Shown here: one piece after another, positions 1-36,038 of the stretch
How positions within the stretch are numbered: the stretch's first letter is position 1
How the letters are laid out: every line of letters begins with the position of its first letter
Source: a virus
IMG/VR virus record: IMGVR_UViG_3300040801_003154
Location: 1 to 36,038 of that record
DNA length: 36,038 nt
Strand: one strand, 5' to 3'
The notes under the pieces: generated by a model
Told to the model about the DNA's origin: nothing
The model's database searches: none
What the model saw: only the letters and a program-made list of their open reading frames with translations
Program-made: the position numbers and the translations under genes

Positions 1-95
1 CACTTTCAAGTCACTTCACATTCCTAAATCTTAATAATTTGCTTATACACCAACCTACAGAAACAAAGAAAGGCAATCCAAAATAGGGACATCTA

Positions 96-312
96 TGGGG
101 CTAGAAACCAATAGTACATAAATGGGGGCGTAAAATGGGGGTTTTCGGGTAACCAATAGTACATTTTTTACGAACACGCTCCGAACAGTTCATTCTTATA
201 ACCGGGTTGATCTCCGGTTTAAGCGCAAACTAAACCGCCTTTAATCCTATTTAAACGCGGTTTTTCAGTGTCCAGAAACGAATAGTACATTTTTTAGTAA
301 AAATGTACTATT
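96..312. repeat. Left end: transposase-type binding sites L1-L4
   Basis: Four copies of the 10-mer AATAGTACAT lie here: 110-119, 155-164 and 281-290 in direct orientation and 303-312 inverted. Most copies share flanks of the form (G/A)AAC(C/G) before and TTT after. The same motif recurs, inverted, at the right end. In Mu, MuA binds several sites at each end, so these are read as transposase sites; that role is inferred. The element probably begins 10-20 bases left of L1. A TG at 96-97 would suit a Mu-type terminus but is not confirmed. An AAACCGC/GCGGTTT inverted repeat (232-238 and 257-263) is also present. No gene is seen in 1-374. Confidence 0.75.
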
Positions 313-374
313 TCACCCTTTTAGAGGCAATTAGGTTACAAAAAACAGGCGATTAGATTACAATTAGATTACTG

Positions 375-1199
375 TTATTTATTAGGTATTGAATTCAAGA
401 GAGGTCCGAGTTTTTCTTGTAGATAATTAACCTGCGATTTCAAAAGACGGATATCATCCTGAACCCTATTTGAGTAAGCACCTGAACGATCCATATTCCA
501 AGAGACAACAGCGGAGAATTCCCAAATTTCTAAAAGCTCTGTTCGATCAACTTCAATTTCTAAATACTCTGGATTATCCGAAGTGAAATTAAAACCGACT
601 TTGGTGGCATGATGAAAGCGTTTACAAAACAAGCTTTCAACAGTAACGATAACGTAAATCACCCCCTGTCTCATAAATTGGTGGTTCTCCACATATCGAC
701 CAATAACGAAATCTTTATCATGAATCGTGTTCTGCATACTTTGACCGCTAATCTGAAAGCATCTATATGTAGCGTTCCTTAGTTCAGGATAAGGAAGTTG
801 AAGGACAGGCAAATCCGCAAAGTATTCCGGTCTATCAAAGTTGTTAGGATAACCAGCACTGGCGGTTACATCAATTAAAGGAATTGTAGGTTCACCATCA
901 CTATCAGTTGTAACGGTTAATATCCTAAAATCCTTTTCAATTAAAGCTTTGTTTTTAACGTTTTTTCGTTCTGACCCATCAGTAATTGATGGTGTAATTG
1001 GCTGACCTGTGACAATCCATAGCCTATCAACATCGGGATAAGCTGAGAAAAATTTCTCTAAGAAAGGCTCTGTGACCCCGCTTGTTTTATCTAAAGTACC
1101 ATTGGGAATACCACTTTTTTTGTAAAAGGCATTTTTACTAATCCCTTGATTATTAAGAAATTCCAATACTCTTGTCTTTATGGGTGAGAAATTTTTCAC
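375..1199 (-). CDS. Phage repressor, XRE-type HTH plus S24 (LexA/CI-like) peptidase
   Basis: This 274-residue protein is probably the lysogeny repressor. Residues 8-65 look like a helix-turn-helix DNA-binding domain. The C-terminal half is an S24 peptidase: SGQSM (151-155) holds the likely nucleophile Ser154, and Lys193 in FCKRF fits the general base. An Ala115-Gly116 pair in the linker matches the cleavage site of LexA/CI proteins. The last 25 residues look like a coiled coil, which could help oligomerisation. The start is GTG at 1199; a stop lies five codons upstream and no ATG is available. It is transcribed leftward, divergent from the early operon, with a likely operator palindrome between them (1238-1253). 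SOS-type inducibility is inferred from the family. Confidence 0.85.
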   Translation of the reverse strand: MKNFSPIKTRVLEFLNNQGISKNAFYKKSGIPNGTLDKTSGVTEPFLEKFFSAYPDVDRLWIVTGQPITPSITDGSERKNVKNKALIEKDFRILTVTTDSDGEPTIPLIDVTASAGYPNNFDRPEYFADLPVLQLPYPELRNATYRCFQISGQSMQNTIHDKDFVIGRYVENHQFMRQGVIYVIVTVESLFCKRFHHATKVGFNFTSDNPEYLEIEVDRTELLEIWEFSAVVSWNMDRSGAYSNRVQDDIRLLKSQVNYLQEKLGPLLNSIPNK

Positions 1200-1207
1200 T
1201 ACTCCGC

Positions 1208-1260
1208 TTGCTTATTGAGAAATATTGCTCTATGTTCGCAACGTTATCGTTGCAAATATG
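1208..1260. promoter_or_regulatory. Early operator with overlapping divergent promoters
   Basis: A perfect dyad, GCAACG-TTAT-CGTTGC, lies at 1238-1253. It overlaps a rightward Bacteroidota-type promoter: TTG at 1208-1210, a 20-base spacer, and TATGTTCG at 1231-1238, one mismatch from TAnnTTTG. On the minus strand CATATTTG (1260-1253) is one mismatch from the same box and could drive the repressor. A repressor bound at the dyad would block both. A rightward start near 1242 also argues that the following gene starts at ATG 1258 rather than further upstream. Binding is inferred. Confidence 0.6.
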
Positions 1261-1455
1261 AGCAAAAAAGGAACACAAACGAAACCAGGCATACCGAGCA
1301 AATTGGTAGCATTCGTACATGGAACTACGGATGTAGCGGTACGCACGGCAAAAAGCCGTAAGTACCCGAAGTTGGAGCGATACGAAGAGACTGAGAAGAA
1401 TATCTCAAATTACCTCGTGGAGCTAAAGCGAAACCAAAAAGAAGACAATAAATAA
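1258..1455 (+). CDS. Small early protein, possible Ner-like regulator
   Basis: This is a 65-residue basic protein and the first gene of the rightward early operon. The frame is open from a TTG at 1225, but that codon lies upstream of the predicted transcription start and next to the operator, so ATG 1258 is chosen. I do not recognise the family. Residues about 10-45 are mixed hydrophobic and basic (KLVAFVHGTTDVAVRTAKSR) and might form a DNA-binding helix pair. By position it matches Mu ner, which lies between the repressor gene and transposase A and turns down early transcription; that function is inferred from position only. Confidence 0.6.
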   Translation: MSKKGTQTKPGIPSKLVAFVHGTTDVAVRTAKSRKYPKLERYEETEKNISNYLVELKRNQKEDNK

Positions 1456-1457
1456 CT

Positions 1458-3527
1458 TTGGCAGTACCTATCAACCATATCGCCTATTTAACCTTTACAG
1501 AATTTCTGAATACAGGTCTGTATAGTCGTCAGAATCTTCTCAAGAGGATTCATGATGGTAAATACAGTACGATCAAAGATCCATCAGATAAAAGAAAGGT
1601 GCTTATAGAGTACTCTTCGCTGCAACCTGATGAAAAGGCAGCGGTAATTACGGCGAATGGAGATCCTTTAGAACAAATAAAGGAGGATCTAAGAAAGAAA
1701 GCTGATTCCAAAAAAATCGATTTAGAGACGTTATGGGAGCTAGATCAAAATGATAAGATTTTGATCACAAACACGGATCTATTCACTGAAGAGGAAGGGC
1801 ATTTAGTTAACGATTTGATCTTAGCCGCTGCCATCTGCCGATGGTATAACGGTATCAAACCTTCACAATGCAAGGAGATCGGGTACAAAAGCAAGTCCGA
1901 ATTATTCGAAGCCTTGCACCAACATCCTCGGGTGAAGTCACTGGATGGGTTTTACACCGATAATAAAAGGGTATTTCAACGCAGGTTTACCGACTTTAAA
2001 AAGAAGGATGTCACTGCCTTAATCAATAAAAACCGTAAGAATCAGAACGCCCTAAAGATCAGGACTCAAGATCAAAAGGACGTTCTTATTAGGCTCTCTG
2101 CCAGTCACAAAAACCGTGATATGGTTTGGATAGTGGAGGATTACAATCGGGTGGCCAAAATGAATGAATGGCCAGAGATAACCGAAACCACCGCTTCCGA
2201 ATTTTTGAACGATGAAGCAAATCTTGAAAACATCCTCTTCAGGAACGGCAAAGGGAAATTCAAATCGGATGTATTGCCTACAATACACCGTGACCGTCCA
2301 TCAGCTCCAGGATTACTTTGGGAAGGTGATGGAACGCCCTGGGAACTTTACTACCAGTACGAAAGGGATGGTAAGCAATATTACTGGGGTCGAAAAGTGG
2401 TTTATTTGGTTTCGGATGCCTTTAATGATTTACCTGTCGGATGGGCAATAGGTGATTCAGAAAACACTGAGCTAATCACAGCTGCCTGGAAGAACGCCAT
2501 AGAGAATACTGGTATAATGCCATTCCAGATCCGTGTTGACAATTTCGCTCGCAAGGCGTTACAGCCCGTTTACGATCAGATTTGTAAATACTTTATCCCA
2601 ACAGCTGTAGGAAATGCCAGGGCTAAACTTATTGAACAGATGTTCGGAAGGTTTTCGGCCACTAGGATATTAAAAGAATATCCAAACTGGTCAGGCTGTA
2701 ACATCACGAACCGAAGGGATAGCAACCAACCAAACCGGGATTTTTTGAACGAGGAAAAAAAGAACTTCCCGGATGAAGTTGGAGTGATCGCCCAGATCAA
2801 TGAAAGCATCAATAAGTTTAGGAATGCCTTAATCAAGAAAGACAATCTTATACGATTTGAAGCATGGGTAGAAGGTTTAAGAAATGCCAAGCATATCACT
2901 TTGGCAGGTAAGCCCGAACTAATAAAGATATTCGGCCAATGGAGGCACAAAATTAAATCAACATATACCTATGAGTTTACCAAAGATGGACTGGAAATGG
3001 TCGTTGATGGCGTACATAACTATTATATGGACTGGGATAGTCCTCAAGCTATCCAGAATTATGAAGAGTTATACGGATCGAAAGGATTAGAGGTACAATA
3101 CCTGCCCGAGGATTTATCAATGATCCGGGTTTGGCATCCAAGGCGCGAAAAGTCCTATATACTGGCAAAAGACCAATTCGTTGCGGGCAGCATTATGGAC
3201 GCCAAAGATAACCCGGAGCTTGCCAAGCTCTGGATCAAGAAAAAAGAGTTTCACCGTGAATTGATGGGGGCTGTAATCGCCAAGCATGAAAGGGTCATTG
3301 CCAACACTGAAAAGGCCATGCAGTCTATGTCGGTAGATGCCCAGGGTGTACTAAAATCTATGTTTTTGGTAGATGGAGGTAATAAACAGTACATCAATGA
3401 GGCGAAAGAAGCCCTCAAGAATATGGAAAAAGAAATTAAGGAGCCGACCTACGCGGATCTATATGACGATGCTCCTATTGCAGTAAACAATTTGCCAAAC
3501 CAGGACGAAGGCGATTTATACGATTGA
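1458..3527 (+). CDS. Mu-type DDE transposase (MuA-like)
   Basis: This 689-residue protein catalyses strand transfer for integration and replicative transposition. Residues 5-55 resemble the winged-helix DNA-binding part of MuA; 100-270 would be the end-binding region. The rve/RNase H core runs from about 285 to 400, with Asp291 (WEGDGTPWE), Asp361 (RVDNF) and Glu393 (NARAKLIEQMFGRF) as the DDE triad. MuA has 663 residues, so the length fits. The C-terminal 150 residues include a mu-C-like beta region and a charged helical tail that would contact MuB. The start is TTG, three bases after the preceding stop; no internal Met precedes the domains. It is followed by the MuB-like gene after one small ORF. 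Confidence 0.93.
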   Translation: MAVPINHIAYLTFTEFLNTGLYSRQNLLKRIHDGKYSTIKDPSDKRKVLIEYSSLQPDEKAAVITANGDPLEQIKEDLRKKADSKKIDLETLWELDQNDKILITNTDLFTEEEGHLVNDLILAAAICRWYNGIKPSQCKEIGYKSKSELFEALHQHPRVKSLDGFYTDNKRVFQRRFTDFKKKDVTALINKNRKNQNALKIRTQDQKDVLIRLSASHKNRDMVWIVEDYNRVAKMNEWPEITETTASEFLNDEANLENILFRNGKGKFKSDVLPTIHRDRPSAPGLLWEGDGTPWELYYQYERDGKQYYWGRKVVYLVSDAFNDLPVGWAIGDSENTELITAAWKNAIENTGIMPFQIRVDNFARKALQPVYDQICKYFIPTAVGNARAKLIEQMFGRFSATRILKEYPNWSGCNITNRRDSNQPNRDFLNEEKKNFPDEVGVIAQINESINKFRNALIKKDNLIRFEAWVEGLRNAKHITLAGKPELIKIFGQWRHKIKSTYTYEFTKDGLEMVVDGVHNYYMDWDSPQAIQNYEELYGSKGLEVQYLPEDLSMIRVWHPRREKSYILAKDQFVAGSIMDAKDNPELAKLWIKKKEFHRELMGAVIAKHERVIANTEKAMQSMSVDAQGVLKSMFLVDGGNKQYINEAKEALKNMEKEIKEPTYADLYDDAPIAVNNLPNQDEGDLYD

Positions 3528-3532
3528 GATTT

Positions 3533-3549
3533 AAATACACATACACATG
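3533..3549 (+). repeat. ATACACATACACAT leader, copy 1
   Basis: AAATACACATACACATG runs straight into the start codon at 3547. Nearly the same sequence occurs at 3820-3834 and 6659-6675, each just before an early gene. There is no Shine-Dalgarno sequence; a purine-poor, A-rich leader fits translation initiation in Bacteroidota. Whether it is a translation enhancer or a protein/RNA binding site is unknown. Confidence 0.6.
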
Positions 3550-3768
3550 AAAAAGCGAAACAAAAAGAAGCTAAAGGCTTGCTACCAACAAGCAAAGGCA
3601 CTTCAAGAAGATTTGGACAAGATCTTCAATGAGGAGAACGATAGGTTGGTAAAGAAGGAAGTAATCAACGTGCAAGATTATGACAAGAAATACGAGGATA
3701 TTGAAAGTATCGAGATTGCACTTATCGATATAGATTCCTCAATCAAATACTTGCAAAGGTTCAAATAA
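3547..3768 (+). CDS. Small coiled-coil protein, unknown function
   Basis: This protein has 73 residues, with a lysine-rich N-terminus (MKKRNKKKLK) and then helical, heptad-like sequence to the end. I do not recognise it. It sits between the transposase and the MuB-like gene in the same direction, so it is an early gene, perhaps a transposition accessory. The start is preceded directly by the leader ATACACATACACAT, seen before two other early genes of this phage. Confidence 0.6.
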   Translation: MKKRNKKKLKACYQQAKALQEDLDKIFNEENDRLVKKEVINVQDYDKKYEDIESIEIALIDIDSSIKYLQRFK

Positions 3769-3773
3769 AAATA

Positions 3774-3797
3774 CCCACCGGGTACCACCCCGGCGGG
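3774..3797 (+). terminator. GC-rich intergenic hairpin before muB
   Basis: Arms CCCACCGGG (3774-3782) and CCCGGCGGG (3789-3797) pair with one A-C mismatch around a 6-base loop. No T-tract follows, so it may be an attenuator or an mRNA-stabilising or processing hairpin rather than a true terminator. It lies in the 78-base gap between the small coiled-coil gene and the MuB-like gene. Confidence 0.45.
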
Positions 3798-3819
3798 CTG
3801 TGCATCAAAAATTTAATTT

Positions 3820-3834
3820 CAATACACATACACA
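3820..3834 (+). repeat. ATACACATACACAT leader, copy 2
   Basis: CAATACACATACACAT lies 12 bases upstream of the ATG of the MuB-like gene. The first and third copies abut their start codons directly, so this copy is displaced by a short insertion (ataccaaaact). Confidence 0.6.
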
Positions 3835-3846
3835 TATACCAAAACT

Positions 3847-4794
3847 ATGACTATTACACATCAGGACAAAGAACTGATCGCAAAAAAAGCCAAAAACCAG
3901 GCTGATCAGTATCAATTGAGCCAGGCGAAAGTGGCCATCCAAAGTGGAGTCAACAAAACAACCATCACCTGGATATTCAACGGGCAATGGGAAAATTACA
4001 GTATCAGTGATCAAAAATGGATCGAAGTTGCCAGATGGTGTCAGTACGATTTTGATTCCGATGTCTGGAAGATTGACCGGGAAGTTAAAAACTTCAAGCG
4101 GTTTTATAAAATGTGCAACCATGCACATTTGAACCAGCGCATGAAAATGATTAGCGACAAACAAGGCCGTTGTAAATCTACAGCTCTGGAAACCTATCGA
4201 AATGACAACCGGGCAAACGCTTTTTATCTAGAGTGTGATGATACCATGATCAAAAGTGAATTCCTTAACCGACTTGCCGAGCTACTTGGTGTAAAGGACA
4301 GCCTTTCCACCTCCATTGCAGGTAAGCTAAACACAGTTTGCGAGGCTATTCTAAAAGTAAAGAAACCCATCATTTTACTTGATGAATGGAATGAACTGCC
4401 CTCTGGTAGTAAAAGGCTAATCAAAACGCTTTGGAACAAAACCGAAGGTCGTTGTGCCTTCGTGATTTGTGGTGGCATGAATTTGAAAAAGGATATGGAG
4501 AACGGGGTAAAAAGGGCGAAGCAAAGCTATCAGGAGATTTATAGCCGTGGCGGTGGGACAATACTAACGGGTGTAAAAAATGAAACGGACGATGCTAGCA
4601 TCAAAAGAAACACCACTGAGATCACAAGGGTATGCCAGGCAAACGGATTAACTAACCCTCACTCCATCGCAAAGATCATTAACAATTTCACCGGAGACTG
4701 GAGGGTAGTCCATGAAATGGTGATCGATGAAAAGGCACTAAACCGTAAGAATGCCAGCCTACAAGTTTCACACAAACAAGAAGTAGCCGTATGA
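3847..4794 (+). CDS. MuB-like AAA ATPase (transposition target protein)
   Basis: The 315-residue length and the layout fit MuB (312 residues), the ATPase that binds target DNA and activates the transposase. Residues about 24-50 form a helix-turn-helix (SQAKVAIQSGVNKTTITWIF), as in MuB's N-terminal domain. The AAA domain runs from about 85 to 290. Its Walker A is degenerate: the loop before K110-S111 reads DKQGRC, so the two usual glycines are Asp104 and Cys109. Walker B is clear at 174-180 (PIILLDE). The C-terminus is basic. It overlaps the next gene by the ATGA of 4791-4794. Identification rests on fold pattern and position after the transposase. Confidence 0.82.
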   Translation: MTITHQDKELIAKKAKNQADQYQLSQAKVAIQSGVNKTTITWIFNGQWENYSISDQKWIEVARWCQYDFDSDVWKIDREVKNFKRFYKMCNHAHLNQRMKMISDKQGRCKSTALETYRNDNRANAFYLECDDTMIKSEFLNRLAELLGVKDSLSTSIAGKLNTVCEAILKVKKPIILLDEWNELPSGSKRLIKTLWNKTEGRCAFVICGGMNLKKDMENGVKRAKQSYQEIYSRGGGTILTGVKNETDDASIKRNTTEITRVCQANGLTNPHSIAKIINNFTGDWRVVHEMVIDEKALNRKNASLQVSHKQEVAV

Positions 4795-5045
4795 CAGCGC
4801 ATCAATTAGCAACCATCTCCACCAATATAAGGGTATGCCAAAACAAACTAGGCTTGTTGCGCTCGGAGCTTTACCGGATGAACCAAGTGACCAGGTTTAC
4901 AGGGAAAGATGTAGAGGTTGAGAAAATTGACCTCAATAGTGAAATAGAAGCCTTAGAAGCTAAAATAGACCATTGGCAAAAGGCTGTGATATCTGTAAAT
5001 AAAGAATATTTCAATCAAAATGAAACCAACAACATACGGGGTTAA
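4791..5045 (+). CDS. Small coiled-coil protein, unknown function
   Basis: This 84-residue protein is mostly helical with heptad-like patterning (residues 10-70). It is coupled to the MuB-like gene by a 4-base ATGA overlap and overlaps the following ATPase gene by 26 bases. Its family is not recognised. Tight overlaps on both sides suggest translational coupling and a role with the two ATPases. Confidence 0.6.
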   Translation: MTAHQLATISTNIRVCQNKLGLLRSELYRMNQVTRFTGKDVEVEKIDLNSEIEALEAKIDHWQKAVISVNKEYFNQNETNNIRG

Positions 5046-5676
5046 TGATATTCTGAATGCAGAATTCAAATTACTGGAAGATGTAGAACCCTGGGTACAA
5101 AATACCCTGGGTGTCCTTCCAGACCCATTTCATATACAAGTGATTGGAAGGCCGAAAAACGGTAAAACCAGCTTTGTGATGCGTTTGGTTAAATCCCTGG
5201 CCGTATCAGGATATACAACCTGGTACAACAGCAAAGAGGAGGGCAAATGTAAGACCATACAAGATGCCTATCGGTTGGCAAAGATGAAGGATGTAGCTGG
5301 TATGGTGATGCTGGGACAGGATTACTATTTCAATGATATGATGGATTACCTAGCTGGTCCTGGTAAGCGGAAAAAGATCGTTGTAATCGATAGCCTGGAT
5401 TATGTAAAGCTCACTAAAAAACAATACATCAAATTGACTGAAGCCCATCCGCGTAAAAGCTTTATTGTCGTTTGTTGGGGTCAGCGAAAAGGAAAAGAGT
5501 TTGTTTGTGATGACTATTACGGTAATCAACTCAAATATATGATGGGCAGTATCGTAGGCGTGGAAGGGCATATTGTAGAATCGAAGGGTAGATATGGCCC
5601 TACCGAACCATTCGCCCTTTGGCCTGAAAAGTACCCTTTACGACGCAAAAGCAATCAACAGCAAATATCATGGTGA
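5020..5676 (+). CDS. RecA-fold ATPase
   Basis: This 218-residue protein has a clean Walker A, GRPKNGKTS (43-51, Lys49), and a Walker B, KKIVVIDSLDY (118-128, Asp124), in the style of RecA/RadA/DnaB P-loop proteins. The remainder is short: no DNA-binding or helicase extension is obvious, so it looks like a minimal motor or a loader. It follows directly after the MuB-like gene, giving this phage two adjacent predicted ATPases, of which only this one has an intact P-loop. Mu has no such gene. A role in replication or in recruiting host helicase is inference. Confidence 0.7.
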   Translation: MKPTTYGVNDILNAEFKLLEDVEPWVQNTLGVLPDPFHIQVIGRPKNGKTSFVMRLVKSLAVSGYTTWYNSKEEGKCKTIQDAYRLAKMKDVAGMVMLGQDYYFNDMMDYLAGPGKRKKIVVIDSLDYVKLTKKQYIKLTEAHPRKSFIVVCWGQRKGKEFVCDDYYGNQLKYMMGSIVGVEGHIVESKGRYGPTEPFALWPEKYPLRRKSNQQQISW

Positions 5677-6056
5677 ACAAAGATAAAATAGCTGAACTGG
5701 ACATCCGTATAGCTAAAGTAACCCGTCTGACACAAGAGCAAGTGTTTTGGACACGCCTGGAAATGGGCTGCGAGTTTCTTCAGGAATGGATCGGAAGCGA
5801 AAACGAAAAACAGATAAGGGACATGGAAGCCACACCGGAATTCTGGTCGTGGTGGCTACAGGTCTGGCATTTGATAGACCTGCGTTTCCTAGGCTTTTAT
5901 GAAAAGCATGCATCCGAAAGCTATATTGATGAATATCGCAAACATTATCGTGATATGCACCACGCAAGAAACGTAAACATGCGACCGAATAGCCACATAA
6001 TGGCCAGTTACAGGAAGCGAATTAAAGACCTTACAAGAAGTAAGAAAACAGTATGA
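5670..6056 (+). CDS. Early phage protein, unknown function
   Basis: This 128-residue protein is rich in Trp and aromatics around 27-75 (FWTRLEMGCEFLQEWIG, FWSWWLQVWHLIDLRFL) and basic towards the C-terminus (MASYRKRIKDLTRSKK). I do not recognise the family. No signal peptide or clear membrane helix is seen; the aromatic stretch includes charged residues and is more likely the core of a helical domain. It overlaps the ATPase gene by 7 bases and the next gene by 4 (ATGA), so it belongs to one translational unit. Confidence 0.6.
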   Translation: MVNKDKIAELDIRIAKVTRLTQEQVFWTRLEMGCEFLQEWIGSENEKQIRDMEATPEFWSWWLQVWHLIDLRFLGFYEKHASESYIDEYRKHYRDMHHARNVNMRPNSHIMASYRKRIKDLTRSKKTV

Positions 6057-6517
6057 GTACAGTACAAACCCGCCCTGCCCGCCTTAAGAAGGTGGCCGGC
6101 AAAACACAAAAAACAAAATCAGCTAAAGAACTTGCTTATGAAGCCGCTGATCGTCTGCTCCAGATTAAAACCGAGCAGGATAAATTGAAAATGGAAGCTG
6201 ACAATCTTATGAAAGAACACATTAATCCATATGGAGATAGCGTGATCGATCAATTTAAGGATGGTAAGTTTTTTATTGATGATGTCGTTATCAACATAAA
6301 GAACAACCCGCCTAAGTTGGTAAATGACACTAAGGCTTTGACCAAAGATCAAAGGATTGATTTATGTAACCGGCTTTCCGCTCAATACAAAACAGAATCA
6401 CCAAGCCTTACCAGTATCCGCAGTGGGTTATCTGCCGATAAGGTGTTACGTAAGACACTCGAAAGCCTTGGGTATACAATAGCCCAGGATACCCGGTACG
6501 AAATCAAACGTGCCTAA
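6053..6517 (+). CDS. Possible Gam-like host-nuclease inhibitor
   Basis: This is a 154-residue protein. A lysine-rich N-terminus (1-24) precedes a long helix (25-60), a short beta segment (70-90: GKFFIDDVVINIKNNPPKLV) and a C-terminal helical part ending LESLGYTI. Mu Gam, which binds DNA ends and blocks nucleases, has the same order: long N-terminal helices, a beta strand with a PP turn, and an ending of the type LERLGL. Its position in the early operon after muB also fits. The sequence match is weak, so this is a suggestion; another early DNA-binding protein is possible. It is followed by a 16-bp palindrome and a tRNA-like gene. Confidence 0.4.
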   Translation: MSTVQTRPARLKKVAGKTQKTKSAKELAYEAADRLLQIKTEQDKLKMEADNLMKEHINPYGDSVIDQFKDGKFFIDDVVINIKNNPPKLVNDTKALTKDQRIDLCNRLSAQYKTESPSLTSIRSGLSADKVLRKTLESLGYTIAQDTRYEIKRA

Positions 6518-6520
6518 CCC

Positions 6521-6536
6521 TTGCGCCTAGGCGCAA
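6521..6536. promoter_or_regulatory. Perfect 16-bp palindrome between gam-like gene and tRNA-like gene
   Basis: TTGCGCC-TA-GGCGCAA is a perfect dyad starting three bases after the stop codon and ending two bases before the tRNA-like acceptor stem. With no loop it is better read as a DNA-binding site than a hairpin, though an RNA hairpin with a 4-base loop followed by AAA is possible, for example to mark the 5' end for processing. Confidence 0.5.
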
Positions 6537-6538
6537 AA

Positions 6539-6653
6539 ACCGGAGTAGCTTAAATGGCAAAGCAATGGTTGATCTTGGAGGTCTAGAACGAAAAGGTTGT
6601 AATTCCTGTGAGCGAAGGCAAAGTTGCGGGTTCGAATCCCGCCTCCGGTTCCA
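6539..6653 (+). tRNA. Unusual 115-nt tRNA-like gene with encoded CCA
   Basis: Three arms are canonical. The acceptor stem ACCGGAG (6539-6545) pairs fully with CTCCGGT (6643-6649), followed by T and an encoded CCA (6651-6653). The D arm is GCTT/AAGC (6548-6551, 6560-6563) with TA before it and a GG in the loop. The T arm is GCGGG-TTCGAAT-CCCGC (6626-6642). Between D and T arms there are 62 bases instead of about 22-45. The best anticodon arm I find is 6569-6585 (one T-T mismatch, loop CTTGGAG, anticodon TGG, Pro), which leaves 4 extra bases before it and 40 after it. A TAGAAC/GTTGTA hairpin may fill part of that. It may be an atypical tRNA or a tRNA mimic. Confidence 0.6.
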
Positions 6654-6658
6654 ATTTT

Positions 6659-6675
6659 AAATACACATACACATG
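6659..6675 (+). repeat. ATACACATACACAT leader, copy 3
   Basis: AAATACACATACACATG is identical to copy 1 at 3533-3549 and runs into the start codon at 6673, six bases after the CCA end of the tRNA-like gene. Confidence 0.6.
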
Positions 6676-7104
6676 AACACCGAAACAAAAGCGCCTATAC
6701 CAGGGCGCGACCAGTACTATGAACACTCATTTGAGTTTACCAGCAACTGGAACAATAAGCTTGATTGTGATTGCTTCTCAACTATTAGGCTGCACAATCC
6801 TAATAAGCATGTAATGGGTAGGGTTTACCATATCGTCCTAAACAAACACCTCAAGCTTTACCCGGCTGAATTGGTCTATATAACAACCATCACACTCGAT
6901 AAAATGACCGAGGGTATGGCCTATCTGGATACAGGGTATAACCTAAAGGAAATGAAGGATATCATTTTCAAAATGTACAACAAAAAAGTGCATAATATTA
7001 AGACCCAGAAGTTTGATTTTATCATTCTGCGATACAGGAAAGAAATGCCACTATACAAGCAACAGGCATTTGATTTTAACAAGGGAGTTAGAAAGTTATC
7101 GTAA
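6673..7104 (+). CDS. Early phage protein, unknown function (possibly ASCH/PUA-like)
   Basis: This is a 143-residue protein with alternating strands: GRVYHIVLNKH (50-60), ELVYITTITLDKM (67-79), YLDTGYN, and FDFIILRYRK near 115-124. The pattern is loosely like a small beta-barrel such as ASCH/PUA RNA-binding domains, but no diagnostic motif is certain. It directly follows the tRNA-like gene and its leader, so an RNA-related role is an appealing but unproven idea. The next gene starts one base inside its stop (TAATG). Confidence 0.5.
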   Translation: MNTETKAPIPGRDQYYEHSFEFTSNWNNKLDCDCFSTIRLHNPNKHVMGRVYHIVLNKHLKLYPAELVYITTITLDKMTEGMAYLDTGYNLKEMKDIIFKMYNKKVHNIKTQKFDFIILRYRKEMPLYKQQAFDFNKGVRKLS

Positions 7105-7517
7105 TGGGAGTCAGAGAAATAACCCAAGGTCAAATTGGGTACCTGAAGGGACTCCATAAACAGCATGGTATGGAGGTGGAAAGCGCAGAACTGAAGCTTT
7201 TAAGCTTTGATGAAGCTAATGTAATGATAAAGAAATTACGTGGCGACAAAGGGGCAAAGGAAGATGAAGCCCGTGAAAGAATGGGAAAAAAGATAATCCA
7301 CTTTTGCTGCTTATTAGGAATGACCAATGGATTAGGTGAAGCGGACTACGGCAGGATCAATACATTCATTGAAAACATAGGTTCCAAGAACCCGCGAAAG
7401 GTCAAGCTCTGGCACCTCCGATATAAAGAGATGTATGCGGTTTTAAACCAGGTTGAAAAAATGTATGAGAAGGAATTAAATGGGGTTAGGGATGAGCCAG
7501 ATCAAGATAAAAATTGA
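7104..7517 (+). CDS. GemA/gp16-like protein (DUF1018-type)
   Basis: This 137-residue protein has the layout of Mu gp16/GemA: an N-terminal ITQGQIGYLKGLHKQHGM helix, a helix near 32-46 (SFDEANVMIKKLRG), and a C-terminal half with KKIIHFCCLLGM, YGRINTFIENIGSKNPRKVKLWHLRYKEMYAVLNQVEKMYEKE. In Mu this gene affects host gene expression and DNA supercoiling; in many Mu-like phages its role is not known. Its place downstream of the Gam-like gene agrees with Mu's order. Confidence 0.55.
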   Translation: MGVREITQGQIGYLKGLHKQHGMEVESAELKLLSFDEANVMIKKLRGDKGAKEDEARERMGKKIIHFCCLLGMTNGLGEADYGRINTFIENIGSKNPRKVKLWHLRYKEMYAVLNQVEKMYEKELNGVRDEPDQDKN

Positions 7518-7719
7518 AGCCAATTACGGAGTTGATGGCGATGTCAGTAATCGAAACAGGCCTTTTCTCGAAGGTTACATTCAACAAATGTTGAAAGGTT
7601 TGGAATTAAGGATCGACACTAACATTCGTGAAGTAACCGAAAGTCATACCCAAGTGAATATTAAAGTTGTAGTTGATAACAATGAAGATAAAAGCACTGA
7701 TAAAATACCTCCAAAATGA
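7492..7719 (+). CDS. Small early protein, unknown function
   Basis: This 75-residue protein starts at ATG 7492; an ATG four codons earlier (7480) is also possible. The sequence suggests a beta-alpha-beta unit: IKIKIEANYG, a central helix (FLEGYIQQMLKGLELRID), then HTQVNIKVVVDNN. It overlaps both neighbours (26 bases into gp16-like, 38 into the next gene). Family not recognised. Confidence 0.5.
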   Translation: MSQIKIKIEANYGVDGDVSNRNRPFLEGYIQQMLKGLELRIDTNIREVTESHTQVNIKVVVDNNEDKSTDKIPPK

Positions 7720-8173
7720 CCATTACCCGCCTGGTAAGCAAAAGGTGATCAACGAGGTAATTGAAGTCTTGGAACTTGCAGATAAGTTCAACCTGATACC
7801 AGCCGAAATTGACCCTTCTACTTATCAGGAGTTTGTAAAGTCTTACTATGCTTTTAGAAAGGAAAGGGGCAATACTCCACGATTGACACCGGCAGCGGGC
7901 AAAGCACTTAAGGATATAATCCGTTACCTGTTGCAGGTTGAAAAGATAGGCGGTGACCCACAAAAGGCCTTGGAAGGATGGAACTACATCCTGAAGCATT
8001 GGAACTACCTCAATGAGTTTTTACAAAGCCAGGTAGGATTAACACAGATCAATAAACACCTAGAAGAAATAATCGACAAACTCACCCATGCTGAAAGTAC
8101 AAAAAAACGAGCTAGCACCAACGCAAAAAGCGAGCTTGAGAAGCATCTTAAGCAGAGAAAACGAGGGATATGA
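7682..8173 (+). CDS. Early phage protein, unknown function
   Basis: This 163-residue, mostly helical protein starts at ATG 7682 (a TTG three codons upstream is less likely). Residues 1-60 carry a helical repeat (VINEVIEVLELADKF); 80-130 are rich in Trp and Tyr (GWNYILKHWNYLNEFL); the C-terminus is a basic helix (KKRASTNAKSELEKHLKQRKRG). It is not recognised. Its end overlaps the next gene by 86 bases, unusually long for this operon, so one of the two boundaries may be misjudged. Confidence 0.5.
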   Translation: MKIKALIKYLQNDHYPPGKQKVINEVIEVLELADKFNLIPAEIDPSTYQEFVKSYYAFRKERGNTPRLTPAAGKALKDIIRYLLQVEKIGGDPQKALEGWNYILKHWNYLNEFLQSQVGLTQINKHLEEIIDKLTHAESTKKRASTNAKSELEKHLKQRKRGI

Positions 8174-8858
8174 GTTAGCGGCTTTTGTAGGTAAACTAAA
8201 CCCATTGAAAATGGCTACCCAGGAGCTAAACCGTGCAGATCTGGAAAATACATTGACCTATTTGAGGAACAGGTACAAAGCCAGCAAAACAGAGGAGGAC
8301 CGAGCGTATTACGAATCTAAAGGACTGGAGTTAAAAGAAAAGTTGGATCTAATCCCGGTGAATCAAACGATTGGGCAATTGGCCAAGATAGACCGGGACG
8401 AACTTACCGGAAACCTTACCCTCCTGATCCTGAACCTCGACAAGAACCTGAACATAAACAAAGGGCTAACCATCGACCAGATAAAAGATGTGAGTTACAC
8501 GCTTTGCGAGTATGCAAAGAACCTTACCCTGGAAGATATAGCACTTTGTCTTCATCAAATTAAGATTGGGAAGCGTGGGAAGATCTACGATAGGTTAGAC
8601 CCAATAATGCTTTACAATTTTATTGAAGATTACCAAGAAGAGAAGATCGCGCTGCGGGCTAAATGCTCTCAGAATGCCCACCTAAGGACTAAAGAAAGTG
8701 GGAGCACCTACAACCCTAAGCACTCGGACCTGGTCGATTCAATTTCAAATGATCGGGCTAGCATCCAAAAGGAGAGGCAGCTTAGAAAATCGGATAATGC
8801 CTTCAGAGCATATCAACAACAATATCTAAGAAATAACAAAAAGAACAATGAGTTATAA
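8088..8858 (+). CDS. Early phage protein, possible replication accessory
   Basis: This 256-residue helical protein has central residues 115-190 (LTIDQIKDVSYTLCEYAKN, LTLEDIALCLHQIKIG, then YDRLDPIMLYNFIEDYQEEK) like a domain I associate with Bacteroidota mobile elements, which resembles helicase-loader or primosome-type helical domains; I cannot name it with certainty. The C-terminal 60 residues are polar and low-complexity. Start uncertain: ATG 8088 overlaps the upstream gene by 86 bases; the Met at 8211 would avoid that but drop a well-formed N-terminus. The next gene overlaps it by 11 bases. Confidence 0.5.
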   Translation: MLKVQKNELAPTQKASLRSILSRENEGYELAAFVGKLNPLKMATQELNRADLENTLTYLRNRYKASKTEEDRAYYESKGLELKEKLDLIPVNQTIGQLAKIDRDELTGNLTLLILNLDKNLNINKGLTIDQIKDVSYTLCEYAKNLTLEDIALCLHQIKIGKRGKIYDRLDPIMLYNFIEDYQEEKIALRAKCSQNAHLRTKESGSTYNPKHSDLVDSISNDRASIQKERQLRKSDNAFRAYQQQYLRNNKKNNEL

Positions 8859-9147
8859 AAGAAGTGTAAACAACACAATGGTTGAACTTGGTAACCTAAA
8901 GAAGTCAACCGCGCGTAACATACGCGATCATCATCAATTACAAGCTGTTTTAAAGGATCAGGATCCACAAATATTTGCTATTTGGACAAAGCGAAGTTCA
9001 GATAAGGTAGATGCTATAGTTCTTGCAGATGAGGTTGAATTTGGAGCTATGCTAACACATGTATTTGCCCACTACCCTGTAATTAAAGGTATGGCAAAAC
9101 TGGCATTATCAACAGTAGATCAGTTGGAAAAAGAGAACGAAAAATAG
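8848..9147 (+). CDS. Small early protein, unknown function
   Basis: This 99-residue protein seems to be an alpha/beta unit: a basic N-terminus, a strand-like FAIWTKRSSDKVDAIVLAD, and helices to the end. No motif is recognised. It is the last gene of the tightly overlapping early block; spacing becomes looser afterwards. Confidence 0.5.
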   Translation: MSYKRSVNNTMVELGNLKKSTARNIRDHHQLQAVLKDQDPQIFAIWTKRSSDKVDAIVLADEVEFGAMLTHVFAHYPVIKGMAKLALSTVDQLEKENEK

Positions 9148-9173
9148 GTTTTTAACTAATATAATAGACTACT

Positions 9174-9425
9174 ATGAAAACGATTGAAGAAAATTGGGAA
9201 AAAATAGACGCGGTTGAGAATAAACTTAAGGAACATTTCAAAACTGATGAAGGTGGGTTCGGCCTAGGTGGTATGACACTTACTGGTGGAAAAGTTTGCT
9301 ATGTATCCTTTAAGTACCATAAAAAGAAGAGGGACGGTAGCCACTCCGATAGACAGTATGAGGAAAGGGTTGCAGCTAGATATTGCCCTTTTAGCGGGAA
9401 ACCCTTATATGAATTTGAAAAATAA
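9174..9425 (+). CDS. Small protein, unknown function
   Basis: This is an 83-residue protein. The C-terminus has YCPFSGKPLYE, like the CPFCGKPL knuckle of phage zinc-ribbon proteins but with the second Cys replaced by Ser, so metal binding is doubtful. The N-terminal 25 residues form an acidic helix, followed by Gly-rich and beta sequence. It is followed by the first copy of a 44-nt duplicated hairpin. Confidence 0.5.
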   Translation: MKTIEENWEKIDAVENKLKEHFKTDEGGFGLGGMTLTGGKVCYVSFKYHKKKRDGSHSDRQYEERVAARYCPFSGKPLYEFEK

Positions 9426-9434
9426 TTAAAATAC

Positions 9435-9478
9435 AACCCCTGAACAGAAAACACCCGGATCGTGACCGGGCAGGGGTT
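9435..9478 (+). repeat. 44-nt structured repeat, copy 1 (intergenic)
   Basis: The outer arms AACCCCTG (9435-9442) and CAGGGGTT (9471-9478) pair over 8 bp. The inner arms CCCGG and CCGGG pair over 5 bp around ATCGTGA; an 11-base bulge (AACAGAAAACA) lies on the 5' side. Copy 2 at 9837-9880 differs at a single base (A to C in the bulge). No T-tract follows, so a simple terminator is unlikely. Confidence 0.75.
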
Positions 9479-9498
9479 CTAATCATAATATTAATTCA

Positions 9499-9867
9499 AT
9501 GACCAGAGAAGAAATAAAGACTTCGGTATCAGACCTTAAGGAAATCCTCGATTATACCCAACTACACTTGGATATTTGCAAAATCAAAGAGCTTATGTTT
9601 TGTGACGAGGATAGGCAGTATGTTGAAGAACTATCCTATGTGTGTGTCAATAAGCGTAGAAAGAAATTCAGTTACGTAATAAAAGGCTATCACACTTGGA
9701 AGGAAGTTCATTACGATGACGGTACCGGTGAACGCCATATCATGAATCGGAAAGCATTAGTTAGAGTAGATAACGATTGGTTGTATCCATATGATGCACT
9801 TCCCAGACTAGATTATCAAAGTGTAAGTTTGCCACAAACCCCTGCACAGAAAACACCCGGATCGTGA
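9499..9867 (+). CDS. Unknown protein ending inside the second structured repeat
   Basis: This is a 122-residue protein: a helical N-terminus, then a beta-rich centre with KFSYVIKGYHTW and HYDDGTGERHIMNRKALVRVDNDWLYPYD. Family not recognised. Its last 11 codons (PQTPAQKTPGS) are encoded by the second copy of the 44-nt hairpin, and its stop TGA lies in the inner loop of that hairpin. The first repeat copy lies just upstream of its start, so this gene is bracketed by the pair and may have arrived or been duplicated together with them. Confidence 0.5.
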   Translation: MTREEIKTSVSDLKEILDYTQLHLDICKIKELMFCDEDRQYVEELSYVCVNKRRKKFSYVIKGYHTWKEVHYDDGTGERHIMNRKALVRVDNDWLYPYDALPRLDYQSVSLPQTPAQKTPGS

Positions 9868-9880
9868 CCGGGCAGGGGTT
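9837..9880 (+). repeat. 44-nt structured repeat, copy 2 (overlaps a gene end)
   Basis: This copy is 43 of 44 bases identical to that at 9435-9478, with the same 8-bp outer stem and 5-bp inner stem. It overlaps the last codons and stop of the 9499 gene and ends 14 bases before the next start. Confidence 0.75.
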
Positions 9881-9894
9881 CAAATTATACTATT

Positions 9895-10080
9895 ATGCAA
9901 CAACCCAAATACTACGTAGAAGCTTACCATGAGTCCAAGGACGATTGGCACCTATTGGAAACTTACAATGATTTTGATCAGGCTTTCAACTATGCCTGTG
10001 GTTTTAAACACACTCGTAGACGGGTGAGAAAAGATAATTGTGTTGTGGTTATTCTTTACCCTGTCCCAGATATTAGGTAA
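9895..10080 (+). CDS. Small protein, unknown function
   Basis: This is a 61-residue protein: an N-terminal strand (KYYVEAYHES), a helix around FDQAFNYACGF, a basic turn (HTRRRVRKDN) and a C-terminal strand CVVVILYPVP. It looks like a compact beta-alpha-beta fold. No family is recognised. Confidence 0.5.
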   Translation: MQQPKYYVEAYHESKDDWHLLETYNDFDQAFNYACGFKHTRRRVRKDNCVVVILYPVPDIR

Positions 10081-10084
10081 ATAA

Positions 10085-10209
10085 ATTTACCTACTTTTTG
10101 AGGTCAAGATTCGTCCACCAGTGCGTTTTGAGAAGGGTTTTCGAATTTTCTACCCATTACCTCTCACCAAAAATGTAAATGGATTTACCTACTTTTTTAA
10201 TCCAAGATT
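10085..10209. repeat. Two spaced direct repeats upstream of the structured-RNA promoter
   Basis: ATTTACCTACTTTTT occurs at 10085-10099 and 10183-10197, each followed at the same distance by CAAGATT (10105-10111 and 10203-10209). The two units are 98 bases apart, about nine helical turns, and lie 45-170 bases upstream of a good promoter. They could be sites for a regulator of that promoter. Apart from these, the stretch 10081-10462 holds the promoter and RNA described below; I see no convincing gene in it. Confidence 0.5.
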
Positions 10210-10253
10210 AACCAACGCTAAACCAAAAGACCCAGCCTGCAAATCTTCCAACA

Positions 10254-10284
10254 TTGCACTATTAAAATATTATCCATACCTTTG
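10254..10284 (+). promoter_or_regulatory. Bacteroidota-type promoter for the structured RNA
   Basis: TTG at 10254-10256, a 20-base spacer, and TACCTTTG at 10277-10284, a full match to TAnnTTTG. A start about four bases after the box is 10288, which is the first base of the closing stem of the structured RNA downstream. Confidence 0.65.
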
Positions 10285-10287
10285 GGG

Positions 10288-10428
10288 TGTCAAAGCTTAT
10301 TAGTAAAGGGATCGACACCCCTTCAAAAAACGTCGGGGCTTTTTTGTGCCCTGGAGTAAGGAACGGTGTCGTAACCCCGTGCATGTGTTATAATGACTCA
10401 TTGCAAGTCCTTTACTAAGGCTTTGACA
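10288..10428 (+). ncRNA. Candidate structured RNA (~141 nt), leader of the antirepressor gene
   Basis: The ends pair: TGTCAAAGC (10288-10296) with GCTTTGACA (10420-10428), an internal loop, then TAGTAAAGG (10301-10309) with CCTTTACTA (10409-10417), 18 bp in total. Inside are CGACACC/GGTGTCG (10313-10319, 10365-10371), CCTT/AAGG (10320-10323, 10358-10361), CAAAAAA/TTTTTTG (10324-10330, 10340-10346) and a TGCATG hairpin (10380-10405). The hairpin loop CGGGG (10334-10338) can pair with CCCCG (10375-10379) outside that arm, a possible pseudoknot. GGGGTGTC (10284-10291) could also pair with GACACCCC (10314-10321), so alternative states are possible. It is either a free small RNA or a 5' leader controlling the AntA gene that starts 35 bases later. 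Confidence 0.65.
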
Positions 10429-10436
10429 GCGGGAAG

Positions 10437-10459
10437 TGCGATACCGTTTTTTATTGCAC
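10437..10459 (+). promoter_or_regulatory. Hairpin next to the antirepressor start codon
   Basis: GTGCGAT (10437-10443) can pair with ATTGCAC (10453-10459), with one G-T pair, around ACCGTTTTT. It ends three bases before the ATG at 10463, so it could limit ribosome access; its T-run might alternatively act as a terminator for the RNA upstream. Confidence 0.4.
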
Positions 10460-10462
10460 AAA

Positions 10463-11095
10463 ATGTCAAAATTTAGTAAAATGACCAATCAAGTCATTCC
10501 CATTCGGGAAAAAGAAGGGCAACAAGTCGTAGATGCCCGAGAATTACACAATTATTTAGAAGTAGGTAAACGATTTACCACCTGGATTCAAGATCGAATA
10601 AATGATTTTGGTTTTGCTGAAGGTGAGGACTACTTCCCAAATTTGGGAATCGGCCAGAATGCAGGAAACGGCGTTTTTGCCCAGTTCCAAAGGAGAAAGG
10701 ATTATATTCTTACTTTAGATATGGCCAAAGAATTGGCAATGGTCGAAAGATCGGAAAAAGGCCGTCAAGCCCGCAGGTACTTTATCGAAATCGAAAAGAA
10801 AATGCGGGAATTGGTTAATCCCAGTCCGGCAAAGTTGCCTAATATCCCTTTGGCCAGTCAGAAAACCGCAGACGAAAGGGTGATCCGTGATGAGATTGCC
10901 TACTCGAAAAACTACATCAATAAAGCAAACCGGAAACTAAAGGCAGAGGAAGCCAAACCGAGGATTTGCGATCACTGTGGGCAGTATTGTAGGAATAAAC
11001 ATGCTTACAATACCCATTTGGGCAATTGTGCAGCCTATCAGGCCAAAAAGCTAAAGGCTAATATGTTGGTGAGCCAAACCCACGGTGAAGCATGA
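10463..11095 (+). CDS. AntA/AntB-type antirepressor with C-terminal zinc-finger-like motif
   Basis: This is a 210-residue protein. Residues 10-105 match the AntA antirepressor domain: VIPI..., VVDARELHNYLEVGKRFTTW, DYFPNLGIGQNAGNG, DYILTLDMAKELAMVERSEKGRQARRYFIEIEK. Such proteins counter phage repressors and promote lytic growth. A basic linker leads to a C-terminal motif with Cys169, Cys172, His185 and Cys189, like a C2HC zinc finger, which could bind DNA or RNA. The ATG at 10463 is chosen; ATG 10481 is possible. The frame is open from GTG 10436, which lies inside the hairpin leader. It is preceded by the structured RNA and coupled by ATGA to the next gene. Confidence 0.8.
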   Translation: MSKFSKMTNQVIPIREKEGQQVVDARELHNYLEVGKRFTTWIQDRINDFGFAEGEDYFPNLGIGQNAGNGVFAQFQRRKDYILTLDMAKELAMVERSEKGRQARRYFIEIEKKMRELVNPSPAKLPNIPLASQKTADERVIRDEIAYSKNYINKANRKLKAEEAKPRICDHCGQYCRNKHAYNTHLGNCAAYQAKKLKANMLVSQTHGEA

Positions 11096-11283
11096 TGCCG
11101 TCGATTGTAGTCCCTGAAAGTGAACTTTCCAGGAAAGAACTTTTGGAGCTTTTGGACGAACTAATTGTGGAATATGCGCTACTTGCCCTTCGTGATCCTG
11201 AACATGCAGGTCCGAATGATAAAGTAGCCAAGCATTTGTTCTACCTAAGCATGATCAAAAATAGCGTAAAGAGCGCTCAATAA
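11092..11283 (+). CDS. Small protein coupled to the antirepressor gene
   Basis: This is a 63-residue protein of two or three helices (ELSRKELLELLDELIVEYALLALRD and NDKVAKHLFYLSMIKNSVKSA). It starts in the ATGA of the antirepressor stop and ends before a rho-independent terminator, so the two form a short operon. Family not recognised; it may modulate the antirepressor. Confidence 0.5.
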   Translation: MMPSIVVPESELSRKELLELLDELIVEYALLALRDPEHAGPNDKVAKHLFYLSMIKNSVKSAQ

Positions 11284-11301
11284 TTATATTTACAAAACAC
11301 C

Positions 11302-11332
11302 AAGCCTACATTGTAATGATGTGGGCTTTTTA
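11302..11332 (+). terminator. Rho-independent terminator after the antirepressor operon
   Basis: AAGCCTAC (11302-11309) pairs with GTGGGCTT (11321-11328) with one T-G pair, and runs into a T-tract. Confidence 0.75.
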
Positions 11333-11344
11333 AATTCAACCACT

Positions 11345-11842
11345 ATGAAAAATTCAAATGACAAAGAAATACCAGAGCTAACCACAGGTAAAAAGATAGC
11401 TATGACTTTCGGACTTAGTGTAATGGCGTTATTTCTATATTTTGTTCTATTTGCTGGACCTGAACAAGTAGAGCGAGAAAAAGCAATAAGAGATTCGCTA
11501 GAACAGGTACATAATAGGCTTGATGATTATGATGATTCTATTCGCTATGTTTACGATAAACTACGATTCAAAGCGGTAATTAATTCTGCTAATGATGTAA
11601 AAGCTCTTCTGGTCGCGCCAGATCAGTCAGATGTACCTTCATATTATGACGATCATCTTTTTAATGTTAGTATGGGTGCCGATACCATGATGAAAGTTAG
11701 TTTTGTTGTAGGGGCAATGAACAGGTTAGGTGTAAAATCAAATGTCAGATTCAATATGAATTACTTAATTGTAGGAGATCCTTATTCTGATTCAGAGGAT
11801 TCATACGACCTATTATTTTATGATCATTCTGTAAAACATTGA
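11345..11842 (+). CDS. Membrane-anchored phage protein, unknown function
   Basis: This 165-residue protein starts at ATG 11345; the frame is open from GTG 11321, but that lies in the preceding terminator. Residues about 19-38 (IAMTFGLSVMALFLYFVLFA) form one membrane helix after a short charged N-terminus, followed by an acidic coiled-coil segment (EREKAIRDSLEQVHNRLDDYDDSIRYVYDKL) and a soluble domain. It is a single-gene unit between two terminators. Such free-standing prophage genes are often expressed in lysogens (superinfection exclusion, moron-like); that role is only inferred. Confidence 0.6.
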   Translation: MKNSNDKEIPELTTGKKIAMTFGLSVMALFLYFVLFAGPEQVEREKAIRDSLEQVHNRLDDYDDSIRYVYDKLRFKAVINSANDVKALLVAPDQSDVPSYYDDHLFNVSMGADTMMKVSFVVGAMNRLGVKSNVRFNMNYLIVGDPYSDSEDSYDLLFYDHSVKH

Positions 11843-11858
11843 CTATGCTATTAGCATA

Positions 11859-11890
11859 AAAGCCTTCAAAACTTATTGAAGGCTTTTTTT
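11859..11890 (+). terminator. Strong rho-independent terminator
   Basis: AAAGCCTTCAA (11859-11869) pairs perfectly with TTGAAGGCTTT (11876-11886), followed by more T. A small TATGCT/AGCATA hairpin (11844-11858) sits just before it. Confidence 0.85.
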
Positions 11891-11906
11891 ATGTCTTTTT
11901 TAGTCC

Positions 11907-11914
11907 TATATTTG
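11907..11914 (+). promoter_or_regulatory. Promoter -7 box for the small HTH gene
   Basis: TATATTTG matches TAnnTTTG fully and lies 33 bases before the ATG at 11947. The -33 region is a T-rich stretch without a clear TTTG. Confidence 0.5.
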
Positions 11915-11946
11915 TTTTAATTGTACATTTTTATTAAGAAAAGGGT

Positions 11947-12165
11947 ATGCGGAACCTGGATAACCTTACCAGGAGAAATAATGACATTGGCAATTACTTC
12001 AACCAGAAGTATAAAGAAATGGAGCATGGCACACATGCAGCCCGTTACAATGTTGCCTTGCATGCAACCGCAGCCCGCTTTTACCTTTCTATTCGTACGG
12101 TTTCGCGTGTACTCAAAAACCCTTCTGCGCACTTATCAGAAAGTAGCCTTTTAGAAGTTGCTTAA
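11947..12165 (+). CDS. Small helix-turn-helix protein, candidate late regulator
   Basis: This is a 72-residue protein. Residues 37-57 (ALHATAARFYLSIRTVSRVLK) read as a helix-turn-helix, with RFYLSIRTVSRVL as turn and recognition helix. It has its own promoter and sits between the early/middle genes and the late cluster, the position of Mu C/Mor-type late activators, though it lacks clear similarity to them. Its stop codon overlaps the stop of the convergent late gene (TTAA, 12162-12165), with no terminator between, so transcripts of the leftward late operon may run antisense across it. A role at the 20483-20531 palindrome is a hypothesis. Confidence 0.6.
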   Translation: MRNLDNLTRRNNDIGNYFNQKYKEMEHGTHAARYNVALHATAARFYLSIRTVSRVLKNPSAHLSESSLLEVA

Positions 12166-12743
12166 CTTATAATATATTTCGTATTCGATGTATTATCCCA
12201 CGGGTTCAGTTCGTCTTTCACCTCTTTCTCAATACCTATGCTAACATCTTCCGAAGATTCTACAAAAGCCCGGTAACTATCGGCTTCGGTATCGGTGTAG
12301 TTAATTATATACTCAATAATATGAACCGGAAACCCATCGTGGTCTGTTTCGGTCTCCCTGGCCAGTCGGTACAATTTGCCAGTACCATCTATTTGTACGC
12401 TACTTACTATTGAGTTGATTGCTGAAAGGTACTTTAGGTGTCCTATGGCATTTTGCCGATTCTGACTATTACTGGAGCTGGTACCTTTGGCTTCCTGTTC
12501 TATGTGGATTCTAATTGTGTCCTCCGTATTATCCATCCTTCGGCCTTCGTGGGTGTATTGTGCATTACCGAATTCAATAAAAACCGCTGGTAAAGGATAA
12601 GCTTCCTCATCCTCTTCACGGTTATACTGGTTATTGAACAATGCAACTGTCGCCACATTGTCCAGGTTTTTGCTATCCAGATAGGCGTTTGCATTTGCAC
12701 TTCTTAGCTCTGTGTTCAGGGCTTCAAAAATTTGATATTCCAT
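12162..12743 (-). CDS. Probable tail terminator/completion protein
   Basis: This 193-residue protein begins with a helical segment (MEYQIFEALNTELRSAN) and continues with PLPAVFIEFGNAQY, DTIRIHIEQE, and IIEYIINYTD, the alternating strand pattern of small tail terminator and neck proteins. It is the last gene of the leftward late operon, after a gpG-like gene. In Mu the gp37/gpK region between gp36 and the sheath fills this role. The assignment is from fold pattern and position, not a clear motif. Its stop overlaps that of the convergent HTH gene. Confidence 0.45.
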   Translation of the reverse strand: MEYQIFEALNTELRSANANAYLDSKNLDNVATVALFNNQYNREEDEEAYPLPAVFIEFGNAQYTHEGRRMDNTEDTIRIHIEQEAKGTSSSNSQNRQNAIGHLKYLSAINSIVSSVQIDGTGKLYRLARETETDHDGFPVHIIEYIINYTDTEADSYRAFVESSEDVSIGIEKEVKDELNPWDNTSNTKYIIS

Positions 12744-12754
12744 TTACCTATGGT

Positions 12755-13285
12755 TTAAACTCGTTTTAAAAACTTCAATTCTTTTTTGATCTGGGCTTCC
12801 AGGTTCTTTTCAATTCGTTTTTCCAGAAAGCGGCTTTTGCCCATAAAAGTCCTTGCTTCCTGACTTACCTTCAACGTCCTTTTGTGTGCTGAACGGGTAT
12901 GTTCCTTTACCGTTACATTTTTACCTCGCTGCCTTCGTCGGTGTTTTCGTACCTTATGTTCTTTTACGCTTTGGTTTACTGTGCCTGTGAAACCTTCATT
13001 GAACCGCTGTGCATAGGGTACATCTGTGGCAATATATACATACCTTTGTGTTTTTGCCCTGACCCTTATGGATCGGCGCAACCGTCCGGTTTTGACCCCT
13101 ACAGCCCTACGACGTTTATTTTTGTCCTGCCTTACCCGGCCTGGCCAGCGTTCATAGCTTTTATCTATAAAACCCTGCCTTTTGAAGGATTGCTTATAAA
13201 AATCAACCGCCAGCCCTCCTATCAAGATAGGGGACTGACGGTAAACTTTGACCAATGCCCTTTGCAATTTGATTTCCTCAATCAT
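12755..13285 (-). CDS. Phage virion morphogenesis protein (Mu gpG/P2 gpS-like)
   Basis: This is a 176-residue, very basic protein. It shows the family signature: QSFKRQGFIDKSYERWPGR near 28-46, GVKTGRLRRSIRV (63-75), YIATDVPYAQRFNEGFTG (84-101). Members act in tail completion or tail-head joining. The His/Lys/Arg-rich stretch from 105 to 150 is longer than usual and may contact DNA. The gene starts inside the tape measure stop (13285), so the two are coupled. Confidence 0.8.
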   Translation of the reverse strand: MIEEIKLQRALVKVYRQSPILIGGLAVDFYKQSFKRQGFIDKSYERWPGRVRQDKNKRRRAVGVKTGRLRRSIRVRAKTQRYVYIATDVPYAQRFNEGFTGTVNQSVKEHKVRKHRRRQRGKNVTVKEHTRSAHKRTLKVSQEARTFMGKSRFLEKRIEKNLEAQIKKELKFLKRV

Positions 13286-15261
13286 TAGCCGAGGCTTTGT
13301 TCAGTTTTACGAACAGCATTTAGTAAGATTTCCATCAGGGCATCTTCGATATTGGCAGCCGAATCCTGAATATTCTGGGTTACCAGGTTAATTCCACCTT
13401 CATTAAGCTTGTCAATGTTGACTGTAATGTTCCTAGTCTGTCCCGATCCGGAACCTATACCTACATTATTAGTTGGTGTAGTTGGTATTGGAGCCGTTGG
13501 AGTAAAGGAAGTAGTTGTATCGAGGACCCAACCTGTTGGATCAGGATCCGGTGCAGGGGTATTTAATTTTAGCTTTTCTCTCAACTCTTTAGTTTTATCA
13601 GCTGATTTTTCAAATCCCTTGTCAAATGAATCAAATAAATCAAAATTACTAAATGTAGACTTTAAACCATCCCAGGCATCGCCAATCGCATCAAAGTTCT
13701 TTGTTATTAATGCTGTGAATACTGAGGCTGCAAAATTTCCGATTTCACGTAACACTGGCATAAATTCCATAAATACATTTAATAGACCATCTACACTATG
13801 TCGAAAAAATCCCCATTCCTTATAAAGGATTATTGCGCCAGCAATAACAGCTGCAATCCAACCAACGATTGGAATGGAAAAGAAGGCAACCTTTACAGCG
13901 TTGAGTGCACCTGCCCATGAGAAGGTTGCCAACGATAACCCAGCCATCTTGATTGTTGCCATTACGGCATTGAACGATGCGATTGCAAAAGTTTGAACCA
14001 TATTCGCCTTTAATAAAACAAAAGCAACCCCCAGGCCTTCTATACCCCATCTAAAATACTTAATATTCTCAGTAATTGTATTGAACCCGGTTTTTAGAAA
14101 TTCTATCCCATTTGCCAAGGTTTCATTAAAAAACAGATGAACCTTCAGCTTTATAATATCCCATCTATCAATTATTGGTTTCAAAATTTCAGCGTATCGG
14201 TTTTGCTGATCAATTATCTTACCATGTAATTCTAGCATTTTCAGCTGTTGCAATTGGGCTCCCGTAAAGGATTCTTTAATCTTCTCCAAGCTGAGTTCGG
14301 TACCGCCTAGTTTTTCAAGGAACCTAAACCCGGCGTCCTCCCCTGCGCCACCAAACAGATTGGCCATAATAGTTTGTCGGGCTTGTGTACTTGCGCCTTT
14401 CATAGTTGCCACAACTTTACGAAGTCCATCAAAACTTGTCATGGTTCCGTTATCCAGTTGTTTAAGCATTTCTTTTCCGGATAAACCTATTCCTTTCAGC
14501 GCTTCATTTCCGGCAGGGGTCATTTCCTTCAAACGAAGTTTGAATTCTTTTATAGCATCCAAACCTTTGTCACCAAATACACCCTCCTTTTGCTGCATTA
14601 TGGCCAAGGCGGTAAACTGATCCATACTTAATCCGGCTTCTTTCATTTGCACCGAATATTCCTTAAACTGGTCAATATCGATTAAACCATTGGTGGCAAC
14701 CAGGGCGGTTTGCAATCCATTTATACTATCACCAACCTTTACACCCATCGATTCAAATTCCTTAGTCATGGTGTTTGCAGCCTGTGAAATTTGCTTTACA
14801 TCGGTACCAAATACCTTGTTAAGTGCCATGATCTGGGCGGTAGAATCTGCGGTGGCCTGTCCGGTTGTACCCAGGATGTTTTGAACCAAGGTCTGGTTTT
14901 TCTTTAACTCCCGGGTACTATCATTTAAATAATTGCCCAAACTAAACAATGCCACACCAAACCCGGCGACGGCAGCGGTACCGAGGACATAGGGGTTTGT
15001 CATCAACTCGGTAAAACGCCCGAGCATGGGGAACTGGGTTTCAATTGCATCGAACAATGCTATATTTTTTAGCTTAAAAGCGTCCAGGTTGGGCAATAGC
15101 CCACGAAACCCCGCTTTAAAGGATTGGAAATACTCCATGCTTTGGAGCTTCATTTGTTTTTGTAACTCCCTGATCCCTCCTAGTCGTTCTCTTAGGGCTT
15201 TAAGGGGAGACTGGAACCGGTCTTGGATATCAAAACGGATTCCTATGCGGATTCCTCTCAT
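13285..15261 (-). CDS. Tail tape measure protein
   Basis: This is a 658-residue protein. Residues 120-370 match the phage tail tape measure domain (LNKVFGTDVKQISQAANTMTKEF, GLIDIDQFKEYSVQMKEAGL, QKEGVFGDKGLDAIKEF, MANLFGGAGEDAG). Hydrophobic segments lie at about 90-110, 405-430 and 435-480, typical of proteins that help DNA cross the membrane. A Pro/Thr-rich segment and helical tail close it. In Mu the tape measure gene (gp42) follows the sheath, tube and chaperone genes; here it is on the opposite strand, among head genes. A 131-base gap with a hairpin separates it from the upstream minor head gene. Confidence 0.88.
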   Translation of the reverse strand: MRGIRIGIRFDIQDRFQSPLKALRERLGGIRELQKQMKLQSMEYFQSFKAGFRGLLPNLDAFKLKNIALFDAIETQFPMLGRFTELMTNPYVLGTAAVAGFGVALFSLGNYLNDSTRELKKNQTLVQNILGTTGQATADSTAQIMALNKVFGTDVKQISQAANTMTKEFESMGVKVGDSINGLQTALVATNGLIDIDQFKEYSVQMKEAGLSMDQFTALAIMQQKEGVFGDKGLDAIKEFKLRLKEMTPAGNEALKGIGLSGKEMLKQLDNGTMTSFDGLRKVVATMKGASTQARQTIMANLFGGAGEDAGFRFLEKLGGTELSLEKIKESFTGAQLQQLKMLELHGKIIDQQNRYAEILKPIIDRWDIIKLKVHLFFNETLANGIEFLKTGFNTITENIKYFRWGIEGLGVAFVLLKANMVQTFAIASFNAVMATIKMAGLSLATFSWAGALNAVKVAFFSIPIVGWIAAVIAGAIILYKEWGFFRHSVDGLLNVFMEFMPVLREIGNFAASVFTALITKNFDAIGDAWDGLKSTFSNFDLFDSFDKGFEKSADKTKELREKLKLNTPAPDPDPTGWVLDTTTSFTPTAPIPTTPTNNVGIGSGSGQTRNITVNIDKLNEGGINLVTQNIQDSAANIEDALMEILLNAVRKTEQSLG

Positions 15262-15343
15262 CTTTGTAACTTTGATTTTGATTAAACGTTGTTAGTATAT
15301 ATGTTTGGTTTAAATCGGTTTCGGTCGATTCCTCGCATAAATA

Positions 15344-15394
15344 AAACCCAGTCTCAGGGCCTCATCAGCTTAAGGGAGGCTGGGTTTCTTTTTT
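15344..15394. terminator. Bidirectional hairpin between minor head and tape measure genes
   Basis: AAACCCAGTCTC (15344-15355) pairs with GAGGCTGGGTTT (15376-15387), one T-G pair. T-rich sequence follows on the plus strand (CTTTTTT) and, more weakly, on the minus strand (TTTTATTTAT). The leftward operon must pass it to reach the tape measure gene, so it may attenuate expression of that low-copy protein. Confidence 0.6.
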
Positions 15395-16559
15395 ATATCC
15401 TATCCACATAGTGCAAAACACCCCGTCGGCGGTCTGTAAGGTTGTTTTTCTCTACATCGTAAATTGTCACAAACCTTAGTTGGTCATTATCTGGCTCAAC
15501 TACAACTACTACCGGGGTTTCGTTATAATACTTGATATAGCGGTAGGCAAAAGCTTTAGTCCGTTGTTTGCCCGAATGGTCATCGCTAAATATTTCGTCC
15601 GGCTGGGCTAATACGTCGAGTATACTTGGAGCCAGGTTAAAGCGTTTTACATGCTTTTTTGCTTCCTGGTCGAATACCACAGGTCGCTTGAGTACATCGG
15701 TAACTGAGAAAGATCCATCTGAACCTTTGTAATCCTTTTGCCACTTATCGAACAATTGATCCCATTCTGAACGATCCTTTAACCCAGGTTTAAGTGGGCT
15801 TAAAGTACCTTTTGAATAGATTTTATTCGGGTCTCGTAATCCGTAATCTTTAACTGCATCTAATCGGTTAAACTTCTTTTTATTGAAATAGCCGTGGTTC
15901 CTTTTGTATGCCATACCGTCAACCGATGGGTTCCCAAAGAATGGGGATTTTTTGCCTACGGCTTGTTTTGCCCGTTCAATAGCTTGCATTCTTGGGGTAC
16001 CACGCCCGCCACGTTCTTGCCTAATATCACATCTGCAATTATGGTCTATCGGTGGCCAATACTTAGTCCAAAACCGATCATTGGCCGGTAATTTGACACC
16101 ATCAAGCTTTTTATGGTCATCGCGGGTTCGTTCGTCGTTTACTGCATCCCAAACCAACATTTTAAAAACACCAGCCTGTTTTTGTACTTCTTGCCAACGC
16201 CTGGCCATTTGTCCGGAACTTACCACTGTATTATATTCAGTCTCCAGATAGTTGACATTATAAGTCTGGTTTAGCTTGTCTACCTGATCCATATATTCCT
16301 CAAAGGTTCGGATCTTGTCTTTATCTACTACCAGGTTGCTTAGCTCCTTTAATTGGACTAAACTTTTTGCATGGCTAAACGCAAATACATTCGCACGGAT
16401 AAAGCTGATCGCTGCATAATCCGGTTTTTCATATTGGATCAACGGCTGTTCAAATCCACCCATCAGTAGTTTGGCGGTTTCCAGTGTAAGATTGGTCAAA
16501 CGGGTTCCCACGTCATTTTTCCAAAACCCGGTGGCCAGGTCTTTCAAAGCTTTTACCAC
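15393..16559 (-). CDS. Minor head protein, MuF/SPP1 gp7-like
   Basis: This is a 388-residue protein. The MuF signature lies at 138-179: DAVNDERTRDDHKKLDGVK, FWTKYWPP, HNCRCDIR. MuF proteins sit near the portal and are needed for head assembly or DNA delivery. The C-terminal 130 residues past the signature are longer than a minimal MuF domain and include beta strands (PVVVVVEPDNDQLRFVTIYDVEK); MuF proteins often carry extra domains there, sometimes toxins or ADP-ribosyltransferases, but I see no catalytic motif. It follows the portal gene, as in Mu. Confidence 0.85.
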   Translation of the reverse strand: MVKALKDLATGFWKNDVGTRLTNLTLETAKLLMGGFEQPLIQYEKPDYAAISFIRANVFAFSHAKSLVQLKELSNLVVDKDKIRTFEEYMDQVDKLNQTYNVNYLETEYNTVVSSGQMARRWQEVQKQAGVFKMLVWDAVNDERTRDDHKKLDGVKLPANDRFWTKYWPPIDHNCRCDIRQERGGRGTPRMQAIERAKQAVGKKSPFFGNPSVDGMAYKRNHGYFNKKKFNRLDAVKDYGLRDPNKIYSKGTLSPLKPGLKDRSEWDQLFDKWQKDYKGSDGSFSVTDVLKRPVVFDQEAKKHVKRFNLAPSILDVLAQPDEIFSDDHSGKQRTKAFAYRYIKYYNETPVVVVVEPDNDQLRFVTIYDVEKNNLTDRRRGVLHYVDRI

Positions 16560-16647
16560 CGGGTTGTTTTTTAGGGATGCTGTCGGGTGGTCGTGGTCAT
16601 GGACGCAGCTTATACTATTATATATAGTATCGCAATAATCACGGATG

Positions 16648-16676
16648 GCCCTGGGATCGATATCAGATCCCAGGGC
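16648..16676. terminator. Perfect 11-bp hairpin between portal and minor head genes
   Basis: GCCCTGGGATC (16648-16658) pairs perfectly with GATCCCAGGGC (16666-16676) around GATATCA and reaches the portal stop codon. There is no T-tract on the minus strand, so an mRNA-stabilising or processing hairpin is more likely than a terminator. The GCCCTGG core also occurs in the hairpin at 22881-22903. Confidence 0.55.
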
Positions 16677-17923
16677 TATTGCTTTGGGGCATCTTCCTTT
16701 TCTTCAGGTTGGGCAAACCCTCCAAATTGCTTACGACCATTTACAGGTGTGCCGTAAGTTTCCTCTATATAGTCGGGATCAATCTCAAAGTCCTGGCTGA
16801 TCCACTGGTCAATCGCTAACTGGCTATCGGCTAATTTCAGTTTAGAACTCATATTGAACCTTACACCTTTGCCTTGTAATGGATAGCCCCATTCGGTCAA
16901 GAAAGGAAAGATCCGGTCGTTCCATATATGCTCACAAAAACGAACATCGGATTTTAGCAAATCATTTTTACTACGTTCGTGGACTTCGGCAGATCCTACC
17001 AGTGCCTTTTCGTCGGTATTTCCGGTTCCACCTAAAAAGAGCTTACTATTTTGTTCATCGGCAAACTTTGCAGCCTGGTGGAAAAGGTTATAAACGTCCG
17101 TGTTTTTCATTTCATGGACATTTAAGTCAGTCCCTTCAGGAAATACGCCTCCCAGGTTTGAAGATATGGAGCGAATGTTTTCTTCTATTTTGTCCCAAAC
17201 CTTATCGTCCCGGCTGGTAGTGGTTGCCGTTACCGGAGGGATTCCAAATATGTCCTGGTAACGTGACCAATGGTTAATGGCATACTTTTTAAATATGGTC
17301 ATCCTACTAGCCTGTTGTAACAAGCCGAGCTCCTGTGTATCGATAAGGATATAAAAACGGTTGTAGGGGTCATCATCAAGATAAACCATGTCATCACCAT
17401 CCACATCTGGACGCACGGCACAGAACTCCGGGACTACATGTTCGCGTGGGAAACAAGAAACCTCACCGACCTTCCAGGCTGTTTCAGATCCATCTTTAAG
17501 AAAGTCGAATTTTAGTAAGGTATAACCGTAGGCAATTGATTCAAGGATCAGGCGGTTTGTTTTGTAAAACCAGATCTTATTAATTAATGGGGTCAGGTCT
17601 TCATCAACTTCTCCGGAGTCCAGGTCAAATATTTCAGCGGGCAAATTCTGAAGGTTGAGAAAACGGGTTTGCAATACGGTTTGCAGGTGAGGGTCTAATA
17701 ACGCATCGGAATAAACATCCATCAGTTCTACCCGGCTGGGGCGTTCGATATCTATTGCATAATGATGCGCCTGTCTCCAGGTCTTTACTTCAACCCTACT
17801 CAATACCTTTTGGTACTTCATCAGCTTTATAAAAGCTTCGTTTTTGACTGACTTCGAAATTTGCGCCCTAAGCGTTTCTTTCCTGATTGCGTAGTTATAG
17901 ACTAGTTTGTCAATTGCGTTCAT
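16676..17923 (-). CDS. Portal protein, Mu gp29-like (DUF935)
   Basis: This is a 415-residue protein. It has the family pattern of SRVELMDVYSDALLDPHLQTVLQTR near 58-82, GYTLLKFDFL around 137, and a late segment LFLGGTGNTDEKALVGSAEVHERSKNDLLKSDVRFCEHIWNDRIFPFL (about 307-355). Portals form the dodecameric ring through which DNA enters and leaves the head. Mu gp29 is 512 residues, so this one is somewhat short, as is common in Bacteroidota relatives. It lies between the gp36-like and MuF genes. Confidence 0.87.
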   Translation of the reverse strand: MNAIDKLVYNYAIRKETLRAQISKSVKNEAFIKLMKYQKVLSRVEVKTWRQAHHYAIDIERPSRVELMDVYSDALLDPHLQTVLQTRFLNLQNLPAEIFDLDSGEVDEDLTPLINKIWFYKTNRLILESIAYGYTLLKFDFLKDGSETAWKVGEVSCFPREHVVPEFCAVRPDVDGDDMVYLDDDPYNRFYILIDTQELGLLQQASRMTIFKKYAINHWSRYQDIFGIPPVTATTTSRDDKVWDKIEENIRSISSNLGGVFPEGTDLNVHEMKNTDVYNLFHQAAKFADEQNSKLFLGGTGNTDEKALVGSAEVHERSKNDLLKSDVRFCEHIWNDRIFPFLTEWGYPLQGKGVRFNMSSKLKLADSQLAIDQWISQDFEIDPDYIEETYGTPVNGRKQFGGFAQPEEKEDAPKQ

Positions 17924-17975
17924 TTAAACCAACTTTAAACCGGGTTCACGGCGATGTTTTACACTAAATGGGAGC

Positions 17976-18428
17976 TTAGTAATAATGTGAGTCAGGAAAG
18001 CCGCTCCACATGCGCAATCCCAAGTTATTTTCAGTACCAAGGTTACCTTCCTTTTTTGGCCAGTCCGGACTAATCAAATCCTGTTGGACATCACGGAAAA
18101 AGTCACGGGCTTCTTTATACTGTTCGAACCGGTCCTCTGGCACTTGCCTCTTGGCAATCCGGGTGAAAAGGTTGTACAAAACGAAGTAGATACAATACTC
18201 CACCAGCGTTTCGTCCCGGATATCATTGTCGGTTCCTGCGTCAGTATCCAATACAGGTACAAACATTTGATCTACATCGTAGCGTGCAGATACAAACTTT
18301 TTTACTTTACCGATGGCCATCCGTTCAGCTGTTTTGAGTGTATCGGCATCGCCACCGGTTATAAAATTCAATTCTTCGTCATTGATCACAGTCCTGTAAT
18401 CAATGTCATGGATAAATTTTGTTGCCAT
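17976..18428 (-). CDS. Mu gp36-like protein (DUF1320)
   Basis: This is a 150-residue protein with the gp36 pattern: FIHDIDYRTVINDEELNFITGGD, AERMAIGKVKKFVSARYDVDQMF, DIRDETLVEYCIYFVLYNLFTRI, VPEDRFEQYKEARDFF. It is a probable head-completion or connector protein. In Mu, gp36 follows the major capsid; here it lies between large terminase and portal, two bases after the terminase stop, so the order is shuffled. Confidence 0.8.
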   Translation of the reverse strand: MATKFIHDIDYRTVINDEELNFITGGDADTLKTAERMAIGKVKKFVSARYDVDQMFVPVLDTDAGTDNDIRDETLVEYCIYFVLYNLFTRIAKRQVPEDRFEQYKEARDFFRDVQQDLISPDWPKKEGNLGTENNLGLRMWSGFPDSHYY

Positions 18429-18430
18429 GT

Positions 18431-19963
18431 TTAGTCTACAAATTCTGTTTTCCTTTCGATAGTCCTGATCCGGTCTAGGTTGTTAGCACCTAAACGGCGC
18501 AATTGAAAAATTCCACCTTCAATTGAATCGGGCGGGTCATCGGGTGCACCGCTACCTTTTTCGAAGGCCAATAAGCAATCTTTAAGGGTGAGAAAGTCAG
18601 GATCCTTTTTCTTTTTGGCATTGAACCACAGATACCCACGTTGAAAAATGGGAACCATGTTTTCTATACGGTCAAACTTGGGTCCTTTGCTCCTTTTGTC
18701 CGCACGAATGGGTAAGTAGTAACCGCGAACGTCCCCTTCCTCATCAAAATCGTTCAGGAACATTTCCTGGATAAAGTTGGCTTCGATGTAGTAGACTACA
18801 TCCAGCCCTCGCAGCTTGTCTTCGTACAAATCATACACCCAGCGCACAAGGTTAGTAGTTGATGTCTGGCGGTTGAAAAATTCCAAAACGTGGATCTCCC
18901 TTCCTTTCTGGCCTAATAGGTGGATTGATTTAAGGTCTCCGGTGTCTGTATAGCTTAAGTCACCGTACATTAATAAGCGGTCGTAATCCTGATAAGGTAG
19001 CGGATCTGCAAACCTGATCCATTCTGGCTTAAAGATATATCCGTCCTCTATCGGGTTGTTCATGTATTCCCGTTCCCAGACCCGGTAAGTTTTATTCTCC
19101 TTTTTCTTTTTCCAGTATGAATCGGAGTAACGTTCAGGCCAGGTAGATTTACCTTTTTTGTTTACAGCGTTTACAATAGAAAGTTTGGTCGATGGCTTTT
19201 TACCAATCTCATCAATAACGGTGTCAAGTACCCCACCTTTTACCTTTCTATTGTTATTGATCACCAACCTTTGGCGTTCGAAGTTCATGGCCTCCGATAA
19301 GTTAGAGATGATATTGTCAACTGCTTCCCGTACAATTACCTTGTTCCTGGCTTTTTTACGGTTGTCAACATCATCCACCGAGCAATAGTCGGGTCGGTTT
19401 GCTCCTTCACGTAACCCGGCAGGATCTTGTATGTATGATAAAGATTCAAAAGCTACACCTTTAGTAGTTACAAAAGAACCTTCCGCCCAATCGCCGTGAG
19501 AAAACTGTTTACCAAAATCATTAATGATCCTTTGGTTTTTCTGCAATTGTGCCTGTGCATCTTTTAAAAGACGGGATGCCTTCTTTTCATTGAATCCCAT
19601 CACTATCATAAACCAGACTTCATCGTTGAACATAAGATGAAGCGGATAGCCCATATTCCCATGTGTCGATTTAGCCGATTGACGATGGTGGACCTGCAAT
19701 AAAGTTGTTATCCGGTTATTGTGCAGGTGTACCGCATTCTTTACCTGATATTTGGCGCAATGAGTCCGGCCATTATCACAATAATGTGGGAAGTAGTACA
19801 TAAAAAACTCCCCATAATTTTCAGGTTTTAGCAAATGGGCTACCCTTTCTTTTCGCTCATCTTTGGATTCATACAATTTGTGTGAGGTGGATTTTTGAAC
19901 CAATTCACAATACTTCAACCACTTATCGTACTCCTCCTGTGAAATGCCTTTGATCCTAGCCAT
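18431..19963 (-). CDS. Terminase large subunit, Mu gp28-like
   Basis: This is a 510-residue protein. The ATPase half has TTLLQVHHRQSAKSTHG with an atypical Walker A (HRQSAKST, Lys98), and Walker B YCSVDDVD (193-200). The nuclease half begins near 330 with LLMYGDLSYTD (Asp335) and has YYIEANF around 395. It cuts and pumps DNA into the head; Mu-type phages package headful from the host-flanking DNA. It overlaps the small subunit gene by 8 bases. Confidence 0.88.
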   Translation of the reverse strand: MARIKGISQEEYDKWLKYCELVQKSTSHKLYESKDERKERVAHLLKPENYGEFFMYYFPHYCDNGRTHCAKYQVKNAVHLHNNRITTLLQVHHRQSAKSTHGNMGYPLHLMFNDEVWFMIVMGFNEKKASRLLKDAQAQLQKNQRIINDFGKQFSHGDWAEGSFVTTKGVAFESLSYIQDPAGLREGANRPDYCSVDDVDNRKKARNKVIVREAVDNIISNLSEAMNFERQRLVINNNRKVKGGVLDTVIDEIGKKPSTKLSIVNAVNKKGKSTWPERYSDSYWKKKKENKTYRVWEREYMNNPIEDGYIFKPEWIRFADPLPYQDYDRLLMYGDLSYTDTGDLKSIHLLGQKGREIHVLEFFNRQTSTTNLVRWVYDLYEDKLRGLDVVYYIEANFIQEMFLNDFDEEGDVRGYYLPIRADKRSKGPKFDRIENMVPIFQRGYLWFNAKKKKDPDFLTLKDCLLAFEKGSGAPDDPPDSIEGGIFQLRRLGANNLDRIRTIERKTEFVD

Positions 19964-20438
19964 TGATTTTTGTGTTTATAAAGTCCTTCATAAACAGGTT
20001 TAAGAGCTTGGCACTTTCCAGACCGTTCACGGTTTTGGAACCGGCATCAGTAGTGCAGGATTTTTCAACGTTACTAATGGAAAAAAGGTAATCGGTAAAT
20101 TCCTGAAATACCTCTATATAATTAAAGAGGTAAAGTTCCTTGCCCCGGAGCTTTTCTATTGCAGCTGCAATCTTTGCGATCTTGTCTGCGTTATCGACCA
20201 TTTTTTTTCCATCGTCTTCGGTCGACAGGTCATATAACCGCTGGTTTAGTGCCGATATAATCTTAGGGGTAGTTATAGAAGCTTGTTTCTTTTCTTCTTC
20301 CCAATTGCCTTTATCAGCCCAATCGCGTAGGGTTTTATCTGTGATCCCGCACATATCACAGATTTCCGATTTGTTGAAATTACTGTAAACGTAAAGGTCA
20401 TGCGCCTTTGGTTTTACGTGGTCTTTTGAATGCGCCAT
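19956..20438 (-). CDS. Terminase small subunit
   Basis: This is a 160-residue protein. The N-terminal helix-turn-helix at about 20-50 (FNKSEICDMCGITDKTLRDWADKGNWEEEK) is typical of small terminase subunits (gp27-type), followed by helices for oligomerisation. The frame is open from ATG 20453, but a TTCTTTTG promoter-like box lies at 20449-20442 (minus strand), which would put transcription start at or next to ATG 20438; that start, perhaps leaderless, is preferred. First gene of the leftward late operon. Confidence 0.75.
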   Translation of the reverse strand: MAHSKDHVKPKAHDLYVYSNFNKSEICDMCGITDKTLRDWADKGNWEEEKKQASITTPKIISALNQRLYDLSTEDDGKKMVDNADKIAKIAAAIEKLRGKELYLFNYIEVFQEFTDYLFSISNVEKSCTTDAGSKTVNGLESAKLLNLFMKDFINTKING

Positions 20439-20441
20439 GAC

Positions 20442-20572
20442 CAAAAGAAGCATTTTTTAGCCCAATTTTCTTCACGAAAAAACCTTAATGGCGTGAATCT
20501 CGCCATCATGGCGTGAAACTCGCCATTAAGGGAAATCCGATTTGCTACAGCTCAATTAAAAGGGTTCTTTTG
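20442..20572. promoter_or_regulatory. Divergent late control region with double palindrome
   Basis: A 49-bp palindrome spans 20483-20531. It holds two tandem dyads, ATGGCG-N7-CGCCAT (20488-20506 and 20508-20526), which differ at one spacer base, enclosed by CCTTA and TAAGG. Identical TTCTTTTG boxes lie 33 bases outside each edge: 20565-20572 on the plus strand and 20449-20442 on the minus strand. They resemble TAnnTTTG with the A replaced by T. On the right TTTG at 20541-20544 gives a 20-base -33/-7 spacer; the left has no clear -33 box. The symmetry and weak boxes suggest an activator-dependent switch for both late operons. Confidence 0.7.
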
Positions 20573-20615
20573 AAACTCATGACACCGGCGACGGTAGGAA
20601 AAATCTAAAAGGCAA

Positions 20616-21809
20616 ATGGGCTGGACAGGAGAAATTTTAGCTAAAAAAGAAAGAAAGGCCGAGTGGCGGTTGATCGGGAGTATTTCCACTTGGGGCGATA
20701 TAAACCCCAAGGAATTCAACCGCGATATCTCCAAACTCGAGGCTTCCAACGATGAGGCTGAATTGATTATCCATTGCCCAGGGGGGAGCGTGTTCGATGG
20801 TTTGCAGATCTTCAACCGGATGAACTCGAGCAAACTCTTGATCAACACCAATGTAGAAGGACTGGCTGCAAGTATGGGTAGTGTACTTGCTATGGCCGGC
20901 ACCCACCGAAAAATGGCCTCGACTGCCCGCATAATGATCCATCAAGGTACGCTTTATACCAAAGGGTCAGGCAACGAACTAATAGAACAAGGCAAGCGGC
21001 TCAACCAGATAAACGAGACCCTTGCGGAGATTTATGCCGAGGCCATTTCCCATAAACATCCCGAACGGGACAAAAAATGGGTATTGGAAAACTGGATGGT
21101 GGATGGAAAGGACAAATGGTTTACGGCCACCCAGGCTTTGGAGGCTGGATTGGTACACGAAGTGTACACAGGGAAATTAAAGGATATCCCTGTAAAGGCC
21201 AGCTTCGATGAGGTAGTTGCTTTTTATGATAATTCCTTAGTTGCCTTAGCACAAAAAAACGAGGGCAAAGAACAGCCCAAAGGTCAAAATGACAATCAAA
21301 TGAAAAAAGAACAACTGTTGTTGATGCTGGCCGGGCTTGGCATCACCTTCGAAAATGTGACGGCAGAATCGGACGATGATGCTTTTAATTCTGCCTTAAA
21401 AGGCAAGATTGCCGAATTACAAGCCAAGGCCAAAAACACCCAGGCACTACAGGCGCGAATTGACGAACTGGAAGGTAACCAGCTTGAAGATGAGCTAGAC
21501 AAAGCGGTTTTAGCCGGGAAAATTTCCGAAACCCAAAAAGGCCACTATCAAAAAATGGCGGATTCTATGGGAAAGGATGCCGTGGTTGCTGCACTTCAGG
21601 AAATCAATGTGCCTTCAGCGGACATCCCCACCAAAAAAAGGATTCCAAAACAAACGGATAGCCCAATTGCAGCCGGGCGTGAAAAATGGAACCTACAGGC
21701 GTGGGAAAAGCACGATCCTGAAGGTTTGGAGAAACTTATTGAGGAAGATGAGCAGGCCTACCAAGCTTTATTGGATAGTTACGATCCCGAGGCCGAACCT
21801 ACCAAATAA
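20616..21809 (+). CDS. Head maturation protease (ClpP-type) fused to scaffold, Mu gpI-like
   Basis: This is a 397-residue protein. Residues 15-195 are a ClpP/S49-type protease: IIHCPGGSVFDGLQIFNRM, Ser86 in GLAASMGSVLAMAG, His109 in ARIMIHQG, and an Asp around 163-166 before EAGLVHEV. Residues 230-340 are a coiled-coil scaffold segment (IAELQAKAKNTQALQARIDELEG). Family members cleave scaffold and capsid during head assembly. An in-frame ATG at 21300 (Met229, MKKEQLLLMLAG) lies just after the protease and could start a separate scaffold, as Mu gene Z starts inside gene I. First gene of the rightward late operon. Confidence 0.85.
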   Translation: MGWTGEILAKKERKAEWRLIGSISTWGDINPKEFNRDISKLEASNDEAELIIHCPGGSVFDGLQIFNRMNSSKLLINTNVEGLAASMGSVLAMAGTHRKMASTARIMIHQGTLYTKGSGNELIEQGKRLNQINETLAEIYAEAISHKHPERDKKWVLENWMVDGKDKWFTATQALEAGLVHEVYTGKLKDIPVKASFDEVVAFYDNSLVALAQKNEGKEQPKGQNDNQMKKEQLLLMLAGLGITFENVTAESDDDAFNSALKGKIAELQAKAKNTQALQARIDELEGNQLEDELDKAVLAGKISETQKGHYQKMADSMGKDAVVAALQEINVPSADIPTKKRIPKQTDSPIAAGREKWNLQAWEKHDPEGLEKLIEEDEQAYQALLDSYDPEAEPTK

Positions 21810-21866
21810 ACACCACTGCGAAACGATAGAGTAAACCAATTTTAAAACGTTTTTTATTCAAAATAC

Positions 21867-22844
21867 ATGGATATTCAAAATCAAATTGCAGCGGCGCAGA
21901 CCATCTACGCTAAAGAGCTGATCAGCCATATTTACCCTAAAGGGGACTGGATTTCCAAATCCCGAAATGATAGTAAATATGTAAACGGGGCTATGGTGCA
22001 GCGTAGCATCAATAGTTCGAAGCCGAAAGTTCGTAGGAATAAGACCAGCCTAAAGGTTGATCCGGTTCGTAAGACCTATGGTAAAAAAAGCTATCCTATC
22101 CATGAGTTTTCTACTGATCCCGATGCTATTGTCTTTACCGAAAAGATGCTGACACAACCTGACTTGAGGGTTGAAGCTATGAAGGATCATAAGGAAGTCT
22201 TGATCATAGAATCAAGAATGTACCTTAAATCTGTTTGGGCTGCGACTAATGCAGATCGCATCATTAGGACTTCAGGTGTAAGCCGGTCGGCAAAGGCTAC
22301 TGATGCCACAGGTACTAGAAACGCCCCAACTTACGATGATTTGTTAAACCAATTCGACCAGGCCAATCAGGATAGAATGCCTATGAAAGGGCGTCAATTA
22401 CTTATCCCAGTTACCTGGGTTCCTGTTTTCCTGAAAATGGACGAATTCACAAGGTATGATTTTATATCTGATCGAAATGGAATGCCGGTGAAAACTGGTG
22501 TGATTGGAGATATACTAGGTGCCGAGGTTTGGGTTGATATGGATGATTATCAATTAGAATACAATAATGCTTCGACACCTGTACCGCAAATGCTCAGTCC
22601 TTTAGATGATGGTTCGGTGAACGGTGTGGAATACGTAGGTGCAGCTTCGAATAACCTTGCTGCCATTTTATGGCATCCCGATATGGTGACCCATGCAAAA
22701 GGTAAAGCTGAGGTGTTCATTGATCTGAAAAGTGCGATCTATCAATCGGACATATTATCCACAAACGTTATCGCTGGAGGCGATAAGTACCGTGACGATC
22801 ATATAGGCGTAGTATCCCTTGTTGAGGGATTGATCGCAGTTTAA
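21867..22844 (+). CDS. Major capsid protein
   Basis: This 325-residue protein is identified by position after the protease/scaffold and by its pattern: a basic N-terminal arm (SSKPKVRRNKTSLKVDPVRKTYGKKSY), a long spine-helix region near 100-130 (VEAMKDHKEVLIIESRMYL), KGRQLLIPVTWVPVFLKM, GDILGAEVWVDMDDY, and AILWHPDMVTHAKGKAEVFID, as in HK97-fold capsids of Bacteroidota phages. The gene stands apart, with a 57-base gap before and a hairpin after it, as expected for an abundant product. It is only distantly like Mu gpT. Confidence 0.8.
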   Translation: MDIQNQIAAAQTIYAKELISHIYPKGDWISKSRNDSKYVNGAMVQRSINSSKPKVRRNKTSLKVDPVRKTYGKKSYPIHEFSTDPDAIVFTEKMLTQPDLRVEAMKDHKEVLIIESRMYLKSVWAATNADRIIRTSGVSRSAKATDATGTRNAPTYDDLLNQFDQANQDRMPMKGRQLLIPVTWVPVFLKMDEFTRYDFISDRNGMPVKTGVIGDILGAEVWVDMDDYQLEYNNASTPVPQMLSPLDDGSVNGVEYVGAASNNLAAILWHPDMVTHAKGKAEVFIDLKSAIYQSDILSTNVIAGGDKYRDDHIGVVSLVEGLIAV

Positions 22845-22880
22845 TAAGAAATACTTAATTCCAATCGACAACTGATGCAA

Positions 22881-22903
22881 AGCCCTGGCACACGGCCAGG
22901 GCT
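22881..22903 (+). terminator. Hairpin after the major capsid gene
   Basis: AGCCCTGG (22881-22888) pairs with CCAGGGCT (22896-22903). There is no T-tract, so it may stabilise the capsid mRNA or reduce readthrough into the lysis genes. Confidence 0.5.
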
Positions 22904-22914
22904 ATCTAGAAATC

Positions 22915-23349
22915 ATGGAACAATTTGCAAATTACTTAATGGTTTTCGTTGCTTTTATCTCTTCGATCCTCGGAGGGGTAATAACGATATACCGTTTGCT
23001 TAAGCCCGAATTTGAGAAGCAAAACAAAAGGTTGTTGAATTCGGAAACTGCTATTTATGGAAAGATTGATACGGTCAAAGAAAAATTGGACAACTCCATT
23101 ACCGAGGTTGACAACAAGGTAATCGAGATTGAAAGGGATTTTCGTAATGAGCTTCACGAACTTAAGACTGAAATGGCAATAAATGCCGAAAAGGACAGGA
23201 GCCGTCAGGAGATCATGATTACACATCTTGAAGCAATCCGCGATGAACAATCTGACCAGAAGGAACAGATGAAGCAATGGCAAAAGAACATCGAGAACTT
23301 TTACCATTTGAACCCCGAATTAGTAAAACCAGACGCGCCAAAGAAATGA
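22915..23349 (+). CDS. Membrane-anchored coiled-coil protein, possible spanin-like lysis protein
   Basis: This is a 144-residue protein. An N-terminal membrane helix (about 7-29, LMVFVAFISSILGGVITIYRLL) is followed by a long coiled coil (30-130). This is the layout of inner-membrane spanins and of small phage proteins next to lysins. It overlaps the lysin-like gene by ATGA at 23346-23349. No outer-membrane partner with a lipobox is seen nearby, so the spanin idea is tentative. Confidence 0.5.
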   Translation: MEQFANYLMVFVAFISSILGGVITIYRLLKPEFEKQNKRLLNSETAIYGKIDTVKEKLDNSITEVDNKVIEIERDFRNELHELKTEMAINAEKDRSRQEIMITHLEAIRDEQSDQKEQMKQWQKNIENFYHLNPELVKPDAPKK

Positions 23350-23936
23350 AAGTAACGTACAACGATCTTCGGGACTGCTTTGGTGATCTGGGTTACCGCT
23401 TCTTTCACAATGGGGCTTACAACCTAAACCTGTTCGGGATCCGGAGGGGCTTTAGCCCGAAAGATGAATTCAACGACCTTTTAGGAATTGCATTTCGTGA
23501 TGCCAGTGGCCGACCCGTAGTGCTTTTACACAAAGGGACTACCAGTCCAGGGTTGTTCTGGCTCCGTAACCGGATGTTGAATAGTAACGGCACGGCCATT
23601 TTACAACCCGGACAATATCGGGGTTGCTGGCAAGTCGGCTTACATAAGGGTTATGAAGCCTTGGTTCAGGTTGGTTTTCCTTTTGATGTATGGCGCGACA
23701 ATGACCGCGATGGCAAGCATGATCCTTCAGGAAGGACCTATACAGATGTAACCGGATTAAACGCCCATACTACTTCTTTCATCAGAGAGGTAGATAAAGT
23801 AGGTGCTTATTCGGCAGGTTGCCAGGTAAGGCAATTTGATAGTGACCATATGCATTTTATGTCGCTTTGCAAGCAGAGCGCAGGGCTATATGGTAATTCG
23901 TTCTCTTACACTTTAATAAACGAAGATGAACTCTAA
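23346..23936 (+). CDS. Probable endolysin (SAGCQ-motif family)
   Basis: This 196-residue protein starts at ATG 23346 in the stop of the preceding gene; the frame extends upstream but only through that gene. The key region is NAHTTSF (139-145, His141) and VGAYSAGCQV (152-161, Cys159). This spacing of His and S-x-G-C resembles catalytic motifs of YkuD-like or related peptidoglycan enzymes, and proteins of this form are common next to holin-like genes in Bacteroidota prophages. An Asp-rich turn (DNDRDGKHD, 118-126) may bind metal. Function is inferred from motif and position between two membrane proteins. Confidence 0.55.
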   Translation: MKVTYNDLRDCFGDLGYRFFHNGAYNLNLFGIRRGFSPKDEFNDLLGIAFRDASGRPVVLLHKGTTSPGLFWLRNRMLNSNGTAILQPGQYRGCWQVGLHKGYEALVQVGFPFDVWRDNDRDGKHDPSGRTYTDVTGLNAHTTSFIREVDKVGAYSAGCQVRQFDSDHMHFMSLCKQSAGLYGNSFSYTLINEDEL

Positions 23937-24180
23937 GAAAAAATTTAAGGACACAAACTTTGGTAAGGGGCTGGGTGGCTTGATAAAAGGTGTGGCAAAA
24001 AGCACACCTGTATTGGGCGATATAGTAGAAAACCTCACTAGTCAGGATGGCGGTGAAGGTCGGATACATTTCGGTAAGCTTGCTTTTCAGGTAATCAGGA
24101 TCATTGTATTGCTTTTCATGATCTATGAATACTACCAGGGGAATATTCCACTTGAAAAAATAATTGGCTATGGACAGTAA
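23926..24180 (+). CDS. Single-span membrane protein, possible holin
   Basis: This 84-residue protein has a Gly/Lys-rich N-terminus (residues 1-45) and one membrane helix near 53-72 (LAFQVIRIIVLLFMIYEYYQG). It overlaps the lysin-like gene by 11 bases. One-helix proteins beside a lysin can act as pinholins or holins; this is inference. It closes a three-gene lysis cassette inserted between capsid and sheath genes. Confidence 0.5.
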   Translation: MNSKKKFKDTNFGKGLGGLIKGVAKSTPVLGDIVENLTSQDGGEGRIHFGKLAFQVIRIIVLLFMIYEYYQGNIPLEKIIGYGQ

Positions 24181-24493
24181 AGCAAAACAAATATTTGAAC
24201 GCTACAGCGAGGTAAAAACAGTTTACCGAGTTGCCGGAACCCGCATCTATTTTACTTCAAAAGATGGTGCCGAAAAGCATGTTGAGACCGAAGGCGGGGA
24301 ACTTATCCTAATCCAGAGGGCTGATGTTTTCCCGAAGGAAAATGATGCCGATGGATTACCTGACAAGAACTGGAAAAATGACCAGATCAAATCTTGGATG
24401 GAGGACAATGAAATTGAATTCACCCAACAGGACACCAAATCAACCCTGCTAGATAAGGTTGAAGCATTCCTGGAAAACGAACCTGAAGAATGA
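24170..24493 (+). CDS. HeH/LEM-like domain protein, Mu gp35-like position
   Basis: This 107-residue protein starts at ATG 24170 (a TTG two codons upstream is less likely). The N-terminal part is beta-rich (VYRVAGTRIYFTSKD). The C-terminus (WKNDQIKSWMEDNEIEFTQQDTKSTLLDKVEAFL, about 66-99) fits the HeH/LEM-like helix-extended-loop-helix found in small phage head proteins. In Mu, gp35 with a similar tail lies just after the capsid. It overlaps the holin-like gene and, by ATGA, the sheath gene. Confidence 0.6.
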   Translation: MDSKAKQIFERYSEVKTVYRVAGTRIYFTSKDGAEKHVETEGGELILIQRADVFPKENDADGLPDKNWKNDQIKSWMEDNEIEFTQQDTKSTLLDKVEAFLENEPEE

Positions 24494-25746
24494 GCACCAA
24501 GGGAGTAATTATTAATAAAGAAACCCCAGCGGTCGGCGTAGGCGTGGGGGATTTTCGGACATCGGGATTGATCGCAAATGCGGTGGCCATTGCCAGTACT
24601 TTTGATCTTGCTACGGTTTACAAAATCAATTCTTTGCGTGATGCCGAGGCAATGGGGATCACAGAAGCGTATGATAAGGACAACGCTTTGATCCTTTGGC
24701 ACCACATTAAAGAATTTTATGCTGAGGTCGGTTTCGATAGCAATGTTGCACTATATATATATGGTGTGGCACAAACCTCGACCATGAGCGATATGGTAGA
24801 TGCAGCCGGGACAATCGGCAAAGGTTTGATCAATGGCGCACAAGGTGAATGCTTTCAAATAGCTATTGCCCGCAATCCGGCTTCCGGGTATTCGGCCACA
24901 GTTGTTGATGGTTTGCTGGATGAAGTTGTTGCTGCAATACCTAAAGCCCAGGCTTTGGTGGATTGGGCATTTAGTAAAATGTTCCCAACACGGATTATCC
25001 TGGAGGGTAGAAACTTTACCCCTCCGGTTTCAGGTGTGCAGGATTTACGCGACATTACCAACGTGAAAGCACCTAATGTTTCTGTAGTGGTAAGTCAGGA
25101 CCTTGGATATGCAGCCAAAGATTCGGCCTTTGCAAATTATGCTGCGGTCGGTACTTTCCTTGGTACACTGGCCAAAGCTGACGTTCATGTAAACGTGGGT
25201 TGGGTGGACGAATTTAACCTAACCAATGCAGCATCGGAACGCTGGTTAAAGGCTGGTTTCAGTAATAATGAACCGGTTGAGAAATACCAAGAAGATTGGG
25301 AATTGCTCGACAATAAAGGCTATGTGTTTACCCAAACTTATCCGCGTGTGGATGGCTACCGATGGAACGGCGACCACACCTGTGTTGCAATTGAAGTGGA
25401 CACTGAAGGCAATATGAACGAAAGCAACCAACGCTTTGGACGTACTATCGATGCCGTTTCCCTTTCTGCTTTTGGCGCTTTGGTTGGAAGGGTAAAAAGC
25501 CCTCAACCGGTCAATCCGTCAAACGGAAAACTACCAACTGTAATAGTTGCAGATTTCAAAGCGGTTGCCGAAAGCCGTATTGACGATGACCTCGATGGTA
25601 AACTTTCTGGTCGTGAAGTAATAATCGACAAAGAAAGTAACCTCCTCCCTCCGGTGGAACGATTGGACATGGCGGTAAAATGCGTACCGATGGGTTCAAC
25701 CGGATCAATTAAAGTGAATATCGGATTAGTAAAACAATTATCATGA
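24490..25746 (+). CDS. Tail sheath protein (gpL-like)
   Basis: This is a 418-residue protein. The pattern fits contractile sheath proteins: an N-terminal MSTKGVIINKETPAVGVG arm, a variable middle domain, and a conserved C-terminal part (ESRIDDDLDGKLSGREVIIDKESNLL, ERLDMAVKCVPMGSTGSIKVNIGLV). The AAAS-type core LSAFGALVGRV is near 320. It is immediately followed by the tube gene with an ATGA overlap, the standard sheath-tube order. It shows that this is a myophage. Confidence 0.85.
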   Translation: MSTKGVIINKETPAVGVGVGDFRTSGLIANAVAIASTFDLATVYKINSLRDAEAMGITEAYDKDNALILWHHIKEFYAEVGFDSNVALYIYGVAQTSTMSDMVDAAGTIGKGLINGAQGECFQIAIARNPASGYSATVVDGLLDEVVAAIPKAQALVDWAFSKMFPTRIILEGRNFTPPVSGVQDLRDITNVKAPNVSVVVSQDLGYAAKDSAFANYAAVGTFLGTLAKADVHVNVGWVDEFNLTNAASERWLKAGFSNNEPVEKYQEDWELLDNKGYVFTQTYPRVDGYRWNGDHTCVAIEVDTEGNMNESNQRFGRTIDAVSLSAFGALVGRVKSPQPVNPSNGKLPTVIVADFKAVAESRIDDDLDGKLSGREVIIDKESNLLPPVERLDMAVKCVPMGSTGSIKVNIGLVKQLS

Positions 25747-26171
25747 GCATAGCAACAGGCTTCGGCTGGAAAGATATCGACACGGTGATCCTTGGAAATA
25801 TTCCGGTTTTCATTTCTGAAATAACCTATAAGGTTACTAAAAACCGACAAAATAAATATGGCAGGGGTGACCAACCGGTTGCCAGGGTTTCAGGGAATAA
25901 GGAATACGAATGCACCATGACACTGGGGATTGAGGAAATGGCACAAATCGAAGCTGCGGTTGCAGCTAAATACGGTGAAGGATATGATCCTACCGATGTT
26001 GAGCCATTTGATATCCCTGTGACTTACGACAATGGAAAAGTTGTTAAACAGGATGTGATCCGCGGATTTCAGTGGAACGAATGGGCGGGTGGAGCCTCGC
26101 AAGGGGATACCACTATCGATAAAACGTTACCGGGCATTTGTGCCGGGATTGACTTTGCAGTACCAATTTAA
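25743..26171 (+). CDS. Tail tube protein (gpM-like)
   Basis: This is a 142-residue protein with the beta-barrel pattern of tube proteins: VILGNIPVFISEITYKVTKN, GDQPVARVSGNKEYECTMTLGIEEM, FDIPVTYDNGKVVKQDVIRGFQW, and ICAGIDFAVPI at the end. It lies between sheath and tail chaperone genes, as in Mu. It forms the inner tube through which DNA passes. Confidence 0.82.
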   Translation: MSIATGFGWKDIDTVILGNIPVFISEITYKVTKNRQNKYGRGDQPVARVSGNKEYECTMTLGIEEMAQIEAAVAAKYGEGYDPTDVEPFDIPVTYDNGKVVKQDVIRGFQWNEWAGGASQGDTTIDKTLPGICAGIDFAVPI

Positions 26172-26180
26172 TAATAAGAA

Positions 26181-26567
26181 ATGAATAAGCTTAGTTTAAG
26201 ACAGCTCCAAGAAAAGGAAGCAATGGAGCGAAGTGGGGTAACCCAAAAACAGCTAGAGGAATGGATGGACAAATATGGGGATGACAAGGTGTACGCCATT
26301 GAAGTCCCCATAGATGAAACCTACCGGGACTATGTGCTTGGTGTGGTCTATGATCCTCCAACCCCGGTATTGAACAACTACCTGCGAAAGGCCGAACGGG
26401 TACCCGTGGAAGCTGCCGAGGTGCTTGTTAGATCTTGCTGGCTTGGTGGCTATGAGCAGATCCAAACCGACCGTGGTTTGCTAATGTCCTTTGTTGGCCA
26501 GCTAAGTGAAAAGCTTGTTGGAGGTCAGGCCAGGATAAAAAAGCTTACGAGGACTACCCAGAATTAA
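26181..26567 (+). CDS. Tail assembly chaperone, short form (gp41-like)
   Basis: This 128-residue protein is encoded in the zero frame: MNKLSLRQLQEKEAMERSGVTQ..., YAIEVPIDETYRDYVLGVVYDPPTP, AAEVLVRSCWLGGYEQI, ending GGQARIKKLTRTTQN. It matches the usual chaperone layout, in which the N-terminal part is conserved and a frameshift adds a second domain. The chaperone coats the tape measure protein during tail assembly. Here the tape measure gene is not downstream but on the opposite strand in the other late operon. Confidence 0.8.
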   Translation: MNKLSLRQLQEKEAMERSGVTQKQLEEWMDKYGDDKVYAIEVPIDETYRDYVLGVVYDPPTPVLNNYLRKAERVPVEAAEVLVRSCWLGGYEQIQTDRGLLMSFVGQLSEKLVGGQARIKKLTRTTQN

Positions 26568-26716
26568 CCTGGTTTGACCAGCAGAACGCTTTAATAAAAC
26601 TTCACTTCAAAATTGATCCTGAAAAATTGACCCGGGACGAATGGTTGTTGACAGCCCGCCAATTGAATTGGCTAATTGAAAACAATCAGGTGCCTGGGAT
26701 CACCTTCGAAAAATGA
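26181..26716 (+). CDS. Tail assembly chaperone, -1 frameshift product (gp41/42-like)
   Basis: A heptamer A AAA AAG lies in the correct phase at 26537-26543 (codons ATA AAA AAG). A -1 slip continues from GCT at 26543 for 57 codons (AYEDYPELTWFDQQ..., VPGITFEK) to TGA at 26714-26716, overlapping the next gene's ATG. The extension has a good coding pattern and no start of its own. GGAGG at 26520-26524, 13 bases upstream, could act as a stimulator as in dnaX, and CTGGT/ACCAG (26569-26581) is a possible downstream hairpin. Fusion products of this kind are the rule in tailed phages. Confidence 0.8.
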
Positions 26717-27321
26717 GTTACCAGCTTGAAATAAAAGACAGGTATATCGATAGGTTGCAAAACAGTTTTCCTACGATAAACATCCCAAGGGTTGTACGGT
26801 CTCTGCCTACTTACGTTGCAGCTGTACCGGGCGAAAGCCGAAGGGGTGGCCGTTTTGAAAATGGCAGGTCTTTATTTAATACGCCCTATTGGGACACAGT
26901 AACCCTGGAAAGTGAGGTCAATAATGAAGTCGAGTTTTACACCTTTCAAAATGATCCTCTCGTCGATGGCTATTTTAAAAAGCAGATTTCGGAAACGGTT
27001 ATCTATGAAGGGAAAAGCGTGATTGAGGCAACCAGTTCTAAAGCTGCCGAATTCAGGATCCGCGGACTGATCTGGAACAATGACAATGAATATCCGGAAG
27101 ACCAGGTGAGGCAGCTTTATAAATTCTTTGATAATGCCAAGGATGTCAGGGTAGTATCAAGTAGGTTTTTTGACCTGTTTGATATTGAAAACATCGTATT
27201 TGAAACGATGCAGACCCCGGCAATTGTGGGCTATTCAGATTGCCAGCCCTATGTAATAACCTGTAGGGAGGCAAGGGATATCACACTTGAACTTAGGACA
27301 CCAACTATCCAAACAACTTAA
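26713..27321 (+). CDS. Tail/baseplate protein, unknown family
   Basis: This is a 202-residue protein. It has VYEGKSVIEATSSKAAEFRIRGLIWN-type beta structure and a C-terminal TPAIVGYSDCQPYVITCREARDITLEL. It occupies the place of Mu gpN (after the chaperone, before the gpP-like hub). In Bacteroidota phages a conserved protein of this size is found here; I would guess a baseplate or tail-tube-adaptor role. Family not certain. Confidence 0.6.
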   Translation: MSYQLEIKDRYIDRLQNSFPTINIPRVVRSLPTYVAAVPGESRRGGRFENGRSLFNTPYWDTVTLESEVNNEVEFYTFQNDPLVDGYFKKQISETVIYEGKSVIEATSSKAAEFRIRGLIWNNDNEYPEDQVRQLYKFFDNAKDVRVVSSRFFDLFDIENIVFETMQTPAIVGYSDCQPYVITCREARDITLELRTPTIQTT

Positions 27322-27332
27322 AATTTAAAGCA

Positions 27333-28382
27333 ATGCGATTACTCACAATTTTACTTACATGCTTTATGTATGTGTACACACCAAAAGCAACTGCCGAAAT
27401 TGGCAACTTTGAGCCACTGAACGAATTCACCTCAATAAAGGTGGATCTAAAACAGGAGCTTGGAAACAAGGCATTTATTGACCTGCCCAGAAACATACAG
27501 GTACTGAACACAGATGCAGCTATTGATACCCTACTAAAGAAAGGGGATCCGGTTGTGATATCCGGGGGGTATCAAGGATTTCCAAAGAAAGTCGAATTCG
27601 TTGGTTTTATTTCAAAGGTTCACAATGACCGACCAATAAGGATAGAGTGTGAAGACTACAACCAATTATTGAAGCTTGACACTCATTCATTTACGCTTAA
27701 AGATCCAACTTTGAACGATATTTTAAACCAGGTTTTAAACGCGGAAAATGTGCGGTTAAAACGTGGTGATCATCCATTTGATATTGAAGTTACAGACACC
27801 GGCAAGCTTTATGATTCCCTTTCGGTGGATCGGTTGAACGGTTCTAAGATCCTTGATAAATTGACAAGTGATTTTCCTTTTAGATCCTATTTCAAACATG
27901 ACGCTGATACAGGGCGGGTAACTCTCTTTATTGGGTTTGCCTATTCTGATATACCTAATGCATCTAAACCAATATTAAGATTTGGTGAAAACGTACCTGA
28001 ACGGAGTTGGAGGCTTACCTATAAAAACCCTGATGATAATCAAATACTGATCCGGGCAATTAGCAACCAAAAGAATGGGGAAAAGATAATCGTAGAGGTT
28101 GGTGATCCGGGCGGTGATGTCCAAACAAGGAACTTTCAAAAAATGGACAAAGCAAGGCTTACCGAGCTTGCAAATGAAGAGCTGCGTTTCGCTAAACGTG
28201 ATGGTTTTGCCGGGGAGCTGACAGCCCTCGGCCTACCTCACGTGTCTTTTGGTGATGTAGTAAGGATTGAAGATCCTGTCTATTCCAAAACTGAATCGGA
28301 ACATTATGTTGACCGGATTAGATGGGAGCTAAATTCTAAACCCGGTATTACTAGAAAGATCTCACTCGGTCTAAAAGCTTAA
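27333..28382 (+). CDS. Baseplate hub protein (Mu gpP/gp44-like)
   Basis: This is a 349-residue protein with the pattern of gpP/gpD/gp27 hub proteins: GDPVVISGGYQGFPKKVEFVGFISKV, PIRIECEDYNQLLKLDTHSFTLKDPTLNDILNQVL, LDKLTSDFPFRSYFKHDADTGRVTLFIGFAY, HVSFGDVVRIEDPVYSKTESEHYVDRIRWEL. The first 22 residues are hydrophobic and look like a signal peptide, which is odd for a cytoplasmic virion protein; they might pack into the hub. The hub carries the spike encoded next. Confidence 0.78.
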   Translation: MRLLTILLTCFMYVYTPKATAEIGNFEPLNEFTSIKVDLKQELGNKAFIDLPRNIQVLNTDAAIDTLLKKGDPVVISGGYQGFPKKVEFVGFISKVHNDRPIRIECEDYNQLLKLDTHSFTLKDPTLNDILNQVLNAENVRLKRGDHPFDIEVTDTGKLYDSLSVDRLNGSKILDKLTSDFPFRSYFKHDADTGRVTLFIGFAYSDIPNASKPILRFGENVPERSWRLTYKNPDDNQILIRAISNQKNGEKIIVEVGDPGGDVQTRNFQKMDKARLTELANEELRFAKRDGFAGELTALGLPHVSFGDVVRIEDPVYSKTESEHYVDRIRWELNSKPGITRKISLGLKA

Positions 28383-28392
28383 GCTAAATAAG

Positions 28393-28941
28393 ATGGATGT
28401 AAAAGGATTAAGCCAGGCTTTGTGGGAATTGATCAAACCTAAATCAGTGGCCTTGAGTGTTGGGGTTATCCTCGAAGCTACTGTGCTTGAGGTGGATGAA
28501 ACTTCATCGGTTTGTACTGTTCAGTTGACTGGCACAAATACCCGTATTGAAGCCCGGCTTAATTCTGTTTTATCAGGTTCAAACGATCAGTTTACTATCA
28601 TACCTGCGATAAAATCGACCGTGCTGGTCCTGGCAATTGAAAACGATATTGATCAATTATCTGTGTGCCAGTTTTCAGTAATTACAAAGGTCAAATTCGG
28701 GGTTCATGGAAAATCGTTTGAGACTACCAAGGATGGGCATGTTTTTAACGGTGGGCAAAACGGCGGATTGGTAAAACTGGAAACGCTTGTTGATAGGTTG
28801 AACAGGTTAGAGGATAAAATGAAAACACACCAACATTTGACTACTTCTCCAGGTAACCCAACCACACCGGATCCGGCATCGAATCCGCTTTTTGTGAATA
28901 CTAAAAAAAGCGATTTAGAGGACTCGACAATCAAGCACTAA
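28393..28941 (+). CDS. Baseplate spike/assembly protein (Mu gp45-like)
   Basis: This is a 182-residue protein: an N-terminal OB-like part (VGVILEATVLEVDETSSVCTVQLTGTNTRIEARL), repeated short strands in the middle (FGVHGKSFETTKDGHVFNGGQNGGLVKLETL), a helix, and a tail with HQH (about 149-151). Mu gp45 is a trimeric spike with a similar order and a metal ion held by histidines near its tip. It follows the hub and precedes the wedge genes, as in Mu. Confidence 0.7.
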   Translation: MDVKGLSQALWELIKPKSVALSVGVILEATVLEVDETSSVCTVQLTGTNTRIEARLNSVLSGSNDQFTIIPAIKSTVLVLAIENDIDQLSVCQFSVITKVKFGVHGKSFETTKDGHVFNGGQNGGLVKLETLVDRLNRLEDKMKTHQHLTTSPGNPTTPDPASNPLFVNTKKSDLEDSTIKH

Positions 28942-29123
28942 TGACGATATACCTACCCATACTTTTAGATGTTTTTAGGCTTATGTGCCTAAGTGTTTTG
29001 GTTGGCCTATTCATCCTATGCTTGTGGCATGGATGGTCAATAAATATAGGTCAACCCGGTTCTGGTTTCTATTTACATTTTGAGTCTAATGCGTTAAAAG
29101 ATTACTTCAATGGAACGCTTTGA
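28941..29123 (+). CDS. Small membrane protein inside the baseplate operon
   Basis: This 60-residue protein has one long hydrophobic segment (about 5-29: LPILLDVFRLMCLSVLVGLFILCLW) and a short soluble tail. It starts on the last base of the spike stop and overlaps the gp46-like gene by 14 bases. It has no Mu counterpart at this place. It could be a second holin or a membrane-targeting protein; unknown. Confidence 0.5.
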   Translation: MTIYLPILLDVFRLMCLSVLVGLFILCLWHGWSINIGQPGSGFYLHFESNALKDYFNGTL

Positions 29124-29400
29124 CCTTGAAACAGATGGCAATAACCTGGCTGTTGTAAATGGGGACTTGGTGATTGCTGAAAGTAGCCAAACCCACATTC
29201 AAGAATTGGTTGGAAGCCATTTTGGGGACTTCCGTTTTTACCCTGGAGTTGGTGTTAATGCAACTGATTTTGCCAAGGCTCCAGTGAATAAAATGCGTGA
29301 ATTGACTATGCGTATTTCAAGGGTTTTAAGGTCAGATGGTTTTACAGTTCAGAAAGTATCTATCGAAGTGGATGGATCAATAAGTGTATCGGCAAAATAA
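29110..29400 (+). CDS. Baseplate wedge protein (Mu gp46, T4 gp25-like)
   Basis: This is a 96-residue protein with a gp25-like pattern: DLVIAESSQTHIQELVGSHFGDFRFYPGVGVN, FAKAPVNKMRELTMRISRVLRSDGF, VQKVSIEVDGSISV. It links the sheath to the baseplate. It overlaps the upstream membrane protein gene and ends on the first base of the gp47-like gene. Confidence 0.8.
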   Translation: MERFDLETDGNNLAVVNGDLVIAESSQTHIQELVGSHFGDFRFYPGVGVNATDFAKAPVNKMRELTMRISRVLRSDGFTVQKVSIEVDGSISVSAK

Positions 29401-30188
29401 TGGCAAGGGAAAGAAAGGAAATAACAGATTTGATAAAAGCCGAAATCAGGCAGAAGATCCCGGCTCTGAATAGCACTTCGGTAGCTGCAATCTATAACCT
29501 GATTGCCGATATAGTTGGCTATGCTATATGGTTGCATGAATCATTATGGGATATAGCGAAAGAAGAGATCCAGACGGCAAAAGATACGGCAATCGTGCAA
29601 ACGGCTCCCTGGTATGCTGATAAAATGAAAGGCTTTCAATACCAGCCTGGGGTTACGGAATCGTTAATTGTTGATCCTGTTACTTATCAGGTCCGATATG
29701 ATCCGGTTGATGAGTCTAAACAAATTATTGATCGTGTGGCCGTGACCGGTCTAGGTGCAATGATTGTCAAAGTTGCCAAGGCTTCTGGAGCTTTAACAAG
29801 TGACGAAAAGGTTGCAGCTGAAGCTTATTTGAGGGCTATTCAAAGTCCGGGGATGCAAATCAGTTTGATTAGCGAACCTGCCGATTTATTAAGCCTAACA
29901 GGAACGATACATTACAACGCCGAGGCCGGATTAGCTGATATTCAAACCGCAGTTGAAACGGCTATCAATCAATTTTTAACCGGACTTCCGTTTAATGGTG
30001 AGTTGCAAAAAAACGCACTAATTGACTCGGTCAGGAAATTGGAAAGTGTATCTGATGTTGATTTTACCTCTGTGCAGGTAAGGCCGGACGTAGGGACTTA
30101 TGAAAACATAGGAAGGGTTTACTTCCCTTTCTCCGGGTATATCGAAGTTGATAATTTGAATTTGAACTATGAGCCGGTTTTTGCCTAA
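29400..30188 (+). CDS. Baseplate J-like protein (Mu gp47)
   Basis: This is a 262-residue protein of the baseplate J/gp6 family: an N-terminal helix (EITDLIKAEIRQKIPALNSTSVAAIYNLIADIVG), DRVAVTGLGAMIVKVAKASG, LTSDEKVAAEAYLRAIQSPGMQISLISEPADLLSLTGTIHYN, and DIQTAVETAINQFLTGLPFNGELQKNALIDSVRKLESVSDVDFTSVQV. Forms the outer baseplate wedge ring. It overlaps the next gene by 20 bases. Confidence 0.83.
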   Translation: MARERKEITDLIKAEIRQKIPALNSTSVAAIYNLIADIVGYAIWLHESLWDIAKEEIQTAKDTAIVQTAPWYADKMKGFQYQPGVTESLIVDPVTYQVRYDPVDESKQIIDRVAVTGLGAMIVKVAKASGALTSDEKVAAEAYLRAIQSPGMQISLISEPADLLSLTGTIHYNAEAGLADIQTAVETAINQFLTGLPFNGELQKNALIDSVRKLESVSDVDFTSVQVRPDVGTYENIGRVYFPFSGYIEVDNLNLNYEPVFA

Positions 30189-30645
30189 AAATATTGATGT
30201 TGGATTGTTGGTTTACCGGTTGCTTTCTTTCGGGAAAAGGGACGGTACGGTTCAGTTATTTATTGAAGCCTTACTAAGGCCGTTTGTAGATATTAATGTT
30301 AGTTTGATTGCTTTGAACAATACTATTCAGGATCACCTGAAGTACCCTGTTCAGCAATTGACTTTACAATTTGTACTTAGGACAAAGCTGGACAATCAGT
30401 CGATTACGGTTCAAACGAACATCCATAATACAAACGCCTTCCGAGTTAGTGGCCGGGGTGGTATGCCAAGGATCAGTACAAGTAGTGGTGCAAGGTGCTA
30501 TTATAATTTAAACCGGGTTCCAGCTCCGCTTATTCCTGCAACGGTCATTGTTAATGCGCCTGGCTTATCTAACCAAGAAACAAAGATTAAAGAGGTGTTA
30601 GAAAGATATCTGCATGCAGGTACTTTTTATAATATAGTGTATTAA
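30169..30645 (+). CDS. Baseplate/tail protein (Mu gp48-like position)
   Basis: This is a 158-residue protein: an N-terminal helical half (LVYRLLSFGKRDGTVQLFIEALLRPFVDINVSLIALNNTIQDHLKYPVQQLTLQFVLRTKLD) and a beta-rich C-terminal half. It lies between the J-like wedge protein and the first fibre gene, where gp48/gpI-type proteins connect fibres to the baseplate. Family match is by position. Confidence 0.6.
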   Translation: MSRFLPKNIDVGLLVYRLLSFGKRDGTVQLFIEALLRPFVDINVSLIALNNTIQDHLKYPVQQLTLQFVLRTKLDNQSITVQTNIHNTNAFRVSGRGGMPRISTSSGARCYYNLNRVPAPLIPATVIVNAPGLSNQETKIKEVLERYLHAGTFYNIVY

Positions 30646-31691
30646 TGAAGAAATTAAACCTACCCGTTAAAGATATTGATATCACGTTGCTTGACCTGAA
30701 GCACTTGGCCGATATTACAGCTGATTTAGCTAAATCGGTTGGTGGTGCGGTCGCTGCTTTGTCTGGGGTTACTAGGCTTGTAGGTGTAGAGGTTAGCCAG
30801 GCTGGAAATGATTATTCAATTACTGAAGGGTATTTGTATTACAATTCAGAATATTATAAAGTTGATGCCTGGAGCGGTACAAGTCCGGACGGCATTCAGG
30901 TTCCTTTATTGGTTTCAATTTCGGAGGATGCCAGCGATGAGCCACACCCAATCTATGAGGGTAATCAGGTCGTTGGATCCCATGTACTGAAGACTGAGGA
31001 TAAGATTACATTCACATTTGGAAACCCAGGTGGATCTGGGGTGTCTGGATATATAGCGGATTTCGATCAAATTTCGAACAATCCGAAAGATGATTTAGCA
31101 GCGGTTAAAGCGAGCTTAACCAATAGGTTGTTTTTGAAAGGTATGATTGTGGATCAATATGTTAACGCTAGTGATCTAGCCGTTTTCTTGCAAAATTTCG
31201 ACAGTTCTGGTCTAGGATTGAATGAGTATGCTGGTTTTGCAATGTGTAATGGTCAAAATAATACTCCTGATTTGGGGGGGCTTGTTACCGTAGGTCATAA
31301 GGCAACTGATGCGGATTACAATACAATTGCTGTAACTGGCGGTCAGAAGGAAGTGACATTGAATACAAACCAAATGCCTTCTCATAGTCATAGTGTTACT
31401 GATCCTCAACATAGTCACGGCGTGAACGACCCAGGCCACAACCATAGCAATGGCGCTTTTGATAGGTTGTCTAAGGTTGATAGTCAGGACACTATTGATT
31501 CTGGATTAGATAATACTAACAGCACAGGAACCGAGCCAAACCTTTTGAATACGGCTACTATTCAAAGTAGAGAAACAGGAATTACAATCCAAAACAGTGC
31601 CACAGGTATAACTGTCAATGACGAAGGTAACGGTGAACCTCACGAGAACCGCCAGCCGTACATGGTTTTGTACAAATTGATGAAGTTGTAG
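30645..31691 (+). CDS. Tail fibre with collar-type tip
   Basis: This is a 348-residue protein. The N-terminal 120 residues seem to bind the baseplate; at 205-230 comes the collar start GFAMCNGQNNTPDLGG; then HxH motifs (PSHSHSV, QHSHGV, GHNHSNG, about 245-268) and the ending GEPHENRQPYMVLYKLMKL typical of phage tail collar domains. In T4 gp12 and related fibres, paired histidines bind metal along the shaft. It is probably a receptor-binding or fibre-tip protein. Confidence 0.8.
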   Translation: MKKLNLPVKDIDITLLDLKHLADITADLAKSVGGAVAALSGVTRLVGVEVSQAGNDYSITEGYLYYNSEYYKVDAWSGTSPDGIQVPLLVSISEDASDEPHPIYEGNQVVGSHVLKTEDKITFTFGNPGGSGVSGYIADFDQISNNPKDDLAAVKASLTNRLFLKGMIVDQYVNASDLAVFLQNFDSSGLGLNEYAGFAMCNGQNNTPDLGGLVTVGHKATDADYNTIAVTGGQKEVTLNTNQMPSHSHSVTDPQHSHGVNDPGHNHSNGAFDRLSKVDSQDTIDSGLDNTNSTGTEPNLLNTATIQSRETGITIQNSATGITVNDEGNGEPHENRQPYMVLYKLMKL

Positions 31692-31695
31692 TGCT

Positions 31696-32385
31696 ATGGC
31701 AAAACTTAGCGAGGGGCAAAACATTATTGATCTGGCTGTACAGGAAACTGGGAGCGTTGAGGGGCTAATATCGCTTGTTAAGCGAAACGGGCTTAGTGTT
31801 AATAGCCGAATGAATGCTGGAGATGAATACGAAGTAAATGAAGATGATGTTAGCGATGAACAAACAAAACGATATTTTGATCAAAGGAACATTAGGATTA
31901 ACACGGGCGAAAAACCTGCCCCTTTTGTTTTTAGGTTTAGCAGTGCTGCTACTCGGATGCAAATCCATTTTAATGGCCAGGGCACTGGAAAAATCAGCTG
32001 GGGCGATGGCTTTCTTGAGGAATTTACACTACCGGTCACACTAAGCCATGACTATTTAGCGGTTGCGGATCGGACGGTTGCAGTAGGGTTTAGCGCACCT
32101 TCTACAGTGACCAACATCGATCTGAAGAACAATAAAATTGAGACCGCTCCTAGCCTTGCCGGTTTCCCGAATTTACGTGAGATAGACCTATCGGGTAACA
32201 TAATGGAAGAAGCCGAGGTAGGGCGTTTTATCCAAGAACTTTTATCCGGAAAAGACAACATTGAGGTCAATTTGATGGGCATGCTTCCGCCTGCCAGTAT
32301 CGGCCCTGTGTTGCAAGATTTGAGTGTAAATAAGAATGTTTTAGTGTTTGTGTTTAGGTTGGAAGCGGTTTTAAAAGTTAGTTAG
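31696..32385 (+). CDS. Tail-associated leucine-rich-repeat protein with LysM-like N-terminus
   Basis: This is a 229-residue protein. Residues 5-50 (GQNIIDLAVQETGSVEGLISLVKRNGLSV, AGDEYEV) look like the LysM-like domain of phage tail proteins. Residues about 134-170 contain two leucine-rich-repeat-type units (VTNIDLKNNKIETAPSLAGF, NLREIDLSGNIMEEAEVGRF). The middle (IHFNGQGTGKISWGDGFLEEFTL) is beta-rich. The LRR part may bind host receptors, as LRR adhesins do; inferred. It lies between the collar fibre and a putative beta-helix fibre. Confidence 0.65.
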   Translation: MAKLSEGQNIIDLAVQETGSVEGLISLVKRNGLSVNSRMNAGDEYEVNEDDVSDEQTKRYFDQRNIRINTGEKPAPFVFRFSSAATRMQIHFNGQGTGKISWGDGFLEEFTLPVTLSHDYLAVADRTVAVGFSAPSTVTNIDLKNNKIETAPSLAGFPNLREIDLSGNIMEEAEVGRFIQELLSGKDNIEVNLMGMLPPASIGPVLQDLSVNKNVLVFVFRLEAVLKVS

Positions 32386-32388
32386 ATT

Positions 32389-33669
32389 ATGGCTATTATA
32401 AAGGGTAATTGGAGATTTGGAATTAATGATTATTCAGCCTCCGAATATGCGTCTGTTTTAGGCTTTATAAGTAAATCAGGTAAAGCTGGAAATAATGCTG
32501 CGCCAACCATAGAAACCGGTACGAACAAAGGACCTGTTTCAAAATTAAGCGAAATTACTAGTGGTCATGTGGAATTCGTGATTGGTACAGGATACTATTC
32601 AAATTTTTACATAAACGAAATAAATTTAAGACTGCACGTAGATGGTTTAGTTATACTCGACGGAAATAACCAAAACATTTTGATGAAGGGAACACCATTC
32701 GTCCGTGGGAATGGTACATGTATAATTCAAAATTATAACCTGTTTCGTTTCGATAGGTCTGATCCGGGAGCCCTTAGGGATTGTATTGTTTTAAATACGC
32801 GCTTTTTTGTTTCCAATACAACAGATTCGGGATCGATAAATACAATTTTTATATTAAGTCGATGCTTGACTGCGAATATTAATTTCGATTCTTGCATTTT
32901 CTTTGATAGTGAATTAACGGCTGGACACTATAAGAACTGTGTTTTTGTGAATTGCGTTAATATGTCGCTGCAATCTGCTGACAATTGTTTATTCTTTAAT
33001 TGCACTGATACAAATGGAAACAATTCAATCGGAACAAATCCGGTGATTCTATCGGAAGACCCATTTCCTTATGCGGAATTTTTTGATTTTACTCCATCCT
33101 CTGCATCGGAAAACTTGGTTTTATCAAGGTTGCCAAATAATCTATTTTGTAAAAAATCGTCTTTACTGAAGAGGTTTTATACCCAAGGCCCTTCAAGTTC
33201 CGACACATTGCGAATGGTAAACGCAGTAAACAGTCACCCAACTATATCTGCTAGCAGTTCAGGTGAATTGAGCATACCTTCAGGAAATGACTATTTAGAA
33301 ATTGGTACGGAGGCCAATCCTATTCAGTTGGAATTCAAACAAGCTGTTGGTAAGATTTCATCGATCGGATTTTTTGATGCTGCTGGTTTGGACATACTCA
33401 GAAAGGATAGTTCTTCTGACGTAAATCCAGCACATTTAACCTATGAAATGAAATACCGTGCTAAAGATAACATACCTTGGTCGACCCTCCCTTGGCTGAA
33501 ATTTAGATTTGACGTTCAGCCTACGGTTAATTTGGATCAAAATGGTGTTATTGTTAAATCCAATGGTGAGGATGGGTTTGATTATAATTCTGAAGTAAGG
33601 ATTGTAGCAAAGGAATTATTGATACGCCTATGGATAAAGGATCAATATGTTGAAACTGCTATTTTGTAA
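32389..33669 (+). CDS. Putative beta-helix tail fibre/receptor-binding protein
   Basis: This is a 426-residue protein. Residues 75-215 are built of short repeated strands (LRLHVDGLVILDGNNQNILMKG, CIIQNYNLFRF, NINFDSCIFFDSELT, YKNCVFVNCVNMSLQSADNCLFFNCTDTNGNN), the pattern of a right-handed beta-helix. Cys residues recur about every 10-20 residues in this part (CIVLN, SRCLT, DSCIF, KNCVF, VNCVN, DNCLF, FNCTD), like a ladder. The C-terminal 150 residues form a separate beta-rich domain. Phage beta-helix proteins often bind or cut surface glycans; no catalytic site is evident. It follows the LRR protein by 3 bases. Confidence 0.6.
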   Translation: MAIIKGNWRFGINDYSASEYASVLGFISKSGKAGNNAAPTIETGTNKGPVSKLSEITSGHVEFVIGTGYYSNFYINEINLRLHVDGLVILDGNNQNILMKGTPFVRGNGTCIIQNYNLFRFDRSDPGALRDCIVLNTRFFVSNTTDSGSINTIFILSRCLTANINFDSCIFFDSELTAGHYKNCVFVNCVNMSLQSADNCLFFNCTDTNGNNSIGTNPVILSEDPFPYAEFFDFTPSSASENLVLSRLPNNLFCKKSSLLKRFYTQGPSSSDTLRMVNAVNSHPTISASSSGELSIPSGNDYLEIGTEANPIQLEFKQAVGKISSIGFFDAAGLDILRKDSSSDVNPAHLTYEMKYRAKDNIPWSTLPWLKFRFDVQPTVNLDQNGVIVKSNGEDGFDYNSEVRIVAKELLIRLWIKDQYVETAIL

Positions 33670-33671
33670 TA

Positions 33672-34067
33672 ATGAAAGGCTTTGCGATAAAAAAAGGTGC
33701 TCGGATTGCACTGGACAGCATTGGTTTTAAAATTCAGAATGGTATCCGCGCCGGAAGTTTAAACGGGTTCAATATTTCAAGCATTCTATTAAAGCTAGAC
33801 ACAGTTGATATTAAGGATATGTTTGCCAACATCGATCAGATTGTCATTTCTAATATAGAAATAAGAAATCTAGAAGTGAATGGTGGATCGTTGATTATAC
33901 CTTCTGTTAGTCTCGGTCAAAACGCCCTAAATGAGGAGTTTTTCTCCTCGCTTGAATTAGGAAGTTATGAGATTTTTTGCGATCTGGAAGTTACTGTATC
34001 TTCAAAATATATTTTATTGAGAAATTATAAATTAAATCTTAAATCCCTAGAATATGAGCCTAATTGA
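33672..34067 (+). CDS. Fibre-associated protein, unknown function
   Basis: This is a 131-residue protein with a repeating hydrophobic-polar strand pattern (FNISSILLKLDTVDIKDMF, IDQIVISNIEIRNLEVNGGSLIIPSV). It could be a short beta-helix or a fibre cap. It overlaps the next gene by 14 bases and belongs to the fibre gene set. Not recognised. Confidence 0.5.
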   Translation: MKGFAIKKGARIALDSIGFKIQNGIRAGSLNGFNISSILLKLDTVDIKDMFANIDQIVISNIEIRNLEVNGGSLIIPSVSLGQNALNEEFFSSLELGSYEIFCDLEVTVSSKYILLRNYKLNLKSLEYEPN

Positions 34068-34422
34068 TCTTCAAAAGGAATTTAAAGAAGCAAGGAACGA
34101 ATATTATGACTTGACAAAGCAAATTGCACAAGAAGAGGGTCTTATTACTAAAAAGGAGTTAACAGATATATCGCTACGGATTGAAAATGATCCATTTAGG
34201 TTTGTCCTGTCTAGAAAGAATAAATTTGACCAGGTTTACACATTCACTATCACTGATCCAGAAAACAAAGTAATGATGGAGAAGCTTTATTACGGAGTTG
34301 CAACAAAGCTAATAGATGCTATGAAGTACTTACTTGAAAGTGATAGAAAGAACCTGATCAAGAAACTTGACACGTTAACAGACGAAATAGTAAAGGAAAG
34401 AACTTCCCTGCAAACAAAATAA
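34054..34422 (+). CDS. Coiled-coil protein at the end of the tail operon, possible fibre chaperone
   Basis: This is a 122-residue helical protein (DLQKEFKEARNEYYDLTKQIAQEEG and a C-terminal KNLIKKLDTLTDEIVKERTSLQTK coiled coil) with a short beta part in the middle (FDQVYTFTITDPENKVMM). It is the last gene before a strong terminator. Small helical proteins after fibre genes often serve as fibre assembly chaperones; this is by position only. Confidence 0.5.
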   Translation: MSLIDLQKEFKEARNEYYDLTKQIAQEEGLITKKELTDISLRIENDPFRFVLSRKNKFDQVYTFTITDPENKVMMEKLYYGVATKLIDAMKYLLESDRKNLIKKLDTLTDEIVKERTSLQTK

Positions 34423-34448
34423 TTAGCCCCCGACCCCTTCATCTCAAC

Positions 34449-34533
34449 GCCAATCAAGACTAGAGTACATACTAAACCAGCATGCCGGGGGCAAGCCCTC
34501 GGGTGCTGGTCTTTTTAGTACGTCTTGATTGGC
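34449..34533 (+). terminator. Terminator nested in an 85-base inverted repeat
   Basis: Outer arms GCCAATCAAGAC (34449-34460) and GTCTTGATTGGC (34522-34533) pair perfectly over 12 bp; GTAC (34465-34468) pairs with GTAC (34518-34521). The inner stem ACCAGCA (34476-34482) with TGCTGGT (34504-34510), topped by a GC-rich hairpin with loop CAAG, is followed by CTTTTT and acts as a rho-independent terminator. The outer repeat is more than a terminator needs. Confidence 0.75.
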
Positions 34534-34552
34534 TTTGCAAATATACAACAGA

Positions 34553-35323
34553 ATGAAAACACCAATCTCATATTACGGAGGCAAACAACAATTACTGCCA
34601 AAAATTTTACCACTTGTTCCAAAACATAACATTTATACCGAATCTTTTGCCGGCGGTGCGGCACTGTTCTGGGCTAAGGATCCTAGCAAAATTGAGATAA
34701 TAAACGATCAGAATGGGGAGGTTACAAATTTCTATTATTGTCTTCAAAACCATTTTAAACAGTTGCAAAGTTTAGTCCGGTCAACATTACATAGCAGAGA
34801 GTCTTATCTAGATGCAAAGCACATCTATGAACGTCCTCATCTACACACCAAAGTTAGGAGGGCTTGGGCGTTCTATGTAGCTACACAGCAAGGGTTTGTT
34901 TCTAAGATAGGGTCGTGGGGCTATGATAAAAAGAAGCCTAGTATGGGCATTAAATTAGCTAACAAGCGCGAAGCTTTCAAAACCTACTATCAGGAGCGGC
35001 TAAGTTATGTGCAAATAGAAAACAACGATGCGGTCAAGATTATTGGATCACGCGATGATCCTGAGGCATTTCATTACGTAGATCCGCCATATGTAAATAG
35101 TAATTGCGGGCACTATTCTGGTTATAAAGTTAGTGATTATCAGGCACTTTTACAAACTTTAGGCGCTGTGAAAGGTAAGTTTTTATTAAGTTCTTATCCC
35201 TCTGAAGAGTTGTCCCAAGCAGTGCGAAAATATGGTTGGATAAGCGATGAAATTACAATGCGTATGAGCGCTAGGAAGGGTAAAAGTAAGGTTGAAGTTC
35301 TCACAAGGAACTACGAGGTATAA
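34553..35323 (+). CDS. DNA N6-adenine methyltransferase, Dam/D12 class
   Basis: This 256-residue protein starts at ATG 34553, which puts the family N-terminus MKTPISYYGGKQQLLPKI at the start; the frame extends to TTG 34529 inside the inverted repeat. The AdoMet site is ESFAGGAALFWAK (30-42), and the catalytic motif is DPPY (177-180, in FHYVDPPYVN). The usual middle specificity region lies between. It is a lone phage methylase with no restriction partner nearby, so it probably protects phage DNA from host restriction or regulates phage genes, as Mom and Dam-type genes do at the right end of other Mu-like phages. Target likely GATC-like but not shown. Confidence 0.88.
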   Translation: MKTPISYYGGKQQLLPKILPLVPKHNIYTESFAGGAALFWAKDPSKIEIINDQNGEVTNFYYCLQNHFKQLQSLVRSTLHSRESYLDAKHIYERPHLHTKVRRAWAFYVATQQGFVSKIGSWGYDKKKPSMGIKLANKREAFKTYYQERLSYVQIENNDAVKIIGSRDDPEAFHYVDPPYVNSNCGHYSGYKVSDYQALLQTLGAVKGKFLLSSYPSEELSQAVRKYGWISDEITMRMSARKGKSKVEVLTRNYEV

Positions 35324-35329
35324 AATCTA

Positions 35330-35353
35330 AAAAGGGGCTGTACAGCCCCTTTT
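35330..35353. terminator. Bidirectional terminator between dam-like gene and right-end genes
   Basis: This is a perfect palindrome: AAAAGGGGCTGT followed directly by its complement ACAGCCCCTTTT, giving A-stem-T order on both strands. It lies between convergent genes ending at 35323 (+) and 35357 (-). Confidence 0.88.
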
Positions 35354-35356
35354 CCA

Positions 35357-35551
35357 TCAATAATAGGTTTGTTTTTCACAATGTTTTCTAAACTCTGTAT
35401 CGGTCATAGAATTTATCGTATCTAAACTGCTACGGTCGAAAAGATATGTACCCATCATATCCTCTTCATCTTCTCTTATGATTGCTATTTTATTATCGCC
35501 TTCCTCTATTAATCGGTAGGTTACTGCGGTCTCTCTTAGTATCTTTTTCAT
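35357..35551 (-). CDS. Small right-end protein 1, unknown function
   Basis: This is a 64-residue protein with strands (VTYRLIEEGDNKIAIIRED) and a C-terminal helix (DTINSMTDTEFRKHCEKQ). It lies one base after the stop of the upstream small gene and ends at the bidirectional terminator. It has the same strand-then-helix plan as its neighbour (strand pair, then -T-E-F- or -E-E-F- before the last helix), so the two may be diverged paralogues. Accessory genes in this place in Mu-like phages often serve DNA modification or anti-defence roles; here unknown. Confidence 0.55.
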   Translation of the reverse strand: MKKILRETAVTYRLIEEGDNKIAIIREDEEDMMGTYLFDRSSLDTINSMTDTEFRKHCEKQTYY

Positions 35552-35552
35552 A

Positions 35553-35762
35553 TTAGAGAGTCTTTAGCTTCAGTGATTCAATAAGACTTACAAATTCCTC
35601 CTCGTTCAAGGTTTTCAAGAATTCGCTTGTGTTTTCTTTTACATGAGCGACTGATAATTGATCTTCCAATCCATCTACTGATCTTTCAACCCTGTAACCC
35701 TTTAGCCCTTTGACTAACTTGTAACTCACTGTTACTTTGACCTCTTTTTCTACGTTTTTCAT
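35553..35762 (-). CDS. Small right-end protein 2, unknown function
   Basis: This 69-residue protein starts at the second Met (35762); ATG 35780 is possible. It has beta strands (EVKVTVSYKLVKGLKGYRVERSVDG) and a C-terminal helix (FLKTLNEEEFVSLIESLKLK). First gene of a leftward two-gene unit that begins close to the right end, so it is transcribed inward from the end and away from host DNA. Family not recognised. Confidence 0.5.
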   Translation of the reverse strand: MKNVEKEVKVTVSYKLVKGLKGYRVERSVDGLEDQLSVAHVKENTSEFLKTLNEEEFVSLIESLKLKTL

Positions 35763-35872
35763 AGCTCTAAGGACGATCATTCAGTTCAAGTATCCGAGTT
35801 CTTTAACTCTGGATAACTCGCAGTTAAACCAGCGTTTAAGTACCGTTTATTTGCTAAATTACACCATTAAAA

Positions 35873-35907
35873 ATGTACTATTGGTTTTTTAAAAAAAATG
35901 TACTATT
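35873..35907. repeat. Right end: transposase-type binding sites R2 and R1
   Basis: ATGTACTATT occurs at 35873-35882 and 35898-35907, the reverse complement of the left-end core. R2 has the flank TGG after it and R1 CGATTCGACG. The element should end within about 10-25 bases of 35907. No CA dinucleotide is found in that interval, so the terminus may not be of Mu TG/CA type. The remaining 36038-end sequence is probably host DNA; it shows no clear gene. Confidence 0.75.
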
Positions 35908-36038
35908 CGATTCGACGATTATATTAGGATGGTTGTGGAAGGGAAAGCAGTTCAAAATTTAATTAATTCTGATACTTTACCTACATCCCAATACATTGAT
36001 AAGAGGTCTTGATAAATAGTAGGATTATCCGGAGCTAA

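Follow-up and report, generated by a model that had tools for sequence, protein, structure and literature searches.

The antirepressor Ant of phage P1 is under the control of the C4 antisense RNA (PMC8201110), and c4 RNAs have been listed for Proteobacteria and phages (PMC2864571). In the systems of phages P1/P7 and relatives described by the Rfam families C4 (RF01695) and c4-a1b1 (RF03163), a decoy copy of the target (a1/b1) and a stem-closed antisense unit are combined with a target (a2/b2) where the antirepressor operon begins; the C4 unit carries two hairpins, with segment a' in a loop and segment b' single-stranded. In Gifsy-1, a 5' RNA segment acting in trans frees the translation of the antirepressor (PMC4825925); in this IsrK-orf45-anrP system (RF01394), IsrK ends at a terminator of its own, and the system depends on an intervening ORF.

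The element described here lies in a viral DNA of 36,038 nucleotides (IMG/VR record IMGVR_UViG_3300040801_003154; hereafter, the window). A first-pass annotation had recognized a structured RNA of 141 nt at 10288-10428 and had suggested that it could be either a free 6S-like RNA or a leader controlling antirepressor expression. The structure is real, but the functional element is longer, extending approximately from 10277 to 10483, and the comparative evidence indicates that it most likely regulates the antirepressor as a c4-like antisense RNA, without being a member of RF01695. Its parts, together with the two genes concerned, are the following:

10277-10284 (+): TACCTTTG, promoter-like -7 box of the Bacteroidota type
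10284-10321 (+): dyad H0, formed by GGGGTGTC (10284-10291) and GACACCCC (10314-10321)
10288-10310 (+): 5' arm, or decoy, which nearly repeats the antirepressor start and forms the RNA 5' terminus, equivalent to a1/b1 of c4 and pairing with 10409-10428
10335-10351 (+): hairpin GGGGC-TTTTTTGT-GCCC between decoy and antisense unit, kept in L034, L089 and L168 and visible elsewhere (e.g., L307, L309, L310)
10358-10380 (+): X, the 5' half of the stem that closes the antisense unit (lower part 10358-10371, upper part 10376-10380; covarying helices 1 and 2)
10381-10404 (+): hairpin H2 with the conserved loop TTRTARTGR (helix 3; both sides changed in 6 of 8 pairs)
10409-10428 (+): 3' arm, the antisense segment
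10429-10446 (+): X', the 3' half of that stem, immediately behind the 3' arm
10447-10452 (+): TTTTTT behind X', possible intrinsic terminator (a T-rich tract stands here in nearly all loci)
10463-10483 (+): target, the antirepressor translation start region (ATG 10463, in-frame ATG 10481; pairing at 10464-10480)
10463-11095 (+): AntA/AntB antirepressor gene (Pfam PF08346, 3e-24; PHROG anti-repressor Ant, 2e-42)
375-1199 (-): CI/LexA-type repressor with a Peptidase_S24 domain (Pfam PF00717, 2e-12), which we infer to be the probable target of the antirepressor

Structure and Predicted Transcription Start of the Leader

The window leader is a real structured RNA element: the segment 10288-10428 folds with -57.1 kcal/mol versus -33.3 ± 3.6 kcal/mol for dinucleotide shuffles (z = -6.6), and none of 200 shuffles equalled it. 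The opposite strand also folds better than its shuffles (z = -4.5), as expected from the inverted repeats.

In a flavobacterium with mapped transcription starts, the sigmaA -7 box TAnnTTTG occupies positions -12 to -5 (PMC9723704); by this rule, transcription of the window leader would begin at about 10289, which differs by no more than 1 nt from the start at 10288 proposed previously. A box with at least five of the six consensus letters precedes the 5' arm by 3-4 nt in all of the 17 loci compared (six of six letters in 13), part of this set having come from a scan that required the box; the loci found without this requirement (L261, L266, L283 and others) mostly retain it. The leader promoter region of another locus (L306:869-911) shares 90-93% identity over about 42 nt with regions of gut microviruses, a resemblance that supports TACCTTTGCA as a real Bacteroidota promoter.

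Three-Way Complementarity and the Antisense Unit

The 3' arm (10409-10428) is complementary both to the 5' arm (10288-10310) and to the antirepressor start (10463-10483). Indeed, the antirepressor start, ATGTCAAAATTTAGTAAAATG, and the RNA 5' end, TGTCAAAGCTTATTAGTAAAGGG, are near-copies, and the 3' arm can therefore pair with either. The closing helix of the first-pass annotation, which is present and conserved by compensatory changes, thus corresponds to the pairing between decoy and antisense segment; it owes its existence to the fact that the 3' arm copies the antirepressor start, the true target, in antisense. This third copy had been overlooked, and it explains the structure.

A second helix, X/X' (10358-10380/10429-10446, followed by TTTTTT), encloses the 3' arm, and the resulting antisense unit of about 95 nt (10358-10452) consists of the closing stem, the hairpin H2 and the exposed arm. 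H2 is the second hairpin noticed earlier. The pseudoknot postulated earlier reflects a real pairing, but a different one from that envisaged, since CCCCGT (10375-10380) pairs with GCGGG (10429-10433), beyond the RNA as then delimited, to form the upper part of X/X'. The loop closed by X/X' is long for a terminator, and the T-run suggests that termination at X'-TTTTTT is possible. In the arm of the window, a weak small hairpin is seen only in the minimum-energy fold.

The two duplexes differ in strength, the mean energies being -27.3 kcal/mol for decoy and arm versus -21.0 kcal/mol for target and arm (-26.6 versus -16.5 in the window); in some loci (L054, L261) the target pairing is as short as 8-10 bp.

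Conservation of the Pairings among Bacteroidota Loci

Ant-based searches and geometry scans yielded 12 Bacteroidota loci in which the anatomy is complete (the window, L034, L018, L054, L089, L175, L174, L177, L260, L261, L262 and L168), among which L089 belongs to a Cytophagales MAG, L175 (= L091) to a Sphingobacteriales MAG and L168 to the Spirosoma MAG of L115. In these loci, as in the 17 compared later, the order is always decoy, X, H2, 3' arm, X', T-run and target. The letters of the arm vary from locus to locus while the pairing is kept (TGTCAAAGC..., TGTCAAACATTC, TGCAAAACACACAATAC, TGTCTTACATTC, TGACTTTCGG..., GCGACACTTG...), and the 5' arm of every one of the 17 loci duplicates the start region.

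The specificity of these pairings was assessed by exchanging partners between loci (12, later 17) and computing the duplexes with RNAduplex in 20,000 permutations. For 5' arm and 3' arm, for 3' arm and gene start, and for X and X', no permutation was as good as the matched partners (0/20,000 each), and each 5' arm had its own partner as the best one in 17 of 17 loci; two control pairings gave no signal. Since some loci had been found by requiring complementarity, a second run of the test used 17 copies picked by covariance models or by the X/H2/X' pattern alone, in which the arms were not scored as pairs; the outcome was again 0/20,000 for both arm pairings. Three copies of this set deviate: neither partner is present in L265, a matching decoy is missing in L311b, and a clear target in L318.

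The dyad H0, which spans the start site, has equivalents in about 11 of the 17 loci, with 1/20,000 in the swap test. Its left arm lies mostly upstream of +1, and counting the transcribed part only, the signal is weak (428/20,000). The pairing of GGGGTGTC with GACACCCC, formerly considered an alternative fold of the RNA, is retained as a dyad, but one largely outside the predicted transcript on its left side; H0 is an additional feature of the locus.

The RNAalifold consensus of four sequences (the window, L034, L089 and L168) pairs X with X' and forms H2, leaving the antisense arm single-stranded. In 16 sequences of the antisense unit, double changes affect 18 of 28 pairs, and the covariation score is 0.456 versus 0.180 for shuffled and at most 0.095 for slid alignments; the 16-sequence alignment was fitted to the model, and a four-sequence MAFFT alignment agrees with it. 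Compensatory changes in homologues, whose absence would have spoken against the RNA, were thus found, and they support well the proposal that the leader may control antirepressor expression.

These data bear on two other readings of the locus. One is that the repeats act at the DNA level, as operator dyads, MITE ends or an invertible segment, an idea suggested by the inverted repeats of 18-23 bp and by the dyad across the promoter. It appears very improbable, because the retained pairs include G-U pairs, the arm letters are wholly different between loci, unlike a protein site or a transposon end, and the order of the parts is fixed relative to promoter and start codon. The MITE or transposon-end version was dropped, the arm letters being unconserved and a third copy lying at the start codon. 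The other is the free 6S-like RNA of the first-pass annotation, binding RNA polymerase; the long closed helix and the length of 141 nt are reminiscent of 6S RNA, yet no 6S match was obtained from Rfam at any threshold, the antisense arm accounts for the helix and the consensus fold consists of X/X' and H2 with the arm unpaired, so that its probability is practically negligible.

Distribution of the Leader

Further copies were found by scans with the RNA model only and by a pattern scan, bringing the total to about 30 in Bacteroidota phages and genomes, many of them detected via the X/X'/hairpin model alone. By model score, 10 of the 12 pattern matches were genuine, the other two (L304, L313) being chance matches. 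Weak matches to model R2 (L271-L282; 22-28 bits), devoid of the geometry, were also treated as chance. The promoter-free scan is noisy in G+C-rich DNA when used alone, and for this reason it was employed only alongside covariance models, Rfam or swap tests. In the survey draws, model R1 (E ≤ 0.01) matched in 4 of 395 genomes, with the full geometry at both sites of G251 and at one site of G022 (L264), and model R3 in 3 of 149 genomes; this rarity per genome fits a cassette carried by mobile elements.

One copy (L265) scores 49 bits with no decoy, target or ORF nearby, and it is probably a relic. In L311 (minus strand, 9881-9979 and 10287-10379), leader-plus-small-ORF cassettes are arranged in tandem. 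The decoy of one of these copies suits the neighbouring type and mismatches its own arm, which suggests recombination between cassettes. A blastn search of window positions 10200-11300 against phages returned just a short match in the ant coding region, and the exact 18-nt pattern of the 3' arm had a single match in viral contigs (L082), judged to be due to chance.

Comparison with Known RNA Families

At the gathering score, Rfam gave no relevant match in the whole window, nor in the leader at E values up to 10, and none of its families matched any of 26 Bacteroidota loci. As a positive control, the same promoter-free geometry scan also retrieved proteobacterial ant loci that correspond to Rfam C4, c4-a1b1, isrK and sRNA-Xcc1, four of which (L251, L227, L233, L215) score 55-68 bits against RF01695. 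Since one scan finds both these named controls and the Bacteroidota loci, which match no family, the element would be c4-like in its working but is outside RF01695. The earlier remark that no described RNA of this form was known in Mu-like phages must be qualified: the c4/a1b1/isrK system of proteobacterial phages has the same plan, although it belongs to another sequence family.

The likeness to C4 lies in the order of decoy copy, antisense unit and target, in the size of the antisense unit (about 85-95 nt), in the stem-closed form of the unit that holds the antisense segment (here covarying X/X' and H2) and in the position of this segment upstream of the antirepressor operon start, on the same strand and complementary to it. 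With c4-a1b1 the leader shares the upstream duplicate of the target, although the RF03163 model itself gives no match. The differences are that a single hairpin (H2) and a 20-nt arm replace the two hairpins of C4, that a TAnnTTTG promoter stands directly before the decoy and a T-run after the stem, that no covariance model matches, and that the hosts are Bacteroidota rather than the Proteobacteria and phages listed for c4 (PMC2864571). IsrK-orf45-anrP is similar in that a 5' RNA segment, a downstream antirepressor and competing pairings govern translation (PMC4825925); it differs in the terminator and intervening ORF mentioned above, and no sequence or model match to RF01394 was found here. 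As for sRNA-Xcc1 (RF02221), at L186 (2381-2466) it precedes an ant gene with the same decoy/antisense/target geometry, with a different sequence and structure model that leaves the Bacteroidota copies unmatched; sRNA-Xcc1 itself may regulate antirepressors in the manner of c4.

The literature searches revealed no previous account of this leader; a possible exception is the candidate HMP2_4078 of a human microbiome survey, located in Bacteroidetes near phage domains (PMC8040213). Within the literature and the Rfam release searched, the leader is apparently undescribed in Bacteroidota.

Two further features were noted in the window. Positions 6539-6650 (+) form a tRNA-like sequence of 112 nt (Rfam tRNA, 44.6 bits; gathering score 29), of which some 40 nt are additional to the usual anticodon/variable region and for which ARAGORN makes no call. 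Near-identical nested-hairpin copies, ACCCCTGnACAGAAAACACCCGGATCGTGACCGGGCAGGGGTTC, lie at 9437-9479 and 9840-9882 (+), each directly before a small ORF (9499 and 9895), and this pair is possibly another intergenic regulatory repeat.

Genes Downstream of the Leader

Several relatives have the target immediately ahead of the ATG, and the homology of the window antirepressor begins at residue 7; these two observations favour ATG 10481 over 10463 and suggest that the former is the true start. Elsewhere in the window, an ORF at 1458-3527 has a sub-threshold match to the integrase core (rve) and is followed by an AAA ORF, an arrangement that would fit a Mu-like early region; a MuA-like transposase query found nothing in the viral contigs.

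The leader also precedes Bro-N genes (L264, L312 and, weakly, L307), a KilA-N gene (L309) and three SymE-family toxin genes (L266, L268, L297) of one Bacteroidota genome, G251. The SymE genes score 49.6 bits (L266), 40.9 bits (L268) and 42.9 bits (the gene beside the L297 leader) against Pfam, and the antisense arm is present; L297 was found via a SymE family search, in the same genome as the other two. Unlike SymR of the E. coli type I toxin-antitoxin pair SymR/SymE, which is encoded opposite symE, the antisense unit here is upstream on the same strand, as in c4. At L283 the leader stands ahead of a 284-aa protein without an assigned family, and the adjacent proteins at L306, L308, L310, L311, L314 and L315 have no Pfam match; this Pfam scan of neighbours covered loci other than L305, L317 and L318. 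At L168, the sole such case among the loci, the target sits before a small ORF located between leader and ant. In P1, icd precedes ant, and the small ORF of L168 resembles it in this respect.

Many Bacteroidota ant genes (e.g., L095, L097, L116, L139) and most SymE genes of the survey have no leader. The three SymE genes and the small ORFs without assigned function that carry it raise the question of whether an antitoxin-like role was the original one, with a general phage gene-silencing module from which the antirepressor use derived. We regard this as rather improbable, the commonest identifiable neighbours being of the AntA, Bro-N and KilA-N type.

Proposed Mechanism

With considerable confidence, we propose that 10277-10483 is a c4-type antisense control element, whose arm would block antirepressor translation and whose 5' decoy would oppose this block. 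The RNA would begin at about 10289, its first 22 nt or so being the decoy copy of the antirepressor start. The exposed arm would base-pair where translation of the co-transcribed gene begins and block ribosomes, so that the antirepressor stays silent in the lysogen; it would act in trans if the unit were freed by termination at X'-TTTTTT or by processing, and in cis on read-through RNA. The decoy, on average the better partner, would compete for the arm, so that the gene might escape as transcription rises; the escaped antirepressor would then inactivate the S24-type repressor, leading to phage induction. Because the decoy duplex is stronger than the target duplex, the decoy should take the arm first on its own transcript, and silencing would thus need antisense RNA without the decoy. 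In P1, processing frees c4 from its decoy.

The presence of every part on one predicted transcript, the resemblance of X/X' and the T-run to a terminator and the single arm contested by decoy and target might also be read as a cis-only attenuator or riboswitch, devoid of trans action, in which alternative pairings switch expression on a signal, a ribosome or a protein. We consider this possible, but only tentatively so: the same geometry in Proteobacteria belongs to a known antisense RNA family, and beyond the short motifs of X and H2 there is no ligand-like conserved core, the letters varying where the pairing is kept. Somewhat less likely still, although compatible with the c4-type scheme, is an activator in which an abundant 5' decoy RNA captures the 3' arm in trans and turns the gene on. 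IsrK of Gifsy-1 is a precedent for the decoy segment also activating in trans (PMC4825925), and the Rfam isrK model matches across this upstream region in the control loci L215 and L227; in most loci, however, no terminator is evident between decoy and antisense unit.

Biological Significance

For antirepressor control by c4 RNA, only Proteobacteria and their phages are listed (PMC2864571). If a c4-like class exists in Bacteroidota, it would provide a directly testable handle on the lysis-lysogeny choice of prophages that are abundant in guts and water. The leader also offers an unusual case of three-way RNA co-evolution, involving decoy, antisense segment and target. On the whole, we think it probable that c4-like antisense leaders form a large, undescribed class in phages and mobile elements of Bacteroidota, representing a portable silencing cassette for antirepressors of unrelated folds, SymE toxins and uncharacterized small phage proteins, whose decoy and arm are re-tailored to the start of each gene. 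As the cassette also precedes SymE toxins and uncharacterized genes, it may represent a way to find phage genes that need to be silenced.
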